From Symmachiella macrocystis (GTDB taxonomy: Bacteria; Planctomycetota; Planctomycetia; Planctomycetales; Planctomycetaceae), in assembly GCF_007860075.1 (NCBI RefSeq), contig NZ_SJPP01000004.1, positions 62,001 through 126,000 of the forward strand: DNA of 64,000 nt, read 5' to 3'. The position numbers and the translations under genes are program-made. Positions 1-64,000 of the stretch are shown here, piece after piece. The notes below the pieces were generated by a model. It did not search any database. It saw only the letters and a list, made by a program, of their open reading frames with translations, and had not been told where the DNA came from. Position 1 is the first letter of the stretch. The number at the start of each line of letters is the position of its first letter.

Positions 1-353
1 CGGGTATCGGGTCGATAATCTTCAAGACCGCTGTGGTCAGATTCTCTCGCCAAGAAGAATTGAACCTCCCCGGCATGCAGCGGCATGACCTCCGCGAAAT
101 AATGTCTCGCCCCATCTTTATTGTGTGTATGACCAACTTCGACCAGCTCACCGCCGTGGAGCGGTTGGGCTTTGCTGTGATCATGGGCATGTGAGTGTAA
201 TCCGTGATGATCTTCGTTGTGGCTATGGTCTTCAGGGACAGGCTGAGAAGTGGATTCTCCGTTCTGGTTAGTCTCATCGGCCGCTGTCCCACATCCGCAA
301 ACGCTGCCGCACAATGCGATGATCATGCTCAGCTGAAACGTCAACGCGCGCAT
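1..353 (-). CDS. His-rich lipoprotein, partial (runs off left edge)
   Basis: The visible 117 residues start at an ATG and run off the left edge. The N-terminus is a short hydrophobic signal followed by a cysteine near residue 21 (VCGCG), as expected of a lipoprotein. After that come two His clusters (EDHSHNEDHHGLHSHAHDH) and the motif PLHGGELVEVGHTHN. I cannot assign an enzyme activity. Proteins of this look are common in planctomycetes, and a role in binding or delivering a transition metal is inferred from the histidines alone. The next gene upstream on the same strand encodes another His/Cys-rich exported protein, so the two may be co-transcribed and may lead into a metal-transport operon beyond the edge. 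Confidence 0.65.
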   Translation of the reverse strand, partial: MRALTFQLSMIIALCGSVCGCGTAADETNQNGESTSQPVPEDHSHNEDHHGLHSHAHDHSKAQPLHGGELVEVGHTHNKDGARHYFAEVMPLHAGEVQFFLARESDHSGLEDYRPDT

Positions 354-671
354 TATTCCTGCCTTTCTGGATCAAAATAACTCTGAACCTCTCACGCTCG
401 CGCTACGAAGAGCGGGATTCATCGAATGACTCTATAGTGAATACAAGCACGGCCTTTGCGGCAGCATTCGCCGGACGTAAGTCGATGCAATTGCCGGGTC
501 TTGTTGGTTAAACATGACAACACGATCTGCACAGCGACGCCGTCTTCCCAAGCTGAGCTTGGACGCAATCCGTATTCGGATTGACATCAACGAAATGAAT
601 CAGTTGCGCAATGAAGCACCGCAGAGTAAAGCTGCTGCAAAACCGGCGATGCTGAGCAACTGCGATTCAAC
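354..671. other. Intergenic, no gene seen
   Basis: This 318-base gap lies between two minus-strand His-rich genes. I see no convincing reading frame, RNA gene or strong terminator in it. It could hold the promoter of the lipoprotein gene. Confidence 0.4.
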
Positions 672-1127
672 TTAGTCGCGTGCTGCTAGAGAGCAACATG
701 GCGGAGCACGGGACCGGCTGAAGGCCGGTTTGAAAAGCGGGCGTTTCGGCTGGGCAAGACCATCCGTGAAATGCACAAGGCCGAAAGCCGATGAGAGGGT
801 GACTATTGTGCACAGGCTCTGCGACTGGCAAAGCAGCTTACAGATGGCACAGTCAGAAGGATCGTGCTTCTTCGGGGTGGGCGTAGGCGTATTTCTCGGA
901 TTTTCGCTCGCATGGTGTTCGTGCCCATGACTGTGTGTGTGAGCATGCGATTTGGTGTGAGCGTGGCTGTGGCAGCATGTCGAACTGGAATGCTCACAGC
1001 TTGCCTCACACTGACTGCATTCCCCCGACGAGCAGTGCAAATCATGCAACGCATTGCCGCACGTGACTTGCAAGAGAAACGCCAGCATCGCTGCGAGGGT
1101 CACAAATTGTCGAACAAAGTGTACCAA
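672..1127 (-). CDS. Small secreted Cys/His-rich protein
   Basis: This 151-residue protein has an N-terminal signal-like hydrophobic segment (residues 8-26). A Cys-rich stretch follows (about residues 32-52, with CSSGECSQCEASC), then a His run (SHAHTKSHAHTHSHGHEHH, about residues 54-73) and a second cysteine motif, DCAICKLLC, near residue 92. The alternation of Cys and His clusters suggests metal binding outside the cytoplasm, but this is inference. It lies upstream of, and in the same direction as, the His-rich lipoprotein at the left edge. Antisense frames across this gene are shadows caused by its biased composition. The function is not known to me. Confidence 0.6.
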   Translation of the reverse strand: MVHFVRQFVTLAAMLAFLLQVTCGNALHDLHCSSGECSQCEASCEHSSSTCCHSHAHTKSHAHTHSHGHEHHASENPRNTPTPTPKKHDPSDCAICKLLCQSQSLCTIVTLSSAFGLVHFTDGLAQPKRPLFKPAFSRSRAPPCCSLAARD

Positions 1128-1912
1128 GATTTACCTTCGAACCAGGACACTCTAACAGCGAGATGGAAAACAGAGAGGTGAAAATGCCCAATAACTCCAT
1201 TATCAATGGTACGCTGGCAACAGTCAATGCGTTTGAAGTGTATTTGCAGATATTGTGCAAAAGCAGCCGTTTCGAAGATACGGCCGGTTTATGCCGCCGA
1301 AACCTCTCGCCTCGTAGAACGAGCACTTACGGCGAGACCTGAGCCGTCATAGGGTATCGGCGGCCTTCAACCTCTGGGGGAAATCAGGCGATTCGTCGAC
1401 CATTTGCGCAGCCTCGCCTTAAACGATCGACGCCCGATCCCGGTCCAGGCCGCCACAGCCCCCGCTTTGGGGCAATTTCTTGTTGGAAAGTCAGATTCGT
1501 CAACGTAAAGTCCCCTTAGTCACACTGACAATCGCCGTCACTCTGCGGGGGGCCGACTCCGCGACAGCCCTGCTTTAACGGTGCGGGCGCGATGTAAGGT
1601 GCCCCTGCGCATTTGCGGCTGCGATTTTGAACGGTCCGCCTTGTGCGTCCGACGGCAACGTGGAATCGCTCCCGATCAAGGCTATCGCGCGTCAACTGTA
1701 AGGCGGGAGGGATGAACCAGCCGAGGCCTTCGAAGCCGCAGGAGGGCCACGCTGGCCGGTATGCGATCAATCGAGATCTAGCGAATGACCACTGTCCAGC
1801 TCAAGAATCCGGCAATGTCCAAAAAAGCATCCGCGTTCTCCTCGAATGATAATGGATTGTTGCTATGATTAGGCTGATTCCTTTCCATTCTAACCGCGAG
1901 TATTCTTCGAAG
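1128..1912. other. Long intergenic region, nothing recognised
   Basis: This is a 785-base stretch between divergently oriented genes. Short frames exist on both strands around 1516-1849, including a minus-strand one ending in a Cys-rich tail, but none has a recognisable domain or a good ribosome-binding site. It probably carries the promoters of both flanking genes. Confidence 0.35.
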
Positions 1913-4900
1913 ATGACTGAAATAAAGCGACTGTTAGCTGCAAATCGTAGTGAGATTGCCATCCGGATCTTTCGGAGTGCCCACGAGTTGGGGATCCAGA
2001 CGGTGGCGATCTACTCTCATGAAGACCGTTACGCCTTGCACCGCTTCAAAGCGGACGAAGCTTATCAAATCGGTAAACCGGGCGAGCCCATCCAAGCTTA
2101 CCTAGATATCGATGCCATTATCACCTTGGCAAAAGAGCAGAATATTGACGCAATCCACCCTGGCTATGGATTTCTCTCAGAGAATCCGCAGTTCGCCCAG
2201 GCGTGCGAGGATGCAGGAATCGTTTTTGTGGGACCGCGCGTCCAGACGCTCAAGCAATTGGGCGACAAGATTTCTGCACGCTTGGTTGCCGAAAAGGCGA
2301 ACGTCCCGGTGCTCGGTGGAGGTGGAGGAGCCATCACTGATGCTGAACAGGGATTGCAATTCACAGAGCAGGTCGGATTCCCAGTTATTCTCAAAGCAGC
2401 TCACGGGGGAGGCGGGCGCGGCATGCGTGTTGTGCGTGATGCCACAGAATTTGAACAGGCATTCGATCAGGCTCGGCGGGAATCACTCACCGCCTTCGGC
2501 AGTCCAGACATCTTCGTTGAGAGGTTTGTTGAGCGGGCGCGACACATTGAAGTGCAGTTGCTCGGCGACCAACATGGTCAGTTGGTCCATCTCTATGAGC
2601 GTGATTGTTCCGTACAAAGGCGGCACCAAAAGGTGGTTGAGATTGCGCCGGCTCCCAACCTGGAGACAAGTCTGCGGCAGGCGCTCTGTGATTCTGCAGT
2701 GGCCATCGGCCGAGCGGTGGACTACCAGAACGCGGGAACTGTCGAATTTCTCATCGACGCCGATACCAACGACTTCTACTTCATCGAAGTCAACCCACGG
2801 ATTCAGGTCGAGCACACGGTTACCGAACAGGTCACCGGTGTTGATATTGTCAAATCACAGATCCTCATCGCTCAAGGGACACGACTTGAGGATCCAGTGA
2901 TCGACTTGTCGTCGCAAGAGGCAATCTCCACCCACGGTTTTGCCATCCAATGCCGGGTGACGACAGAGGATACTGAAAATCTTTTCATGCCGGATTATGG
3001 CCGTATCACTCACTATCGTTCCGCCAGCGGCATGGGTATTCGTCTCGACGCAGGCACTGCATTCTCTGGAGCGGTGGTTTATCCGTTCTATGATTCTTTA
3101 TTGGTCAAAGTGACCGCTTGGGCTCGTAAGTTTCCGGATGCTGCACATCGCATTGAACGCTGTTTGCAGGAGTTTCGCATTCGTGGCGTCAAAACCAATA
3201 TTCCGTTCCTCATTAAGCTGGTCATGCATTCCACTTTTATCGAGGGGAACTGCACGACCACCTTTATCGATGAAACTCCGGAGCTATTTGACTTCCCGCC
3301 GAGAAAGGACCGGGCCACAAAATTGCTGGCCTATCTGGGGGAGACGATTGTAAACGGCAATTCACTTGTGAAAAACCGACCGGTGGCAACACGCCGCATT
3401 CCTGCCCCACTGCCCAAATTTCAATCGACCGCGCCGATTCCCGACAGCATGCGACAGAAGTTTCAGCGTCTCGGAGCCGAGAAGTTTTCGAAGTCATTGC
3501 TGGAGCATAAACCTCTGCTTTTGACTGACACGACGTTTCGCGATGCCCACCAATCCCTCTTAGCGACGCGGCTGCGAACTTATGACATGTTGCGAATTGC
3601 CGATGTCTATGCACGGCATTGTCCGGAACTGTTTTCACTGGAAATGTGGGGCGGTGCCACGTTCGACACGTCGATGCGCTTCCTCAAAGAGTATCCCTGG
3701 CAGCGGCTTTCCGAATTGAGAGACCGTGTGCCCAATATTCTGTTTCAGATGTTGCTGCGAGCATCCAATGCGGTCGGCTACACAAATTATCCCGACAACG
3801 TCGTTCGAGAGTTCGTCAAGGAAGCAGCGGGGGCTGGAATCGATGTCTTCCGTGTGTTTGACGCTTTGAACTGGGTTGAGAACATGCAAGTCGCGATGGA
3901 TGCCGTCATCGAATCCGGTGCGATCTGTGAGGCGACCATTTGCTACACCGGTGATATTCTTGACCCCCGCCAATCCAAATACGACTTGAAATACTATGTG
4001 GAGATGGCAAAACGTCTGGAAGGCATGGGAGCTCACATTCTCGCCATTAAGGATATGGCGGGGCTTTGCAAACCGTATGCGGCGGAATTGCTGGTCAAGA
4101 CATTGCGTCAGGAAGTTGGCCTGCCAATCCATTTCCATACCCATGATACAGGCGGGGTACAGGCGGCATCGCTTGTCAAAGCAGCAGAAGCTGGAGTCCA
4201 CATCGTCGATGCGGCGCTGGCTCCGCTCTCCGGCGGAACGTCACAGCCGAACTTGAATACGCTCGTCGAGTCGATAAAACTCACCGATCGTGAAACCGGT
4301 CTGCAGTCAGCCCGGCTTGATGAAATTGCGGATTATTGGCGCGCGGTCCGTGAATTCTATACACCATTTGAGAGTCCCGTCCTGCCTGCCGGCAGCGATC
4401 TTTATCAGCATCAAATGCCGGGCGGTCAGTACACCAATCTTTACCAGCAAGCGCGCGCTCTGGGTTTGGCAGATCGCTGGAGCGAAGTCTGTCGCATGTA
4501 TGCGGATGTCAACCAACTATTCGGCGACATTGTGAAAGTGACGCCCACATCGAAGGCGGTTGGCGACATGGCACTCTTTTTGATCTCGAATGAGATGACA
4601 ACCGAGGATGTCGTCTCTTCAAATCGTGAGTTGGCCTTTCCTCAATCGGTCGTCGATTTAATCAGTGGGCGGATGGGCCAAACACCGGGTGGGTTTCCAG
4701 CCAATGTGCAAAAGCGAATCTTGCGTGGGGAATCACCCGTCGAAGGCCGTCCCGGTGCGAACCTTCCCCCGGCAGATTTTGAACAGTCCAACGACAAGCT
4801 TCAAGAAATTCTGGGCCACAAACCGACACACCGCGAAGCTTTATCACATCTCCTCTATCCAGAGGTGTTTGAAGATTTCGCACGACACGACCAGACCTAC

Positions 4901-5365
4901 GGCGACACGAGTGTCCTACCGACACCAGCGTTCCTCTACGGACTGGAACCGGGAGAAGAGATCTCCGTCGAAATCGAACCGGGCAAGACGCTGATCATTC
5001 GCCTTCAAACCGTCGGTGAGGCACATGAAGATGGGCGCCGCACAGTTTTCTTCGAACTCAACGGCCAGCCCCGTGAAGTCACCATCACCGACCGGTCTCT
5101 TGAACCTGATGCCCCGCGTCATCTCAAAGCGGATCCAAACGACCCATCACATGTAGCGGCCAGCATGCCCGGAATGGTTGTGAACATTGCCGTCCAAACG
5201 GGAGATGCTGTTGCCAAGGGCCAGAAACTCCTCATGCTCGAAGCGATGAAGATGCAGACGATCGTCGCCGCAGAACATGACGGTATCGTCGCTGAAACTT
5301 TAGTTCACAGCGGGACTCAAGTCGAAAGCGGCGACCTACTGATGACCGTAGAACCGAAGGAGTGA
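1913..5365 (+). CDS. pyc: Pyruvate carboxylase
   Basis: A single-chain, biotin-dependent enzyme that converts pyruvate, bicarbonate and ATP to oxaloacetate, refilling the TCA cycle. The 1150 residues match the usual length. The order is a biotin carboxylase with ATP-grasp (residues 1-450; starts LLAANRSEIAIRIFRSAHELG, glycine loop AAHGGGGRGMRVV, and EVNPRIQVEHTVTE). Then comes the carboxyltransferase TIM barrel (about 530-810; DTTFRDAHQSLLATR, and the metal-binding HFHTHDT). A biotinyl domain ends the protein, with the biotinylated lysine in EAMKMQT. I chose the ATG at 1913 because the family begins there; an in-frame ATG at 1865 would add 16 residues unlike the family. It is a monocistronic gene, convergent with the next one 39 bases away. 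Confidence 0.96.
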   Translation: MTEIKRLLAANRSEIAIRIFRSAHELGIQTVAIYSHEDRYALHRFKADEAYQIGKPGEPIQAYLDIDAIITLAKEQNIDAIHPGYGFLSENPQFAQACEDAGIVFVGPRVQTLKQLGDKISARLVAEKANVPVLGGGGGAITDAEQGLQFTEQVGFPVILKAAHGGGGRGMRVVRDATEFEQAFDQARRESLTAFGSPDIFVERFVERARHIEVQLLGDQHGQLVHLYERDCSVQRRHQKVVEIAPAPNLETSLRQALCDSAVAIGRAVDYQNAGTVEFLIDADTNDFYFIEVNPRIQVEHTVTEQVTGVDIVKSQILIAQGTRLEDPVIDLSSQEAISTHGFAIQCRVTTEDTENLFMPDYGRITHYRSASGMGIRLDAGTAFSGAVVYPFYDSLLVKVTAWARKFPDAAHRIERCLQEFRIRGVKTNIPFLIKLVMHSTFIEGNCTTTFIDETPELFDFPPRKDRATKLLAYLGETIVNGNSLVKNRPVATRRIPAPLPKFQSTAPIPDSMRQKFQRLGAEKFSKSLLEHKPLLLTDTTFRDAHQSLLATRLRTYDMLRIADVYARHCPELFSLEMWGGATFDTSMRFLKEYPWQRLSELRDRVPNILFQMLLRASNAVGYTNYPDNVVREFVKEAAGAGIDVFRVFDALNWVENMQVAMDAVIESGAICEATICYTGDILDPRQSKYDLKYYVEMAKRLEGMGAHILAIKDMAGLCKPYAAELLVKTLRQEVGLPIHFHTHDTGGVQAASLVKAAEAGVHIVDAALAPLSGGTSQPNLNTLVESIKLTDRETGLQSARLDEIADYWRAVREFYTPFESPVLPAGSDLYQHQMPGGQYTNLYQQARALGLADRWSEVCRMYADVNQLFGDIVKVTPTSKAVGDMALFLISNEMTTEDVVSSNRELAFPQSVVDLISGRMGQTPGGFPANVQKRILRGESPVEGRPGANLPPADFEQSNDKLQEILGHKPTHREALSHLLYPEVFEDFARHDQTYGDTSVLPTPAFLYGLEPGEEISVEIEPGKTLIIRLQTVGEAHEDGRRTVFFELNGQPREVTITDRSLEPDAPRHLKADPNDPSHVAASMPGMVVNIAVQTGDAVAKGQKLLMLEAMKMQTIVAAEHDGIVAETLVHSGTQVESGDLLMTVEPKE

Positions 5366-5404
5366 TCGCCGTCCCATCTGGAGGAGAACTCGATCGTCGC
5401 CAGC

Positions 5405-6400
5405 TTATTCAAATACCACCGGCGTGAATGGCAATTCGTTGGTGGTGCGTGGTTTATACCGGCCCCGCTGAATTGCTTTTCGCTTGTGTCGCTCGGCGCT
5501 CGGGTCTTTTTCTTTCATCGGTTTCAAAGCACGGGTAATAAAACGAAAGACCTCTGGATAACGCCATTCTTTCGAGCGACCGACATGCGCGGCACCTCGA
5601 TGCAAATGGTAATCATGTTCAATCGCTGCGTCGAACAGTAGCCGGTGCAGCAATTCAACCGAACGGAAGTTCCCGTTTGCGTCTTCATCGCCAACCTCGA
5701 TGAGCAGTTGCAGGCCTGACTCTCGCAATTTCTTCGGATTATCGATGACCATCGTCGGGGGATGCGTACTGCGCCAAAAAGCTCTATCAACGGGATTGCC
5801 AAAACGCGATCCGTGATCAGCCAAGACCTTAGCGTCGAAATAGCTGATGTCCCAATCCTCAAGCTTCAGCACAGCGGGAAAACCGGGGGCGATGGAAACC
5901 GCTGCGGCAAACATTCTCGGGTGACGAAATGCGATCCTTAGCGTGCCCTGCCCTCCAAACGAGCTGCCTCCGATCACGGTTCCCGTTCGGTCCTTTATGA
6001 CGTGATATTGTTCACGCATGTCGTTTAACATCTGGCCCGTAATAAACGTGTCCCATTGGTTTGTGCCATCGTGCCAGTCAATGTAGAAGGAAGCCCCGGT
6101 GACCGGTGCCACTACGACACAAGGCACAAGATCACCGGTCGCCCAGGCCTTCTCAATAAAGGGCCGCATGTGATTTCCCAGGACGTCTTTCCCAGAGGTT
6201 CCGCCATGCAACCAGATAAACAATGGGAAAGGCTGGGAAGCCTGTTCATATCCAGGCGGCAGAAGTACGTCGACGGTAGCGGGGTTGGAGACGAGTGTGG
6301 TTTTGATCTTGAGTTGGTCCAGTTTGCCGGGCAATGCTGTTTGCCCGCTGCAGGTGGAGGCACTCACGCCCAGAATCACGAACAGTACAAGGTATCGCAT
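5405..6400 (-). CDS. Secreted alpha/beta-hydrolase, putative esterase
   Basis: The 331 residues begin with a signal peptide (about 1-19, ending STCSGQ), so the mature enzyme is exported. The fold is that of the esterase D/PHB-depolymerase-like group. It has an oxyanion-side LFIWLHGGTSG, a nucleophile elbow GGSSFGGQG (catalytic Ser, near residue 146), a late acidic residue in EVGDEDANG and a histidine in GAAHVGRSKEW. The substrate cannot be read from the sequence; carboxylic or feruloyl esters and peptidyl esters are all possible. It is convergent with pyc and divergent from the isochorismatase-type gene. Confidence 0.8.
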   Translation of the reverse strand: MRYLVLFVILGVSASTCSGQTALPGKLDQLKIKTTLVSNPATVDVLLPPGYEQASQPFPLFIWLHGGTSGKDVLGNHMRPFIEKAWATGDLVPCVVVAPVTGASFYIDWHDGTNQWDTFITGQMLNDMREQYHVIKDRTGTVIGGSSFGGQGTLRIAFRHPRMFAAAVSIAPGFPAVLKLEDWDISYFDAKVLADHGSRFGNPVDRAFWRSTHPPTMVIDNPKKLRESGLQLLIEVGDEDANGNFRSVELLHRLLFDAAIEHDYHLHRGAAHVGRSKEWRYPEVFRFITRALKPMKEKDPSAERHKRKAIQRGRYKPRTTNELPFTPVVFE

Positions 6401-6715
6401 GGACTCGCCTCATTGAGATTGAATTCCGATCCCGACGTAGTTTACTGGTATCATTATTCGAATTCTTCGTCATTACGCCCACTGCAAAATAGTCGAGCGC
6501 ATCCGTCCGGTCAATTGCCGCAGCCTCCTGTTGTCGTGAACTGCAGTCTGGACTTCTCCAGGAATAGTGGACATCGGGATTAGCGTGTAAACTACTCCTG
6601 AGGAAGTCCATGATCCAAAGATGTAGCGGACATCAGATTACTGGTTATTCTGGAACGATACAGCTTCTACTCTGCATATCATCTGCCAACGTCATCGTCA
6701 GCGAGGAATGACTGC
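6401..6715. other. Divergent intergenic region with an inverted repeat
   Basis: A 315-base gap between divergent genes. Apart from the inverted repeat at 6549-6610 no gene or RNA is recognisable. Confidence 0.4.
6549..6610. repeat. Imperfect inverted repeat, 20-base arms
   Basis: The left arm spans 6549-6568 and the right arm 6591-6610, separated by 22 bases. The arms match at 17 of 20 positions as reverse complements. It could fold as a long hairpin, be the remnant of a transposon end pair or MITE, or act as an operator between the divergent genes. No other copy was noticed in the window. Confidence 0.6.
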
Positions 6716-7321
6716 ATGAATCCAGCTTCTGCCGATAGGTCGTCTCTGATTGTTGTCTTAGTCGATCTCCAACCTCAGTTCGTCGACACAGCATCCCGCA
6801 ACGACCAGGCGGTAATCGGTCGCATCCAACAAATGTTGCTAATGTGCGAGACATTGAATATCCCGGTGCTGGCTACAGCAGAAGAGCCAATTGCACGAAA
6901 AGGACGTATGGTCGATGCTCTAGCAAAATGCTTTCCGAAATCTGGAATCATATTCTCCAAGTTGGCGTACGACCTGTCTGCGGAGACTGACATTCGAAAT
7001 GCACTGCTGAAATTCAACAGAAAACAGGTAGCGGTTGTGGGCGCAGAAACTGATGTTTGTGTCCTGCAGTCAGTCTTAGGATTACTGCGGATGGGGCTCG
7101 ACGTCTTCCTGATCGAGGATTGTGTTCTGAGTTCCGCAACCGATACCAGTGCTGCTCTGGCTCGTATGTATGCTTGTGGCGCGATTCCTACGACATGGAA
7201 ATCCTTGTATTACGAACTCATCCGCACAGATGACGAAGACAACCGTCTACGGGAAGACGCGAATTTGGTGAGGAAAGGTCTTATTCCGCCGGAGAAATTG
7301 CCTTCGAGCCATTCTGGCTAA
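6716..7321 (+). CDS. Cysteine hydrolase of the isochorismatase family
   Basis: A 201-residue cytoplasmic hydrolase. The three catalytic positions of the family are visible: Asp in LVDLQPQF (near residue 19), Lys in FSKLAYD (near 82) and Cys in AETDVCVLQS (near 117). The central sheet pattern (VAVVGAETDVCV) also fits. Members cleave vinyl ethers or C-N bonds (isochorismate, nicotinamide, N-carbamoyl compounds); the sequence does not tell which. The ATG is preceded by GAGGA at suitable spacing. No metabolic neighbours help to narrow the substrate. Confidence 0.85.
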   Translation: MNPASADRSSLIVVLVDLQPQFVDTASRNDQAVIGRIQQMLLMCETLNIPVLATAEEPIARKGRMVDALAKCFPKSGIIFSKLAYDLSAETDIRNALLKFNRKQVAVVGAETDVCVLQSVLGLLRMGLDVFLIEDCVLSSATDTSAALARMYACGAIPTTWKSLYYELIRTDDEDNRLREDANLVRKGLIPPEKLPSSHSG

Positions 7322-7593
7322 GGGTATGCAATCTTGCTGGCATCGCCATGCTCCCAACTATTGTAGATGGTCAAGAGTGAAAGCCACAGTCGCTATGTCA
7401 GCGCGACGCGCAGCTTCTCTCGGCACAAGCCATCGGTGAAACCGTCACACAGTATTCTGAGGAACTGCGAAATCACTTTGAGTCCCAAAATTTGCATCCG
7501 GATTCGAAATGGCGCATAGTGCACGTCGACCGTGAAGCGGTGGCTTGTTGCCGCTCTCGTTTTGAGGTGCCATCGAATTCGGGGGGAGATTCC

Positions 7594-8685
7594 ATGGGCG
7601 ACATTCTGAAATTGATCAGAATCGGACAAATGTTTATGGAGAAGGACTGGTCAGAAGCGGGGACGTTCAAACGTGGTTTGATTATGGGAGCGGTTGGAGT
7701 TGTATTAGGACTTTTCTTGAACCTGTTTACTGCCATGATGGGTGTGCGACCTGCCGGGGGCGATTTTGTCACACCGACGATTTTAATATCGTTGATTTTG
7801 GGAGTCGTGCTTTTCGCCTGCGGACTCCTGACGTCGCCCGCCGAACCGACAAACAAACCGACAAAGGATGCTCAATCAATGCATGCTGCCACCACATCGG
7901 ACGGACAACACGATCCCACGGAGCGATCGACTAGCTTTATACTGTCCCACGCCGTGCTTCCCGAGTCCGCTTTTCACAACCCCAGTGGATTCTTGGCGAC
8001 GATGTCGGAGGGAAATCCAGATCGCGTGGCAATCTTACAGCGAATGTGGGAGCACATTGCCAAGCAAAAAACAAAAGGTGATCCGCCATCTCCTCCCCTG
8101 TTCGAAGTCGAGCCATTTCTATTGTGCGGCCTATGTGGCCTCCAAATTAAGTTCCCTCCACCGCAACAACCGGGAGAGGCGTATATGGTGGCCTTTGTGG
8201 CAAAATTGCGAGAGGAGGATGAGCCGGAATCAACACCAATTCCGTGCTGGTACTTTACGCTGGAAAAACCCGAGGAGGGCGACCGTCCCTCTTCGGGCCA
8301 CCGCTTCTTTAATGCCTTGCGTGACGACCCACAATTGATCAACATTCTGGCGCCCGATCCCGCATTTCGTATCACATTTTTTAGTGACATGGAAAAACTG
8401 TTACCGGTGATTCAGCACAACGATCATTTGACATCGCTGTTCGCACAGGCTTTCGCGAAGAAGAACTATGACGAATTGATCAATGACGCTGAGGCCTTTG
8501 AAGAGTTCCTGACTGCGTATGAATCGTGTCTAGAACCATCGGTGACCACACTGGGCGAGTGTCGACCGGGGAATTTGTTTGGAAACCACGGCGCTGGTCC
8601 TCGGATTGACCCCCACGCGTTCCGGCTCGACATCGCCGTTGAGTTGCTCCGGAGAATCCGACGTGATCAGTCCGTTGAGCTGTAG
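7594..8685 (+). CDS. Membrane protein of unknown function
   Basis: This 363-residue protein is not recognised. The N-terminal 80 residues hold two hydrophobic segments (about 29-48, LIMGAVGVVLGLFLNLFTAM, and 56-76, TILISLILGVVLFACGLLT). A mostly hydrophilic cytoplasmic-type domain of about 280 residues follows. I place the start at 7594 because a strong GGGGGGAG lies a few bases upstream; the frame stays open to 7492 but that part has no membrane-protein character. It stands alone between an isochorismatase-type gene and an oxidoreductase. Confidence 0.6.
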   Translation: MGDILKLIRIGQMFMEKDWSEAGTFKRGLIMGAVGVVLGLFLNLFTAMMGVRPAGGDFVTPTILISLILGVVLFACGLLTSPAEPTNKPTKDAQSMHAATTSDGQHDPTERSTSFILSHAVLPESAFHNPSGFLATMSEGNPDRVAILQRMWEHIAKQKTKGDPPSPPLFEVEPFLLCGLCGLQIKFPPPQQPGEAYMVAFVAKLREEDEPESTPIPCWYFTLEKPEEGDRPSSGHRFFNALRDDPQLINILAPDPAFRITFFSDMEKLLPVIQHNDHLTSLFAQAFAKKNYDELINDAEAFEEFLTAYESCLEPSVTTLGECRPGNLFGNHGAGPRIDPHAFRLDIAVELLRRIRRDQSVEL

Positions 8686-9129
8686 GTCGATGCGACCAAG
8701 TGAGATAGCCACTTGGCAATGCGACTCTCGAGGATGCGTTCACGATGAACCGAAAACCAATGTATGGCCGCCTTTCTTATTTCGAGTGTTGAAGCAACTC
8801 CGCACCCACGGAGCATCAAAGCGATATGAAATCCGTTGAGATCTGCTGAGAACGCGTGCTCACAAACGAAAAAGGTTACCTGGAGTGTTGATTCTAGGCT
8901 GCTATCCATCTGTTTTACTTAGACGGTGGCAGGCACGTTCGCCGTCTGCATAACCGCGAGATTTAAGTCCTAGTCGCAAAGGCCACAACGGATCGATCAG
9001 ATCGCTCGTTTTAACGTCGAGGTTCTAAAATCTCCCTGATATAGCAACGGAATGTTGATTGGCGTATCCTGCCATTTTGTCAAAAGCGAGTCATTCTAGA
9101 GTCGGCACTTTGAGGAAGCACAACATCTG
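8686..9129. other. Intergenic, nothing recognised
   Basis: A gap of 444 bases between two plus-strand genes. Short antisense frames (for example 8667-8909) have no recognisable features. Confidence 0.35.
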
Positions 9130-10599
9130 ATGAAGAATTCTGAATCATCAACACACCGGCGGCGGTTTCTGAAATCAATTGTGGCAGGTGCTGCAATTGG
9201 ATCGACTGGCGTGCAGGTTCGTTTGGCAGAGGGCGCTGATCCTCAGGAAGGCCAGACAACAACGGCATTTCCAGAGTTCACCAAAGGCGAAGTCCTTCGC
9301 ACAGATGGTGAGCTTATTGCTGAGAATGCACTTCATGAATCAGCACGTACGATTCCGGTCGCCGGGCAGAGCGACGTGCTCGTCTGTGGGGGCGGGCCGG
9401 CCGGGATTGGTGCCGCGCTGGCGGCGGCTCGCGCCGGAGCGAGTGTGCAGCTCATTGAAGTCGGCGGTTGTTTGGGAGGGGTTTGGACGGCCGGACTGCT
9501 GACAAAAATTCTGAATGGCGAGAAAAAATCAGGGGTCATGCAGGAACTCCTCACCGACTTGGCCGAGCGCGGCAGTGCCGTCGCCCAGAAGACATCCGGA
9601 ACGGTCTATGACCCGGAGTTGATGAAACTATTGCTTGAGGAAAAGTGCGTCGAAGCCGGTGTGAAAATCCAATTGCATACAAGGGTTGTGGGAACCGTCA
9701 CCGATCAGAAGAATCGGATCGTGGCGACCATTACGGAGTCAAAATCGGGCCGGCAGGCTTGGGTGGCCCAGCGATTCATCGACTGCACAGGCGATGGCGA
9801 CTTGGCTGCACAGGCAGGATGCCAGTTTGACGTTGGCATCGGCTCCCAGTGCGAATGTCAACCGATGTCACTGATCGCACTGCTCACAGGAATTGAACCG
9901 TCGGAGGTTTCGGAATTTATCCGAGAAAACGGATCAGCGGCAAAAGCCCGTTTGCTAAAACTCATGCGGCAGGCAGGAATCAAACCCTCCTATCGGGCCC
10001 CCACGCTTCGACATCTTCATAGCGGTGTCTTTTCACTGATGACGAATCATGAATATGGGGTTTCTGCAACAGATGCCGGTCAGATTACCGCAGCGACTAT
10101 TCGCGCTCGCGCCGAAGTGCATGCAATCGTCAATGATCTCAGAAAGCTCGGCGGACCATGGAGCAATCTTGCAGTCGTGGCGACGGCGGAACAAATCGGT
10201 GTTCGTGAAGGCCGCCGCATTCGAGGCCGCTACACCATTACCGGCAATGATGTCATCACCGGCCTGCGCCACAAAGATGCGGTCTGTCGGGCAAATTTTG
10301 CCATCGACGTTCACAACGTATTCCCCGATGGTTCCAATCCTGCTGACGTTAAGCGTTATCGATCTGCGGGAGTCAAGGCTTATGACATTCCGCTTCCGGC
10401 ACTGATCGCAGCCGACGTGGACGGTTTGATGATGGCAGGCCGCTGCATCAGCGGCGATTTCATCGCCCACTCAAGCTACCGCGTGACCGGAAACTCTGTG
10501 CCCATGGGCGAAGCCGCCGGTTTGACGTCGGTTGCATCCCTCAAGCAGGGAGTCATGCCACATGAACTATCCTGGGACACAGTCCAGAAGGCTACCTAA
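9130..10599 (+). CDS. Tat-exported FAD-dependent oxidoreductase
   Basis: The 489 residues open with a twin-arginine signal (RRRFLKSIVAGAAIG), so the enzyme is expected to be exported folded with its cofactor. The Rossmann dinucleotide site is VLVCGGGPAGIGAALAAARAG, followed by an acidic residue ending the second strand (QLIEVG). A GCLGGVWTAG segment and a C-terminal FAD-contact region (DGLMMAGRCISGD) are typical of the FAD-dependent oxidoreductase group related to pfam12831, which planctomycetes have in many copies. The substrate is unknown. A GAGGA lies upstream of the ATG at rather wide spacing. Confidence 0.8.
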   Translation: MKNSESSTHRRRFLKSIVAGAAIGSTGVQVRLAEGADPQEGQTTTAFPEFTKGEVLRTDGELIAENALHESARTIPVAGQSDVLVCGGGPAGIGAALAAARAGASVQLIEVGGCLGGVWTAGLLTKILNGEKKSGVMQELLTDLAERGSAVAQKTSGTVYDPELMKLLLEEKCVEAGVKIQLHTRVVGTVTDQKNRIVATITESKSGRQAWVAQRFIDCTGDGDLAAQAGCQFDVGIGSQCECQPMSLIALLTGIEPSEVSEFIRENGSAAKARLLKLMRQAGIKPSYRAPTLRHLHSGVFSLMTNHEYGVSATDAGQITAATIRARAEVHAIVNDLRKLGGPWSNLAVVATAEQIGVREGRRIRGRYTITGNDVITGLRHKDAVCRANFAIDVHNVFPDGSNPADVKRYRSAGVKAYDIPLPALIAADVDGLMMAGRCISGDFIAHSSYRVTGNSVPMGEAAGLTSVASLKQGVMPHELSWDTVQKAT

Positions 10600-10747
10600 C
10601 AGTGCCGGTTCGAGGACGGCATTGCGGTCTACGGACTTGGGAAGGGACTGCGACTCGGTCTTTAAATGAGGTGTCTGATGAGTATTGGGATCTGGTTGTG
10701 CTCTTGACGGAGATCTCTCTTCCTGCGAATCGAAGTGAAGACGAACG

Positions 10748-12229
10748 CTATCCATTCAGCGCTCGATGTGCCTTGCAAAGAAATCGCAGCGATAAATCAT
10801 CACGGATCGAACTCGAAATCAACGTCTTGCTGCCGTCAAATTCTAAAGCCTCGTCCTGTTGGGCTTCGACGGTGGCGGCGAATTCTTCGGGAGATATAAA
10901 TTCGTCAATGCAGAAGCGGAGGATGCTTGTTCGTAGCTTGGAATAATCAACGACCGGACAGACCGTCAAAAAATACACAATCCGTTCGGCGACCACCGTT
11001 TCTGCCGGCCGGTCCCGATCTTCGATCCATGCTAACCCAACTTGGTCAAGGAGGCCGTAAAGGTACTGCAAAACCACCGGCGAAACAGAAGCGACTTGGT
11101 CCAACTCTGAGAGGACAGTCTCGGGTTTGGAGAGTAGTCCTGAAATAATGGGGACAACAGCGGAACGGACATTGTTCGACGCGTTCCAGATATTTGGCAT
11201 CTCCTGCAGAAGTAAACGAACGTGTATGTTTCCAACCGTGGGGAGACTTTTGATGCCAGTGGCGAGTTCTGTCAAGTGGTCAAACTGTATGAGTTCACTC
11301 TCCAGTTCAAGTTGGAAGTTGTCGAATAATGCGATTTCCTTGCGGCAGGTATCAAGAATTCTCACGGCATCTGAGTCTTGGCTCCAAGCGGCATGGTTGG
11401 CAGCAGCAATCGTCAGTCGCACCCATTCCGTCGGAGAATAGTCAACCAAGGGTGTGCGATGAACGACAAGGTCCTCGCGTATCACCTGCCAATTCTTCGC
11501 GGTTGCAGCGTGCTTCCATCGCTGACGCAGTAATTCCGATCGAAAACTGGCCGGAATTCTCTTGAGGAATTGCCCAGCTTTGTCACTGAGGGCGAATCTT
11601 GGTTTACAGATCAGTTCTTGCCGAAAAAGTTCAAGCAGACATGGAGATCCATTCGTTCGTGAAAGGCCATGCAACAACCAATCGGCCGGTTTTCTCTGCG
11701 TGTCGAGATCCGGATTGAGGATTAATTGCCAATAGAGCGCAGCCGCAGTCGTTTCAGAAGGATGCTGTTTGTCAGCTTGAACGAGACTACGGTAGGCATC
11801 AACAACACTCTTTTTGTCATGAATCGCGAACAACCCACCGACATCCGGTGCGCGTTTGCGAATCTCGTTACGGGAGGATGGAACATTCGGATCAATTGGC
11901 GAATCGTAAGGCGATTTGCCGTTGCCGTTGCTATTGCCATATGGCGAGTATCCATGGGGTGATCCGCCATGGGACCAGTTCTCATTGGATGCGTTCCCAT
12001 GGGAGGGAAGCTCAGGTTGTACTTGACTGCCGAGAATGGCTTTGAGTCGTTGATAAGCCTCGTGGATCCGTTGGAATTCCACTGGATGCGTATCGGGACG
12101 AAAGCGGCGTATCAGTTGGGAATAGGCTCGGCGAAGTTCAACATGCTTGGCATTGGGTCTCAGCCCGAATATTTCCCAAGGATTGAGCGGCCACTGTGAG
12201 GAATCATCGGGCAGAGGAATGTCAGTCAT
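10748..12229 (-). CDS. J-like protein with RPD in place of HPD
   Basis: A 493-residue protein whose first ~70 residues align with a J domain (NPWEIFGLRPNAKHVELRRAYSQL, then RFRPDTHP and FQRIHEAYQRL). The invariant HPD tripeptide, which triggers Hsp70 ATP hydrolysis, reads RPD. A Gly/Asn/Ser-rich linker follows (about 75-125), then ~360 helical residues with no known domain. The ATG overlaps the stop of the preceding gene by four bases (ATGA), so translation is probably coupled. It is the last gene of a three-gene operon with an Hsp70 and a membrane protein. It is likely a dedicated partner of that Hsp70, possibly regulatory rather than stimulatory. Confidence 0.7.
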   Translation of the reverse strand: MTDIPLPDDSSQWPLNPWEIFGLRPNAKHVELRRAYSQLIRRFRPDTHPVEFQRIHEAYQRLKAILGSQVQPELPSHGNASNENWSHGGSPHGYSPYGNSNGNGKSPYDSPIDPNVPSSRNEIRKRAPDVGGLFAIHDKKSVVDAYRSLVQADKQHPSETTAAALYWQLILNPDLDTQRKPADWLLHGLSRTNGSPCLLELFRQELICKPRFALSDKAGQFLKRIPASFRSELLRQRWKHAATAKNWQVIREDLVVHRTPLVDYSPTEWVRLTIAAANHAAWSQDSDAVRILDTCRKEIALFDNFQLELESELIQFDHLTELATGIKSLPTVGNIHVRLLLQEMPNIWNASNNVRSAVVPIISGLLSKPETVLSELDQVASVSPVVLQYLYGLLDQVGLAWIEDRDRPAETVVAERIVYFLTVCPVVDYSKLRTSILRFCIDEFISPEEFAATVEAQQDEALEFDGSKTLISSSIRDDLSLRFLCKAHRALNG

Positions 12230-14157
12230 GGTTGAACCTTCCCCGCGTTGTGCGCTTTGAGGGGCAGGTTCGTTTCCAAGTTTTCTACACCCTCTGCAGT
12301 TGAGTCTGTAACTTGTGTGCGAATCAACTTTTCATTGGTGGAATTTACCAATTCAAGTAATTCACCGAATCGATCATCCGCTTGCAGGTGCTTTAGTGAG
12401 ACCGAACTGGTCATCAGCTTGGAGTCCGTGAACCCCGAAATCACGGCAAAGTTCAACGTTCGAAATATCTCGCGACGAAGGTCGTCCGCGTAGGAGGGGG
12501 CATCGATTGGGCCAGCTTGTTCGAGAAGTAATTCGTCGGCGACTGCGAGCCGTTCGGAGATCGTGAAGAGACGGCGGGCGTTGGTCCCGTAGGGCATCGT
12601 ACTGGCCCCACAAAGAGCTCTGTGCTCAAGCAGCACGTTCACTGCGTCTTCGGCCAACCCATTTTTTAGAAGCGCGTGACTCAAGTTGTGTAAGTTGATG
12701 TCCAGGTATCGCAGCGCTGTATCGTTTTGTGGATCCATTCTGACAGCTTGTCGCTGAAATCGAACGGCTGATTCTAAATGCTCTTGAAATTCGTTTGCCG
12801 CTTCGTCGCGATCGAGTTTGAGCGTAAGATTGTTCAGCAATGCGCCGAGGATGCTGAGAGTCTCACTCGAGGCATGCCCCGCCTCAGCCAGTGGCAGCGC
12901 AGCATCGATACCGGTCTGAAAGGTTTGGCGGGCTTCGTCGACATCGTCGGTCGCGTTGCCGACGATTAGGCACGTGACTACGCATTGCCTGATGTATTTC
13001 TCGTTGTCAGGATAATCATGGGCCAAGTCCTTGAGAACAGAGAGTGCTTTTCGTTGTAACTCCTGTTTATCGTAATCCGGTGGATCCAAGAAGGTCCGCG
13101 GCGCCGCGGCGGCGTCAATGTCGACTTGAGGTTGCTGCGCGCAGAGTAAGTAAACTTGGGCAAGTTCGTAGCGGCTTTCTTCAGTCGCAGTTCCGTCGGT
13201 GATTTGTCTTTCCAGGTCCGGTATTCTACCCAGCAAAATTATGGTGGCGAATGAAGCAGTCAATTCCTCTTGATTCATCTTTGGCAAATGTGGCATTGGA
13301 AAGTCGTGCATCGTCACTGGAGGCACATAGGGACTCTGCCGATTGGGCCGTCTGGGGCGATCGCTTGCGCGATCTATGAAAATGAAAATTGAACCCACAA
13401 AAATGGCAAGAAACAATACAGGCTTTATCGGCAGAGTCTCACCTCTGTTCGCCTTAGAGAGCCGCAGTTTGTTCCTGCGTTTCTTTGCCGCAACAGCATA
13501 GGCATGCTGGGCTGAGTCGAGTTGCGCGATCTCGTCAATGAATCTTGTGCCGAGCTGACTTTGATCGCGGGCTTGGGCTGCATATTTCGAGAACTGAAGT
13601 TGCCGTGCACAACTCGCCCACCCGATGCGATCAAGACTTGCGATTTGGATCATTTGTTGCCAACGTTCGGCACGCTCTTTCGGTCCGAGGATCCTCAGTT
13701 TTAAATCCCATGCCGCAATTCCATAGGCCGTGGGTTTGGCTGGATCTTGGTGAAGATCCGTTAAATCCGCATCGAGCGCTGTTTGAATTTCATCCAGTCT
13801 GGCGCGCAAATGCGGGAAACGTTCTGTTCGCACATTGAGATCGGCCATCGCATCAGAGAGCGCGCTCTTTCTGTTCAACCGCTCCTTGAGCGAAAAGTCA
13901 CAACAGCGTTTGGCGAATGCGCGCACGGCAGATACCTCGGTCCGTTCGTCAATCCATAGTGTCGGCCGAGGATCAACCGCTGCACCGGCGAGCACGCGAA
14001 TGGCCATCGATGTGTGTTCGTTGGGCGCAAATCCTGCATTCACAATCCGCCGACGGATTCCGCTTTCGATACCCTCCTCTTTGAGTCCCAGCAATTTCAT
14101 CGCCCACTTGTGTCGTGGCGATGGTGGTCTCGGATGAGTATCTTGTGGCTCAGTCAT
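12226..14157 (-). CDS. Membrane-anchored helical-repeat (TPR-like) protein
   Basis: The 643 residues have a cytoplasmic helical N-terminal half (1-235), one transmembrane segment (about 243-262, KPVLFLAIFVGSIFIFID) and a C-terminal half rich in TPR-like helical pairs (SRYELAQVYLLCAQ, RKALSVLKDLAHDYPDN, and a block near residue 450). I chose the ATG at 14157, which overlaps the Hsp70 stop by 8 bases; the frame is open further upstream but that part lies inside the Hsp70 gene. It probably links the operon's chaperone to the membrane, with TPRs as a protein-binding surface. This is inferred from gene order. No enzymatic motif is visible. Confidence 0.65.
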   Translation of the reverse strand: MTEPQDTHPRPPSPRHKWAMKLLGLKEEGIESGIRRRIVNAGFAPNEHTSMAIRVLAGAAVDPRPTLWIDERTEVSAVRAFAKRCCDFSLKERLNRKSALSDAMADLNVRTERFPHLRARLDEIQTALDADLTDLHQDPAKPTAYGIAAWDLKLRILGPKERAERWQQMIQIASLDRIGWASCARQLQFSKYAAQARDQSQLGTRFIDEIAQLDSAQHAYAVAAKKRRNKLRLSKANRGETLPIKPVLFLAIFVGSIFIFIDRASDRPRRPNRQSPYVPPVTMHDFPMPHLPKMNQEELTASFATIILLGRIPDLERQITDGTATEESRYELAQVYLLCAQQPQVDIDAAAAPRTFLDPPDYDKQELQRKALSVLKDLAHDYPDNEKYIRQCVVTCLIVGNATDDVDEARQTFQTGIDAALPLAEAGHASSETLSILGALLNNLTLKLDRDEAANEFQEHLESAVRFQRQAVRMDPQNDTALRYLDINLHNLSHALLKNGLAEDAVNVLLEHRALCGASTMPYGTNARRLFTISERLAVADELLLEQAGPIDAPSYADDLRREIFRTLNFAVISGFTDSKLMTSSVSLKHLQADDRFGELLELVNSTNEKLIRTQVTDSTAEGVENLETNLPLKAHNAGKVQP

Positions 14158-15886
14158 CGCAAGACCACTCCTCGGGCGTTTCGGGATCCTTCGTATCCAG
14201 AAAGCGTAATAGATAGTCACTTGCGAGCTCGATTCTCGACTTATCCTGAGATTCAAGTGCTGATTCGAATGCATCGAGCAGTTTATCAAGTTCGTCTCGA
14301 GCGGTCAGTTCGAGTTGCTGATACACCCGCTGTGCCCGTTTCAGCAGATATCGATTCTGCTCCTCGTCGCGGGGATGTGTTTTCAATGCCTGCATGCGCT
14401 GCAGTGTTTTTTCGATTTCTTCGGGGGACAACTCGCCAGCCAACTGGGTGATCACATGACTAAACATCTGTCCGGTTTCCAAAACAGTTGCCTCAGCTTC
14501 CAAGACGCCGTTCATGTCGTAGGTAAAGCGGATCGATACCGATTCTCTAGGGGGGCCGGATGGGATTCCCACGACTCGGAATTCACCAAGCTGCAAGTTG
14601 TCTTTGACCATGCGACATTCGCCCTGGTAGATCTCGACCTGGACTTCTGTCTGATTGGCGTGTATTGTGCCGACGTTGTGGACACGACTGACAGGAATTG
14701 TTGTATTGCGTTCGATGATTGGAGAAAAATAGCCCGCGCGATGCTCGGTTCCAAATCGTTTAGCGATACCGATTCCCAGCGTAAACGGGGCGACATCCGT
14801 TACAACGAGATCTTCGAGGGCCGCATCACGCGCGATCAGACCAGCTTGTACCGTTGCCCCCATTGCCACGACCTCATCCGGATTCAGACGACATTCAGGA
14901 TCCTGCTTGAAATAGTTGCGCACGTATTCACGCACTGCTGGCATGCGGGTCGCACCGCCCACCAGCACGATGGCGTCGACGTCACGCCGATCAAGACGTG
15001 CGTCACCCAGAGCCCGGCGGATGGGGATATCCATTCGACGTACAATGTGCTTTGTCCAATCTTCATACACCTCACGGGTAACGCGCTCGGTCGTGGGAAC
15101 CGGAGAGAGCGTTCCATCCGTTTCGGGGAATGGCACATCTACGACCACTTTTCTTGCTAAATCGCGTTTCGCTATCTCGCACAATTGCGTCATACGAGCG
15201 ACCAATCGTGGCGCAGTCAATTCTGCTTGCTCAAACACATGGCCGTGTTTCTCAAGTAGCCGAGCGACAAATGTCGAGGTAAAGTCTTCGCCACCTAAGA
15301 AGCATTCACCCGATGAGGCGCGGACTTCCACGACACCTTCGAACTGGTCGATAATCGATATGTCGAAGGTACCGCCTCCAAGATCGAACACTACGGCGAC
15401 GCGCTCCGACTGACTATCGTGCAGACCATAAGCAAGGGCGGCTGCGGTTGGCTCATTCACAATACGTGCGATGCTTAGACCGGCAAGTTCACCGGCACGA
15501 ATCGTAGCGCGACGTTGGTGTTCGTTGAAATAAGCCGGAACCGTGATGACTGCCTGTTCGACCGATTCGCCGAATTGCAGCTCCGCATCCTTTTTCAAGG
15601 AGTTTAAGACTAACCCGGATAACTCGATCGGAGTGAAGCTATGGCCCGCAAGTTCATAGACGCGGTCTGTTCCCATGGCCCGTTTGAACGCCGATGCACA
15701 CCGTTCAGGAGCCACCACCTGCAACTCCTTGGCCGTTGCCCCGACCACCACGTTGTCTTCCATGTCGATACCGACAACCGACGGGGTCAGTATTTGCCCC
15801 AGTGCATTAGGAATCAGTGTCGGTGCACCCTCAATGATCGTTCCTAAAGCTGAATTTGTCGTTCCGAGGTCGATTCCGACTATCAT
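14150..15886 (-). CDS. Hsp70-family chaperone (DnaK-like)
   Basis: A 578-residue Hsp70. The ATPase signatures are intact: phosphate-1 GIDLGTTNSALG at the N-terminus, VVFDLGGGTFDISI, and VLVGGATRMPAVREYV. A substrate-binding beta domain follows (DVAPFTLGIGIAKRFG...), and a C-terminal helical lid shorter than in housekeeping DnaK (about 640 residues). The protein ends in an acidic tail without the usual disordered Gly-rich stretch. It heads an overlapping operon with a TPR-like membrane protein and a J-like protein, so it is best seen as a specialised paralogue rather than the general dnaK with grpE. A possible promoter lies about 60 bases upstream. Confidence 0.9.
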   Translation of the reverse strand: MIVGIDLGTTNSALGTIIEGAPTLIPNALGQILTPSVVGIDMEDNVVVGATAKELQVVAPERCASAFKRAMGTDRVYELAGHSFTPIELSGLVLNSLKKDAELQFGESVEQAVITVPAYFNEHQRRATIRAGELAGLSIARIVNEPTAAALAYGLHDSQSERVAVVFDLGGGTFDISIIDQFEGVVEVRASSGECFLGGEDFTSTFVARLLEKHGHVFEQAELTAPRLVARMTQLCEIAKRDLARKVVVDVPFPETDGTLSPVPTTERVTREVYEDWTKHIVRRMDIPIRRALGDARLDRRDVDAIVLVGGATRMPAVREYVRNYFKQDPECRLNPDEVVAMGATVQAGLIARDAALEDLVVTDVAPFTLGIGIAKRFGTEHRAGYFSPIIERNTTIPVSRVHNVGTIHANQTEVQVEIYQGECRMVKDNLQLGEFRVVGIPSGPPRESVSIRFTYDMNGVLEAEATVLETGQMFSHVITQLAGELSPEEIEKTLQRMQALKTHPRDEEQNRYLLKRAQRVYQQLELTARDELDKLLDAFESALESQDKSRIELASDYLLRFLDTKDPETPEEWSCDD

Positions 15887-15945
15887 CTGTTGGTACCTGA
15901 TTGTTCGTTGCTACGACAGATAGAACTCCTGAATTAACCGATCTG

Positions 15946-15974
15946 ATTGTACCGGCCAGAATCGTAGTTGAAAA
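15946..15974 (-). promoter_or_regulatory. Possible sigma-70-type promoter of the Hsp70 operon
   Basis: Read on the minus strand, TTTTCA (15974-15969) and TACAAT (15951-15946) are separated by 17 bases and sit about 60 bases before the Hsp70 start. The match is partial in both boxes. No CIRCE-type inverted repeat was seen. Confidence 0.3.
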
Positions 15975-16258
15975 TCGGACTATATGATTGGACCCTGCGA
16001 ACGAAATTCTTAACATGGGGTTTTGGGCTAGATTGTCCCGTAAAACTTCGACACAAAACATTGCTTTCCACAAGCGATCAGTCCTCCTAAACAGGCCCGA
16101 CATCAAGTTGGGACGCGGTCAATCAGCGGCAGCCGTTGTCTGGACCTCGCAGGCCTCTGGTTTGGCTGTGTCGCGAACACCGTTTTCACGGGCGAGATTG
16201 CGTAGGCACACAGCATAGGAAATGAGTATGCCTGAGCCTTATTAGCGAGATCGATGAA
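15975..16258. other. Intergenic upstream of the Hsp70 operon
   Basis: Between the kinase stop and the Hsp70 start there are 372 bases. Apart from the proposed promoter I see no gene or RNA. Confidence 0.35.
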
Positions 16259-19003
16259 CTACGACTGCGCTCGTCCGTCGCTACGTGATTTTCGGATCGC
16301 GGCAGAGATCAGCATGCCCTCTTCTGTATTAACGGGGCTTAAGCTAACTTCAACACGAATCTCGCGGCCGTCCTTGCATTGCCCCCGCAAATCTAGGCCC
16401 GACGCCATCGGTCTGGTTTGCGGGGAACTTAGAAACGTTGCAAATTTTTCGGGGTGGCCCGGACGAAAGCGATCGGGAATCAAAATTTCGATAGGCTGGC
16501 CAAGCAGTTCATCACGGTGATAACCAAACAGCTTTTCCAACTGGGAGTTCACAATTTGAATCGTCCGGTCGGGCGTGACGACCACCATGGCATCCGGGGC
16601 CGACTCCAAGAGTGCAGCAAATCGTTGTTCCGATCGTTTACGACCTGTCATATCCCGGATCGTACTGATAAAAAACGATTCGTCGTCCGTTGTGAACGAA
16701 CTCAAGCTAATCTCGACGGGAAATTCACCCCCATCCTTACGTTGGCCAAACAACTCTGCATTTGTGCCCATAGGACGAAACTCCGGTTTGCCTGCGAAGG
16801 CAGCGAACTTTGACGGGTGACCAGCGCGAAACCGTTCGGGAACGAGAATCTCGATCACCTCTCCCAGCAACTCATCCGGCTCGTAGGCAAAAAGCCGCTC
16901 TACTTGTGTGTTGGCCATGATGATCTTTCGATGCTTATCCACGATCACCATGGCATCGGGTGTCGAATCCAATATCGCCTGTAGCTTTTGCTGTTCTTTT
17001 TTGCGTTTCTCGATGTTGCGGACGGCGCAGGAAATCAGCAGTCCTTGTTCGGTCTCAACCGGGCTCAGACTGATTTCAACGGGAAAGACCGAACCGTCGA
17101 TTCGCTCCCCAATCAATTCGAGTCCTGCTCCCATCGGGCGTGCGTTGGGCTCGGCAACATAGGCCGCCACTTTCGCGGGGTGATCCGCTCGAAACTGCTG
17201 AGGCACCAGTGTTTCAATCGGCTGGCCTAACAACTGGTCGCGCTCGTAGCCAAACAGTTTTTCGAGTTGTGCATTGACCAACACGATGGTGCCACTGTGG
17301 TTCACGACGACCATAGCATCCGGTGCCGATTCAAGTAGGTTCTGGAATGTTTGCTCTGCTTGCTTGCGCTCCGTGATGTCCCGCCCGACAAGATAAATCG
17401 AAGATTGACCCGGGATCAATTTAGCATTCCACAGTATCCAGCGATATCCGCCGTCGCGGCAGAGACAGCGATACTCCATCTGTGTCAATGACTCGCCAGA
17501 GAGGATCCGCGCATGATTCTTGGTGGCACGTTCGTGATCGGCGGGATCGATCAATTCCCAGACGGGTTTGCCCTGCAATGCATCAGGGGGCCAACCCAAA
17601 ACCGTTTCCCAGGCTGGATTCGTCTGCGTCAAATGTCCTGCTGTGTCCAGAATCGTTAACAGATCGAGCGACAGATTGAAAAATCGTTCGCGTTCCTGCT
17701 CTGTACGTTTTCTTTCCGCGCGGTCAGTGATCCACGATTGAATCTCTCCGGCTAACTCCTCAGCCGACTGCTGACGGTCATCGCGTTTCTTGGCTAACCC
17801 CTTTAAACAGATCTTCTCCAATTCCACAGGAATTCCTGCAACACAGTCTCCAGGCAGTTGGGGAGCATCGTGTATGACATGCTCCAAGACTTCGATGATG
17901 CTTTTGCCAAGAAATGGGGGATCGCCGACTAGTATCTCGTACAGAATTGCGGCCAAACCGTAAATGTCGGTCCGTTCGTCAATGATGTCGATTTCGCCGC
18001 GGGCTTGCTCCGGTGACATGTAAGCCGGTGTGCCCAATTTGTCGCCTTGCATCGTCTGCGACGAGTGGCGGGGATCCCGTTCCGAATCAATGATTGTGGC
18101 ATCCGGGTTTACGGGTAACGTTTCATCGACCGGTTCGCTTTCATCAAGCCGTTTGGCGAGTCCCCAATCCAGGACAACCACCTCCCCAAAATCACCGACA
18201 AGTACATTCTCTGATTTCAAGTCGCGATGGATCACCCGCCGTGAATGAGCAAATGCGACCGTATGGCAAATTCCAACAAACTGAGTCAGCAATTGCACAA
18301 GTTGACTGCTGACGCCAGCGATCTCGTTTTGTCGCCGCCACTGGTGGAAATCGGCAATGACCTCGGCGAGCGTTCGCCCTTTCATAAACTTCATCGTATA
18401 GAAACTGCGATCGCCGTTATCGACAAAATCGTAGACCGGGACGGTTCCCGGATGCGTCAATTGAGCGGTGATTTGCGCTTCTCGAAAGAACCGCTCCCGA
18501 TTGATCGCTGATTTTGACTGATCGTGTTTCAGTTCCTTCAGTGCGATGTCACGATCGAGCAATTTGTCGTGGGCCAGCCAGACGTGTCCGATCCCTCCCG
18601 TCGAATGCAGTCCGCGGCGCGTGATGCGATCATCGGACCGATCCGGCGGGGTGATGGCCAGAGACGTCGTGATTCGCCGATCGTCCTGTGTTGCTTGGAG
18701 CGAACTGCGGATGTCGCGGTCATCGATGCTCTGTAAGGCCGTTTTCACATCATCCGGAATGGCGGCGAGCGACTTGCGTACGTCTCCGCCGACTTTCTGC
18801 ATGCGGCGCTGCAAAAGGTAGTCGACATGCTGCCGATCTTCTGGCAACAGCCATTTTTGGTCCACCAAGATTTCGGCAAGCGTACTGTCTTTTCGCGAGC
18901 CCCAGAGAGTGCAGGCATCGACAAATTGACGCATGTCGATAAGGTCGCTCTGCATGGCGATCAAGCCAAAAAGTAGGTTGCGATCAGTCGTATTGTCGGA
19001 CAT
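16259..19003 (-). CDS. Ser/Thr protein kinase with four PAS domains
   Basis: A 914-residue soluble signalling protein. Residues 1-130 are a planctomycete-type N-terminal extension. The kinase (about 131-425) shows a glycine loop (GGIGHVWLA), the catalytic Lys in IALKEL, HRDLKSEN, a DWG instead of DFG motif, and the APE-region GTPAYMSPEQARG. After a short coiled link come four PAS domains (about 440-910); the last three are near-duplicates of ~125 residues, each starting LLESAPDAMVVV or similar. There is no transmembrane helix and no histidine-kinase module, an unusual order because PAS arrays usually feed a C-terminal kinase. The last ten residues look frameshifted (see findings). Confidence 0.9.
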   Translation of the reverse strand: MSDNTTDRNLLFGLIAMQSDLIDMRQFVDACTLWGSRKDSTLAEILVDQKWLLPEDRQHVDYLLQRRMQKVGGDVRKSLAAIPDDVKTALQSIDDRDIRSSLQATQDDRRITTSLAITPPDRSDDRITRRGLHSTGGIGHVWLAHDKLLDRDIALKELKHDQSKSAINRERFFREAQITAQLTHPGTVPVYDFVDNGDRSFYTMKFMKGRTLAEVIADFHQWRRQNEIAGVSSQLVQLLTQFVGICHTVAFAHSRRVIHRDLKSENVLVGDFGEVVVLDWGLAKRLDESEPVDETLPVNPDATIIDSERDPRHSSQTMQGDKLGTPAYMSPEQARGEIDIIDERTDIYGLAAILYEILVGDPPFLGKSIIEVLEHVIHDAPQLPGDCVAGIPVELEKICLKGLAKKRDDRQQSAEELAGEIQSWITDRAERKRTEQERERFFNLSLDLLTILDTAGHLTQTNPAWETVLGWPPDALQGKPVWELIDPADHERATKNHARILSGESLTQMEYRCLCRDGGYRWILWNAKLIPGQSSIYLVGRDITERKQAEQTFQNLLESAPDAMVVVNHSGTIVLVNAQLEKLFGYERDQLLGQPIETLVPQQFRADHPAKVAAYVAEPNARPMGAGLELIGERIDGSVFPVEISLSPVETEQGLLISCAVRNIEKRKKEQQKLQAILDSTPDAMVIVDKHRKIIMANTQVERLFAYEPDELLGEVIEILVPERFRAGHPSKFAAFAGKPEFRPMGTNAELFGQRKDGGEFPVEISLSSFTTDDESFFISTIRDMTGRKRSEQRFAALLESAPDAMVVVTPDRTIQIVNSQLEKLFGYHRDELLGQPIEILIPDRFRPGHPEKFATFLSSPQTRPMASGLDLRGQCKDGREIRVEVSLSPVNTEEGMLISAAIRKSRSDGRAQS

Positions 19004-19695
19004 GTTTCTATGCCGCAGATATCGGAGGTGAAATTTCGATTCGCTAAGTGCAAAGGCGAACTCAAGAGACTAAGCGTCAGACTTTGCCGCCTTCGTCTCA
19101 CCAATGCTTCATAACTCAGGCTTTCGAAGATATGTTTAGGAATGCGATGCCATTTCCAAGACCTCATTATAGCATTAGCCACTCGTCAATGGGTGCTGCA
19201 ACTTGACAGCCCAATGCGATTTATCGAAATGCTTAGCCTCGCCGGAGTCGCTCCGCGTTGCTCTTCGCTGCCCCAGCGTTGGGAGGTACCAACCGTGACG
19301 ATCGGGAGCACGCCCTGAGATAATACCTGAAATCAATGCAGTTGTTCCCAGCAAGAATACGACTGTCACATCTGGCAACTGTGACGGCCAGTCGCCCCCC
19401 GCACGGTGTCAGTGGACTGGTTCCAAGCCTGTGGTGCATCTTTTCGTTATAGTCTAAATGCACGATTGACAGTCGAAGATTCCCCATTTAGGATCTTTGC
19501 ACTGTGAATCAAATGAGAGGCAATCGTTGAACATTGAACCGGCTTCAGGCACGATCAATCTGTGCCGATTCGTCTGGGGAGCAAGGATGCCCTTTGCGCT
19601 GGCTTCGGCGTAATGGGCAGTTTTTTTGTCGTCTCCGTAGGCATCGGTCTTTGGAGCATTCCATATTTCTCACTAGCATCTCACTGGAGTTTTCG
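19004..19695. other. Divergent intergenic region, nothing recognised
   Basis: A gap of 692 bases between the divergent kinase gene and an unknown gene. Short frames at 19175-19487 lack any recognisable motif. Confidence 0.35.
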
Positions 19696-20352
19696 ATGGC
19701 AGGACTCAACGACCTGACGGCCCGCCTCGACGCAGAATTTGCCGAGTTCGAGCAGGGCATTGATGCGTTACAGGCTAGTGCCCAGAGTGATTACGAAGCC
19801 CGCAAGTCGAGATTTCATGCGCTGTTCGAGCCCGCTGCAAATCGAATTGTGGAATTGGCCCGACCGCGTTTGCAATTGCTGGTCGAGCGTTTCCGGGACC
19901 GGGTCAATGTGCAACCGGTGATGACCCAATATTTGCGCGAGGTCACATTTAGTTTTGATTCTCAGCCGGCACAAACCGTTCTGAAATTTAGTCTCAGCCA
20001 CGATGCAAGCGTCAAAAACCTGACCCTTGACCGGGATTTGGATATTCTACCCATCCTTTTCAAATGCGATCCGCACGCCAGCCTGTGCATGCCGTTAGAT
20101 CAAATTGATGAAGAGGAAATCACAAATTGGTTCGATGAGCAAATCGTCTCATTTGTTAAGACAGCCAAGGAGATGCATCGGAACAATAATTATCTCAAGG
20201 GGCATCTTGTTTTAGACCCCATCGCCGGAGTGCAATCACCCAAATTCGCAGCCAAATCCACACTCGAATCGGGGGGCACAACGCACTATTTCATCAGCAA
20301 TGAAACATGCCAGGAATTCCAAAAACGACAAAATCCCGGTGCAACGGCGTAG
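19696..20352 (+). CDS. Conserved-looking hypothetical protein
   Basis: The 218 residues start at MAGLNDLTARLDAEF, where TGGAG lies ten bases upstream; the frame is open to 19534 but the extra N-terminus is unlike a protein start. The N-terminal 60 residues are a charged amphipathic helix with heptad character. The rest is mixed alpha/beta with no motif I recognise, no signal peptide and no membrane segment. It is followed by two genes for exported proteins, with a 214-base gap, so co-function is uncertain. Confidence 0.55.
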   Translation: MAGLNDLTARLDAEFAEFEQGIDALQASAQSDYEARKSRFHALFEPAANRIVELARPRLQLLVERFRDRVNVQPVMTQYLREVTFSFDSQPAQTVLKFSLSHDASVKNLTLDRDLDILPILFKCDPHASLCMPLDQIDEEEITNWFDEQIVSFVKTAKEMHRNNNYLKGHLVLDPIAGVQSPKFAAKSTLESGGTTHYFISNETCQEFQKRQNPGATA

Positions 20353-20566
20353 GAATTGAGTCGCCCTGCAATTGCCAAATCGCGAGTTGCGAGTATGCTG
20401 ATTTTGCATATTCAACACACAATGCTGACATGCAGACGATAGGGAGCACTCGCTCTGTCGTTCAACTGCCGTGTCTGGTAGACATCCCACGTGTATTTCG
20501 ATGGTAGTTTGGCCCGCCATATGTCACACACTTCGTCCTGTTCACTTTAATGAGGGGGCACGTCCC

Positions 20567-21652
20567 ATGAATCGTCGACGGTTTTCATTGTTATTTGCTC
20601 CGATCTGTTTGGCAGCTGGAATCTGTTTCGGGATTTCGCTCGTTGCAATCGGAGATAGTCCTGCAGAAGTTGGCAACACATCGCAATCCCAGGCGGACGT
20701 GTCGCGCGGCGATTTGTTATTGGCCTTTGCTGCGACCAAACCCGCCAAGCCACAAGATTCCGGGGAACGCATTTCCCAGAAAGTAGGCGGCGACAAACCG
20801 TTCGCGATTCCTGAGGTCGAAAAGCCGTTCTGGAAAAACGCGCAATCCTTTGTGGATGCGTATTCAAAGCATGACGCGAAAGCGATCGGCGAATTGTTTA
20901 CCGAAGATGCCGAGTTCTACGACGAGTTTGGTGAATTGACCGAAGGTCGATCTGCGATCATAGAAATGTTCCAGGACGTGTTCGACAGAAACGCACAGGC
21001 AATGATCGAGGAAATCGTTATTGATCGCGTAAAGCCGATCAGTGATGATGTCGTGATCGAGTCGGGGAAGGTCGTTGCTTCCGACGATGTCAACGGTCCG
21101 ATTTATCGAAATGGCTATGTTGCGATCCACAAAAAGGGCGATGACGGGACGTGGCGGATTAATACGCTGAAAGACCAGCTGCGCAAGGAAGGCAACCGTA
21201 GCGAACAGCTGGCCCAATTGTCGTGGCTGATCGGAGAATGGGTGAACGAGGATCGCCACTCCGTCGTAGACACGGATTGCGACTGGTCGGAGGACGGAAA
21301 CTTTCTTTTGCGGCGCTTCACAGTGCAAACTTACGACGGTCGCACTTTGAACGGCGTGCAGCGAATCGGCTGGGACGGAGATCAGAAGAAGCTAAGATCC
21401 TGGACGTTCGATTCGGAAGGGGGCTACCTCACTGGCGAATGGGCGCGCGACGGAAACCGTTGGCTGCTAATTAATTCGGGAGTCAATTCTGACGGCAAAG
21501 CGGTATCGGGAACTGCTGTTTATACCGTGATCGATGCGGAAATGGTGACGTGGCAGCTGCAGAACGTGGTCGTGGGCAAGGAGATCACCGGTGCAGGACC
21601 ATTAGTGACTATGGTACGTCGACCGCCCGAACCTGAGGCGGCGTCCAAATAA
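20567..21652 (+). CDS. Secreted protein with SnoaL-like (SgcJ/EcaC) domain
   Basis: The 361 residues begin with a signal peptide (MNRRRFSLLFAPICLAAGICFG). A cystatin-like SnoaL/DUF4440-type domain follows (about residues 85-205; FVDAYSKHDAKAIGELF, then a D/E-rich pocket, EGRSAIIEMF and TWRINTLKDQL). The C-terminal ~145 residues form a second beta-rich domain (LSWLIGEWVNED... to TMVRRP). That domain resembles the DUF1579-like/lipocalin-type module often found after SgcJ-like domains in planctomycetes. The ATG at 20567 has GAGGGGG upstream. No catalytic function can be assigned. Confidence 0.7.
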   Translation: MNRRRFSLLFAPICLAAGICFGISLVAIGDSPAEVGNTSQSQADVSRGDLLLAFAATKPAKPQDSGERISQKVGGDKPFAIPEVEKPFWKNAQSFVDAYSKHDAKAIGELFTEDAEFYDEFGELTEGRSAIIEMFQDVFDRNAQAMIEEIVIDRVKPISDDVVIESGKVVASDDVNGPIYRNGYVAIHKKGDDGTWRINTLKDQLRKEGNRSEQLAQLSWLIGEWVNEDRHSVVDTDCDWSEDGNFLLRRFTVQTYDGRTLNGVQRIGWDGDQKKLRSWTFDSEGGYLTGEWARDGNRWLLINSGVNSDGKAVSGTAVYTVIDAEMVTWQLQNVVVGKEITGAGPLVTMVRRPPEPEAASK

Positions 21653-21727
21653 TCCAACGGGCGTCACACAGAGCGTGATCAGCTTTCTGTATAAAACTCT
21701 CATTTGCATATAAAAAGGCACTTGGCC

Positions 21728-23680
21728 ATGAAACGGTTTCTCATCTATCTAACTGTCGCGGTGACTTTGACGTCGATGTTAGCGCTCGAAATCCATGCAC
21801 GGGGACGTGGAGGTGGTGGGCGTGGTGGCGGTGGTGGGTTCCGTGGCGGCGGAAGCCGTGGAGGAGGTGGCGGCGCGGGGCGCGGAAATTATGGCGGTGC
21901 TCGCCCGTCACGGCCAAGTCCATCGACACGCCCTTCCAATCCGAGCTTTAGCCGACCCAGCAGCGGGGGGAGTGCGCGCCCCGGCGGGGGTTCGCGGCCT
22001 TCGGTGGGGAATCGCCCTTCAGGCAGTCGCCCCGGTGGCAGTCGACCGCCGATAAACAGCCGCCCGAGCGGAGGGAATCGCCCCGGAGGGGGGGCCGGCA
22101 ACATCCAACGACCAGGAGGTGGTCGCCCGTCGATCCAGCCTGGACAACGTCCTAGTCTTCCCAATTCCGGTAACCGCCCACAAGCTGGTGGCGGACGTCC
22201 CGGCGGCGCACAGCGACCATCGCAGTTGCCATCGACGCGCCCCGGTACCGGTGGGGGCGGCGGGATAGGCGCAGGAATTGCCGGCGGTGCTGCAGCCGCT
22301 ACGTTACCAGGATTGGGGAATCGCCCCGGCGCTGGTGACCGTCCAGGACGGGGAGAACGTCCGGGACGAGGCGAACGGCCGGGAGTCGCCGATCGACAAA
22401 ACCAATTACAAGACCGACTCGCTGGTCGCGACGATAGGACTTCGGATCGCCAAGGGAATCGCGAAGATCGCCAAGGGAATCGCGGGGACCGCCAAGATAA
22501 TCGCCAAGGGAACCGTGGGGACCGCCAGGATAATCGCCAAGGAAACCGCGACGATCGATTGCAGGACCGCCAAGATCGTTGGAATGATCGGCATGACCAG
22601 TGGCACGACCATCATGGCGATTGGTATCACGGCGGCTGGCATGGTGCGTGGGGATCGGGCGCTCGTTGGGATTATTGGTGGGACAACTATCCCGCATTGA
22701 CAGCCTTTGGAGTCACTACCTGGGCAGTCAATCGTGTTGGGTGGGCGTTCGGCTATTCGGATTACTCCAACCCCTACTATGCTGAGGGAGGCGATTATGG
22801 CGGCTATGACTATTCCGAGCCGATTGTGATGGCGCCGACGGAGGAAACATTGGCCGGTGACCCCAGCGATACGGCTCCGCCAGCCGAGGTGTCGCCCGAA
22901 CAGCTTTCGAATTTCGACGAGGCACGGCAGCAGTTTTTTGCCGGTGACTACGAAGCCGCACTCTCATCGACTAATGCGGCACTCAAGGAACTTCCCAATG
23001 ACGCTGTCATTCATGAGTTTCGCTCGCTGATTTTATTCGCTCTCGGCAAATATCAGGATTCGGCCGCGACGCTCTATCCCGTGCTGAGCGTCGGACCGGG
23101 GTTTGACTGGACGACTTTGATCGGTCTGTACCCCGACCTGAGCACATACACCGAGCAACTGCGAAAACTGGAAGCGTTTCGAGACGAAAATCCTCAAGAC
23201 GCTGCCGCGAGGTTTTTGCTCGCGTATCAATATACCACAGCCGGTCACAATGAAGCCGCGATTGCACAATTAAAAAAACTGTTGGAAATTAGCCCCAGCG
23301 ATCAACTTGCGAAACAGTTGCTGCTGGGTCTGGATCCGAATGCGGAAGTTCCCAATCCGGCCAAGCAGATCGACCCGCCCCAACCCGAAGCGGCGATCAA
23401 AGCCAGCGATGTGTACGGGACTTGGACAGCGAAACGCGGTAACGGCCAATTTGAAATGTCACTGCAGGAAGACGGCAAATTCTCTTGGAACTTCGATGAG
23501 CAGGGGAAAGCCAGCCAAGTGACCGGCGTGTGGAGCGTCGACGAAAACGGCGTTCTCGCACTGGAGATGAATGACGAGGGTGTTATGCTTGCCCAAGTGA
23601 TTCTGAAAGACGGGCAACTCGATTTCTATATGCTGGGCGATGACAAAGGGTCAGAACCGCTACATTTTTCGAAGCCATAG
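21728..23680 (+). CDS. Secreted low-complexity protein with TPR and lipocalin-like C-terminus
   Basis: This is a 650-residue mosaic. It has a signal peptide (1-23), an Arg/Gly-rich tract (24-55), a Pro/Ser/Arg/Gly tract rich in RPS and NRPGG units (to about 215), and then an Asp/Arg/Asn/Gln tract with an 11-residue repeat unit of the type QGNRGDRQDNR. A His/Trp-rich piece (WHDHHGDWYHGGWHG) follows. The C-terminal 280 residues are ordered: TPR-like helices (FDEARQQFFAGDYEAALSS..., AARFLLAYQYTTAGHNEAAI) and a beta domain starting DVYGTWTAKRGNG. An ATG at 21728 precedes the signal peptide. It probably follows the SnoaL-like gene in one transcript. A cell-surface or matrix role is inferred. Confidence 0.7.
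   Translation: MKRFLIYLTVAVTLTSMLALEIHARGRGGGGRGGGGGFRGGGSRGGGGGAGRGNYGGARPSRPSPSTRPSNPSFSRPSSGGSARPGGGSRPSVGNRPSGSRPGGSRPPINSRPSGGNRPGGGAGNIQRPGGGRPSIQPGQRPSLPNSGNRPQAGGGRPGGAQRPSQLPSTRPGTGGGGGIGAGIAGGAAAATLPGLGNRPGAGDRPGRGERPGRGERPGVADRQNQLQDRLAGRDDRTSDRQGNREDRQGNRGDRQDNRQGNRGDRQDNRQGNRDDRLQDRQDRWNDRHDQWHDHHGDWYHGGWHGAWGSGARWDYWWDNYPALTAFGVTTWAVNRVGWAFGYSDYSNPYYAEGGDYGGYDYSEPIVMAPTEETLAGDPSDTAPPAEVSPEQLSNFDEARQQFFAGDYEAALSSTNAALKELPNDAVIHEFRSLILFALGKYQDSAATLYPVLSVGPGFDWTTLIGLYPDLSTYTEQLRKLEAFRDENPQDAAARFLLAYQYTTAGHNEAAIAQLKKLLEISPSDQLAKQLLLGLDPNAEVPNPAKQIDPPQPEAAIKASDVYGTWTAKRGNGQFEMSLQEDGKFSWNFDEQGKASQVTGVWSVDENGVLALEMNDEGVMLAQVILKDGQLDFYMLGDDKGSEPLHFSKP
22447..22560 (+). repeat. 33-base tandem repeat inside the low-complexity gene
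   Basis: Two near-identical 33-base units and flanking partial units encode QGNRGDRQDNR-type repeats. The repeat is in frame and therefore a coding repeat that could expand or contract without disrupting the gene. Confidence 0.65.
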
Positions 23681-23997
23681 TTTAAAAGTAGTTTCAAACC
23701 CCGTTGACGTGTTCTAGGGACTCTGAACTACACATTTTCGAGAACACTCGCAACTGGGTTTTGAAACGGGTTCTAACGGAGTGAATGATGTTTCTCCACG
23801 CGATGCGCTATGCAACCGCTGGGGTTGTTTGAGCAAACGCGTTATGACCACGGTGTCGATGGTCAACTTGGATTTCACGTTCTGTTAATGTTGCATCCGC
23901 ACAATAGGCCGTTTGAGAAATCGCAGGAAACCGCTGCAGTGCGGTTTCCCCTGCAAAGGTCATTTGAGCGAGACGATTTGCCGGAAAGGATTGATCA
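23681..23997. other. Intergenic with a possible hairpin
   Basis: A gap of 317 bases. An imperfect inverted pair, GTTTCAAACCC near 23690 and GGGTTTTGAAAC near 23757, could form a long-looped stem after the preceding gene. There is no T-run, so it is not a classical terminator. No gene is visible. Confidence 0.35.
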
Positions 23998-26451
23998 ATG
24001 TCTGCGGAATCTGTTGACGTGGTATGCAACACGAGTATTGCAGCGACGTCTGGGCCACTGAGTGCTGACGAACTGCAAAAAATGAACGCCTATTGGCGGG
24101 CGTTGAATTACCTGTCGGTGGGGCAGATCTATTTGCTCGACAATCCGCTGCTGCGCGAACCGCTCAAGCGAGAGCACATTAAGCCGCGGCTGCTGGGGCA
24201 TTGGGGCACGTCGCCGGGGCTAAATATGCTCTGCGTGCACCTTAATCGAGTCATCAAACGCGATGATTTGAACATGATTTATGTCATCGGTCCCGGACAT
24301 GGAGGTCCGTCCCTCGTAGCTCATGCCTATTTGGAAGGCACCTACAGCGAAGTCCACCCGAACATCAGTCAAGATGCCGAAGGGATGCAAAAGCTGTTTA
24401 AGCAGTTCAGCTTTCCCGGTGGGATTCCCAGCCACGTTGCTCCGGAGACGCCCGGCAGCATCCACGAAGGGGGCGAATTGGGATACGCCTTAAGCCATGC
24501 CTATGGAGCCGCGTTCGACAATCCTAATTTAATCGTCGCATGTGTAGTTGGCGATGGTGAAGCCGAAACCGGTCCTTTGGCGACAGGTTGGCATGGCAAC
24601 AAATTTCTCAATCCCGCACGTGACGGCTGCGTGCTACCGATACTGCATTTGAATGGCTACAAAATCGCCAATCCCTGTTTTCTGGCCCGCATTCCTAAAG
24701 ATGAATTGCAAAAACTGTTCGAAGGTATGGGCTACAAGCCGTACTTCGTTGAAGGAGATGAACCGCAGTCAGTGCATCAGCAGTTGGCCGATGTCATGGA
24801 TCGTGTTTTAACGGACATCAACGACATTTGGACCGAATCCCGACAAGGGGGAGTCGTCGAACGCCCCTCCTGGCCGATGATTGTGTTTCGCACACCCAAA
24901 GGTTGGACCTGTCCTGCGGAGATTGATGGAAAGAAATGCGAGGACTATTGGCGAAGTCATCAGGTTCCGATGGGGGATATGGATAACCAGGATCACATTC
25001 GTATCCTCGAGCAATGGATGAAGGATTATCGGCCCGAAGAATTGTTCGACACCAATGGAGGACTGATTCCTGAACTTGCGGAACTAGCCCCTCAAGGTCA
25101 ACGCCGGATGAGCGACAACCCGCACGCCAATGGCGGGCAACTGCTGCGAGATTTGAAACTGCCTGATTTCCGCGAGTATGCCGTCGAAGTCACGAGCCCT
25201 GGTTCAACGATTGCCGAGTCGGCGCGGGTGATGGGCGCTTATCTTCGCGACGTGATGAAACGCAACTTGGAAAGCAATAATTTCCGCCTCTTCAGCCCGG
25301 ATGAAAACAACTCCAACCGCTGGCAAGACGTGTTGGAAGTCACCGACCGCTGTTATATGGCCGATATTTACCCCGAAGACGACCATCTTTCTCCTGACGG
25401 GAGAGTCATGGAAGTCCTCAGTGAGCACCAATGTCAAGGGTGGCTGGAGGGATATTTGCTCACCGGCCGGCATGGATTTTTCTCCTGCTACGAAGCGTTT
25501 ATTCACATCATCGATTCGATGTTCAACCAGCATGCCAAGTGGCTCAAAGTCTGCAATCACATTCCGTGGCGACGACCGATTGCATCGCTGAATTATTTTC
25601 TTAGCTCACATGTGTGGCGGCAGGACCACAATGGCTTGAGCCATCAAGACCCGGGATTCATCGATCATGTTGTCAACAAGAAGGCGGAAGTGATCCGCGT
25701 CTATTTGCCACCGGATGCCAATTGCCTGCTTTCGGTGACTGAACATTGTTTGCGGAGCCGTAACTACGTCAATGTGGTCATCGCCGGAAAGCAACCTGCC
25801 CAGCAATGGTTAACGATGGACCAAGCCATCAAACATTGTTATGCAGGTGTCAGTATCTGGCCTTGGGCTTCCAATGACGAAGGGACAGAACCGGATGTCG
25901 TGATGGCCTGTTGCGGCGATGTCCCAACATTGGAAACGTTAGCAGCGGTCGACTTGATGCGACAACATCTTCCCGAAGTGAAGGTTCGTGTCATCAACGT
26001 GGTCAATCTCATGAAGCTGCAACCACAAAGTGAACATCCTCACGGCCTGTCAGACCACGATTTCGACGCCCTGTTCACAACTGACAAGCCGATTATCTTT
26101 GCCTTTCATGGTTATCCTTGGCTGATCCATCGATTGACATATCGCCGCACCAATCACAAGAACTTGCACGTCCGTGGCTACAAAGAGGAAGGAACGACAA
26201 CCACGCCGTTCGATATGGTTGTGATGAACGATTTGGACCGTTTTCATCTCTGCGAGGATGTGATCGACCGACTCCCGCAACTAGGAGCCCGTGCCGCATA
26301 TCTGAAACAGGCTATTCACGAAAAGTTAATCGATCACAAGCAATACATTGCCAAGTATGGTGATGATATGCCGGAGATTGCCAATTGGACATGGGGAAAA
26401 CAAGGCCTGCCTGGAATGGTCGGCACATCTACGGAAGGCGACAATGTCTGA
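23998..26451 (+). CDS. xfp: Phosphoketolase
   Basis: A thiamine-diphosphate enzyme that splits xylulose 5-phosphate and/or fructose 6-phosphate with phosphate into acetyl phosphate plus glyceraldehyde 3-phosphate or erythrose 4-phosphate. The 817 residues match the family. Signatures seen are [25 protein letters not shown] and the cofactor motif [22 protein letters not shown]. The C-terminal domain ([13 protein letters not shown]-type segment) is also present. The ATG has AAAGGA seven bases upstream. It begins a cluster with glgX and ackA, in which acetyl phosphate made here can be converted to acetate and ATP. Specificity between the two sugar phosphates cannot be read reliably. Confidence 0.95.
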
Positions 26452-26496
26452 ATTGAGTCCGAACGGTCAGGCGACACACAGAGGTGAGACTGCGGG

Positions 26497-28554
26497 ATGA
26501 TTGACCATAGCCTAAGCGGTGATAGCGCACCTTTGGGAGCAACAGTTGTCACCGGCGGCGTCAATTTCAGCCTGTTTTCGCGCACGGCAACCGGTGTCGA
26601 GTTGTTGTTGTTTGATCACGCGGATGACGTCGCCCCGTCGTGGGTGTACCGGATAGATCCAGCAACCAATCGATCTTATCACTACTGGCACCTCTTCCTA
26701 CGAGATGTGAAACCTGGGCAATTGTACGGCTATCGCGTTTGTGGACCGTCCGATTTCGGACGCGGACTGCGATTTGATCCACAGAAAATCTTGCTGGATC
26801 CCTATGGCCGAGCAGTCGTCGCGCCGTCGAATTACGACCGTAACGCCGCTAGTCTTCCCGGCGACAACGCAGGTACGGCATTAAAAAGTGTGGTCGTGCA
26901 ACCGGCTCACTATGACTGGGAAGGCGATCAACCACTACGGCGACCGTCAGCGCAGACCATCATCTATGAGATGCATGTCCGCGGTTTCACGCAGCATGAG
27001 AACTCTGGCCTCCCCGAGAGCAAACGCGGCACGTACGCCGGTTTGATTGAAAAAATCCCCTACCTGCAACAATTGGGAATTACGGCTGTCGAGCTGCTTC
27101 CCGTGTTCCAATTCGATCCATTTGACGCTCCTCCCGGCAAAACGAACTATTGGGGATACTCACCGATATCGTTCTTTGCGCCACACGCGGCCTATAGCTC
27201 TGACCGGACTCCACTCGGACCCGTTAAAGAGTTTCGCGATATGGTCAAAGCGATGCATCGCGCCGGAATAGAAGTGATTCTGGATGTTGTGTTTAACCAC
27301 ACGACTGAAGGTGACGAACGGGGGCCGACACTTTGCTTCCGGGGCATCGACAACCCGACGTACTACATCCTCGAGCAGGGCGAAAAGTATTCCAATTACT
27401 CCGGCTGCGGCAATACGCTCAATGCGAATCATCCCATCGTCCGTCGGATGATCCTCGACAGCCTGAAGTATTGGGTCCGCGAGATGCACGTCGACGGGTT
27501 TCGTTTCGACTTGGCCTCCATTCTGTCGCGGGATGCTAGCGGACATCCGCTTGCAAATCCACCAGTGCTGTGGGACATCGAATCCGATCCCTACTTGTCA
27601 GGCACCAAGTTGCTCGCCGAAGCCTGGGATGCGGCTGGACTGTATCAAGTCGGCAGCTTTGTCGGTGATGCATGGAAAGAGTGGAATGGCCGCTTTCGAG
27701 ACGACGTGCGAGATTTCTTTCGAGGCGAACCGGGGTCGGTGCGGTGGATCGCGGATAGAATCGTCGGCAGCCCCGAGATTTATGGACACAAGGGTCGCGA
27801 AGTGGAGCAAAGCGTCAACTTTATTACCTGCCACGACGGTTTCACGCTCAACGATCTGGTCTCCTACAACGGCAAACACAACGAAGCCAACGGTGAAGGC
27901 AATCGCGACGGGTCCAACGATGATCGCAGTTGGAATTGCGGCATGGAAGGCCCCACTGACGACTTCACCATCGAGCAGCTCCGCAACCGCCAAGTAAAGA
28001 ACTTTCTCGCGGTCACGATGTTGTCGCTAGGCCTCCCGATGATCACCATGGGAGACGAGGTCCGCCGCACTCAGTGCGGCAATAACAACGCATACTGCCA
28101 GGACAATGAGCTAAGCTGGTTCGATTGGACGTTGTTAGAAAAATATGACGATGTGCATCGATTCTTCCGTTTGCTCTGCAGCAGACGCGGACTTCGTAAT
28201 ATCGAACACGAACGAAATCGCGTGAGTGTAAACGCGATGTTACAGGCCGCGACGAAATCCTGGCATGGCACCACACTCAACCAACCGGACTGGGGCGATA
28301 ATTCTCGAAGCATCGCTTTCTCTGGTGAGCTTCGTCATGAAGGCATGCAATTTTATCTGATCCTGAACGCCTATTGGGAGTCGCTAGAGTTCGAATTGCC
28401 GACACGCGACCGCGGCAAGTGGCGACGCTGGATAGACTCATCGCTTGAATCACCCAATGATATTGTTCCGTGGGAAGAAGCACCAGAATGGTCAGCAGAT
28501 ACTTATCGGTCGGCAAGTCAATCTGTGGTGATGCTGCTTTCAGTGAATGAATAA
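26497..28554 (+). CDS. glgX: Glycogen debranching enzyme (isoamylase-type, GlgX)
   Basis: A GH13 alpha-1,6-glucosidase acting on glycogen or its limit dextrins, 685 residues as usual for GlgX. It has an N-terminal carbohydrate-binding module (CBM48-like, residues 1-120; FSLFSRTATGVELLLFD), then the catalytic barrel. Visible catalytic residues are the Asp nucleophile in DGFRFDLASIL, the acid/base Glu in LLAEAWDAAGLYQVG and the Asp in FITCHDGFTLNDL. The substrate-side VVFNHT motif is also present. It lies 45 bases after the phosphoketolase gene, so the two are probably one transcript, linking glycogen breakdown to the phosphoketolase shunt. Confidence 0.95.
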   Translation: MIDHSLSGDSAPLGATVVTGGVNFSLFSRTATGVELLLFDHADDVAPSWVYRIDPATNRSYHYWHLFLRDVKPGQLYGYRVCGPSDFGRGLRFDPQKILLDPYGRAVVAPSNYDRNAASLPGDNAGTALKSVVVQPAHYDWEGDQPLRRPSAQTIIYEMHVRGFTQHENSGLPESKRGTYAGLIEKIPYLQQLGITAVELLPVFQFDPFDAPPGKTNYWGYSPISFFAPHAAYSSDRTPLGPVKEFRDMVKAMHRAGIEVILDVVFNHTTEGDERGPTLCFRGIDNPTYYILEQGEKYSNYSGCGNTLNANHPIVRRMILDSLKYWVREMHVDGFRFDLASILSRDASGHPLANPPVLWDIESDPYLSGTKLLAEAWDAAGLYQVGSFVGDAWKEWNGRFRDDVRDFFRGEPGSVRWIADRIVGSPEIYGHKGREVEQSVNFITCHDGFTLNDLVSYNGKHNEANGEGNRDGSNDDRSWNCGMEGPTDDFTIEQLRNRQVKNFLAVTMLSLGLPMITMGDEVRRTQCGNNNAYCQDNELSWFDWTLLEKYDDVHRFFRLLCSRRGLRNIEHERNRVSVNAMLQAATKSWHGTTLNQPDWGDNSRSIAFSGELRHEGMQFYLILNAYWESLEFELPTRDRGKWRRWIDSSLESPNDIVPWEEAPEWSADTYRSASQSVVMLLSVNE

Positions 28555-28583
28555 TAATCTCAAAAGGAGCATATCTATTTCCG

Positions 28584-28649
28584 ATGTCGCAAAGTGAGAA
28601 GATCTTAGTCAGTGACTTCGCCGGCACGCTCATCCAGCGAGAAGACTGA
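28584..28649 (+). pseudogene. Relic of a HAD-family phosphatase N-terminus
   Basis: A 21-codon frame begins at an ATG with AAGGAG upstream and contains ILVSDFAGTLI. This matches the first motif of HAD-IB/MtnX-type phosphatases (SDFDGT), with the second Asp changed to Ala. It then stops at TGA. The rest of a ~220-residue phosphatase is missing. The identification rests on one short motif, supported by the neighbouring relic of a gene that, from memory, is its usual partner in this phylum. Confidence 0.4.
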
Positions 28650-28650
28650 C

Positions 28651-28893
28651 ATGTTACGGCCGACGCATATTTCGATTCCAACCTTGGTCCGGGTAAAAGA
28701 TGAGCCACTCTTGTCGGACGGTTCGACTCACGCATTTTTCAGTCACCCTGAATTTGACTTGGAAAGGCCCCGCTTGTTCGCAACGGCACTGATGCTCAAT
28801 GCCGTTGCCGAGGACCCGTTCTCGCGATCTGAATGGCTCCAGGCAGTTCGGATCGCCCCCGCAATGAAACCAGGATACTATACTGTCCAATGA
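28651..28893 (+). pseudogene. Internally deleted glycerol-1-phosphate-dehydrogenase-like gene
   Basis: An 80-codon frame starts one base after the previous stop. Its beginning (ISIPTLVRVK) resembles the first residues of the glycerol-1-phosphate dehydrogenase/iron-containing alcohol dehydrogenase group. Its end (FSRSEWLQAVRIAPAMKPGYYTVQ) resembles their extreme C-terminus. The ~300 residues between, including the NAD and metal sites, are absent, so it cannot be an active enzyme. It probably records an in-frame internal deletion. The family assignment is from memory of the termini and needs a database search. Confidence 0.45.
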
Positions 28894-28970
28894 TGATGTG
28901 TTCTCCAAGGTGAATGAGATTCTCGTTCACGACGTTCCTCTAAAGCGATGCTTTCGGGATTGAATTGCCG

Positions 28971-30239
28971 ATGTTGATACTTCTGCTTAACGCTGGATCC
29001 AGCAGTTTGAAGGCGACTGTTATGGAAACCACGCAGCACCGTGTGGTGGCCACCGGGCATGCTGACTGGGCAGGAACTTCGACCCAGTATCAATACATCG
29101 GGCCGGATCAAAACAAACACGCAGAACGGGTTAGCTGGAAAGGGCACGCGGAAGCCGTCCGTCGCTTTATTACCGATCTATTGAAACAGAAACCACCGGC
29201 ACTGACAGATCTTTCCCATCTGGCAGCTGTCGGGCATCGTGTCGTCCACGGCGGAGACTATACAACCGCAATCCAAATCACACCGGATGTTCGCTCTCGC
29301 ATCGAACAACTGCGTACACTGGCGCCGCTGCACAATCCACCCAGTTTAGAAACACTGGCTGCCGCTGAAGCTGAGTTACCGAATCTTCCCCACATCGCCA
29401 CGTTCGATACGGCGTTTCATTCCACGTTACCGCCCAAAGCCTATACCTATCCGATTCCGATGAAGTGGACACGCGACTGGGGGATCCGTCGGTTCGGATT
29501 TCATGGGCTTAGCCATGCTTATTGCAGCAATCAAGCCACAAATATGCTCGACCGTCCGCGCGACGAACTGCGCCTCGTAATCTGCCATCTGGGGCACGGA
29601 TGTTCTGCAGCAGCAGTTCAGGGCGGTCGCTGTCTCGATACCACAATGGGCTTTACACCACTCGACGGTTTGATGATGGCCACCCGTAGCGGTTCGATTG
29701 ACCCGGGAATCCTAGAGTATGTTCAAAATAATCACGGGTTGTCCGCCGAACAAGTCGGGCACTCGCTGAACCATGATTCCGGGCTATTGGGGGTGTCCGA
29801 AATCTCGGGCGATCTACGACAATTGGAAGAAGCAGCTAATGATGGGCACGAACTGGCTCAATTGGCAATTGGCATCTATGTGCATCGCATACGTCAAGCA
29901 ATCGGAGCTTTGACAGTCACGCTAGGGGGAATTGATGCGCTGATCTTTACGGCAGGGGTTGGCGAAAACTCATCAGGAATTCGCAGATTGATTTGTTCCG
30001 ACCTCGAATGTTTGGGGTTGGAGTTGGATACCGAGGCCAACACTGCGTGTCAGCCAGATGCCGACATCGCCACAAAAAGTTCGCGCGGCCGAATACTGGT
30101 CATAGCCACCCGCGAAGATTTGACCATGGTGCGCGAGATACAAGCGATCATTGATCTGTCATCACAAGGACCGGGTGGAGTTCCCCAGGTAACTGTTAGT
30201 AAGTCAAATGACAAGTTACCTGGTATAAGCAATAGTTGA
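28971..30239 (+). CDS. ackA: Acetate kinase
   Basis: Interconverts acetyl phosphate + ADP and acetate + ATP. The 422 residues start at LILLLNAGSSSLK, the family's first strand; an upstream TTG (28965) is less likely. Other signatures are GHRVVHGG, the active-site region FDTAFHSTLPPKAYTYPIP, FHGLSHAY, ICHLGHGCSAAAV, the nucleotide-binding GIDALIFTAGVGENS and a late GRILVIATREDLTM. It closes the phosphoketolase cluster, so the expected flow is sugar phosphate to acetyl phosphate to acetate with ATP gain. No phosphotransacetylase gene is seen nearby. The C-terminal ~25 residues are an unconserved tail. Confidence 0.95.
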   Translation: MLILLLNAGSSSLKATVMETTQHRVVATGHADWAGTSTQYQYIGPDQNKHAERVSWKGHAEAVRRFITDLLKQKPPALTDLSHLAAVGHRVVHGGDYTTAIQITPDVRSRIEQLRTLAPLHNPPSLETLAAAEAELPNLPHIATFDTAFHSTLPPKAYTYPIPMKWTRDWGIRRFGFHGLSHAYCSNQATNMLDRPRDELRLVICHLGHGCSAAAVQGGRCLDTTMGFTPLDGLMMATRSGSIDPGILEYVQNNHGLSAEQVGHSLNHDSGLLGVSEISGDLRQLEEAANDGHELAQLAIGIYVHRIRQAIGALTVTLGGIDALIFTAGVGENSSGIRRLICSDLECLGLELDTEANTACQPDADIATKSSRGRILVIATREDLTMVREIQAIIDLSSQGPGGVPQVTVSKSNDKLPGISNS

Positions 30240-30282
30240 TCAATTCAAGTTATGTCGACACTATCTTCAATAAATATGAACT

Positions 30283-30798
30283 ATGAATATTTTTGCATCA
30301 GACACTGTCATTGTGTTCAACGAAAGCATTTCGTCTAGAGTTTCCGTCGAGGGTTCATGGCCCGTCGCGAAGGCGACAATAACAACAGTATTCACTACCT
30401 TTGTTGCCGTGTCGGTGTTGGTTACTTTGCTGGGTTTTAGCCGTTGGAGTGATCTACGCGGAATAGCCCTTGTTAGCGAAATTTGCTCCCTTGGCCCACC
30501 ATTTGGTGGAGTAATTGCATTCGCGTCGATATTGCAGATACTGTTTGGGCGTAGTCTATGGGTGAAAAAGGGTGAGTTTGTGTGTATCGCCCGTACTGGA
30601 ATCATTAGGCCTCGATGGCGCTATCCCGAGGTAGTGCAAGTCAGTATTCATGAACGTCCAACTGGCTGGATTACAATGTCGCTCACAATTCATCGTGAAC
30701 ATGAAGTATCAGTATTTAAGTTCTATACTCGGGCAGACAAAGGATTGTCTGAGAAAATGAAAGATGCATTTGGAGATAAACTCGTTATGGAATACTGA
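30283..30798 (+). CDS. Small membrane protein, unknown
   Basis: The 171 residues are not recognised. Two hydrophobic segments are visible (about 31-52, TTVFTTFVAVSVLVTLLGF, and 72-90, GGVIAFASILQILFG). The C-terminal ~75 residues form a beta-rich domain with a pleckstrin-like alternating pattern (FVCIARTGIIRPRWRYPEV...), similar in layout to small bacterial PH-type membrane proteins, though this is only a resemblance. It sits 43 bases after ackA on the same strand but has no obvious metabolic tie. Base composition looks more AT-rich than in the neighbours. Confidence 0.55.
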   Translation: MNIFASDTVIVFNESISSRVSVEGSWPVAKATITTVFTTFVAVSVLVTLLGFSRWSDLRGIALVSEICSLGPPFGGVIAFASILQILFGRSLWVKKGEFVCIARTGIIRPRWRYPEVVQVSIHERPTGWITMSLTIHREHEVSVFKFYTRADKGLSEKMKDAFGDKLVMEY

Positions 30799-31221
30799 AA
30801 ATTTCTATATGAGAGTTGTTGCCGCACGGTCCATAAATAGTGACGGATGTAAGTTGAACGTCCAACTGAATGACATAAGAAATATCCGCGGGTGCCCTCA
30901 AAAGATTCATTCAAAACGGCGCAGCCGCAGGAGAGGTTTGCAAACTGCCAGCAACGTTACGGCAAGACCACCCACCGACATCGTCGGTCCTGAGAAAATC
31001 GACCTTCAGACAACGAGCCACTGGCCCCAGTTGTGACGTCCTGTGAGATGGAATGTGAATTTAGTCGGTCCAGAGGTTCATTTTTCTCACAGAATCGCAC
31101 GTAAGACGTCCCCCCTAACCGCCCCCCAAACAACCAGCCCGCTCACGATCCTCCCCAACAGCCCACGACAACCCCCGCACCATCCTCGATGCGACAGCGG
31201 CGTTCGTGCAGCACTACTGGA
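30799..31221. other. Intergenic with a C-rich stretch
   Basis: A gap of 423 bases. Around 31107-31190 the plus strand is strikingly C-rich, with runs of C separated by short A-containing words, and no open structure or motif. No gene or RNA is recognised. Confidence 0.35.
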
Positions 31222-31755
31222 ATGCCACAAATTCACGAATACTATCAGAATCCTAATGAAACAATCCGCGCCTGCAAGGGTGACATAAAAGCAACTGCAG
31301 AGCACTATCATATTCCACCCGACTTACTGGCGGCTGTTCTCTTGGCGGAGCTGGATGACTATGACGTAATCGATCTGCTTGGGGATGATTGGACGCTCTG
31401 GGGGACGGAAGAGCATAGTATCGGCATTACTCCATTGCGAATTGACAACGTGAGGAATTGGGCTATCTGGTTGCCCGAGTTTGGGTGGGGAGAAGGCGAT
31501 GATCCTGCAAAGAACATTCGCTCAGCACTCGAAGATGACAAAACAGCCATTCTACTACTGGCTCAGGCGATTCAATTTCGATTCCCGTCGAAGAAAATTT
31601 GCATGTGCCCTCTTGACCAGCCGTCGAGAAAAGACGAAACTGAATGGGGACACTATCAGGATCCAACGTTTCGCTTGGCGAAACATCGTCGCATAGCGAG
31701 GACGATTACCGGTGGAATTGATTGGCGTGTTCTCACACGACGGACGAAATACTAA
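31222..31755 (+). CDS. Hypothetical protein, faint lysozyme-like pattern
   Basis: A protein of 177 residues, starting at the ATG preceding PQIHEYYQNP (an upstream ATG at 31189 lies in the C-rich tract and is less likely). The segment HYHIPPDLLAAVLLAELDDYD followed 30 residues later by SIGITPLRIDN recalls lysozyme-like transglycosylases, in which a Glu after the first helix is catalytic. The overall match is too weak to name a function. There is no signal peptide, so an extracellular muramidase would need another export route. It is convergent with the efflux operon. Confidence 0.4.
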   Translation: MPQIHEYYQNPNETIRACKGDIKATAEHYHIPPDLLAAVLLAELDDYDVIDLLGDDWTLWGTEEHSIGITPLRIDNVRNWAIWLPEFGWGEGDDPAKNIRSALEDDKTAILLLAQAIQFRFPSKKICMCPLDQPSRKDETEWGHYQDPTFRLAKHRRIARTITGGIDWRVLTRRTKY

Positions 31756-31892
31756 GTTTTAGTATTTTGTCAAGTCAAACCTGCCTGGCCGAGCAGCAGA
31801 AAATAGCTGACGGGATGACCGATGTGACGCAGCGCGGTTTTAAGAAGCGATGCCTGATCGCGCTGCTGCTTATGCTAAGCTTCAGTCGCCCT

Positions 31893-33416
31893 CTACAGCG
31901 ATTGGCCCAGCAGCAATTCCACTGGCATGCCGGTCGCACCGACAAGCAGCGCCGCTGACTGGGCAAGTTCATTCAGCTGATCGAGCAGGGCGCGTTGGTT
32001 CTGAAGCATACTGGTGCGGGCTTGGATCACACGCACGACGTCGACTTCGCCCTCGGCTAATTGTTGTTCCAGGCTTTGCAATTCGCGCGGTAACTCCGAG
32101 ACGGCTTCGTTATTCCCACGGTGAAACTCAACATAGGCAAGTTTGTAACGCTCGTATGCGGCTTGCCCCTCTAATTCCGCCCGTAACAGCGCTTGCCGCC
32201 AGATTGTATTTTGTTGGCTCAGTTCGGCAGCACGCTGCGTTTCCAGCGGTTTGCCCGAATTGATGATGGGCAGATTCATTTCAGCGCGGAACCCGAGTCG
32301 TGTCATGCCATCTGGATCTCCCTGATAATAGGGACCGAGTTGCAGGTCCGGCACACGGTCAGCGGATGCCAATCGCAGATTGGCGCGGGCCATATCGATG
32401 TTCGCATGCGCTGCCAGGACATCGGGGCGGTTTGCAGCCCAACTCGCGACCCAGGCTGCGTCGCGGGCCGTCGAATCCCTGTCGATTCCCTGATCGGTCT
32501 CTGCAGGCACCAATGCTTCTCCGGCAGGAAGTTGCCAGTCAATCTGTTGCAAATCACCGTCGAAGTTGAGAGGGGCATACGGCGGAAACCCAAGTTGTCG
32601 CCGAAGATCTCTGAGGGCCGTCTGGTGATTTGCTCTTGCTAACTGCAGTTGCCGTCTGGAGGAATTGGTATCGATACGAATCGTTGCCACATCAGCAGCG
32701 GCAACGCTGCCCGCTTCGAACCGTTTCTGGAGTGTCTTCAGCAATCGTTCGTTATTCGTGTGGTTGGCCTCGGCTATTAGGAGCAAACCGTTTTGGTACA
32801 AAGCTGTGAAGTAGAGCTGAGCGGTAAGCGAAGACGTTTGCAATTCGGCTTGATGAATGTTCCAGCGAATACCGTTTAATGAGGAGAACGCCGCGTCTTC
32901 GCGATGTCCTTGCTGACCGGCCAACTGGAAACGCTGCATCATCAACATGTAATGATACGTGGACCTTGGATTAACATTGTCCAAGTGCTGATAGGGTGTC
33001 GCCTGAACCTGCACGAAGGGGTTAAAAGGGTATGTTTGAGCGACACCCAAGGTCGCGACTCCTACCCGTTCCGTAGCGCGCAAGGCCACCAAGTCAGGAT
33101 TGTTCGCCAGGGCCAGCGAGATGGTACCGCTCAGGGAGAGCGAATCAGCCGGCTCCGGTTCTATGGGAATTGAATCGATCGCCTGCGGAACGCCAGAATC
33201 GTCAATCGCGATCGATTCTAACGATGTCTGTTGCACAACGGGGGACGACTGATCCAGTGACGAGGGAGTGCCTGTCTCCGCGACGGTCGTTGTCCCCGGG
33301 GGCGCTGCCTGACTCGCATCGGTGGTGCTAGCGGATTGATACGCACCATTAGTGCGGCATCCGCAGCAGACCAACGCCATCAGACAGAATGAGAGAAAAA
33401 ATCGAAGATTGGCCAT
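31893..33416 (-). CDS. Outer-membrane efflux factor (TolC/CusC-like lipoprotein)
   Basis: The 507 residues begin with a lipoprotein signal (hydrophobic 5-18, cysteines CCGCR). The rest is the duplicated helical barrel of outer-membrane efflux proteins (SLSGTISLALANNPDLVAL near residue 95, ANLRLASADRVPDLQLGPYYQ, and a C-terminal ELPRELQSLEQQLAEGEVDVVRV). It would form the trimeric exit duct for the RND pump encoded just upstream. It is the last gene of the operon: regulator, sensor, adaptor, pump, duct. The 211-base gap before it carries a perfect short inverted repeat. Confidence 0.88.
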   Translation of the reverse strand: MANLRFFLSFCLMALVCCGCRTNGAYQSASTTDASQAAPPGTTTVAETGTPSSLDQSSPVVQQTSLESIAIDDSGVPQAIDSIPIEPEPADSLSLSGTISLALANNPDLVALRATERVGVATLGVAQTYPFNPFVQVQATPYQHLDNVNPRSTYHYMLMMQRFQLAGQQGHREDAAFSSLNGIRWNIHQAELQTSSLTAQLYFTALYQNGLLLIAEANHTNNERLLKTLQKRFEAGSVAAADVATIRIDTNSSRRQLQLARANHQTALRDLRRQLGFPPYAPLNFDGDLQQIDWQLPAGEALVPAETDQGIDRDSTARDAAWVASWAANRPDVLAAHANIDMARANLRLASADRVPDLQLGPYYQGDPDGMTRLGFRAEMNLPIINSGKPLETQRAAELSQQNTIWRQALLRAELEGQAAYERYKLAYVEFHRGNNEAVSELPRELQSLEQQLAEGEVDVVRVIQARTSMLQNQRALLDQLNELAQSAALLVGATGMPVELLLGQSL

Positions 33417-33578
33417 CCTGGCCTTTCACTGGCAACAAAACTGACTGCCGGAAAACACGCTCCGTCTTTCCCAATCCAATCGGGGGCCTAACGAATGTTT
33501 TCGTCACATCGCGCCCCAGTGAACCAGCGCCATCCATCTCAATAACAAAGAGTTAATCTTAACCTGTCCCGAAACTGC

Positions 33579-33598
33579 CAGTTTTGGTCTCAAAACTG
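33579..33598. repeat. Perfect 8-base inverted repeat between pump and duct genes
   Basis: CAGTTTTG, four loop bases, then CAAAACTG. A third related half-site (AAACTG, 33572-33577) lies just before. This could be an mRNA hairpin adjusting expression of the downstream outer-membrane gene, or a protein-binding site. Confidence 0.5.
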
Positions 33599-33627
33599 TT
33601 GGGGCGGGTGTTTTAGGCAGAAACCCG

Positions 33628-36600
33628 TTACACCGCCGCCGGGTATTCCCTGCCATTGGGTTGATCATCGTCGCTATCTGTAACCGCATGCCGTCCCCAC
33701 AACAGGTACAGCGGGGGGAGCAAGAAGAGGTTGAGAATTGTGGAGGTGACCAAACCGCCGACGATGACGACCGCCAGTGGGTATTCGATTTCGTGCCCGG
33801 GTTTGTTTCCGTAAATCACAAGCGGCAACAGCGCCAGTGCGGTCGTTAACACGGTCATCAGAATCGGGGCAAGTCGTTCTTCCGCCCCCCGCACAACGAG
33901 ATCGCGACCAAATGGTAATCCTTCGACAACTTGTAGGTGCCGATAATGGCTGACGAGCATGATGCCGTTGCGGGCGGCGATTCCCAGCACGGTGACAAAG
34001 CCAACCAGCGAGCCGAGCGACAACACGCCACCCCCCAGCCACACGGCGACTACGCCGCCGATGAGTGCGAACGGAATCGTTAGGCAGACCATTAAGGTTA
34101 GGCGGACCGACTGAAAATCGATGTAGAGAATCAACAAGATCCCCAGCAGTGCCAACGCGCCTAGCGCCAGTAGTCGGCGTTGGGACTCTTGGAGGGCGGC
34201 GTATTCGCCCAAGAATTCTGGATGGTAACCGCGGGGAAAGGGCATCGCTCCGACGGCCGCTTCGATGTCCTGCGCCACCGAGGCCAAATCACGGCCTTTG
34301 GCATCGCAGGTGACATCGATGCGCCGCGAGCCGCCTTCGCGTTTCACTTCGTTGGGTGCTGGAACAATGCTGATTTCGGCGACGTCCTTCAACGGCACTT
34401 GTCCCCCTAGAGTGGTATCGATCCGTAATTCGTGCAGCGCCATCAGGTCGGTGCGGCTTGAACGATCACCCCAGACGACGACATCCATTTTGATTTGGTT
34501 CTCGTAGACTTCGCCAACCTTGGTCCCCCGCAAAAGTGTGGTCACCGCCCGGCGGACTTGGCCGGGAGTGAGTCCAAAGCGTTCGGCGGCCAGCGGTTTT
34601 AGACGCACGTCAACTTGCGGAACGAGTACTTGTGGCTCGACCTTAAGATTGTCCACGCCTTCGATTTTTTCGATCACAGCGCCAACGGCATGCGCCTGGT
34701 CGCGCAGCGACTGCAATTCCGGCCCGTAGATCCGTACGACGATGCTCGAACTGGCGCCGGTCAGGACCTCCTTAACGCGCTCGCGCAAGTAGGTGAGTAC
34801 GTCACGGTACAACCCCGGATAACCATCGACCGCTGCCTGGATTTTGTCGAGCGTGGCATCGTAGTCGACCGTCTCGTCGATGCTGATCCATAGCTCGGTA
34901 AAGTTCGGCCCCACGACTTCGTCGGCGACTTCTGCACGGCCGATGTGACTGCCAAAATTACGGACCCCGGGAATCGCCCGCAGTTCACGACTGGCTTGCA
35001 CGGTGATGCGGTCCATTGCCTCAATCGACGTCCCAGGCTTTTCGACAAAGTGCATCAGAAAGTCGGTCTCCTGGAAATTTGGCAAAAATTCCTGACCCAG
35101 GTTGCGGACCAGCATGAACGTGGCGGCAAAAGAAATTGCCAGAAAGGCAATGGCCGACTTGGGACGCACGGCAAACCAGGGGAGCACCGCTCGGTAAGGA
35201 ATTTTCAACCAGCGCGTAAGCGGCGGCTCGTGATCGGAACTATGCCCCCGCGTTAAAATCAGCAGTGACATTGCCGGAGCGACGGTCATCGCCACCACCA
35301 GGGAAGCGAGAATCGCCAATACGTATCCAATTGCCAACGGTCGGAAAAACGCGCCGGGTAATCCTTCTAAAAAGAAGACTGGCAAAAAAACAAACACGAT
35401 GATCGCCGTCGCATAGACAACGGCGCTACGGATTTCCAGCGACGCTTCCAGAACCACTCGAAACGACGAACGGGGATGTTCCGCCGTCCGGTTGAGGCGC
35501 AAACGACGGACGATGTTTTCCACATCGATGACCGCATCGTCGACGACTTCACCCAGCGCGATCACCAAACCCGCGATGATCATAGTGTTGATCGTCATGC
35601 CCCACCAATAGATCAGCAACACTGCCGTCATCAGCGACAGTGGAATCGCTGTCAGGCTGATGATCGCTGTCCGCCAGTCAAACAAGAAACTGACCAGCAC
35701 GACCACGACCAACACGCATCCCAACAATAGCGCGTGTGTTAAGTTGTCGATCGAGCGTTCAATAAACGTGGCTGGGCGGAAGATGGTGGAGTCGATCTCT
35801 ACGTCCTTCAGTCCCGGTCGGAGCAGGTCCAATGCCTGCTCCACTTCGTGAGTGACTGCCAGCATATTGGCGGCCGGTTGTTTTTCGACGATGAGCAATA
35901 GGCCCGGTTGATCGTTGATAATTGCATCGCCAATGGGTGGCGGCGAGCCGATTTGCACTTCGGCAACGTCCCCCAGTCGCATTGGCGCACCGCCGGTGAA
36001 TGCAACGACCGTTTGAGCCAAAGCTTCGGGACTTTTGACGGGTGGGAGTTGCCGGACGGCCATCCGTTGGTTCGGAGTGTCGACAAATCCACCAGCGTCC
36101 AATACGACCGCGTCGCCGGCGGAACGCAGTACCGCATCCAGCGAAACCTGGTGCGCCCGCAGGCGATCCATATCGACCAACACTTGAAACTGTTTGTCCC
36201 GTTGGCCCCACACGGCCACGTTGGCCACTCCCGGAATGGCCATCAGCCGGGGGCGAATGGTCCAGACGGCTAACTCCGAGAGGTCTTGCTGAGAAAGCTT
36301 GTCGGACCACATGCCGATCTTCATCATCCGGCTCAGCGACGACAACGGTTGCAGGATCACCGGAGGCCGTGCAACCGTCGGCAGCCGCGGCGTTTCGACA
36401 GCTAGTCGTTCTTGGACCAATTGCCGTGTTCGATCGAGATCGGAATTTTCCCCCAGCAGCATGCGAATCGAAGACAACCCGAGGACCGATTTGGAACGTA
36501 GCGTTTCCAGCCCGGGCGTACCAACGAGTGCATTTTCCAGCGGAAACGTGATTAGGTTTTCGACTTCCTCGGCCGATAGGCCGGGCGCTTCGGTTTGGAT

Positions 36601-36741
36601 TTCCACGTAGGGCGGCGCGAATTCAGGGAACACGTCGAGCGGCATCGCGGGAATCGTGCGTAGTCCTCCCACGATCAGCAACACGGCAGCGGCGACAACC
36701 GCTACGCGCAACCGCAGGGACATTTCAACAAGCCACCTCAT
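33628..36741 (-). CDS. Heavy-metal-type RND efflux pump (CusA/CzcA family)
   Basis: The 1037-residue inner-membrane proton antiporter of a tripartite efflux system. Twelve hydrophobic helices with two large periplasmic loops are readable. The proton-relay helix reads [15 protein letters not shown], with the Asp/Glu pattern of heavy-metal RND proteins, and the second half has [17 protein letters not shown]. The metal (Cu/Ag versus Zn/Co/Cd) cannot be decided. I chose the ATG at 36741 because GGAG lies six bases upstream; a TTG at 36753 would add four residues. Adaptor and duct genes flank it on the same strand. Confidence 0.93.
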
Positions 36742-36807
36742 CGTATTCTCCAACCGTTCCGAGCGGATTTTCGTATCGCATGACTTCGGGCAGTGTCGAC
36801 CGCAAAA

Positions 36808-38103
36808 TTATTTTGCAAAACCAAACTCTGTCCCCATAAGTTCTGCCGCTCCGGCAGTGACGACCTGTGCACCAACGGCCGGTCCCCGTAACAGTGCCGC
36901 CCTGCCCTCTTCCACCCAACCGACTTCGACGCGGCGGCGTACAAATTTGAGCGGCTCGACTTGTTCGTAAACCCACTGTCCGCCGTAAATATCGTGGATC
37001 ACAGCCGACCAGGGGACGGTTTTCGTCTCCGCTTCGCCAATGATCGGAAGATGCGCCGCCACGCGTTGGCCTGGGCGAAAATGGTGGTTGTCGTTGGCAA
37101 CTTCGTAGTACAAATCAACGGCCGCCGAAAGCGGGGTCGCCGTGGGGGGTGCGGCAATCGGTTGGGCAATTGTGTCTTGTTCCGAATGGACGCCGTCCAG
37201 TAGAGTGAGCCGCGCGGGTTGGGAGGTGCTCAACTCGTCCAATTCGCCGACATACAACGAAACCCGGATCCACATGACACGGTCGTTCATGATTTCAAAC
37301 AACGCCGCTCCGGCGGCAATCATTTGCCCAGTTTGAACAAGAGTGGAGCGGACAATCCCCTGTAGGGGCGAGTCAATCGGAATGGGTTGAAGCGTGCCCG
37401 CCTCCGCGTCTAAATTGATGTCGTCGACGAGTGCTTTTCGTGCTTGGGCGGCAGTGAAAGCTTCGCTCGCGGATTCAAATTGCGCCTGGGCATCGTCGAC
37501 CGCTTGTTTGGTTCCCACGCCGCTCTTGAATAATCGCTGAGCGCGTGCGAAGGCGATTTGTGTTGCCTCGGATTGGACCTTGGCTTGCTGCAACTGCCCA
37601 GTGGCATCGATTTGCGCTTGGGCGACAGCAAGTTTCGACTCGGCCACGCGAATCCGCTCAGAATGGGTTAACACAGAGAGTTCCGGCGTCAGCAACGGCA
37701 ATAACTCCAGCAATGGTTCGCCATCCCGCACTGATTGGCCGACCTCCGGGAATTCTCTACCAGGTGATTCGCGCAATGTTCCAGCCAGAGGGGCGGAAAC
37801 GATCACCGATGCATCCGTTGGTAAAACCACCTCGGCACCGTACGGTCGAGAACGGGGCATCGACCGCACCTCCAAGGTCGCAAACTCCAATGCCAGACGC
37901 TTAACTGCCTCGGGGCTGAGCTCGATGATGTTCAAATCCGACTCATGAACGGGATGCGTCGTTTTAGAATGCGCAATAGCCGGTGCCGATTTTGAAGGCG
38001 CCGCTTTGCTTGATTTCTGTTGCGTTTCAGTCCATAAGACGTACAGCAACGCGACAATCACGATGCTTGATGCGGCGATGAACAAGTTTTTGAGAATGGA
38101 CAT
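36808..38103 (-). CDS. RND efflux periplasmic adaptor (membrane fusion protein)
   Basis: A 431-residue adaptor of the CusB/CzcB type. It has an N-terminal membrane anchor (about 5-25, LFIAASSIVIVALLYVLW), a linker, a split lipoyl/barrel region (PRSRPYGAEVVLPTDASVIV...; later LQPIPIDSPLQGIVRSTLVQTGQMI), an alpha-helical hairpin (about 155-235) and C-terminal beta-barrel and membrane-proximal domains. No His- or Met-rich metal-binding tail is visible. It joins the pump to the outer-membrane duct. The gap to the pump gene is 66 bases, so the two are co-transcribed. Confidence 0.9.
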   Translation of the reverse strand: MSILKNLFIAASSIVIVALLYVLWTETQQKSSKAAPSKSAPAIAHSKTTHPVHESDLNIIELSPEAVKRLALEFATLEVRSMPRSRPYGAEVVLPTDASVIVSAPLAGTLRESPGREFPEVGQSVRDGEPLLELLPLLTPELSVLTHSERIRVAESKLAVAQAQIDATGQLQQAKVQSEATQIAFARAQRLFKSGVGTKQAVDDAQAQFESASEAFTAAQARKALVDDINLDAEAGTLQPIPIDSPLQGIVRSTLVQTGQMIAAGAALFEIMNDRVMWIRVSLYVGELDELSTSQPARLTLLDGVHSEQDTIAQPIAAPPTATPLSAAVDLYYEVANDNHHFRPGQRVAAHLPIIGEAETKTVPWSAVIHDIYGGQWVYEQVEPLKFVRRRVEVGWVEEGRAALLRGPAVGAQVVTAGAAELMGTEFGFAK

Positions 38104-38170
38104 AGTTATTTATCGATCAGGCTGCGGCACAATGCACGCGTATTGGCCACGTCGGAGGAAGTTAGAATTG

Positions 38171-39598
38171 TCATACGTTCAGCAAATTTGTTTGCGAGGA
38201 ACCGGTGTTTGGTGCGCTAGTGCTGAGTAGAATACGGATCATGACTGTAGTTCCTGATTCCAATTGGCTGTGCAGGTCGATTGTTCCGTCATGCGCCAAC
38301 ACGGCAGCCTTCGCGATAGAGAGGCCCAGCCCCGTTCCACCGCTATCAGTTTGGCGGGAGGGATCGACGCGATAAAACCGCTCGAAGATGTGCGGAACGT
38401 CTGATGCAGAGATCCCGATACCGTTGTCTTGGATTTCGACGACAGCTGCCTGTGCGGTGGTTTGCAGTCGAATCGTCACTTCGCCGCCAGGGAGGGTGTA
38501 TTTGATGGCGTTTTCCAAACAATTGAAGAACACCTGACTGAGGCGAATATCATCCCCATTCACCTCGCAAGTTGCGCCGCTTTCGCAGGCCAGCATTACA
38601 CCACGGTCATGTGCAAACGGTTGTAGTTGCTCAGCGACATCGCCCAGCAGCGCGTTGAGTTGCACCGATTCGTGAACGGATTGCGTGATTCCCGCGTCGT
38701 GCCGGCTGAGGTTGAGCAATTGATCCGCCAAGCGGCCCAGTCGCGTCGTTTCTTCGACAACCACTTCCAAAGTCTATGCATACTCTGCTGCCGTCCGCGG
38801 TGCACGAAGCGCGGATTCTGCTTCGGATCGCAGCGAAGCGATCGGTGTGCGGATTTCATGCGATGCATCGGCCGTAAAACGTCGAATCTCAGTGACAGCA
38901 CGTTCCAAACGATTGATGAGAGAATTGAGGGCGGCCGCTAATTGTCCAATTTCGTCATGTGGATTTTCGACAGCGATCCGTCGATCTAGAGAAGTAATAT
39001 TGATCGAATTCGCAACTTCCACCACGTGTTGCACGGACCGTAAAGCACGTCCGGCCAAGAAATAGCCGCTCGCCAATGCCAAGGCGACTCCCAACGGAAA
39101 GAGGCCAGCCATCGCAAACTTCAAGGTATTCAAATCCGCATAAATCGGCTTCAACGACCGCATGACGCGCACTTGCAATGCTCCAAACGCACTCTGCATG
39201 CTGGCTGCCGCAACCCGATGGGGCTCGCTGTCGTCGAATTCAATCGTCGCAATGTTGATCTCCGCCGGTGTTCCCGCCACCGACGGAGTCTCGCTCCCGG
39301 TCCCGGGTGATTGCGAACTAGCGAAAACTATTCCTCCGTCCCCATCCACGACAAGGAATTCGTAAAAGTCATGCTGCGAAAACCGCGCTTCGGCCTGGGA
39401 CTTGAAGGCCTCGGCGGATGGGGCCAAGCCAATTTCCAAGCCGATTTCCTTAACCTCCTCGCGCAGGCCCGCGTCGGTGCGGACCAGGATTTGCTGTCGC
39501 ATCAACAACAGCAGCGCCAGGCAGAAGCTGCACAAAATGACGCCCAGCGCGATGCTGTACCACAGGGTCATCCGCCAGCGAATCGATAGATGTTTCAC
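38171..39598 (-). pseudogene. Metal-sensor histidine kinase interrupted by an in-frame amber codon
   Basis: The first part (39598-38777, 274 residues) has two membrane helices flanking a periplasmic sensor, a HAMP domain (GYFLAGRALRSVQHVVEVAN...) and the phosphoacceptor SHEIRTPIASLRSE. It ends at TAG (38776-38774). The same frame continues directly (TLEVVVEETTRLGRLADQLL) into the ATPase domain with N-box FFNCLENAIKYT, DNGIGI and GGTGLGLSIA. No shift is needed: one base change, most simply CAG to TAG, splits a CusS-like kinase between its dimerisation/phosphoacceptor and ATPase parts. It may be a true nonsense mutation, a suppressed codon or a sequence error. The ATG overlaps the response-regulator stop by four bases. 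Confidence 0.85.
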
Positions 39599-40275
39599 GG
39601 GGCGTCTCCCAACAAATAGCCTTGGCCGCGGACGGTATGCAAAATGATCGGCTGACCGGGCCGTTCCAATTTTTTTTGCAGCTGATTGATTTGAACCTCA
39701 ATCACATTGGTCCATGTCGCCGTCGATTCTTTCCAGACATCGCGGGCAATCATTTCACGTGTGACGACTTGATTCGCGTGCGACATGAAGTAAGCCAGCA
39801 ATTCCAACTGCCGATTCTGCAATAAAATCGGCTTGTCGCCCCGCAGTGCGGTTCGTGACGTGAGATCCACATTCAAGTCACCCCACGTCAACACGGTTCT
39901 GCTTGACTGGGCCTCGCGGCGCAAAAGAGCGCGGATGCGGGCCAATAGTTCATCCAGCGCGAAGGGTTTGACCAGATAGTCATCAGCGCCGCCATCCAGG
40001 CCCGACACGCGGTCCTCGATCGTGTCGCGGGCAGTGAGGATCAGCACCGGGGTGTTGTCGCCCGACGCACGCAAACTGCCAAGCCAATCGAGTCCCGACC
40101 CATCGGGCAACATCAGGTCCAGCACGATCAGACCAACACGCGCGTTCATCAGCCGATTGGCCGCCGCAATGGTTCCGGCTCCATCGGTTTTGAAACCCGA
40201 CTCGCGCAGCGTGCGCGTGATGCTCCTCAGCAGATTCTTTTGATCTTCGACAACGAGAATATGCGCAGTGGCCAT
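39595..40275 (-). CDS. OmpR-family response regulator of the efflux operon
   Basis: 226 residues: a receiver domain (HILVVEDQKNLLRSI, phosphoacceptor Asp in LIVLDLMLPDGSG, Thr in ILTARD, Lys in YLVKPF) and a winged-helix DNA-binding domain (ELLAYFMSHANQVVTREMIARDVWK; VRGQGYLL). I chose the ATG at 40275, where the family starts; the frame is open 13 codons upstream. As CusR/CzcR-like regulators do, it should activate the downstream efflux genes when its partner kinase senses metal. That partner is broken, so activation may be lost or come from another kinase. Confidence 0.9.
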   Translation of the reverse strand: MATAHILVVEDQKNLLRSITRTLRESGFKTDGAGTIAAANRLMNARVGLIVLDLMLPDGSGLDWLGSLRASGDNTPVLILTARDTIEDRVSGLDGGADDYLVKPFALDELLARIRALLRREAQSSRTVLTWGDLNVDLTSRTALRGDKPILLQNRQLELLAYFMSHANQVVTREMIARDVWKESTATWTNVIEVQINQLQKKLERPGQPIILHTVRGQGYLLGDAP

Positions 40276-40814
40276 GTTGCCCGAGTTAGATAGAGCATTT
40301 GTGATAAAACGCATCGATGCTGGGATTATGAAAGAATCGTTTGTTTCATAGAAGTCCAGGCGGGCAAGATAAACTGGAATTCATTTTGCGGGATGAAGCA
40401 TCCGCCCACCGATCCACGCACAATCCCAATACAGTAACGAACACAAATCGGACCTCGAAACGATATTTTCCCTGTAAACTTCACTGTGGTACGGTCAACT
40501 GAAATGCTGGGACCCGTTGATCGACCGGACGATGGTTCACGGCAATGTGCTCTTCAATCCGCACCACACGATTATCCGGGTTTGACTTGGCCAATAGCCA
40601 CACTTCGACGCATTGGTATGTCCAGGCACACCTGGAACGCCTGATTGCTGCCAAAGTACCCCTTGGCGAGGAAGCGGTGTTGGTTCTTGTACCACTAAAA
40701 GACTGATTCGAGAAACAGAGAGAATAGTCCTTGATGTCGGACCAGAGAAGCCGCATACTGTTTGAGCTTGATTTGACCTGCTGCCTAATGGGTTGTTGGT
40801 TGGGGTTATGGAGA
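40276..40814. other. Intergenic, no intact gene
   Basis: A gap of 539 bases upstream of the regulator. Short frames are present (a minus-strand one at 40481-40834; a plus-strand stretch ending at the TGA near 40704), but none has a recognisable domain. The promoter of the efflux operon should lie near 40280-40400. The stretch adjoins a gene relic and may itself be decayed sequence. Confidence 0.35.
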
Positions 40815-40994
40815 GAGTCAGAGTATCTATCCAACTTGAGTGCTGCCTATGCGGAGTCCAACGACTTTCCCAAGGCGATCAAGTGGATCAAAAAGGCGAT
40901 GTCTATGGACAACTAGGACAAGGAAACCCGATCAAATATGCTCACTCTATTCAAGGCCGGACAGCCTGATCGCGATGAACCGCGAGAAAATTGA
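40815..40994 (+). pseudogene. Relic of a TPR-protein C-terminus
   Basis: The frame reads a TPR helix pair (YLSNLSAAYAESNDFPKAIKWIKKAM), an in-frame TAG at 40914-40916, then DKETRSNMLTLFKAGQPDRDEPREN and a stop. This is the way many planctomycete TPR proteins and Ser/Thr-kinase/TPR proteins end (a last TPR, then a segment like LYKAGKPYREEP). Only this tail survives. The family match is from memory. Confidence 0.5.
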
Positions 40995-41350
40995 TGCCAA
41001 AGATTTTACGTGTTTACAACCAAAACGGTTGCAAGTTCAAACAAGAATGTCTTGAGGCATATCCTCCACCGCTGAGTGAGCGACACCCGCATTGCTCGGT
41101 CTCCTTCTGAGACCTGGAGGGTTATCGATAGAAACGCGGACTGCTTATTGATATCAATGGCAATCTCCCCCGGTTACCGGTCAGTGAGACGTTTTTGTTC
41201 GCTTTACTTTGCGAGCGAGACGCCCGGTTATGTTGCGAAGGCTTGTTGCCGCAGGCCCCCCTGCCCTAGCAGCTCACTGGTTTGGTCTGGCCCAGCATTG
41301 ACCGGCATGCGTTTCTAGAAGTGCAAGCAGTCACCCTCGTGGCTGCAGTC
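40995..41350. other. Intergenic, nothing convincing
   Basis: A gap of 356 bases. A 38-codon frame starting at 40994 (PKILRVYNQNGCKFKQ...) overlaps the stop of the relic, but I see no family resemblance and do not call it a gene. Confidence 0.35.
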
Positions 41351-42049
41351 TCACACGACAGTCACGTCGTACTCCTGCTTCGGGTTGGGGCCGAAGATTT
41401 CGCCTTCGACAATCAATTTCCAGGCGTAGCCGTAACTCACATACTCCGAAACTTGATCGCTCCCCGAGGCAACAACATTCTCCGGTACGCAAATCGTGAA
41501 GGGATGAATGACTTCATCCCCAGGCAGCACTCGTAGTTCCTCGAGAGAAAACAGGTTGATTCGCGCCAATTCTGTTTCGCCGCGCTCAAGTATCACGGTT
41601 TCGGTTTCGTAGGGGCCCTCGTCTTCGAAGGACCGTCGAGTCTCTTGCGTGACCTCTTCATATTCCGTTTGTTTACAGATCAGCACCACACGCAATTCAT
41701 GGAACGCTGCCGGCCCTTTTTGTATCAAACGTGCAGCGACCGGGGATCCGCGCGTCAATTCCATACTTTCAAGTTCTAGAATCGGTGCCGTGACTCGTGT
41801 TGTCAGGCTGACATGGACAGTTCCGTACAATGCTGCAGCGGAAAGCAAAAAGAAAACCAGGCTGGCGGCCAACGCGAGATAGGCAGATAAACCCTCTAAT
41901 TCCCGACTGGCCGAATAGGCGATGAATCCAAAGAGGGCAAAGAGAACAATTCCGACCATGCCAAAACCGATTTGTTGCGTCGTTGATTCGCGCGGCTGCA
42001 ATCGTATGAATTTCGCAGAATTGTCGGCATCGGGCTGGAAGAAAATCAT
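41351..42049 (-). CDS. Membrane protein with arrestin-like soluble domain, unknown
   Basis: A 232-residue protein. Two adjacent transmembrane segments occur near residues 28-50 (GFGMVGIVLFALFGFIAYSA) and 58-80 (YLALAASLVFFLLSAAALYG). A C-terminal beta-rich domain of ~145 residues follows (FHELRVVLICKQTEYEEVTQ..., ending YDVTVV), whose strand pattern resembles an arrestin-like sandwich. No catalytic residues are evident. The start could instead be a GTG three codons upstream. It stands alone between decayed sequence and the lipid cluster. Confidence 0.55.
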   Translation of the reverse strand: MIFFQPDADNSAKFIRLQPRESTTQQIGFGMVGIVLFALFGFIAYSASRELEGLSAYLALAASLVFFLLSAAALYGTVHVSLTTRVTAPILELESMELTRGSPVAARLIQKGPAAFHELRVVLICKQTEYEEVTQETRRSFEDEGPYETETVILERGETELARINLFSLEELRVLPGDEVIHPFTICVPENVVASGSDQVSEYVSYGYAWKLIVEGEIFGPNPKQEYDVTVV

Positions 42050-42636
42050 GCACCTCACGGCCTCACTATATAAGGGGCACAGCTTGGTCTCTCGGCCCCG
42101 GTTCCAGTCACATGCGGGTACGCTGAGGGGTCGCCAAACAATTGTGACCTTTACGTAGGCGCCATGTTACCGTTGTGAATCGCTCATGTCATTCGCACCG
42201 CACAAACGCAGGGCCGTTGCGGAGGAATCAAAGCACGGACCATCTGCCATTAGCGCTTGACTGTCGGGAATCCAGTCCCAATCCAAGGGAGTAAGAGTGG
42301 ATCGTGTCCGCCACGAGACAGCAGCTGCCGCCGATGATATGCAGCACGATCACCGGCAAATTATCAATAAATCCGCCGTTTTTTGTGGTCCAGTCAGCGC
42401 GGCTGCCTACAATTATAAGTATTGTGGCGATGCCATTTGTCCGTTTGTGTGCGAATTCATTGTGACAGATCTCAACAGTATTTGCCAACACTTAGTGATT
42501 TCGCAGTAGGGCAGCATTGATATGTCACTGACCCACGCGCTGAAAATGGTGGATGGCGCCTGCGACTGTGACGTTCTAAAATCAAGTAGCTCGAGCCAGT
42601 CTCGTCAAGCGCATTAAATGGGGCAAGGTGAATCGC
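42050..42636. other. Divergent intergenic region, nothing recognised
   Basis: A gap of 587 bases between divergent genes, expected to hold the promoter of the lipid-modification operon. A minus-strand frame at 42228-42491 has no recognisable motif. No sigma/anti-sigma gene pair is present here, although such clusters often have one. Confidence 0.35.
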
Positions 42637-43938
42637 ATGAAAATTGCTGTTATCGGATCGGGGATCTCTGGCTTGGTGGCCTCCTACCGACTTTCCACGC
42701 ACCACGAGATTACCCTTTTCGAAGCGAATTCTTATGTCGGCGGGCACACGAACACCATTGAGGTCGACGTGGAGGGTGAACGTCATACGATCGATACGGG
42801 GTTCATAGTATTCAATGACCGCACGTACCCAAACTTTGTAAAGCTGCTCGACGAATTGGACGTTGCCTCCGATCCGACCTCCATGAGCTTTAGTGTCTCG
42901 TGCGATGAAACAGGCTTAGAATACAACGGAACGAATTTCAACGGATTGTTTGCTCAGCGGAGCAATCTGTTCCGGCCACGGTTCTATCGCATGCTCCGCG
43001 ACATCATGCGGTTTAATCGAGAAGCACCGGAGTTGTTGGCAGCGAACCGTCTGGAAACGCTGACCGTTTCTGAATACCTGCAGCAGCACCGTTACTCACA
43101 ACATTTTGTTGATCAGTATCTGTTGCCGATGGGCTCCGCGATTTGGTCTTGTCCCCCGGAGACGTTTGAGCAATTCCCCATGCGGTTCATCGTCGAGTTC
43201 TATCAAAATCACGGACTCTTGAGCCTCACCAACCGGCCCACCTGGCGGGTGATTCGTGGCGGGTCTTCTCAGTATGTCCAAGCGATGACGCGGAGGTTCA
43301 GCGAGAACATTCGATTGCAATGTCCTGTGCAGTCGGTTCGTCGTTTGGCCGATAGCGTGGAGTTGATTCATAGTGACGGACAAAGCGAGCGGTTTGACGA
43401 AGTGATTTTTGCCTGTCACGCTGATCAGGCATTGCAGATCCTCCAGGATAAGTCTCCGCTCGAGGCACAGTTGCTGGCAGCGTTTCCTTACAGTCATAGC
43501 ATTGCCGTTCTGCACACCGATCGCTCAGTGCTGCCCAAACGCCGCCGGGCGTGGGCGAGTTGGAATTATCACCTGCATCGTGGCCGTTCGCAACAGGCGA
43601 CCGTCACGTACAACATGAACATTTTGCAGCACATTCAATCACAATACGACTTTTGCGTGACATTGAATGACAACGACGGCATCAACCCAAACAGCATTAT
43701 TCGACGGATTGCTTACAGCCATCCCATCTTCACGACTCAAAGAAAATTGGCTCAACAGCGACACGGTCGGGTGATACGCCAAAATCGGACCTCTTTCTGC
43801 GGTGCCTATTGGGGCAATGGATTTCACGAGGACGGTGTCAATAGTGCCCTGGCCGTATGCCGGCAGTTTGAACAATCGTCGATCGTCATTCCCCAAACGA
43901 ATTCGTCAAGCACAGCCACCATTCAGGAGGCGGTTTGA
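42637..43938 (+). CDS. FAD-dependent oxidoreductase of a lipid-modification cluster
   Basis: A 433-residue flavin amine-oxidase-like protein. It has an FAD-binding IAVIGSGISGLVASYRLS, the second-strand acid in LFEANSYVGGH, the GG-motif region and a GTGFIVFND-like segment (IDTGFIVFNDRTYPNF). The C-terminal FYGAYWGNGFHEDG-type segment (CGAYWGNGFHEDGVNSAL) is the hallmark of the subgroup found next to cyclopropane-synthase genes. I chose the ATG at 42637 with AAGGTGA in front; a GTG three codons earlier is possible. It probably introduces or removes electrons on a modified acyl chain. Five genes follow closely on the same strand. Confidence 0.85.
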   Translation: MKIAVIGSGISGLVASYRLSTHHEITLFEANSYVGGHTNTIEVDVEGERHTIDTGFIVFNDRTYPNFVKLLDELDVASDPTSMSFSVSCDETGLEYNGTNFNGLFAQRSNLFRPRFYRMLRDIMRFNREAPELLAANRLETLTVSEYLQQHRYSQHFVDQYLLPMGSAIWSCPPETFEQFPMRFIVEFYQNHGLLSLTNRPTWRVIRGGSSQYVQAMTRRFSENIRLQCPVQSVRRLADSVELIHSDGQSERFDEVIFACHADQALQILQDKSPLEAQLLAAFPYSHSIAVLHTDRSVLPKRRRAWASWNYHLHRGRSQQATVTYNMNILQHIQSQYDFCVTLNDNDGINPNSIIRRIAYSHPIFTTQRKLAQQRHGRVIRQNRTSFCGAYWGNGFHEDGVNSALAVCRQFEQSSIVIPQTNSSSTATIQEAV

Positions 43939-43940
43939 CT

Positions 43941-44714
43941 ATGCAGAGTTGCATCTACGAAGGACGAATCCACCACCGCCGCACACAACCGGTGCATCAT
44001 CAATTTGGCTATAGCCTGTACTTGCTCTATTTGGATTTGGACGAATTGGAGTCCGTGTTTCGCAATCGTTGGCTGTGGTCGACGCGTCGAACCGCACTGG
44101 CCCGTTTTCGACGCGACGATCATCTGGGGGATGCTGCTATTCCCTTAAAAACGGCCGTTCGCGATCTCGTAGAGGGGGAAACTGGCCAACGTCCGTCAGG
44201 GCCAATACGCCTGCTGACTAACCTGCGCTACTTTGGTTATGCGATGAATCCACTTTGCTTGTATTACTGCTTTGACAGCGCAGATGAACAGGTGGAAACC
44301 ATCGTCGCGGAAGTAAACAACACGCCCTGGGGCGAGCAACATTGCTATGTATTGCAGCCAGACTTTACTGCGGAGGATTCTTCGTTTTCTGCGCGGCATG
44401 CCAAAGCCTTTCATGTCTCACCATTCATGGATATGGCCCAAGAGTACCAGTGGGCTCTGTCCCATCCGGGCGAGGGCCTCAACGTACACATCAGCAGTTT
44501 CGAGCAGGGCTCAAAACTATTCGACGCGACAATGTCGCTCGCTCGCCGTCCGATAACAACCGGGCAACTGGCGCGGGTTTTGATTCGCTACCCCTTCGTC
44601 ACCGGTCAGGTTGTTACCGCTATTTACTGGCAAGCGCTGCGATTGTGGTGGAAAGAATGTCCCTATTATCCCCATCCCAGTACCTCTCATCATTCGAAAG
44701 TCTCTGCATCATGA
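43941..44714 (+). CDS. DUF1365 family protein
   Basis: 257 residues beginning QSCIYEGRIHHRRTQPVHHQFGY, the typical DUF1365 start, with RRYGYxxNPLCLYYCFD-like LRYFGYAMNPLCLYYCFD and WGEQHCYVL later. The ATG at 43941 follows AGGAGG by ten bases; the stop of the oxidoreductase lies two bases before. The biochemical role of this family is not known to me. It almost always sits between the flavin oxidoreductase and a Cfa-type methyltransferase, as here, which implies a role in the same acyl-chain modification. Its stop overlaps the next ATG (ATGA). Confidence 0.88.
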   Translation: MQSCIYEGRIHHRRTQPVHHQFGYSLYLLYLDLDELESVFRNRWLWSTRRTALARFRRDDHLGDAAIPLKTAVRDLVEGETGQRPSGPIRLLTNLRYFGYAMNPLCLYYCFDSADEQVETIVAEVNNTPWGEQHCYVLQPDFTAEDSSFSARHAKAFHVSPFMDMAQEYQWALSHPGEGLNVHISSFEQGSKLFDATMSLARRPITTGQLARVLIRYPFVTGQVVTAIYWQALRLWWKECPYYPHPSTSHHSKVSAS

Positions 44715-46018
44715 CACAATTGCCGGCCAAACCGTCGGAACTCGCAGCACTGGGCCGTGTCGGATCAAGCAGTCGCTCCCCGTCCAAGAATCCATCGGCA
44801 AGCTTGAAGACACGACTGGTCAAAGCGGCCTTGCTACGGACATTGTCCGGTTTGCAAGCCGGTCAGTTGACCATTGTTGACGGAACGGAAAAGCACGTGA
44901 TGGGCGATGATCAGCATCCCGATCTTCGTGCAACGCTGACCGTCCACAATGCCGACTTTTATTCACACGTGTTAACCGGTGGAAGTCTCGGTGCTGCTGA
45001 GTCCTATCTCTCCGGCGATTGGTCGTGCGATGATCTCACTAAACTCATTCGTCTCTTTGCCCGCAATCTCGATAAGTCTCGGCAATTGGACCGTGGTCTT
45101 GGACGATTAGCAAAGTGGGGGGCACGGGCATTTCACAAACTTCGAATCAATACACGGGCTGGAGCGCGCCGTAATATCCACGAGCATTATGATCTGGGCA
45201 ACGACTTCTTCGAACTCTTCCTGGACGAAACGATGTTGTATTCGTCCGCACTTTTCAAGAACGATCAGATGTCTCTCGCCGATGCCTCGACTGCCAAAAT
45301 GGACCTCATTTGCCGAAAGCTGAATCTACAGCCATCGGATCATTTGCTGGAAATCGGAACTGGATGGGGTGGTTTTGCAGAGTATGCGGCAAAAACATTC
45401 GGTTGTCGCGTGACAACGACGACAATTTCCCAGGAACAGTTAGCATACGCCCGCCGGCGCATCGAACGTGCGGGGTTAAGTGATCGAGTCACGCTGATGC
45501 TGGAGGATTACCGGGACTTATCCGGGAGTTATGACAAACTGGTCTCGATTGAAATGATCGAGGCTGTGGGGCACGAGCATTATGATGTCTTTTTTAAAAA
45601 ATGTGGTGATCTGCTGCGACCCGATGGTGCCATGCTGCTGCAAGGGATCACGATGTCCGAGCAGCGTTATCCGCAGTACTTGAAATCGGTTGATTTCATT
45701 CAGCGCTACATTTTCCCGGGTGGTTGCCTGCCGTCGATTTCTGCGATGAATCGCTCGGTCACGTCGCAAACCGGGATGCGAGTTCTTGACATAGCGGACT
45801 ATGCGCCGCACTACGCCCAAACATTGCGCTGTTGGCGGCAGAACTTCTGGGATCGAATTGATGCGGTGCGCGAACTTGGATTCTCCGAACGTTTTGTCCG
45901 CATGTGGCACTACTATTTGTGCTATTGCGAAGCGGCTTTCAGAGAGCGTACCACCGGGGTTGTGCAAATGCTGCTCGCGCAACCCCAGTGTCGTATCGAT
46001 GAAGTTCCGGTCACCTAA
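44711..46018 (+). CDS. cfa: Cyclopropane-fatty-acyl-phospholipid synthase-type methyltransferase
   Basis: 435 residues; transfers a methyl or methylene unit from S-adenosylmethionine to unsaturated acyl chains of membrane phospholipids. The N-terminal lipid-binding region (about 50-130; VHNADFYSHVLTGGSLGAAESYLSGDW) leads to the methyltransferase: HYDLGNDFFELFLDETMLYSSALF, the SAM motif LLEIGTGWGGFAEYAA, SIEMIEAVGHEHYDVFF and a C-terminal CYCEAAFRERTTG. The ATG overlaps the DUF1365 stop by four bases, and the frame upstream is that gene's shadow. A second, divergent family member follows directly, so the two may act at different steps. Confidence 0.92.
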   Translation: MTQLPAKPSELAALGRVGSSSRSPSKNPSASLKTRLVKAALLRTLSGLQAGQLTIVDGTEKHVMGDDQHPDLRATLTVHNADFYSHVLTGGSLGAAESYLSGDWSCDDLTKLIRLFARNLDKSRQLDRGLGRLAKWGARAFHKLRINTRAGARRNIHEHYDLGNDFFELFLDETMLYSSALFKNDQMSLADASTAKMDLICRKLNLQPSDHLLEIGTGWGGFAEYAAKTFGCRVTTTTISQEQLAYARRRIERAGLSDRVTLMLEDYRDLSGSYDKLVSIEMIEAVGHEHYDVFFKKCGDLLRPDGAMLLQGITMSEQRYPQYLKSVDFIQRYIFPGGCLPSISAMNRSVTSQTGMRVLDIADYAPHYAQTLRCWRQNFWDRIDAVRELGFSERFVRMWHYYLCYCEAAFRERTTGVVQMLLAQPQCRIDEVPVT

Positions 46019-46039
46019 CAGCAACAGGATTCAGTTCCC

Positions 46040-47098
46040 ATGACGTTATTTGTCGTGAACAATGCCCTAGACGCGATCGAACGCGGCTACGTTCCTGATG
46101 CGGCCACTCGCTATGGCATTCGTCGTCTGTTAAAGCAACGACTTCAGGTAGAAGACCGCGGGACGTGTGAAGACCAGCAAGCTCGACAGGATTTGTTCAT
46201 GAAGTCGGCCGCCCGCGGGCCCATTGCTCCGCTACCGGAAAAAGCCAATCAACAGCACTATGAAGTGCCGGCGGAGTTTTTCAATCACGTGCTGGGGAAA
46301 CATCTTAAGTACAGTTGTTGTTATTGGCCCGCTGGTGTGACATCGCTGGATGAAGCGGAACAGTTGGCACTGGAGATGACCAGCGTGCGGGCGGATATAC
46401 GGGACGGGATGCACGTTCTGGATCTCGGATGCGGTTGGGGTTCATTGTCGCTCTGGATCGCCGAAACCTTTCCGAATTGCGAAGTGACAGCGGTTTCAAA
46501 TTCGGCCCTCCAGCGACGATTCATTGAGCAGCGTTTGCAGACCCGGGGCTTGACGAATGTTCGCGTATTGACAGCGGACATGAACAGTTTCGAGATTGAA
46601 GACCGCTTTGACCGTGTGGTATCTGTCGAAATGTTTGAACATATGCGGAACCATCGAGAGTTGCTGCGTCGGATTTCAACGTGGCTAAAACCGGATGGAA
46701 AATTGTTCGTGCATCTGTTTTGTCACCGACATCTCACTTATTCATTCCAAACCGAAGGCAGCCAGAATTGGATGGGGCGTCACTTTTTCACCGGCGGAAT
46801 CATGCCGAGTGAAGACTTGCTGTTACGCTACCAAGACGACCTCTCCGTCGAGCAACAGTGGCGTTGGAATGGTCGACACTACGAAAAAACATGCCGTGCT
46901 TGGCTAACCAAATTGGATGCCTGCCGGGACGACGTTATGCCGTTGTTGAACAAAACGTACGGAACTGCCGAATCACATAAATGGTTCATGCGTTGGCGGC
47001 TTTTCTTCATGGCATGCGAAGAGCTGTTTGCATACCACAGTGGCAACCAGTGGTGGGTCGCACACTATCTGTTCGCAAAGCACGACCGTGCCCAGTAA
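46040..47098 (+). CDS. Second Cfa-family SAM methyltransferase
   Basis: This 352-residue methyltransferase belongs to the Cfa group but is shorter and diverged from the one 21 bases upstream. It has HYEVPAEFFNHVLGKHLKYSCCYW, the SAM motif VLDLGCGWGSLSLWIAE, a VSVEMFEHMRNH catalytic-region segment and a Trp-rich GNQWWVAHYLF tail. It lacks most of the N-terminal lipid-binding domain. Such short partners could methylate a chain without ring closure, as described for furan- or methyl-branched-fatty-acid pathways, but the reaction here is unproven. Confidence 0.85.
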   Translation: MTLFVVNNALDAIERGYVPDAATRYGIRRLLKQRLQVEDRGTCEDQQARQDLFMKSAARGPIAPLPEKANQQHYEVPAEFFNHVLGKHLKYSCCYWPAGVTSLDEAEQLALEMTSVRADIRDGMHVLDLGCGWGSLSLWIAETFPNCEVTAVSNSALQRRFIEQRLQTRGLTNVRVLTADMNSFEIEDRFDRVVSVEMFEHMRNHRELLRRISTWLKPDGKLFVHLFCHRHLTYSFQTEGSQNWMGRHFFTGGIMPSEDLLLRYQDDLSVEQQWRWNGRHYEKTCRAWLTKLDACRDDVMPLLNKTYGTAESHKWFMRWRLFFMACEELFAYHSGNQWWVAHYLFAKHDRAQ

Positions 47099-47155
47099 GC
47101 GCTGCAGTGATGTCGAAAAGTGTCCTACCTATGTGGTTATAATGGAAGACTGGCT

Positions 47156-47923
47156 ATGACAAACGAACAAGCCACGGAACATCCTGTGTTTGTCGTCCTC
47201 GGGGCGACCGGTTCTGTCGGATCCGAATTGAGTCGTCGGCTCGTCGCATCCGGAGCCCAAGTGGTGCTGGGTGGGAGAAACTCAGAAAAACTTGATGAAC
47301 TCAGTGCGGAGTTGAATGCGACATCTCATATTGTCGACGCGAATCGACCGGAATCAATTCGTGAATGCCTGCAACTTGCCGTGGAGAGCCATGGGAGAAT
47401 TGATGGCGTTGTGAATTGCATCGGTTCCGTGCTTCTCAAGGCTGCGCATATGACCTCCGACACTGAATGGAACGACACGATTGCTGTCAACCTGACGTCC
47501 GCTTTTTGCGTCGTTGGGGCCGCTGGCAAATTAATGCGTCGTACTGGAGGCTCGGTGGTCTTGATTTCATCGGCCGCTGCACAAATCGGGCTCGCGAATC
47601 ACGAGGCGATCGCCGCCGCAAAGGCTGGAATCATCGGATTAACACGTTCCGCCGCGGCGACGTACGCCAGTCGTGGCATCCGAGTGAACGCGGTCGCGCC
47701 AGGACTCGTCAAATCACAGATGACCAAGTCAGTGTGGGGTACGCCGACCGCGGAGTCTGCGTCGATTGCTATGCATGCTCTTGGACGATTAGGGGAGCCC
47801 TCTGATATTGCGTCAGCGATCGAGTGGCTGCTTCAACCGGCTAACACTTGGATCACCGGCCAAGTGATCGGAGTCGACGGTGGCTTGTCCACCATTGCTC
47901 CAAAGAACAAATTGGTAAAATAA
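47156..47923 (+). CDS. Short-chain dehydrogenase/reductase
   Basis: A classical SDR of 255 residues: cofactor motif GATGSVGSELSRRL (a GxxGxxG variant), second-strand GGRNSEK (the Arg favours NADPH), NCIGS as the NNAG equivalent, catalytic Ser in VVLISSAAAQ, and a His (NHEAIAAAKAG) where Tyr is normal, followed by the Lys. So the Tyr-x-x-x-Lys motif reads His-x-x-x-x-x-x-Lys-like and the active site may be altered. The C-terminal IDGG appears as GVDGGLS. GGAAG precedes the ATG. It ends the plus-strand lipid cluster. Confidence 0.8.
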   Translation: MTNEQATEHPVFVVLGATGSVGSELSRRLVASGAQVVLGGRNSEKLDELSAELNATSHIVDANRPESIRECLQLAVESHGRIDGVVNCIGSVLLKAAHMTSDTEWNDTIAVNLTSAFCVVGAAGKLMRRTGGSVVLISSAAAQIGLANHEAIAAAKAGIIGLTRSAAATYASRGIRVNAVAPGLVKSQMTKSVWGTPTAESASIAMHALGRLGEPSDIASAIEWLLQPANTWITGQVIGVDGGLSTIAPKNKLVK

Positions 47924-47993
47924 AGTCTTTCTTGCTGCGATGCCGTTATCTCGTTGGGCAACACTCAAGTCGTTTCAATCGAGGACCAGGGTT

Positions 47994-48848
47994 TCAATTA
48001 GTACCTTGGTGGAAAAAACTAGCTGCAACGCGGAAGGGAGAGAGGAGGTTGTCGCGGAGTGAGACGCGCTCAGTATTGGTCTGAAATAAAATAATCGACA
48101 CGTCGTCACCGGTATTGATTGCGTCTTTCCGGGGGACGATTTTCTCGATTAAGGAAGTGATAAAACGGTTTGGATCGGAGAGTTCTAGACCAGAAACAAG
48201 CTGCAGCAGGCCGTCGGCACCGAGAAGTTGTCCGTCGGGTTGTTCGATTTCGATGAGACCATCGGTGAATGCAAGCACCAAATCGCCGGTGTTTAATTTC
48301 GTGCGAACGTCTGAATAACTTTCGTCTGCTTCGATCCCCAGGGGGAAATTGCGAGCTTGCGTCGGTTCAGGCTCTTCAGCTTTCAATTGTCGCCAATTCC
48401 GGGTTTTGTGTTGATAAATCAGCGGATGTGGATGCCCGGCATTGCTGAGCGTCAACATTCGTGTCGGAGCGAAAAAGGTTCCAATCAGCGCAGTGGCAAA
48501 GTGCCCTTGTGTCGAGGCGACGACAAACTCTTGATTGATCGAGTTCACTAATGAGGACTGATCAATCCTATTGATGTTGCGGCGCATCAGTTGTCGAAGA
48601 ATATCTGCACGGTCCGCCACGGCATCACCATGACCGCTGACATCGGCCAACAGGATGCGTGTGATTCGCCCCGAAGCACAAGAGGAGACATAGCACACGT
48701 CCCCCCCACTCTGGGAATTTGCATGCGGGCTGCTATACACACAGACGTCCAAACCGGTCGTTGTCAAAGCGCGGTCCACTGCGCGGTTGCCTCCCCACAC
48801 CTCCATGCACTGCATTCGTTCAGGAGTTTGTGTTCGCATGTGTGACAT
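47994..48848 (-). CDS. SpoIIE/PP2C-type serine phosphatase
   Basis: A 284-residue protein consisting mainly of a PP2C-like SpoIIE/RsbU domain. Metal-binding Asp residues lie in QSGGDVCYV, LLADVSGHGDAVAD and VLAFTDGLIEIEQPDG, with a late TGDDVSIILFQ. There is no REC, PAS or HAMP input domain. Such phosphatases usually dephosphorylate anti-sigma-factor antagonists in partner-switching stress signalling; no such partner is visible here. The start (48848, or ATG 48839 with better-spaced GAGG) lies inside the end of the upstream gene, so translation is coupled to it. Confidence 0.85.
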   Translation of the reverse strand: MSHMRTQTPERMQCMEVWGGNRAVDRALTTTGLDVCVYSSPHANSQSGGDVCYVSSCASGRITRILLADVSGHGDAVADRADILRQLMRRNINRIDQSSLVNSINQEFVVASTQGHFATALIGTFFAPTRMLTLSNAGHPHPLIYQHKTRNWRQLKAEEPEPTQARNFPLGIEADESYSDVRTKLNTGDLVLAFTDGLIEIEQPDGQLLGADGLLQLVSGLELSDPNRFITSLIEKIVPRKDAINTGDDVSIILFQTNTERVSLRDNLLSPFRVAASFFHQGTN

Positions 48849-50343
48849 CCTCGCCTAAATTTGCTGTCGTTGGTTTATCCGGGAATGCGTTTTGAGGATT
48901 TGTACGCTCAGCCGCCCTCACGATTTCACGTAACATCCCGGCGAAGACCAAACGGTGTAGCGGATAAATTCCATACCAGTACATTAAACCCAACAAACCG
49001 ACCGGATCGAAGACAGCGGTTTGGCGAATCGTCGTCGAACTCGCAGACTCGGTTACTTCAAACTCCAGCCAGGCACGTCCAGGAAGTTTCATTTCTGCAT
49101 CGAGCCGCAACCTGCGATTCGGCTCATAGGCTTGTACACGCCAGAAATCGAGGGTTTCGCCAACTGTCAAAGTGTTCGGATTCCGACGACCGCGACGCAT
49201 TCCGACTCCACCAACCAACAGGTCCATATAGCCGCGAATTTTCCACAACCAAGTTGCAAAGTACCAACCTGTATTCCCACCGATTCTTCGAATGGGTTCA
49301 AACGCTCGTGCTGCGGAAACGTGTGTTGTTGCTGTCCTGGAATCCACGAGCCGATTGCCAAAACGAACTCCCCCCCAACTCTTTGGGGAACCAGCCGAGG
49401 AAATGGCATCCGACCACCGTGTCTCCGCAAATTCCTGATCTTCCTTGGCCAGTGCACGGGCGATAGCCGCATGAGAATTACGCGGTCGGATGTCGGGAAA
49501 GGCTTGCAGCGCTTCGTCGTTGTGGACCACTGTCGGATTCCGCAAACTTTCCACCAATTTTCGACCGATGCGTGCAAAGACCGGCGTGACTAAGCCCAAC
49601 CACAGACTCGAAAGACGGGGACTTAAAAACGGGACTGGAATAGTCCAACGTTTCAGACCGCGTTGGTTTGCATACGCCAACATGACGCCGCCATACGACA
49701 CTTGATCCGGCCCGCCAATCTCAAAGACGCAACTTTCCTGGTCGCTATACTCAATAGCCGCCATCAAATAGGCCAAGACATCCTCGATGGCGATCGGCTG
49801 CGCCGGCGTCGAAACCCATTGCGGCCAGATCATAATGGGCAGCTTTTGAACCAGGCTGCGAATCAATTCAAAAGACAAACTCCCCGACCCGATAATAATT
49901 GAAGCTCGAAACTCAATGACCTGCGCTCCAGATTGCCGTAGGATATCGCCCACTTCCTGACGACTGCGCAAGTGCGGCGACAAACCATTCTGTGATTCGC
50001 CAAGCCCGCCAAGATAAATGATCCGTTGCACGTTGGCCTGCCGGGCTGCTTCAGCAAAGTTGAGCGCTGCCGTGCGATCTTCTTTTTCAAAGTCTTGTCC
50101 TGTCCCCAATGAATGGACCATATAAAAGGCCGTGTGGATACCGTCTAGCGCTCGACGCAGCGACTCTAGCTCAAAGAGGTCCCCTTGCACGATTTCTGTC
50201 GAGGATTGGACGCGCGACTCCAAATATTGCGGCTGTCGAGCGACGCAGCGCAGCGGATATCCATGTTTTTCCAGCAAAGGAATGAGGCGTCCCCCGACAT
50301 AACCCGTGCCACCAGTGAGAAGAATGGATCGCTGATTTGGCAT
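48820..50343 (-). CDS. NAD(P)-binding epimerase-like protein with DUF2867
   Basis: 507 residues. The N-terminal half is an extended SDR (TGGTGYVGGRLIPLLEKHG, FYMVHSLG, then VQRIIYLGGLG), close to the atypical SDRs used in complex-I assembly or lipid metabolism. The C-terminal ~150 residues match DUF2867 (FWRVQAYEPNRRLRLDAEMKLPGRAWLEFEV; GIYPLHRLVFAGMLREI). The last 29 bases overlap the phosphatase gene. Together with the DUF1295 protein upstream it is a usual companion of Cfa/DUF1365 clusters, so a role in the same membrane-lipid modification is plausible. Confidence 0.82.
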   Translation of the reverse strand: MPNQRSILLTGGTGYVGGRLIPLLEKHGYPLRCVARQPQYLESRVQSSTEIVQGDLFELESLRRALDGIHTAFYMVHSLGTGQDFEKEDRTAALNFAEAARQANVQRIIYLGGLGESQNGLSPHLRSRQEVGDILRQSGAQVIEFRASIIIGSGSLSFELIRSLVQKLPIMIWPQWVSTPAQPIAIEDVLAYLMAAIEYSDQESCVFEIGGPDQVSYGGVMLAYANQRGLKRWTIPVPFLSPRLSSLWLGLVTPVFARIGRKLVESLRNPTVVHNDEALQAFPDIRPRNSHAAIARALAKEDQEFAETRWSDAISSAGSPKSWGGVRFGNRLVDSRTATTHVSAARAFEPIRRIGGNTGWYFATWLWKIRGYMDLLVGGVGMRRGRRNPNTLTVGETLDFWRVQAYEPNRRLRLDAEMKLPGRAWLEFEVTESASSTTIRQTAVFDPVGLLGLMYWYGIYPLHRLVFAGMLREIVRAAERTNPQNAFPDKPTTANLGEDVTHANTNS

Positions 50344-50454
50344 GTGAGGACCTGTCGTGATTTGACCAATAACCGATGTTCGATTGCGATCGGTGCCCTA
50401 AACACAAGTCGGGGTGATACCCGCGATTCCAGTCAGTGTTAAAGAGAAGGTCGA

Positions 50455-51246
50455 TTAAAGTTTCTGATTGGATTCGCGCTTTGGTGGGAATGGGAAAAAC
50501 GCATGTGTGCGTTGGATATAGGATTCGTATCCCTTTTTGCGAGTTTTCAGTGAGCTTTCGAGTAATGTGACGCCGGACACGCGTACGAGAAGAATGGACA
50601 TTACAATGGGCCCGATCACCGACCACCATGCTGTACCGCGACCGAATGAGACACAGTATAGCCCCCACCAGACAAGAAAGTCTCCGAAATAATTTGGGTG
50701 TCGCGTGTATCGCCACAAGCCACGGTCCATCACCTGACCTGCATTCGCCGGATCTGCTTTAAACTGGGCCAGTTGCCAGTCGCCAACAGATTCGAATAGA
50801 AATCCAATACACCAAAGAATCATGCCCAAAATAGCCAGCAGGCCAATGCGATCTTGATTGTTCTCCATTTGCCCCGTTTGGAGCGGCAGGGAAACGATCC
50901 ACATGATCACCCCTTGCAGGCCAAAAACGGTAAACAGACTACGTAGTGGAAAACCGCTGCCGTGCTTTTCGCGCATCATACGATACCGATAATCCTCTGG
51001 TTTTCCGAGGTTTCTCCAGGTGAGGTAGCCACTTAAGCGGAGTCCCCAAAGACTCGCCAGCCCCACAATCACCCATTTCTGAGGCGTGGGCATTCCTGTA
51101 ATCAGAAAACTCACCCAAGCGATCACAACAAACCCTGCCCCCCAGGCCAAGTCGACGATGCTCACGTCGTTCAATCGCAGACTGACCAACCAAACGCAGA
51201 GCATCATGCCAGTCACGACTGCTAGATTTACGAGAAAGGGGGACAT
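50455..51246 (-). CDS. DUF1295 membrane protein (steroid 5-alpha-reductase-like)
   Basis: 263 residues with about six hydrophobic segments. The motifs are IVDLAWGAGFVV, LSGYLTWRNLGKPEDYRYRMMRE and GLWRYTRHPNYFGDFLVWWG, the last being the cofactor-side signature of the steroid-5-alpha-reductase/ICMT-like superfamily. The start at 51246 gives the normal family length; the frame remains open to 51423. It is 111 bases upstream of the DUF2867 gene on the same strand. It might reduce a double bond in a membrane lipid, which is a family inference. Confidence 0.88.
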   Translation of the reverse strand: MSPFLVNLAVVTGMMLCVWLVSLRLNDVSIVDLAWGAGFVVIAWVSFLITGMPTPQKWVIVGLASLWGLRLSGYLTWRNLGKPEDYRYRMMREKHGSGFPLRSLFTVFGLQGVIMWIVSLPLQTGQMENNQDRIGLLAILGMILWCIGFLFESVGDWQLAQFKADPANAGQVMDRGLWRYTRHPNYFGDFLVWWGLYCVSFGRGTAWWSVIGPIVMSILLVRVSGVTLLESSLKTRKKGYESYIQRTHAFFPFPPKRESNQKL

Positions 51247-51886
51247 TTCAAACACGGATAGCCAATTTGAAGCGGGAATTAAAAACCATATGACACTTAG
51301 ATTGTAGGCGCATCGAAACCATTGACAACCAGATTTGACCTGCCAAGAGAATCTGCAGTGCTCGGTGAGGTTCCTCGAAATATGGGGGGGACACCCCCAA
51401 AGTGGCGGGCAATATGGAACCACCGAAGAGATACCAGCGTATTCCGCTCTCAGCCACGCAACTGGGCCGATGACTTCGTTAATCCCAGCATTGTGCGAGC
51501 AAAGACAGCAGCGATTGGGGTTCTCGTGCCAGCTGAGTCGAACCCCTGCAAAATCAGTGGTCGTGAAGTGCGCAACTCTTTTTCATGCGATACGAGAGCC
51601 CCGCCCGTGGGCAGGTTCTACGCAGATAGCAACAAGAGTGTATAGCAGGGGCCATTGCCTCTCACGCCGTGTTTCAGCAAATGGTGGCTTGCGATTACGA
51701 CCGATCAAAGCAGAAACGGAACTCATTATCTGTAAACATCTCGACGGACGGCGTATGCGCCACAAAGAGCATGCCTACAAAACGAGGTTGCAGGGAGAAT
51801 TGCTTTTCAATAGCGACAGTCTGAGGTAACTCGGGAAGTATGCCGAGTTGCGTGAAATGCCATCATCAGCGGTCAGTGTGAATGAC
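51247..51886. other. Intergenic, nothing recognised
   Basis: A gap of 640 bases between two minus-strand genes. A plus-strand frame at 51335-51829 has no recognisable motif, no clear start signal and irregular composition. No RNA gene or terminator stands out. Confidence 0.35.
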
Positions 51887-52816
51887 TTAGACCACAGAGC
51901 GAAGCTCAACCGGCAGATCAAATCGAGCGCGCTCTTGCCGGATGTCCCGTGATTCCACAGTGGCTTGAAATTGTGAGCATAGGTAATTTAAGCATTCATC
52001 GACAAGTTCTTCCGGAGCACTTGCTCCTGCCGTTAAAATGACAGTGTCGTCGGGGCGAAGCCATGTTGGATCGATTTCGCTGACATGATCGAAAAGATAT
52101 GACGGCTTGCCGGCTTCCCGCGCGACTTCGGCCAAGCGATTGCTGTTGGAGCTGTTTTGGCTACCGATCACCAAAACAACATCAGCCTCCGAAAGCAATT
52201 CTTTCACAGCCGTTTGCCGGTTCTGTGTGGCGAAGCAAATGTCCTGCTTGGCAGGCCCGATGATCCTGGGATAACGCTGTTCGAGTCGGTCGACGATATT
52301 TTTGACATGGTCGAGACTCAAAGTTGTTTGCGTCAGATAAGCAACTTTGTCTGGGTCGGGGACCTTTACGGTGTCGACATCTTCAATCGTTTCGATCAGT
52401 TGGATTTGATCGGGTGCCTCCCCCACGGTTCCCACCGCTTCGTCATGTCCGGCATGTCCGATGAGCAGAACAGAGTAGCCAGCCGCGACGAACTTGACGG
52501 CTTCTGTATGCACTTTGGAAACAAGCGGGCAAGTGGCGTCGATGGTCTTCAGCCGTCTGGCTCTTGCCTGCTTCCGGATGTCGGGAGAGACTCCATGGGC
52601 GCTAAATAACACATGGCTTGACTCGGGGATTTCATCGAGACCATCCACGAAAATAACGCCGCGTTGGCAAAACCCTTCGACGACATGTTTGTTGTGGACG
52701 ATTTCATGAAACACATAAATCGGTGCGCCGTATAACTCCAATGCTTTTTCGAGACTTTGAATCGCCATGACGACCCCAGCACAAAAACCGTGTGGGTTCG
52801 GCAAGAGGATCTTCAT
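51887..52816 (-). CDS. ispH: 4-hydroxy-3-methylbut-2-enyl diphosphate reductase (IspH/LytB)
   Basis: The last enzyme of the methylerythritol-phosphate pathway: reduces HMBPP to IPP and DMAPP with a [4Fe-4S] cluster. The 309 residues have the three cluster cysteines in PHGFCAGVV, DATCPLVSKVH and QDICFATQNRQ. The conserved His residues are in HEIVHNKHVV and LIGHAGHDEA, with the SxN pair in GSQNSSNSNRL. It is the final gene of the co-directional run ribB, terpene-synthase-like, hybrid kinase, HD-GYP, ispH, 114 bases after the HD-GYP gene. An own promoter in that gap is possible. Confidence 0.96.
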   Translation of the reverse strand: MKILLPNPHGFCAGVVMAIQSLEKALELYGAPIYVFHEIVHNKHVVEGFCQRGVIFVDGLDEIPESSHVLFSAHGVSPDIRKQARARRLKTIDATCPLVSKVHTEAVKFVAAGYSVLLIGHAGHDEAVGTVGEAPDQIQLIETIEDVDTVKVPDPDKVAYLTQTTLSLDHVKNIVDRLEQRYPRIIGPAKQDICFATQNRQTAVKELLSEADVVLVIGSQNSSNSNRLAEVAREAGKPSYLFDHVSEIDPTWLRPDDTVILTAGASAPEELVDECLNYLCSQFQATVESRDIRQERARFDLPVELRSVV

Positions 52817-52930
52817 AATTGTCCTTCCAGAGGGGATAAAGCTATTGAAATAACCTGGTCTGCGGGATCACATCGTTTCGGTCCAAAAAGCAGCGACGGA
52901 TATGTCAGCGAATGGAAGTCCGTTTTAGCG

Positions 52931-53980
52931 TTATACGGCGAGTTGTACTTGCAAGCTGGATGGATGGTCAGGGATGTCATTCGAAGATTCGAACTGACTT
53001 TTGATTTCGATGAACTGCTTCTCCACTGCTAAAAAGGCATCCACGATGTCAGGGTCAAAATGTGCCCCGCGTCCTTTGACGATCACAGAGCGTGCCACAT
53101 CATGTGATGCAGCCTGTTTGTAAACTCTCTCGGTTGTGATCGCGTCATAGACGTCCGCCAACGCCAGGATTCGCCCACTTAACGGGATTTCATCGGCAAC
53201 GAGACCATTGGGATATCCGCTCCCGTCGAATCGTTCATGATGTGACAGAGTCACTTCCAGCGCCATCTTCAAAAAGTCCAGGCCGGGGTGATTCGCTGCA
53301 ACCGCCGCCAACGTCTCAGCTCCGATTTCCACATGTGTCTTCATGATGGCAAATTCGTCTTCGGTCAGCTTGCCTGGCTTTAGCAAGATGTTATCGGGAA
53401 TGCCGACTTTTCCAATATCGTGTAAGGGACTGGTTTGATAGAGAGTTTGTATGTAGTCCCCATCCACGATGTCTCGATAAGCGGGCAGTGTAGAAAGTTG
53501 CTGCGCTAAAACGCGGCAGTAGTCTCGAATGCGATCCAAATGACTTCCGGTATCGGTGTCACGCGATTCCGCTAACTTAGCGAGCGCAAAAATCATGCCG
53601 TTGCGGCTTTCCAACGCACGAATCCGCTCACCAACACGAAGCCGCACACACAATTCCGCAGGCTCAAACGGCTTGGCGATGAAATCATCTGCACCGGCAT
53701 CGAGTCCCTCCACGACATCCTTCGTCGAGGTTCGCCCGGTCACAAGAATGAAGTAGATATAGCTAGCAAAACAACGTTTGCGTACCTCGCGGCAAAACTG
53801 GACTCCGTCCATGATGTCCATTTCCCAATCTGAGACGACGGTCTGAAAGCGGCCGGACCGCAATTTTTCTAGAGCATCGTATCCGTTGTTTGCAGATTCG
53901 ACCTCGTACCCTTCGTCTTCAAGAGTATTTTGAAGCAATTCCAGGGCAATATCGTCGTCATCAACAATCAAGATTGGCAT
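52931..53980 (-). CDS. Response regulator with HD-GYP phosphodiesterase domain
   Basis: 349 residues. The receiver domain (1-125) has DDD at the acidic pocket, phosphoacceptor Asp in VVSDWEMDIMDG, Thr in LVTGRTS and Lys in FIAKPF. A short helix connects to the HD-GYP domain with its complete signature: the HD of PLHDIGKVGIPD, LKPGKLTEDEFAIMKTH, and HHERFDGSGYPNGL. HD-GYP domains with these residues hydrolyse cyclic di-GMP. The gene starts 24 bases after the hybrid kinase gene, so that kinase is its likely phosphodonor and the pair links a membrane signal to c-di-GMP breakdown. Confidence 0.93.
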   Translation of the reverse strand: MPILIVDDDDIALELLQNTLEDEGYEVESANNGYDALEKLRSGRFQTVVSDWEMDIMDGVQFCREVRKRCFASYIYFILVTGRTSTKDVVEGLDAGADDFIAKPFEPAELCVRLRVGERIRALESRNGMIFALAKLAESRDTDTGSHLDRIRDYCRVLAQQLSTLPAYRDIVDGDYIQTLYQTSPLHDIGKVGIPDNILLKPGKLTEDEFAIMKTHVEIGAETLAAVAANHPGLDFLKMALEVTLSHHERFDGSGYPNGLVADEIPLSGRILALADVYDAITTERVYKQAASHDVARSVIVKGRGAHFDPDIVDAFLAVEKQFIEIKSQFESSNDIPDHPSSLQVQLAV

Positions 53981-54004
53981 TTGATTTCTTCCCGTTGGTT
54001 TGAG

Positions 54005-57000
54005 TCAATTCACTGACGTCATCGAAATTTCCACCAATTCAAGTTGGTGGTGTTTCGACAAGGTTGGTTCCATATTCAAGAAGAGTTCGCATTCCGTTTT
54101 CAGCTGTTCCAAGAACTGGTACAGATCTGCGACATCGTCGGTCCGGGCCACTTCTTCCAAATCTGTCGCGGCTTGCCGTATCCTTTCGGCGGAGAGATTG
54201 GAGGAGGAGCCTTTGAGTGCGTGAGCCAGCGTTGCGGTTCGTTTGAGATCGCAGCTTTCAACACTGTCTTCGATCTTCTGTAGATCACCGTCCAAGCGGT
54301 CATGGAATTTACCGAGCAATCGTTCGGCGAGTTCCAATTTTCCGTTACATCGCCGTAATAGCCCATCGACATCCAATACATCGGCGGAATCTTCGTTGTT
54401 TGATTTTGTCTCAAGGTCCGATTCATCACAGCTGTCATCGGATGGACAGCTCGCATCGTGTCCATCGTCAACCTGGGGCGAAGTCTGATCGCCTTGGGAC
54501 AAATGGGCTTCAATCGTTTCGATCAAGCGCACTGGGTCTAGTGGCTTGCTGAGATAACCATTCATCCCCGCGGCTAAACACCGTTCGCGTTCACCGGTCA
54601 ATGCACTCGCCGTCAATGCGACGATCGGCAGCGTTTTGGATTGTTGGTTTGAGATCCCGCTTTCAAATTCGCGAATGGCCCGAGTCGCCTCCAGCCCGTC
54701 CATCTCTGGCATTTGGCAATCCATCAAGACCAGGTCATATCGTTCATTGCGAACGGTTTCGAGCGCTAGGCGGCCGTTGGCGACGATGTGACACGTGTAG
54801 CCGGCATTGGAGAGAATCTCGGCGACTACCTCCTGGTTAATGTAATTATCCTCAGCCACCAGAATGCGTGCATTGCTGTGTCCCGTTTTCTTCAGTTTCC
54901 TTTGTTGTGAATTGCCTCGCAACTCGGTACGCATTCGTGCGGCTGACATCGCATCGTCGCTCTGAGAGGAGTCGACGCAGGTGGGGCCAATCACATTGAT
55001 GAGTTCCGAAGGTAACACTGGTATCGCGAGAGAGCCGAAAAACCCCTGCTTGCGCAACGTGGGCTCGTCGATTTGATCGGTCAGTGCAACAAGTTGAATC
55101 AGACGTGGTTCGCGTATCGTGGTTTCGGTATGCGCAAGTGTGATCCAGGCGACCATTTCGGAGTCTACTAAAGCTTTCTCAATCAATACCGTGTGATACG
55201 GCTGCTCCTCTGCGGTGGCTTGGTACAACCGATCCATTGCCTCATTGGCGGCAGACTCAGCATCGACAAGACATCCCCAGGCTTTTAACTGGTTGTGTAG
55301 CATGCTCCTTGCCACGCTGTCTTGTTTGATAAGGAGCACTCGTTGCCCTTTGAGATCCGCTGCGACTTGTGAAAAACTGAGATTTTGCTCCGGTAGCATT
55401 TCGAAGGGGATGCTGAATGCAAAAGTCGATCCGGTGCCGACTTGACTTTCAAAGCCAATGTGTCCCTTCATCAACGCGCACAACTCTTTGCATATCGATA
55501 ATCCCAGGCCGGTCCCGCCGTATTGGCGGGTCGTTGAGGCATCGACCTGTGAGAACGACTTGAACAATCGATCGAACCGGGTGGGCGGTATTCCGATTCC
55601 AGTGTCGGCGACGCTAAAGCGTAGCGTTGTGGTCGCACCGTCAACGCGATCCAGCTCGACACATAACACGATGCTCCCCTGTTCGGTGAATTTGATCGCG
55701 TTGTTCATTAGGTTGTTGAGAATCTGCCGCACACGTCCTGGATCGCCTTTCACCGTAAGTGGAATGGATGGATCCACGTAACAGGCTAGAGCAATGCCTT
55801 TTTCGCAACAGCGATGTGCGGCGATTTCCAAGACCGGTTCTACGACATCCAACAGCTTGAAGTCGATATGTTCAATTTCAAGTTTACCCGCTTCAATTTT
55901 TGAATAGTCCAGAACTTCATTCAGCAGTTCCAGCAGTGTAGTTCCCGAGATTCCGGCCACTTTCGCATATTTGCGCTGTTGGGTATTCAAAGTCGTGTTG
56001 AGCAACAACTCGGTCATTCCGATCACCCCATTGAGGGGCGTCCGCAATTCATGCGAAATATTGGCGATGAAGTCGCTTTTTGAGCGATTCGCCGATTCGG
56101 CATCGGCGCGGGCGATTTCCAACTCGCTGGTCCGGGTTTGTACCTTTTGCTCAAGATTCGTATTCAAGTCTCGGATCGTGAAATCATCTTGCTGAAGCTT
56201 TCCAACCATCAAATTGAACTGGCGTCCCAGGACGTCAATCTCATCATTGCCTGTCATCAAGACGCGTTTCGACAGAGTGCCATCTTGGACTTGCTTCATC
56301 GCGGTCATAAGCATGTCGATGCGAGACGCCACTGAATTCGCAAGCATCCGTGAGAGAAACAGCCCAACCGCGAACGCTGCCATAGTGATGAAAAACGTGT
56401 GCCTTCTCAGAATTGTGACTGCGGTAACTGCCTGGTCGGGATTTTCTGAAATCTCCCACGCTCTTTGATTCGCCAGTGCACCGATCATTAAAGCGGTCAC
56501 CAAGATGGTCAGGCCGAACGAAATGTTCATCCGCCATTGAATTTTGCCGACCGGGATCGCCGGATAATCGATTGTCACGCCCTGCCGCATCAGCAAGTTG
56601 ATCACCGGAACCATCCAGCGTTCGCTTGCAAAAAAGGTTCCCATCAGAACAGATGCAATGCCTACGAAACCGGCGAACGAAATCTGAATTGCCACCTTCA
56701 AGGGAGCCTGATTGAGAAACACCAGCAGGGCGCAAAACAACACCACGCAGATGAAGGTCACGTAGATCGCTTCAGTTCGATGATGGACCCTGGGGAATAC
56801 GACCGCTTCTCGGCCAGCTTGCATTCCCTCCTCAGCGTTAATTTCTCCGCCGCGACCTAGCTGCGCCAATACTTTACGCAACGTGCGTGTCTCGTGCAGC
56901 GCCATGAATACTGTGAGCGCAGTTGCTGTCGGGATTAAGATTGATGAATAGGAGATGAGCAAATGGAAGATGCGCGCATCCAGATTCATCGTCAGGTTGA

Positions 57001-57106
57001 TGTAATAGATCGTTAGCCCACCACCGATGAGGCAAATCGGGCGGGTTAAAATCATCATCGCCAGGATGTAGTGAGCGCCGGTCTTTTTAAGTAGCCACTC
57101 AGTCAT
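54005..57106 (-). CDS. Membrane hybrid histidine kinase with pseudo-receiver, receiver and HPt
   Basis: 1033 residues. About six membrane helices lie in the first 270 residues, followed by HAMP, a coiled coil, HisKA (SHELRTPLNGVIGMTELLL) and an ATPase domain (NLMNNAIKFT, DTGIGIPPTRF, YGGTGLGLSI). Then comes a first receiver-like domain that lacks the phosphoacceptor Asp (TVLIEKALVD where LxDxxMP is expected). A canonical receiver follows (RILVAEDNYINQEV; LVLMDCQMPEMDG), and an HPt domain (LAHALKGSSSNL) closes the protein. This is a full phosphorelay in one chain, whose HPt could pass phosphate to the HD-GYP regulator 24 bases downstream. It sits 46 bases after the terpene-synthase-like gene. 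Confidence 0.93.
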   Translation of the reverse strand: MTEWLLKKTGAHYILAMMILTRPICLIGGGLTIYYINLTMNLDARIFHLLISYSSILIPTATALTVFMALHETRTLRKVLAQLGRGGEINAEEGMQAGREAVVFPRVHHRTEAIYVTFICVVLFCALLVFLNQAPLKVAIQISFAGFVGIASVLMGTFFASERWMVPVINLLMRQGVTIDYPAIPVGKIQWRMNISFGLTILVTALMIGALANQRAWEISENPDQAVTAVTILRRHTFFITMAAFAVGLFLSRMLANSVASRIDMLMTAMKQVQDGTLSKRVLMTGNDEIDVLGRQFNLMVGKLQQDDFTIRDLNTNLEQKVQTRTSELEIARADAESANRSKSDFIANISHELRTPLNGVIGMTELLLNTTLNTQQRKYAKVAGISGTTLLELLNEVLDYSKIEAGKLEIEHIDFKLLDVVEPVLEIAAHRCCEKGIALACYVDPSIPLTVKGDPGRVRQILNNLMNNAIKFTEQGSIVLCVELDRVDGATTTLRFSVADTGIGIPPTRFDRLFKSFSQVDASTTRQYGGTGLGLSICKELCALMKGHIGFESQVGTGSTFAFSIPFEMLPEQNLSFSQVAADLKGQRVLLIKQDSVARSMLHNQLKAWGCLVDAESAANEAMDRLYQATAEEQPYHTVLIEKALVDSEMVAWITLAHTETTIREPRLIQLVALTDQIDEPTLRKQGFFGSLAIPVLPSELINVIGPTCVDSSQSDDAMSAARMRTELRGNSQQRKLKKTGHSNARILVAEDNYINQEVVAEILSNAGYTCHIVANGRLALETVRNERYDLVLMDCQMPEMDGLEATRAIREFESGISNQQSKTLPIVALTASALTGERERCLAAGMNGYLSKPLDPVRLIETIEAHLSQGDQTSPQVDDGHDASCPSDDSCDESDLETKSNNEDSADVLDVDGLLRRCNGKLELAERLLGKFHDRLDGDLQKIEDSVESCDLKRTATLAHALKGSSSNLSAERIRQAATDLEEVARTDDVADLYQFLEQLKTECELFLNMEPTLSKHHQLELVEISMTSVN

Positions 57107-57152
57107 TCTGATAATCTCTTGCCACCGGAACCATCCGGTCGACTTTCAATGC

Positions 57153-58736
57153 TCAGATCGCTCCCCGGCAGGCTAAGTGCATCCGAAAGAATCGCTCTTG
57201 AGCTTCGACAAATCCGTGTAAATCAACCGAATGAATCTCAGCGAGCTTAGTCTTGAGGCATTCTCTATGTTCATGCCAACGGTTCAGAAAATATTGTTCG
57301 TGACCTCCACCGAGGATGGCCGCTTCAATTGCGGGGGCATCGCTGGCATTCAGCTGGTCAACGTTCAGGTCTCCCTTGATCACTGCGCGAGCAAAAACAC
57401 CACTTGTGAAGTCGGTTTGCTCAATCTCGCGTTCCCAGGTACTTAGCAAGTTTCCGACGCGTCCCATACATTGGGCATGCCAAATCGCTTCCCGGAACCG
57501 TCCGAGTTCGTGCACGTCAAATTCTGGCGTGCACATCAGGTCCAGCGTTGAGAAGCTCATCATGTGCATGGCGTGAGGCAAGTATAGTTCGTGTTCGGTG
57601 ACGTTGAGCAGACTCAGGTTCTCATTGAGCAGGCAGGAGTACCTCATCGTGTTGAAATATTGCATCAAATCGAATTCCAGTAATCGTTTGTACACATCGT
57701 GTAGCGGATATTCTGATATTCGGCGTTCGTATATTTGGGATAAGTACTGAGTCACCTCAGCAGTTCTACGGTCCGTTGCTGAAAAACTTTGCATCGCTGG
57801 AGTGGGTTGCCCCTCGATGATTTTCATCAAGACTTCCAGCAGCGGCTGATTGCCTTGCTCATCAGCGACGTCGTCCATGAGCACGCAAAGCATGATTGAC
57901 AAAACCTTTGTGTCACATACGTGACGTCGCCATTGCGGCGCGACATTGGAGATAGTCGTCAACTCCGCGCCGTGCACACACCATTGCCACAAAAATCGCG
58001 TCCGATCACCGACCTGAGAATAGGCGTCAAAAAACGCTTCGACCTCGTCGCTCAGTCTCGCCGCCTTGACCAAATCCAGTTCCCGTTGCAACAAGTCTTC
58101 CGATAATTCGAACTGTTCGCCTATTTCCGGCCGCTTCCAAAATTCTTTTGATATTGCATCACGACCAGATCCGGCTGAATCAAACCGATTGTGTGCGTCA
58201 GGCCTAACCCGTTGATGGGGGAGATCTTTTTGCTTGAAGCTACGCACTGTTTGGACAATTCTGTCGACACGGCTCTGATTCGAGCGATGCGTTGGGGAAG
58301 TGTCAGCAGGAGCAGGGTCCAGTCGCAGGCTACTTACTGTGCGGGTGGATTTTGATGTCTTGGATAGGTCCGGCAGCGAAGCCCCTGTTGCAGTTCCCTC
58401 GTAATCCGGGTCAAGGATCAGAAATGCGCTGACCCCGTCCGATGTCTCGCCAGACCGATGAGCCTCGGAATTCGCAACATACCTTCCGTGAACTACTTTT
58501 GCCGGGATTCCTTCTTGCTCCAGCCGGAGAGCGGCTTGTGCCGCAATCTCATCGTTCGCACCATTGGTGACAATGGTGATTACCTCTCCGTCAGGGAGCG
58601 CGCTATTTGCCGGAGTACGTCGGACTTTGTTTGTAATGCCCGGTGGTGTGATCTGTTGGATTCCCTTGTTCATGTCGGTATTCCAGTTCACGTGCATTCT
58701 TGAAGGGATTGTGATGTCTTCCAATTGCATTGGCAT
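57153..58736 (-). CDS. Class I terpene-synthase-like protein with novel N-terminal domain
   Basis: 527 residues. The C-terminal ~330 are all-helical and carry an aspartate motif DDVADE (288-293) and NLLSTWERE (429-437), fitting (N/D)-x-x-x-(S/T)-x-x-x-E. The two are 141 residues apart, the spacing of bacterial sesquiterpene synthases. The usual Arg about 46 residues before the second motif and the C-terminal Arg-Tyr pair are not seen, so it is a divergent member. Residues 49-110 (EVITIVTNGANDEIAAQAAL..., AKVVHGRYV) resemble the C-terminal domain of transketolase or DXP synthase. A low-complexity linker joins the two. The start is uncertain (58736, 58697 or 58673); the first overlaps ribB by 49 bases. 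Confidence 0.6.
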   Translation of the reverse strand: MPMQLEDITIPSRMHVNWNTDMNKGIQQITPPGITNKVRRTPANSALPDGEVITIVTNGANDEIAAQAALRLEQEGIPAKVVHGRYVANSEAHRSGETSDGVSAFLILDPDYEGTATGASLPDLSKTSKSTRTVSSLRLDPAPADTSPTHRSNQSRVDRIVQTVRSFKQKDLPHQRVRPDAHNRFDSAGSGRDAISKEFWKRPEIGEQFELSEDLLQRELDLVKAARLSDEVEAFFDAYSQVGDRTRFLWQWCVHGAELTTISNVAPQWRRHVCDTKVLSIMLCVLMDDVADEQGNQPLLEVLMKIIEGQPTPAMQSFSATDRRTAEVTQYLSQIYERRISEYPLHDVYKRLLEFDLMQYFNTMRYSCLLNENLSLLNVTEHELYLPHAMHMMSFSTLDLMCTPEFDVHELGRFREAIWHAQCMGRVGNLLSTWEREIEQTDFTSGVFARAVIKGDLNVDQLNASDAPAIEAAILGGGHEQYFLNRWHEHRECLKTKLAEIHSVDLHGFVEAQERFFRMHLACRGAI

Positions 58737-59356
58737 GACGATTTTCGCTCACGAAATTGTACCAAGTCATCTATTGTGATCATATGAAGGTCAAATTGAT
58801 TTGCGATTTTAGTCAGTTCCGGACGACGCGCCATCCCAATGCCATCCCGGCTGCAGACTTCGCAGATCACTCCCGCACCGGACAGTCCCGCCAATCGACA
58901 AAGGTCGACAGCCGCTTCCGTGTGCCCGGTGCGTGACAAAACTCCGCCAGCTTCGGCCAACAGTGGAAAGACGTGCCCAGGACGAGTGAAGTCTTCCGGT
59001 CGGCTTTTGGTGTCGATCATCGCACGAATTGTCAACGACCGTTCGTGAGGACTGATCCCGCTACGACAGCTACGATGGTCAACGGGAATTGCAAAGCGAG
59101 GCTGGTCCTTGTCCCTGTTCGACGAGATCATCGGCTCCAACGCCAACTGGGTCGCGAGTTCGGGTAATAGCGGCATACAAAGCTGTCCCCGACCTTCGCT
59201 GATCATGAAATGAACCGCGTTTGGGGTGATTGCTTCAGCTGCAATGAAAAAATCACCTTCGTCTTCGCGCTCCTCTGAATCGACGATGATCAGCACTTTT
59301 CCGTTAGCTGTCGCTTCAATCGCAGTTTCGATTGTTGAAAAATGGTTTCTTTTCAT
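58688..59356 (-). CDS. ribB: 3,4-dihydroxy-2-butanone 4-phosphate synthase
   Basis: Converts ribulose 5-phosphate to 3,4-dihydroxy-2-butanone 4-phosphate and formate for riboflavin synthesis. 222 residues with the acidic metal/substrate loop VDSEEREDEGDFF, SGISPHERSLTIRAM, RPGHVFPLLAEAGGVLSRTGHTEAAVDLC and a late IDDLVQFRE. It is a stand-alone RibB with no GTP-cyclohydrolase II domain. I chose the ATG at 59356; the frame continues upstream but without family similarity. It is the first gene of the run leading to ispH and overlaps the terpene-synthase-like gene. No other riboflavin gene is near, so its role here may be special. Confidence 0.95.
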   Translation of the reverse strand: MKRNHFSTIETAIEATANGKVLIIVDSEEREDEGDFFIAAEAITPNAVHFMISEGRGQLCMPLLPELATQLALEPMISSNRDKDQPRFAIPVDHRSCRSGISPHERSLTIRAMIDTKSRPEDFTRPGHVFPLLAEAGGVLSRTGHTEAAVDLCRLAGLSGAGVICEVCSRDGIGMARRPELTKIANQFDLHMITIDDLVQFRERKSSCQCNWKTSQSLQECT

Positions 59357-59993
59357 TTTGTTTCTAGATCCAATGAAGAAAGGAAGAGAGATGACCAAAA
59401 TGAGAACCGGAGCTTTAGAATTGGAGAGGCAATGTACGAGTGGGAGCATTTACAATCAACCAAAATTCAATGTCTCTGACAAATAATGAATTTGTTGTTC
59501 AAAGAATAAAGGGTTTGCCTATCTCCGGTTACATTGCCGTTTGTAATGCTGTGAGAACCTATTCGCATTGCGATGGAGAGATCGACATGGGGCGTTGCGA
59601 CAGTCAGACCTGATCACCGGCCTGGATAAGAGCAGCCAGGTCTGTGACGCATCGGAAGGCGGTTGTGCTCTTAGCACAGGTTCGCACTGTGGACGATGAG
59701 GCCGATCTTGAGCCAAACGGCAGCGTGTTGCGAAAATGCTTTCTCGCAACACGCTTCGACTTCACTCCGTTAGAAAGGGAGTTAGGCAATCGCACCGCAC
59801 GACGATCGAGCCAGCATCACCTGCGCAGGCTGGAAACTCGGTTTTGCGCATCATCCAGTTCCATGCTTGCCAAGCAGACCAGCGTTTGCTGTGCAGTTCG
59901 GCCTCATTCAGCTGGTGGCTGAAAGCATGTGGAGTCGATGTCTACCGAGAGCTCACAAGGTGTTTGTAGAAAACACATGCAAGACTTAGTGGC
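59357..59993. other. Intergenic region upstream of ribB
   Basis: A gap of 637 bases. The part nearest ribB (about 59420-59520) is AT-rich and is the expected promoter region. No FMN riboswitch core was recognised. A small inverted pair (CAGACCTG near 59607, CAGGTCTG near 59636) is present. Frames at 59604-59922 have no recognisable motif. Confidence 0.4.
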
Positions 59994-60926
59994 TCATAGG
60001 CTATCGACAGAAAAGACCGCAGGCAGAGCTGTGACTGGAAATCCGATTACGTGATCGAAATAACAACAGCGATTCTTCCCAGCAGATTTGGCAGCGATGA
60101 GACATTCGTCAGCTCGTTTGACGAGGTCTAAATTTTCAAGTTCCTCAGTCTGTTCGGCAATCCCAATGGTCAGTGTAATATGCCGAATTTGATTTTCGAT
60201 GACGAACTTGTGTTTTGCGAACGACTCCAATACCTGTATGCCGCTCATTTGTGCAACGCAGATATCAGAGGCGGGGAGGACAATCGAAAACTCATCACCT
60301 CCGTACCGAGCCAGCTGATGTGGTGACTTTAATGAAGCCCCAAGCACCTCCGCCACCTGCCGAAGAACCCGATCACCTTCGACGTGCCCAAAGTCATCAT
60401 TAATCATCTTGAAATCATCAATGTCGATTAACATGAGACAGTAGGCTTCATTATTCATCTGGTAGCGTTTGAGGCAGCGGTCCAACCAATCGTTCATTGC
60501 TCGTCGATTGAATAAGCCCGTGAGAACGTCTGTCCGCGCTTCGGCTTGGGACAATAACAATTGTTTTTTTTGCTCGGCGAGTATCGATCTCACACGCCCA
60601 AGTTCCGCATCCATCTCGGCATAGTCGTTTCGACATATTGCTTCTGTTCGAATTTCGTCCAGCCATAGAGATTCGTCGTCAGCATTACTCGAAAGAGCCG
60701 GACCAATGGAAATCGAAGTTGCGGCCCACTCACTGGCAGCGAGTGCGTCTTGGAGTTCGTGAAACGGTGCGGTGTGTTCAGGTTTTTCAATGGGCTGTCG
60801 AGTCGCCAAATTGTCAGGACTCGATGTGTTGTCACGAGTCGAATGTCTTCGCTTGCACCACTGATACCCCAAACAAGCCCCAATCAATGCACAAGCCAGA
60901 CAGTTTAGATAATCAAAAATAGTCAA
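59994..60926 (-). CDS. Diguanylate cyclase (GGDEF)
   Basis: 310 residues. A single N-terminal hydrophobic segment (about 5-22) anchors the protein. It is followed by a disordered stretch, a coiled coil (EMDAELGRVRSILAEQKKQLLLSQAEA) and a GGDEF domain with the intact active site RYGGDEFSIVLP and the substrate-side DVLTGLFNRRAMNDWL and LIDIDDFKMINDDFGHVEGD. Activity making cyclic di-GMP is expected. An allosteric RxxD inhibition site is not evident before the motif. It is co-directional with the ribB-ispH run, 637 bases upstream, and could oppose the HD-GYP protein encoded there. Confidence 0.93.
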   Translation of the reverse strand: MTIFDYLNCLACALIGACLGYQWCKRRHSTRDNTSSPDNLATRQPIEKPEHTAPFHELQDALAASEWAATSISIGPALSSNADDESLWLDEIRTEAICRNDYAEMDAELGRVRSILAEQKKQLLLSQAEARTDVLTGLFNRRAMNDWLDRCLKRYQMNNEAYCLMLIDIDDFKMINDDFGHVEGDRVLRQVAEVLGASLKSPHQLARYGGDEFSIVLPASDICVAQMSGIQVLESFAKHKFVIENQIRHITLTIGIAEQTEELENLDLVKRADECLIAAKSAGKNRCCYFDHVIGFPVTALPAVFSVDSL

Positions 60927-61682
60927 AATACTACCTTTGTCATTATGGCTCAGTGCGACAGTTTCTTGGCTCGACGACTAATGATCGGAACCGTAGACGT
61001 TTGGGTATCTAAGCTTACAATTCTGTCGCGGTTTCTGAATTCGGAGACCCGAAGTTCTCGACCATTCGAGAGGATTTTCGTGCCCTTGAGCACTACAATC
61101 CCTACTCTGCTCTCAAGAGGACCTCCCAGGAGCCTCTGGCGTTTTTCGGAGTCCTATTGAAGCCACTACAAAGATTTCGATTGGCGATTGGTTCACTGGT
61201 TTGTCCTCTGTAACTAGAGAGACCGACTGTGCCAGTGAAAACGTAGCTGCCAGATGTGCGCCCTTAAAAAACAAAGCTCGCAGAATCAGTATTTGTTTCG
61301 TGCAGGTGTTTCGACCTGTTGGACCAAGAAGTGCCAAGTCTGTTCAGTTTGTGCGAAAGTCAGAGCATTTCCTGATTCGAGAGAGCCCGCGTTTTAGACC
61401 TCATTTGTGCATTCACTGCCTATCAGAGAGTGGCTGATTGCGAAAAGTTGCGGATTACAAGAAATTTGACGATTAGGGTGAAATTTCTAGAGAATCTGGA
61501 ATTTTGAGAAAATCAGATTGTGAGGACCGATCAATAGACAGATGGCCATTGGGGAATTACCTCGTGAGATCCACTGCATTCTCACTTCGCACGTATAACC
61601 TTTGCAAAATCTCCGAAATCCAGAGTCTTGGAGACAGTCGGCGATACTTTGACTTAGGGTTTGACGCAAATCGGGATGAATC
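60927..61682. other. Divergent intergenic region, nothing recognised
   Basis: A gap of 756 bases between divergent genes. Small frames at 60945-61160 and 61201-61437 lack motifs and ribosome-binding sites. The stretch is more AT-rich near 61440-61520, where the promoter of the FadL-type gene may lie. Confidence 0.35.
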
Positions 61683-62960
61683 ATGAAGAAAATTGTGGCT
61701 TATCTGCTTCTCGCTGTGGCAGTTCAACTGCTGGTCCCTGGTCGCGCCCAATCTAATGGTGTGGTCCGAGACAGCATTGGTGCAACAAGTTCAGGGCGCG
61801 GTGGGACAAATCTCGCACATCATGACAACGGGGCCGTCATTCTGAACAATCCCGCGGCAATGGTGAACGTTAAGGGTTCGGGACTCTCCGAGTTTGGCGT
61901 TGATACCGTGATCACGGATCTTGATTATTCCGACCCGGAAAATAACTCAAACGCGGTCAATACAAATGTCCTTCCGGAATTATCGGTGATCCGTAAAAGC
62001 CTGGATGGCCGATGGGCCGTGGGATTTGGAGCCTTCGCGCCAGCCGGATATGGTGCGACATGGAAGCTGACGAATCCGGTTTTAGGAACAAATACTTACA
62101 AATCGTTTGGCGCGCTGGGTAAAATCATGCCCAGTCTGGCCTACCAGGTGAATGACGATCTCTCCATTGGTGCCTCTTTAGGGGTGGCGGTCAGCCATCT
62201 CGAATTCGAAAGCCCATTCTTCTTACAAACCGGCCCGCTGGCCGGAGCACCGACCCAATTCGATTTGCAGGCAACCGGTGCCAGCCTCGCGTGGAACGTC
62301 GGCCTGCAGTATAAACTCGATGAGTGGACGACTTTTGGAGCCGGCTTTATTGGCGAGACCCGCATGGATTACGATGGCAATGTTCGCGCTGCTGTGATCG
62401 GATTAGGACCGCAGCCGGTCGAAAGCCGCTTCGATGCCGAGGTCGAACTGGCATGGCCACGTTCCGCCGGCGTGGGAGTTGCTCACTGGCTCAATTGTCG
62501 GCAACGGATTTCCACAGATCTGATGTGGTACGACTGGTCGCACGCCTATGACCAACTCGACATCAAGTTGCGAAACTCAACGAATCCGATCTTTCCGGCC
62601 GTCTTAGGACCTGAAATCACTGAGTCTTTTCCGCTCCGTTGGCGCGACAGTATGTCTGTTCGACTCGGTTATGAATTGTTCAATCCCAACGATTCCGTCT
62701 TCCGAGCCGGATACGTTTACAATACACGCAATTTGCCCAGCGCAACGCTCACCCCGCTGATCCCGGCGACCTTGGAACACTCATTTACGATTGGTTACGG
62801 GAAGTCATGGAGTGATTGGCAATGGAACTTCGCCTATCAGTTTTCCTTCGGACCGGAAAGGTCGGTCGGCACCAGTGCCTTGGCAGGCGGAGATTTCAGC
62901 AACAGCGAGAGCAATTCACAAGCTCACTGGATTTCGCTCAGCCTCATCCGAAGGTTCTAG
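61683..62960 (+). CDS. FadL/OmpP1-family outer-membrane transporter
   Basis: The 425 residues begin with a signal peptide (1-24) followed by the FadL hatch-like N-terminus (GVVRDSIGATSSGRGGTNLAHHDNGAVILNNPAAM, the NPA motif being typical). The rest is a 14-strand-type beta barrel with alternating aromatic strands, ending in RRF with the C-terminal Phe expected for outer-membrane insertion. Family members let long-chain fatty acids or aromatic hydrocarbons pass the outer membrane. The substrate here is not known. The gene stands alone, 18 bases before a direct repeat. Confidence 0.88.
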   Translation: MKKIVAYLLLAVAVQLLVPGRAQSNGVVRDSIGATSSGRGGTNLAHHDNGAVILNNPAAMVNVKGSGLSEFGVDTVITDLDYSDPENNSNAVNTNVLPELSVIRKSLDGRWAVGFGAFAPAGYGATWKLTNPVLGTNTYKSFGALGKIMPSLAYQVNDDLSIGASLGVAVSHLEFESPFFLQTGPLAGAPTQFDLQATGASLAWNVGLQYKLDEWTTFGAGFIGETRMDYDGNVRAAVIGLGPQPVESRFDAEVELAWPRSAGVGVAHWLNCRQRISTDLMWYDWSHAYDQLDIKLRNSTNPIFPAVLGPEITESFPLRWRDSMSVRLGYELFNPNDSVFRAGYVYNTRNLPSATLTPLIPATLEHSFTIGYGKSWSDWQWNFAYQFSFGPERSVGTSALAGGDFSNSESNSQAHWISLSLIRRF

Positions 62961-62978
62961 ATTATCCAGCCAATAGTG

Positions 62979-63072
62979 CACGCCAGCGCATCTGTCCTAG
63001 ATCGCTCGCGTGCGAGGCTTTGATGCACTCGATGAGCAGCAAGGTAAAGATGATTATGGCTGTTCGCTAAAG
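62979..63072. repeat. Direct repeat, left copy
   Basis: About 94 bases closely matching 63909-64000; the last ~45 bases (from GCACTCG to CTAAAG) differ at only a few positions. The pair brackets the SMI1/KNR4 gene. Confidence 0.85.
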
Positions 63073-63100
63073 TGTCCCATCGAGACCTCGCAGGGTAGCA

Positions 63101-63799
63101 CTACATCGAACGGACAAATTCGGCGATTTTCCACGGATCGGTTTTGGGTACCCCATCGGGCCGGTGGTACGGCGGAAGCCCCTTTTCCTTGAGTAGCCGC
63201 TCAACCTCTTCCCAAGCGGCATTCCTTCTCTGTTCTTCTGGAGCTCTGGGGCGCGGGAAGATCCCGTCATCGCCATGCAACAACGCGAGGAAGAACTCGC
63301 GGAACGAACCGGCGATGAGCGCTCTCCACGGGTTGAGCCGCTCCCGGTCCCCCCAACAGTCTTGAGGCACGATGTCGTGGTTGAAGACACAGATAGGGTA
63401 GTCTCCGTCGGATGTCGCCGATTTGAAATCCATGACGAGCGGGTCACCGCAACCGGAAGCCCATCCGATTTGCATGTAGCCTATTCCCCAGAATTCTGGA
63501 TGCAGCAACAATTTCAGGCTTTCGTCGAGCCTCTCGTCATGTCTCAAACTGGGCAACGTGTATTCGCCGAAGTCCAGACACGAGGCATGATAACTGAGGA
63601 GGAATGCCTTATAGGACAGCGGCAGCAGCGCCGGCAATTGCTGTTCGAAGGTCGTGACATCGGATTCTTTGATTGTGGAGTCGATCAACCTCCAATCGTC
63701 GTCATTCCTCATTTCGGTAGACATGCCTGCGCACAATGAAGTGTGCCAGTCGCGCATCTCGCGGCGGGTTAAATCAATGTCTTCAGCCAGCGTTGGCAC
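63101..63799 (-). CDS. SMI1/KNR4 (SUKH) family protein, likely immunity protein
   Basis: The 232 residues match the SUKH fold: LPLSYKAFLLSYHASCLDFGEYTLPSL, a helix-strand segment GIGYMQIGWASGCGDPLVMDF, and DYPICVFNHDIV with a C-terminal FREFFLALLHG. Many SUKH proteins neutralise nuclease toxins of contact-dependent systems. The start is a GTG at 63799, chosen because a strong GGAGGT lies seven bases before it; an ATG at 63724 is the alternative. No toxin gene is in view. The gene is flanked by direct repeats, which suggests a cassette that can be duplicated or exchanged. Confidence 0.85.
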   Translation of the reverse strand: MPTLAEDIDLTRREMRDWHTSLCAGMSTEMRNDDDWRLIDSTIKESDVTTFEQQLPALLPLSYKAFLLSYHASCLDFGEYTLPSLRHDERLDESLKLLLHPEFWGIGYMQIGWASGCGDPLVMDFKSATSDGDYPICVFNHDIVPQDCWGDRERLNPWRALIAGSFREFFLALLHGDDGIFPRPRAPEEQRRNAAWEEVERLLKEKGLPPYHRPDGVPKTDPWKIAEFVRSM

Positions 63800-63908
63800 T
63801 GCTGTTACCTCCGTTCGAGCCGTCCGTCTTTTCGAAGAAATAGCTGTTGTTGTTACCTTTCGGCGCGCCGCTTAGATGCCATGTGCTCGTGGACTGGATT
63901 ACGAATCC

Positions 63909-64000
63909 CACGCCGGCCCATCCGTCCTAGATGGCACACGCGACGCATTGCTGCACTCGCTGAGCAGTAACGTAAAGATGATTATGGTTGTTCGCTAAAG
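63909..64000. repeat. Direct repeat, right copy (reaches the edge)
   Basis: 92 bases aligning with 62979-63072 with a two-base gap. It ends exactly at the window edge and may continue, possibly into further repeat-gene units. Confidence 0.85.

Follow-up and report, generated by a model that had tools for sequence, protein, structure and literature searches.

The closest described systems to the locus considered here are CqsA/CqsS and LqsA/LqsS, in which, according to the cited passages, a six-helix receptor kinase is encoded together with the synthase of its own autoinducer (PMC3376566). Six-helix membrane domains can also respond to ordinary lipids, as in the inhibition of Rv1625c by C18 mono-unsaturated fatty acids noted in the relevant part of PMC12505454. 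Terpene gene clusters have been detected by antiSMASH in planctomycete genomes, with a carotenoid role suggested in the portion of the report cited (PMC4982196), and the E. coli RibB variants G108S and D113G are described as bypassing DXS in the corresponding section of PMC3424233. The gene run described here lies within a 64,000-nucleotide stretch of DNA (the window) and joins a terpene synthase (TS)-like gene to a hybrid kinase, ispH, ribB and an HD-GYP gene. It belongs to a recurring planctomycete module and is not a chance arrangement, because the TS-kinase order is conserved and the kinase sensor co-occurs with the TS, and the module very probably forms one functional unit.

The five open reading frames reported as co-directional by the first-pass annotation are all found on the minus strand in the ORF list with translations, and their coordinates (Table 1) give the same spacing, with one 49-base overlap and gaps of 46, 24 and 114 bases. 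Neither promoter-like signals (6, against a shuffle mean of 8.7) nor terminator-like signals (9, against 10.7) rise above shuffles, and these counts therefore permit no inference on operon structure. Of nine proteins scanned with Pfam, from the cluster and its surroundings, none has a DNA-binding domain. Genome G001 carries TS, kinase, HD-GYP and IspH proteins 90-97% identical to those of the window, and among the compared loci it is the only one in which the downstream SDR-DUF2867 and DUF1295 genes recur. In G002 the flanking SDR-DUF2867 protein is matched at 28% and over residues 6-81 only, such that no syntenic empty site is readable. Membership of the GGDEF diguanylate cyclase in the module is unproven; in locus L030 the vicinity of the TS likewise encodes a GGDEF-like protein (33% identity), on the opposite strand.

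Table 1. Positions in the window of the cluster genes and of two neighbouring genes
Feature	Coordinates	Strand	Remarks
ispH	51887-52816	minus	
REC-HD-GYP response regulator	52931-53980	minus	
Hybrid histidine kinase	54005-57106	minus	
Terpene synthase (TS) protein	57153-58736	minus	Initially unnamed
ribB	58688-59356	minus	Alternative start 59449
GGDEF diguanylate cyclase	59994..60926	minus	PF00990 3.6e-38; upstream of ribB
OmpP1/FadL/TodX outer-membrane transporter	61683..62960	plus	PF03349 1.3e-34

The reading of the fourth gene product as terpene-synthase-like holds in that its predicted structure and its motifs give good support for a class I TS domain at about residues 210-527. Sequence searches did not recognise it: Pfam gives the window protein nothing above cut-off (Transketolase_C being the sole match below it, and Terpene_syn_C_2, PF19086, not matching), NCBIfam gives no match, its comparison with PDB sequences gave only weak rows to catalases (N-terminal part) and to one design, and a 22-row TS profile gave no rows against the same sequences, so that structure was required. 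The distant relative L130 matches Terpene_syn_C_2 (E 0.0057, 16.9 bits), under the cut-off of 23.7. The AlphaFold (AF2) model (pLDDT 92.1, pTM 0.90) aligns by VIA with 7zrn at Z 21.4 and rmsd 3.1 over 266 positions with 11% identity, and Foldseek returns 22 matches at E <= 0.001, mostly with isoprenoid, prenyl-diphosphate or terpene synthase titles and a few titled with a name alone (PcIDS1, Cop4 and Sat1646 among them). Two metal-binding motifs are invariant across all 22 loci. The aspartate-rich motif is of the DDxxD/E type (DDxAD; D288 D289 x A291 D292, or D79 D80 x A82 D83 in domain numbering), and the NSE/DTE motif is NxxxTWxRE (N429 xxx T433 xx R436 E437; domain numbering N220 xxx T224 xx R227 E228), for which we take the general pattern to be (N/D)xxx(S/T)xx(K/R)E. 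The pyrophosphate-sensor arginine is presumably to be expected about 46 residues ahead of the NSE asparagine, and at this spacing most rows have E or D, within EH(D/E)xY. Between the window and G001, dN/dS is 0.089 for residues 206-527 and 0.333 for residues 1-205. Terpenoid synthesis by the module is well supported, we are confident that this protein produces a terpenoid, and a TS family unnamed by the Pfam and NCBIfam scans that were run is thereby added.

DXS and IspH are the first and last enzymes of the MEP pathway respectively, and some TS relatives are, judging from their domain matches, natural DXS-TS fusions. The fused protein of L034 reaches 712.2 bits with TIGR00204 (cut-off 465.95) ahead of its TS domain, and that of L036 contains the three DXS Pfam domains. 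Intact GDG and DGPTHHG segments are retained by three of the 14 aligned fusion-length proteins (L034, L036 and L039, with the G014 row labelled canonical DXS disregarded because its frame was wrong), and the window protein is not among them. The TIGR00204 cut-off is not reached by L044, L030, L045, L033 or L010, and neither this model nor any DXS Pfam domain exceeds cut-off in the window protein, in whose residues 1-205 the transketolase-C domain of DXS survives as a weak remnant. Residues 49-87 match Transketolase_C at E 0.0026 and 18.1 bits (cut-off 25.9), and residues 47-527 give a 44.5% alignment with L044, in which Transketolase_C is found at 7.6e-17. Since L127, which is outside the family, retains a Transketolase_C remnant, the fusion may well be old. 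Nine of the 23 forks in the TS tree are open and the L129 and L130 branches are very long, leaving the deep order unsettled, and thus the ancestral status of the fusion is not readable from the tree. The window genome has a full DXS elsewhere.

The kinase contains HAMP, HisKA, HATPase, REC and Hpt domains (Pfam) behind an N-terminal sensor of about residues 1-255, which has six hydropathy peaks and in the AF2 model six long helices (pLDDT 81.5). This six-helix membrane sensor is new, and supplies a candidate terpenoid receptor domain. It has no Pfam match, its model has no convincing counterpart either among solved structures by Foldseek (best E 0.2) or by VIA (best Z 9.5, to a designed protein), and its sequence profile gives one row against the PDB at E 0.21. 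The Rv1625c six-helix domain is absent from the sensor matches listed, an absence that is compatible with kinship.

In 20 of 22 loci a kinase with this sensor is encoded downstream of the TS in the same orientation, with the sensor absent from L036, and the adjacency whose conservation in relatives the first-pass annotation made a condition of its reading is indeed conserved. Genome searches, which scored only the best first-look candidates and could miss some (13-15 per genome in 170 family genomes, 5-6 per genome in 392 phylum genomes; a small six-genome search is excluded from the counts), place the TS patchily in 13 of the 170 family genomes and the sensor in 14, namely all 13 TS carriers and G087, where no TS is matched but the contig stops seven bases past the sensor match. 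The family co-occurrence has a Fisher p of 1.4e-18, uncorrected for shared descent and linkage, and in the phylum set all five genomes with the sensor carry the TS. Such strict co-occurrence could alternatively arise from inheritance as a linked pair. The distant TS genes of L127 and L130 adjoin kinases with quite different sensors, and product sensing through the six-helix domain is therefore not required everywhere.

Other parts of the run are less constant. The IspH product is clear (TIGR00216 312.7 bits, cut-off 187.85), and its proposed association with the TS recurs, in seven of 22 loci or seven of the 15 whose downstream sequence extends for 7.5 kb or more; the remaining 15 of 22 have no ispH in the available stretch, several stretches being short. 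The seven cluster IspH copies group more tightly than shuffles (0 of 500 as low), with a single origin in just 48% of bootstrap trees. A FadL-type porin is near the TS in eight of 22 loci, the window included, and also in L127; 14 of 22 are without one in the available stretch, several again being short, and FadL copies are few per genome. The window FadL is likely to belong to the module despite its divergence and its distance of 2.9 kb from the TS. The response regulator is a predicted HD-GYP phosphodiesterase, with Pfam REC and HD_5 matches and the motifs HDIGK and HHERFDGSGYP (satisfying HHExxDGxGYP), and is 57% identical to L032:16765-18183. L009, L032 and L127 have REC-HD-GYP proteins, as does the window cluster, and L044 has a REC-HATPase protein instead; HD-GYP is thus not a constant part, and the c-di-GMP link that had been put forward does not hold as a general feature. 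The DXS fusion in relatives, the FadL porin and the near one-to-one sensor-TS pairing had no place in that earlier reading.

RibB belongs to the most variable components of the module. The window protein scores 212.1 bits with TIGR00506 (cut-off 177.45) and aligns with the RExEGD, GHTE and CE segments, which we take to be catalytic. A stand-alone paralogue is beside the TS in three of 14 genomes, forming one clade with 100/100 support, and a fourth, G001, has a pseudogene. The first-pass annotation had considered that second copies of ispH or ribB elsewhere, in a neighbourhood unique to one strain, would speak against it: a second ispH (G000:C1:1630878-1631711) and a second RibB domain (a 424-aa frame at G000:C2:592795, longer as in RibBA) are present, but more than one strain has this neighbourhood, and dedicated paralogues are therefore indicated. 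A simple rule by which any second IspH is a cluster-dedicated copy is opposed by G002 and G003, which have no cluster ispH, yet have a second divergent IspH match. We also considered the cluster RibB as a DXP synthase. If E. coli sites 108 and 113 are correctly placed, a mapping that we take from E. coli RibB and a V. cholerae row, they are occupied in the window RibB by G and E and not by S or G; the absence of both bypass substitutions, and the decay of ribB in G001 despite 90-97% identity of the other four proteins, oppose this role. The cluster is a natural case for asking if RibB can serve isoprenoid synthesis.

The interpretation of the whole allows several models. In the one we propose, the extra IspH, with DXS where it is intact, would boost the supply of IPP and DMAPP, and the TS would cyclise a prenyl diphosphate, as expected from the respective families. 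A lipophilic product might then enter or cross membranes, with FadL giving outer-membrane passage, and could be recognised by the hybrid kinase through its six-helix sensor; the HisKA-REC-Hpt phosphorelay of this kinase would then pass to the response regulator at its REC domain. For this genus the regulator is the HD-GYP protein, expected to reduce c-di-GMP, and some relatives would use another. We regard the case for a dedicated terpenoid synthesis-and-sensing module as evenly balanced. Product sensing is proposed because of the analogy with CqsA/CqsS, and it could go either way whether the kinase senses the TS terpenoid or its membrane pool. That the terpenoid acts between cells seems rather doubtful. 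More speculative still is a first bacterial terpenoid autoinducer system, in which a TS would have a six-helix receptor kinase of its own, MEP enzymes dedicated to it for the first and last steps, and an outer-membrane FadL gate, with c-di-GMP control in this genus and a cluster RibB feeding ribulose 5-phosphate directly into DXP after decay of the DXS half. The near one-to-one synthase-sensor pair makes bacterial terpenoid signalling directly testable.

Kinase genes often adjoin the pathway under their control, and the kinase could instead sense another cue (membrane state, a lipid or redox) and switch on terpenoid synthesis for protection, membrane properties or defence. We consider this possible, if somewhat on the improbable side: it draws on that general habit of kinases, on the lipid response of Rv1625c in the cited part of that work (PMC12505454) and on the pairing of related TS proteins in L127 and L130 with kinases of other sensor make-up, but a sensor of general cues should be found without the TS, whereas among 157 TS-less family genomes it is found in G087 only, on the truncated contig, and the nine scanned proteins contain no DNA-binding domain. 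A feedback homeostat, in which the kinase reads the isoprenoid precursor or lipid pool and balances MEP flux while the TS vents excess prenyl diphosphate, would account for the TS linkage of both the first and the last MEP enzymes; the full DXS and second IspH elsewhere in the same genome, the loss of DXS motifs from all but three of 14 fusion-length proteins, the window's included, and the patchy distribution (13/170) make it improbable. We think it very unlikely that the TS domain has lost catalysis and instead serves the kinase by binding a ligand, as might be supposed from the missing Pfam match over cut-off and the missing arginine at the expected spacing, given that both metal-binding motifs are invariant and the domain dN/dS is so low. 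Chance neighbours with separate functions, to which the inconstant ribB, decayed in G001, and the downstream genes shared with G001 alone might point, are hardly credible against the TS-kinase order conserved across genera and the co-occurrence.

The synthesis-and-sensing module that we favor can be set beside known systems at several levels. The window TS shares its fold across the whole domain (Z about 21) and its DDxxD-like and NSE-like motifs with the bacterial class I enzymes 10-epi-cubebol synthase (7zrn), selinadiene synthase (4okm) and epi-isozizaene synthase (6ofv), but differs in its 10-11% identity, in lacking any Pfam match above cut-off, in the DXS fusion of some relatives and in its coupling to a kinase. 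For one of the planctomycete antiSMASH terpene clusters the cited passages mention regulators of the AraC and sigma-54 kinds, and they name neither a DXS fusion nor a sensor kinase (PMC4982196). As in the E. coli DXS-bypass variants, where RibB is linked to MEP entry without DXS, the window RibB adjoins a TS that has lost its DXS half, although the published substitutions are absent from it. The likeness to CqsA/CqsS and LqsA/LqsS(/LqsR), as far as the cited part describes them, is in a synthase gene clustered with a six-helix sensor kinase, a response regulator that is sometimes in the cluster, and a lipophilic small molecule (PMC3376566). In the window, enzymes of the MEP pathway and a porin lie close to the synthase, the sensor is without a Pfam match and the ligand is putative. 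The window module may therefore work like Cqs/Lqs, but we do not file it as a member of that class, because its synthase is a class I TS, whereas theirs is PLP-dependent and makes alpha-hydroxyketones.

The terpene synthase (TS) protein and the hybrid kinase encoded beside it belong to a real and conserved planctomycete module, which is undescribed as far as these searches go. The window represents 64 kb of a 7.57 Mb genome in six contigs, and the five genes of the run lie where the first-pass annotation placed them; four of their names are upheld, and the TS protein has no Pfam or NCBIfam family match over the cut-off. Within the same family, 13 of 170 genomes (11 of 58 genera) carry a TS relative, as do 9 of 392 genomes sampled across the phylum and 16 named contigs from the GTDB collection, where 81 stretches fit one of two peptide patterns and 16 were confirmed. 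All 16 are titled planctomycete MAGs (Planctomycetota, Planctomycetales, Pirellulales, Planctomycetaceae or Phycisphaerae). Seven were taken as the same as contigs of surveyed genomes and counted once, giving a core set of 22 TS loci (L-numbers) after merging. One MAG bin, GZL_HY_2_bin.141, contains both L030 and L032, TS-kinase-ispH clusters that differ from each other and do not share a contig, reflecting either two copies or mixed binning.

Positions of features in the window and, where a locus number is given, in loci of relatives
Feature	Position	Strand
ribB		minus
TS protein	57153-58736	minus
Hybrid kinase	54005-57106	minus
REC-HD-GYP regulator	52931-53980	minus
ispH	51887-52816	minus
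GGDEF diguanylate cyclase	59994-60926	
SpoIIE-type phosphatase, SDR with DUF2867, DUF1295 protein	47994-51423	minus
ribB remnant, congener G001	L009:5385-6057	
ORF adjoining TS	L030:6727-8034	
ORF adjoining TS	L034:10879-12222	
ORF adjoining TS	L036:11074-12231	

Its motifs and predicted fold place the TS protein among the class I terpene synthases. The alignment shows DDxAD and NxxxTWxRE kept in the TS domain of all 22 core loci, including L038, in which the TS start is cut off yet both motifs are covered. The AlphaFold model of the window domain (pLDDT 92.1, pTM 0.90) has as its best nine structural matches the 10-epi-cubebol, Copu9, epi-isozizaene, muurolol and selinadiene synthases (Z 20.9-21.4, rmsd 3.0-3.2, 266-270 residues aligned, identity 10-13%). 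Relative to G001, dN/dS is 0.089 in the TS domain and 0.333 in residues 1-205. A distant planctomycete (G286; loci L129, L131 and L132) has four TS-domain matches, two of them adjacent in L129, and the match in L132 is followed in the same frame by a SAM methyltransferase domain. We also note that ORFs adjoining TS in L030, L034 and L036 form one similarity cluster; that of L034 matches FAD-binding oxidoreductase families and is a possible candidate tailoring enzyme.

In some relatives the TS domain is fused to DXS, the first enzyme of the MEP pathway. L034 encodes a full DXS (712.2 bits versus a cut-off of 465.95) followed by TS in one protein, and the L036 TS protein carries the three DXS Pfam domains. 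Alignment of 14 fusion-length proteins with normal DXS shows that GDG and DGPTHHG, which we take to be the catalytic segments, are kept in L034, L036 and L039. The DXS half is long in L044, L033 and L030, but scores only 88-120 bits and has lost these segments, and Transketolase_C remnants are present in L010 and the distant L127. The window protein has a weak Transketolase_C match (E 0.0026, below cut-off), which is credible because the protein shows a 44.5% alignment with that of L044 from residue 47 onward; a normal DXS is also encoded elsewhere in the genome (687.1 bits). The branching order of the TS tree does not settle the ancestral state of the fusion.

The hybrid kinase is the partner of TS. 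Its sensor has six hydropathy peaks and six long helices in the predicted model (pLDDT 81.5), and is followed by HAMP-HisKA-HATPase-REC-Hpt. The adjacency that the first-pass annotation proposed to look for in relatives is conserved: 20 of the 22 core loci have a six-helix sensor kinase downstream of TS and in the same orientation, with other ORFs intervening in L034 and L040. The two lacking it are L039, whose contig stops 349 bases past TS, and L036, which has kinase pieces only; L031, L032 and L038 each have two hybrid kinases in succession. The sensor occurs as a single copy in 14 of 170 family genomes, namely the 13 TS genomes and G087 (62% complete, its contig stopping 7 bases past the match), and in 5 of 392 phylum genomes, every one a TS carrier. 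No sensor match was seen in the four TS genomes outside the family (G246, G286, G513 and G543; completeness 82-93%). In L127 (G246), FadL, TS, kinase, a REC-like ORF and REC-HD-GYP run on one strand, the kinase being protein kinase-AAA-TPR-GAF-HisKA, and in L130 (G513) a GAF/PAS hybrid kinase lies downstream of TS; the pairing of TS with a kinase is therefore wider than the six-helix sensor.

The window HD-GYP regulator has its motif set, and such a regulator also lies within the cluster in L009 (G001), L032 and L127. A REC-HATPase protein stands in its place in L044, and similar-sized ORFs with kinase similarity (by similarity comparison) follow in L010, L030, L033, L034, L037 and L043. c-di-GMP is therefore one output among others. 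The GGDEF diguanylate cyclase upstream of ribB puts opposing c-di-GMP enzymes on either side of the TS-kinase pair. The SpoIIE, SDR-DUF2867 and DUF1295 genes follow ispH on the same strand; G001 retains their order at 89-93% identity, and the remaining TS loci compared showed no homologues.

Stand-alone RibB occurs in 3 of 14 genomes (G014, G105 and the window's own genome, G000), in all three beside TS. Each of the remaining 13 RibB domains is part of a longer open frame (361-476 aa), in keeping with RibBA; none was found in G123 (66% complete). The RibBs of the three clusters group together in the tree as a single clade (support 100/100) and have in common a short deletion as well as a DHRxC(R/S)(S/T)GIS segment. 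G001 has a remnant with in-frame stops in the same place, immediately preceding a TS-kinase-HD-GYP-ispH run that is intact, so ribB is a module part in several lineages, but dispensable. E. coli RibB variants G108S and D113G can bypass DXS (PMC3424233), and all three loci with cluster RibB (window, L044 and L035, the last with just 78 residues ahead of the TS domain) have no intact-looking DXS half. That cluster RibB stands in for DXS is still a guess, because these bypass residues are not present in it.

Of the 22 core loci, 7 have the gene for IspH, the last MEP enzyme, downstream of TS and in the same orientation, which makes 7 of 15 when the count is restricted to loci with 7.5 kb or more of sequence beyond TS. 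A second ispH or ribB elsewhere, with a neighbourhood unique to one strain, was named at first pass as evidence against the system; the genome does have a second IspH and, in a longer frame, a second RibB domain, but the neighbourhood is not confined to one strain. Cluster ispH is an extra copy here, in G001 and in G105, each with another IspH over cut-off, and G002 and G003 have no cluster ispH, yet have a second, divergent IspH match. Within the genus, the tree puts the non-cluster copies (G000, G001 and G002) in a clade of their own, distinct from those in the clusters. A FadL/TodX-type porin homologue is present in 8 of 22 core loci as well as in L127, and lies on the opposite strand in the window. 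FadL genes are few per genome; matches lie ~26.5 kb from TS in G001, ~15.5 kb in G170 and ~600 kb in G111, and on a contig other than that of TS in G014, G013, G019, G091, G110, G123 and G171.

The module thus combines a protein with the fold and motifs of a terpene synthase, fused to DXS in some relatives, with a dedicated sensor kinase and with recurrent ispH and FadL. We propose that TS would make a terpenoid, which may pass via FadL and be read by the six-helix kinase, with phosphoryl flow from the kinase to the HD-GYP regulator. The first-pass idea of an isoprenoid made under, or controlling, a membrane phosphorelay and c-di-GMP holds in part: it gains strength for TS, kinase and ispH (sensor kinase in 20/22 loci, ispH in 7/22), and weakens for the inconstant RibB (3/14 genomes) and for c-di-GMP.

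Searches of the open-licence PMC literature found no paper on terpene synthase with histidine kinase, or with 1-deoxy-D-xylulose-5-phosphate synthase, in planctomycetes, and, by title, only off-topic papers on terpene synthase with hybrid histidine kinase in bacteria; among the matches listed in related literature there, no title concerns such a system. This is weak evidence of novelty, because open-licence papers only were covered. Terpene synthases appear in PMC5352709 only among its references. Terpene-cyclase, polyprenyl and phytoene synthase genes are described in three planctomycetes, with carotenoids suggested (PMC4982196), with no kinase pairing named in the passages concerned. Lipids can be answered by a six-helix membrane domain (PMC12505454), and the nearest working analogues are CqsA/CqsS and LqsA/LqsS, in which a signal synthase is encoded with a six-helix receptor kinase (PMC3376566).
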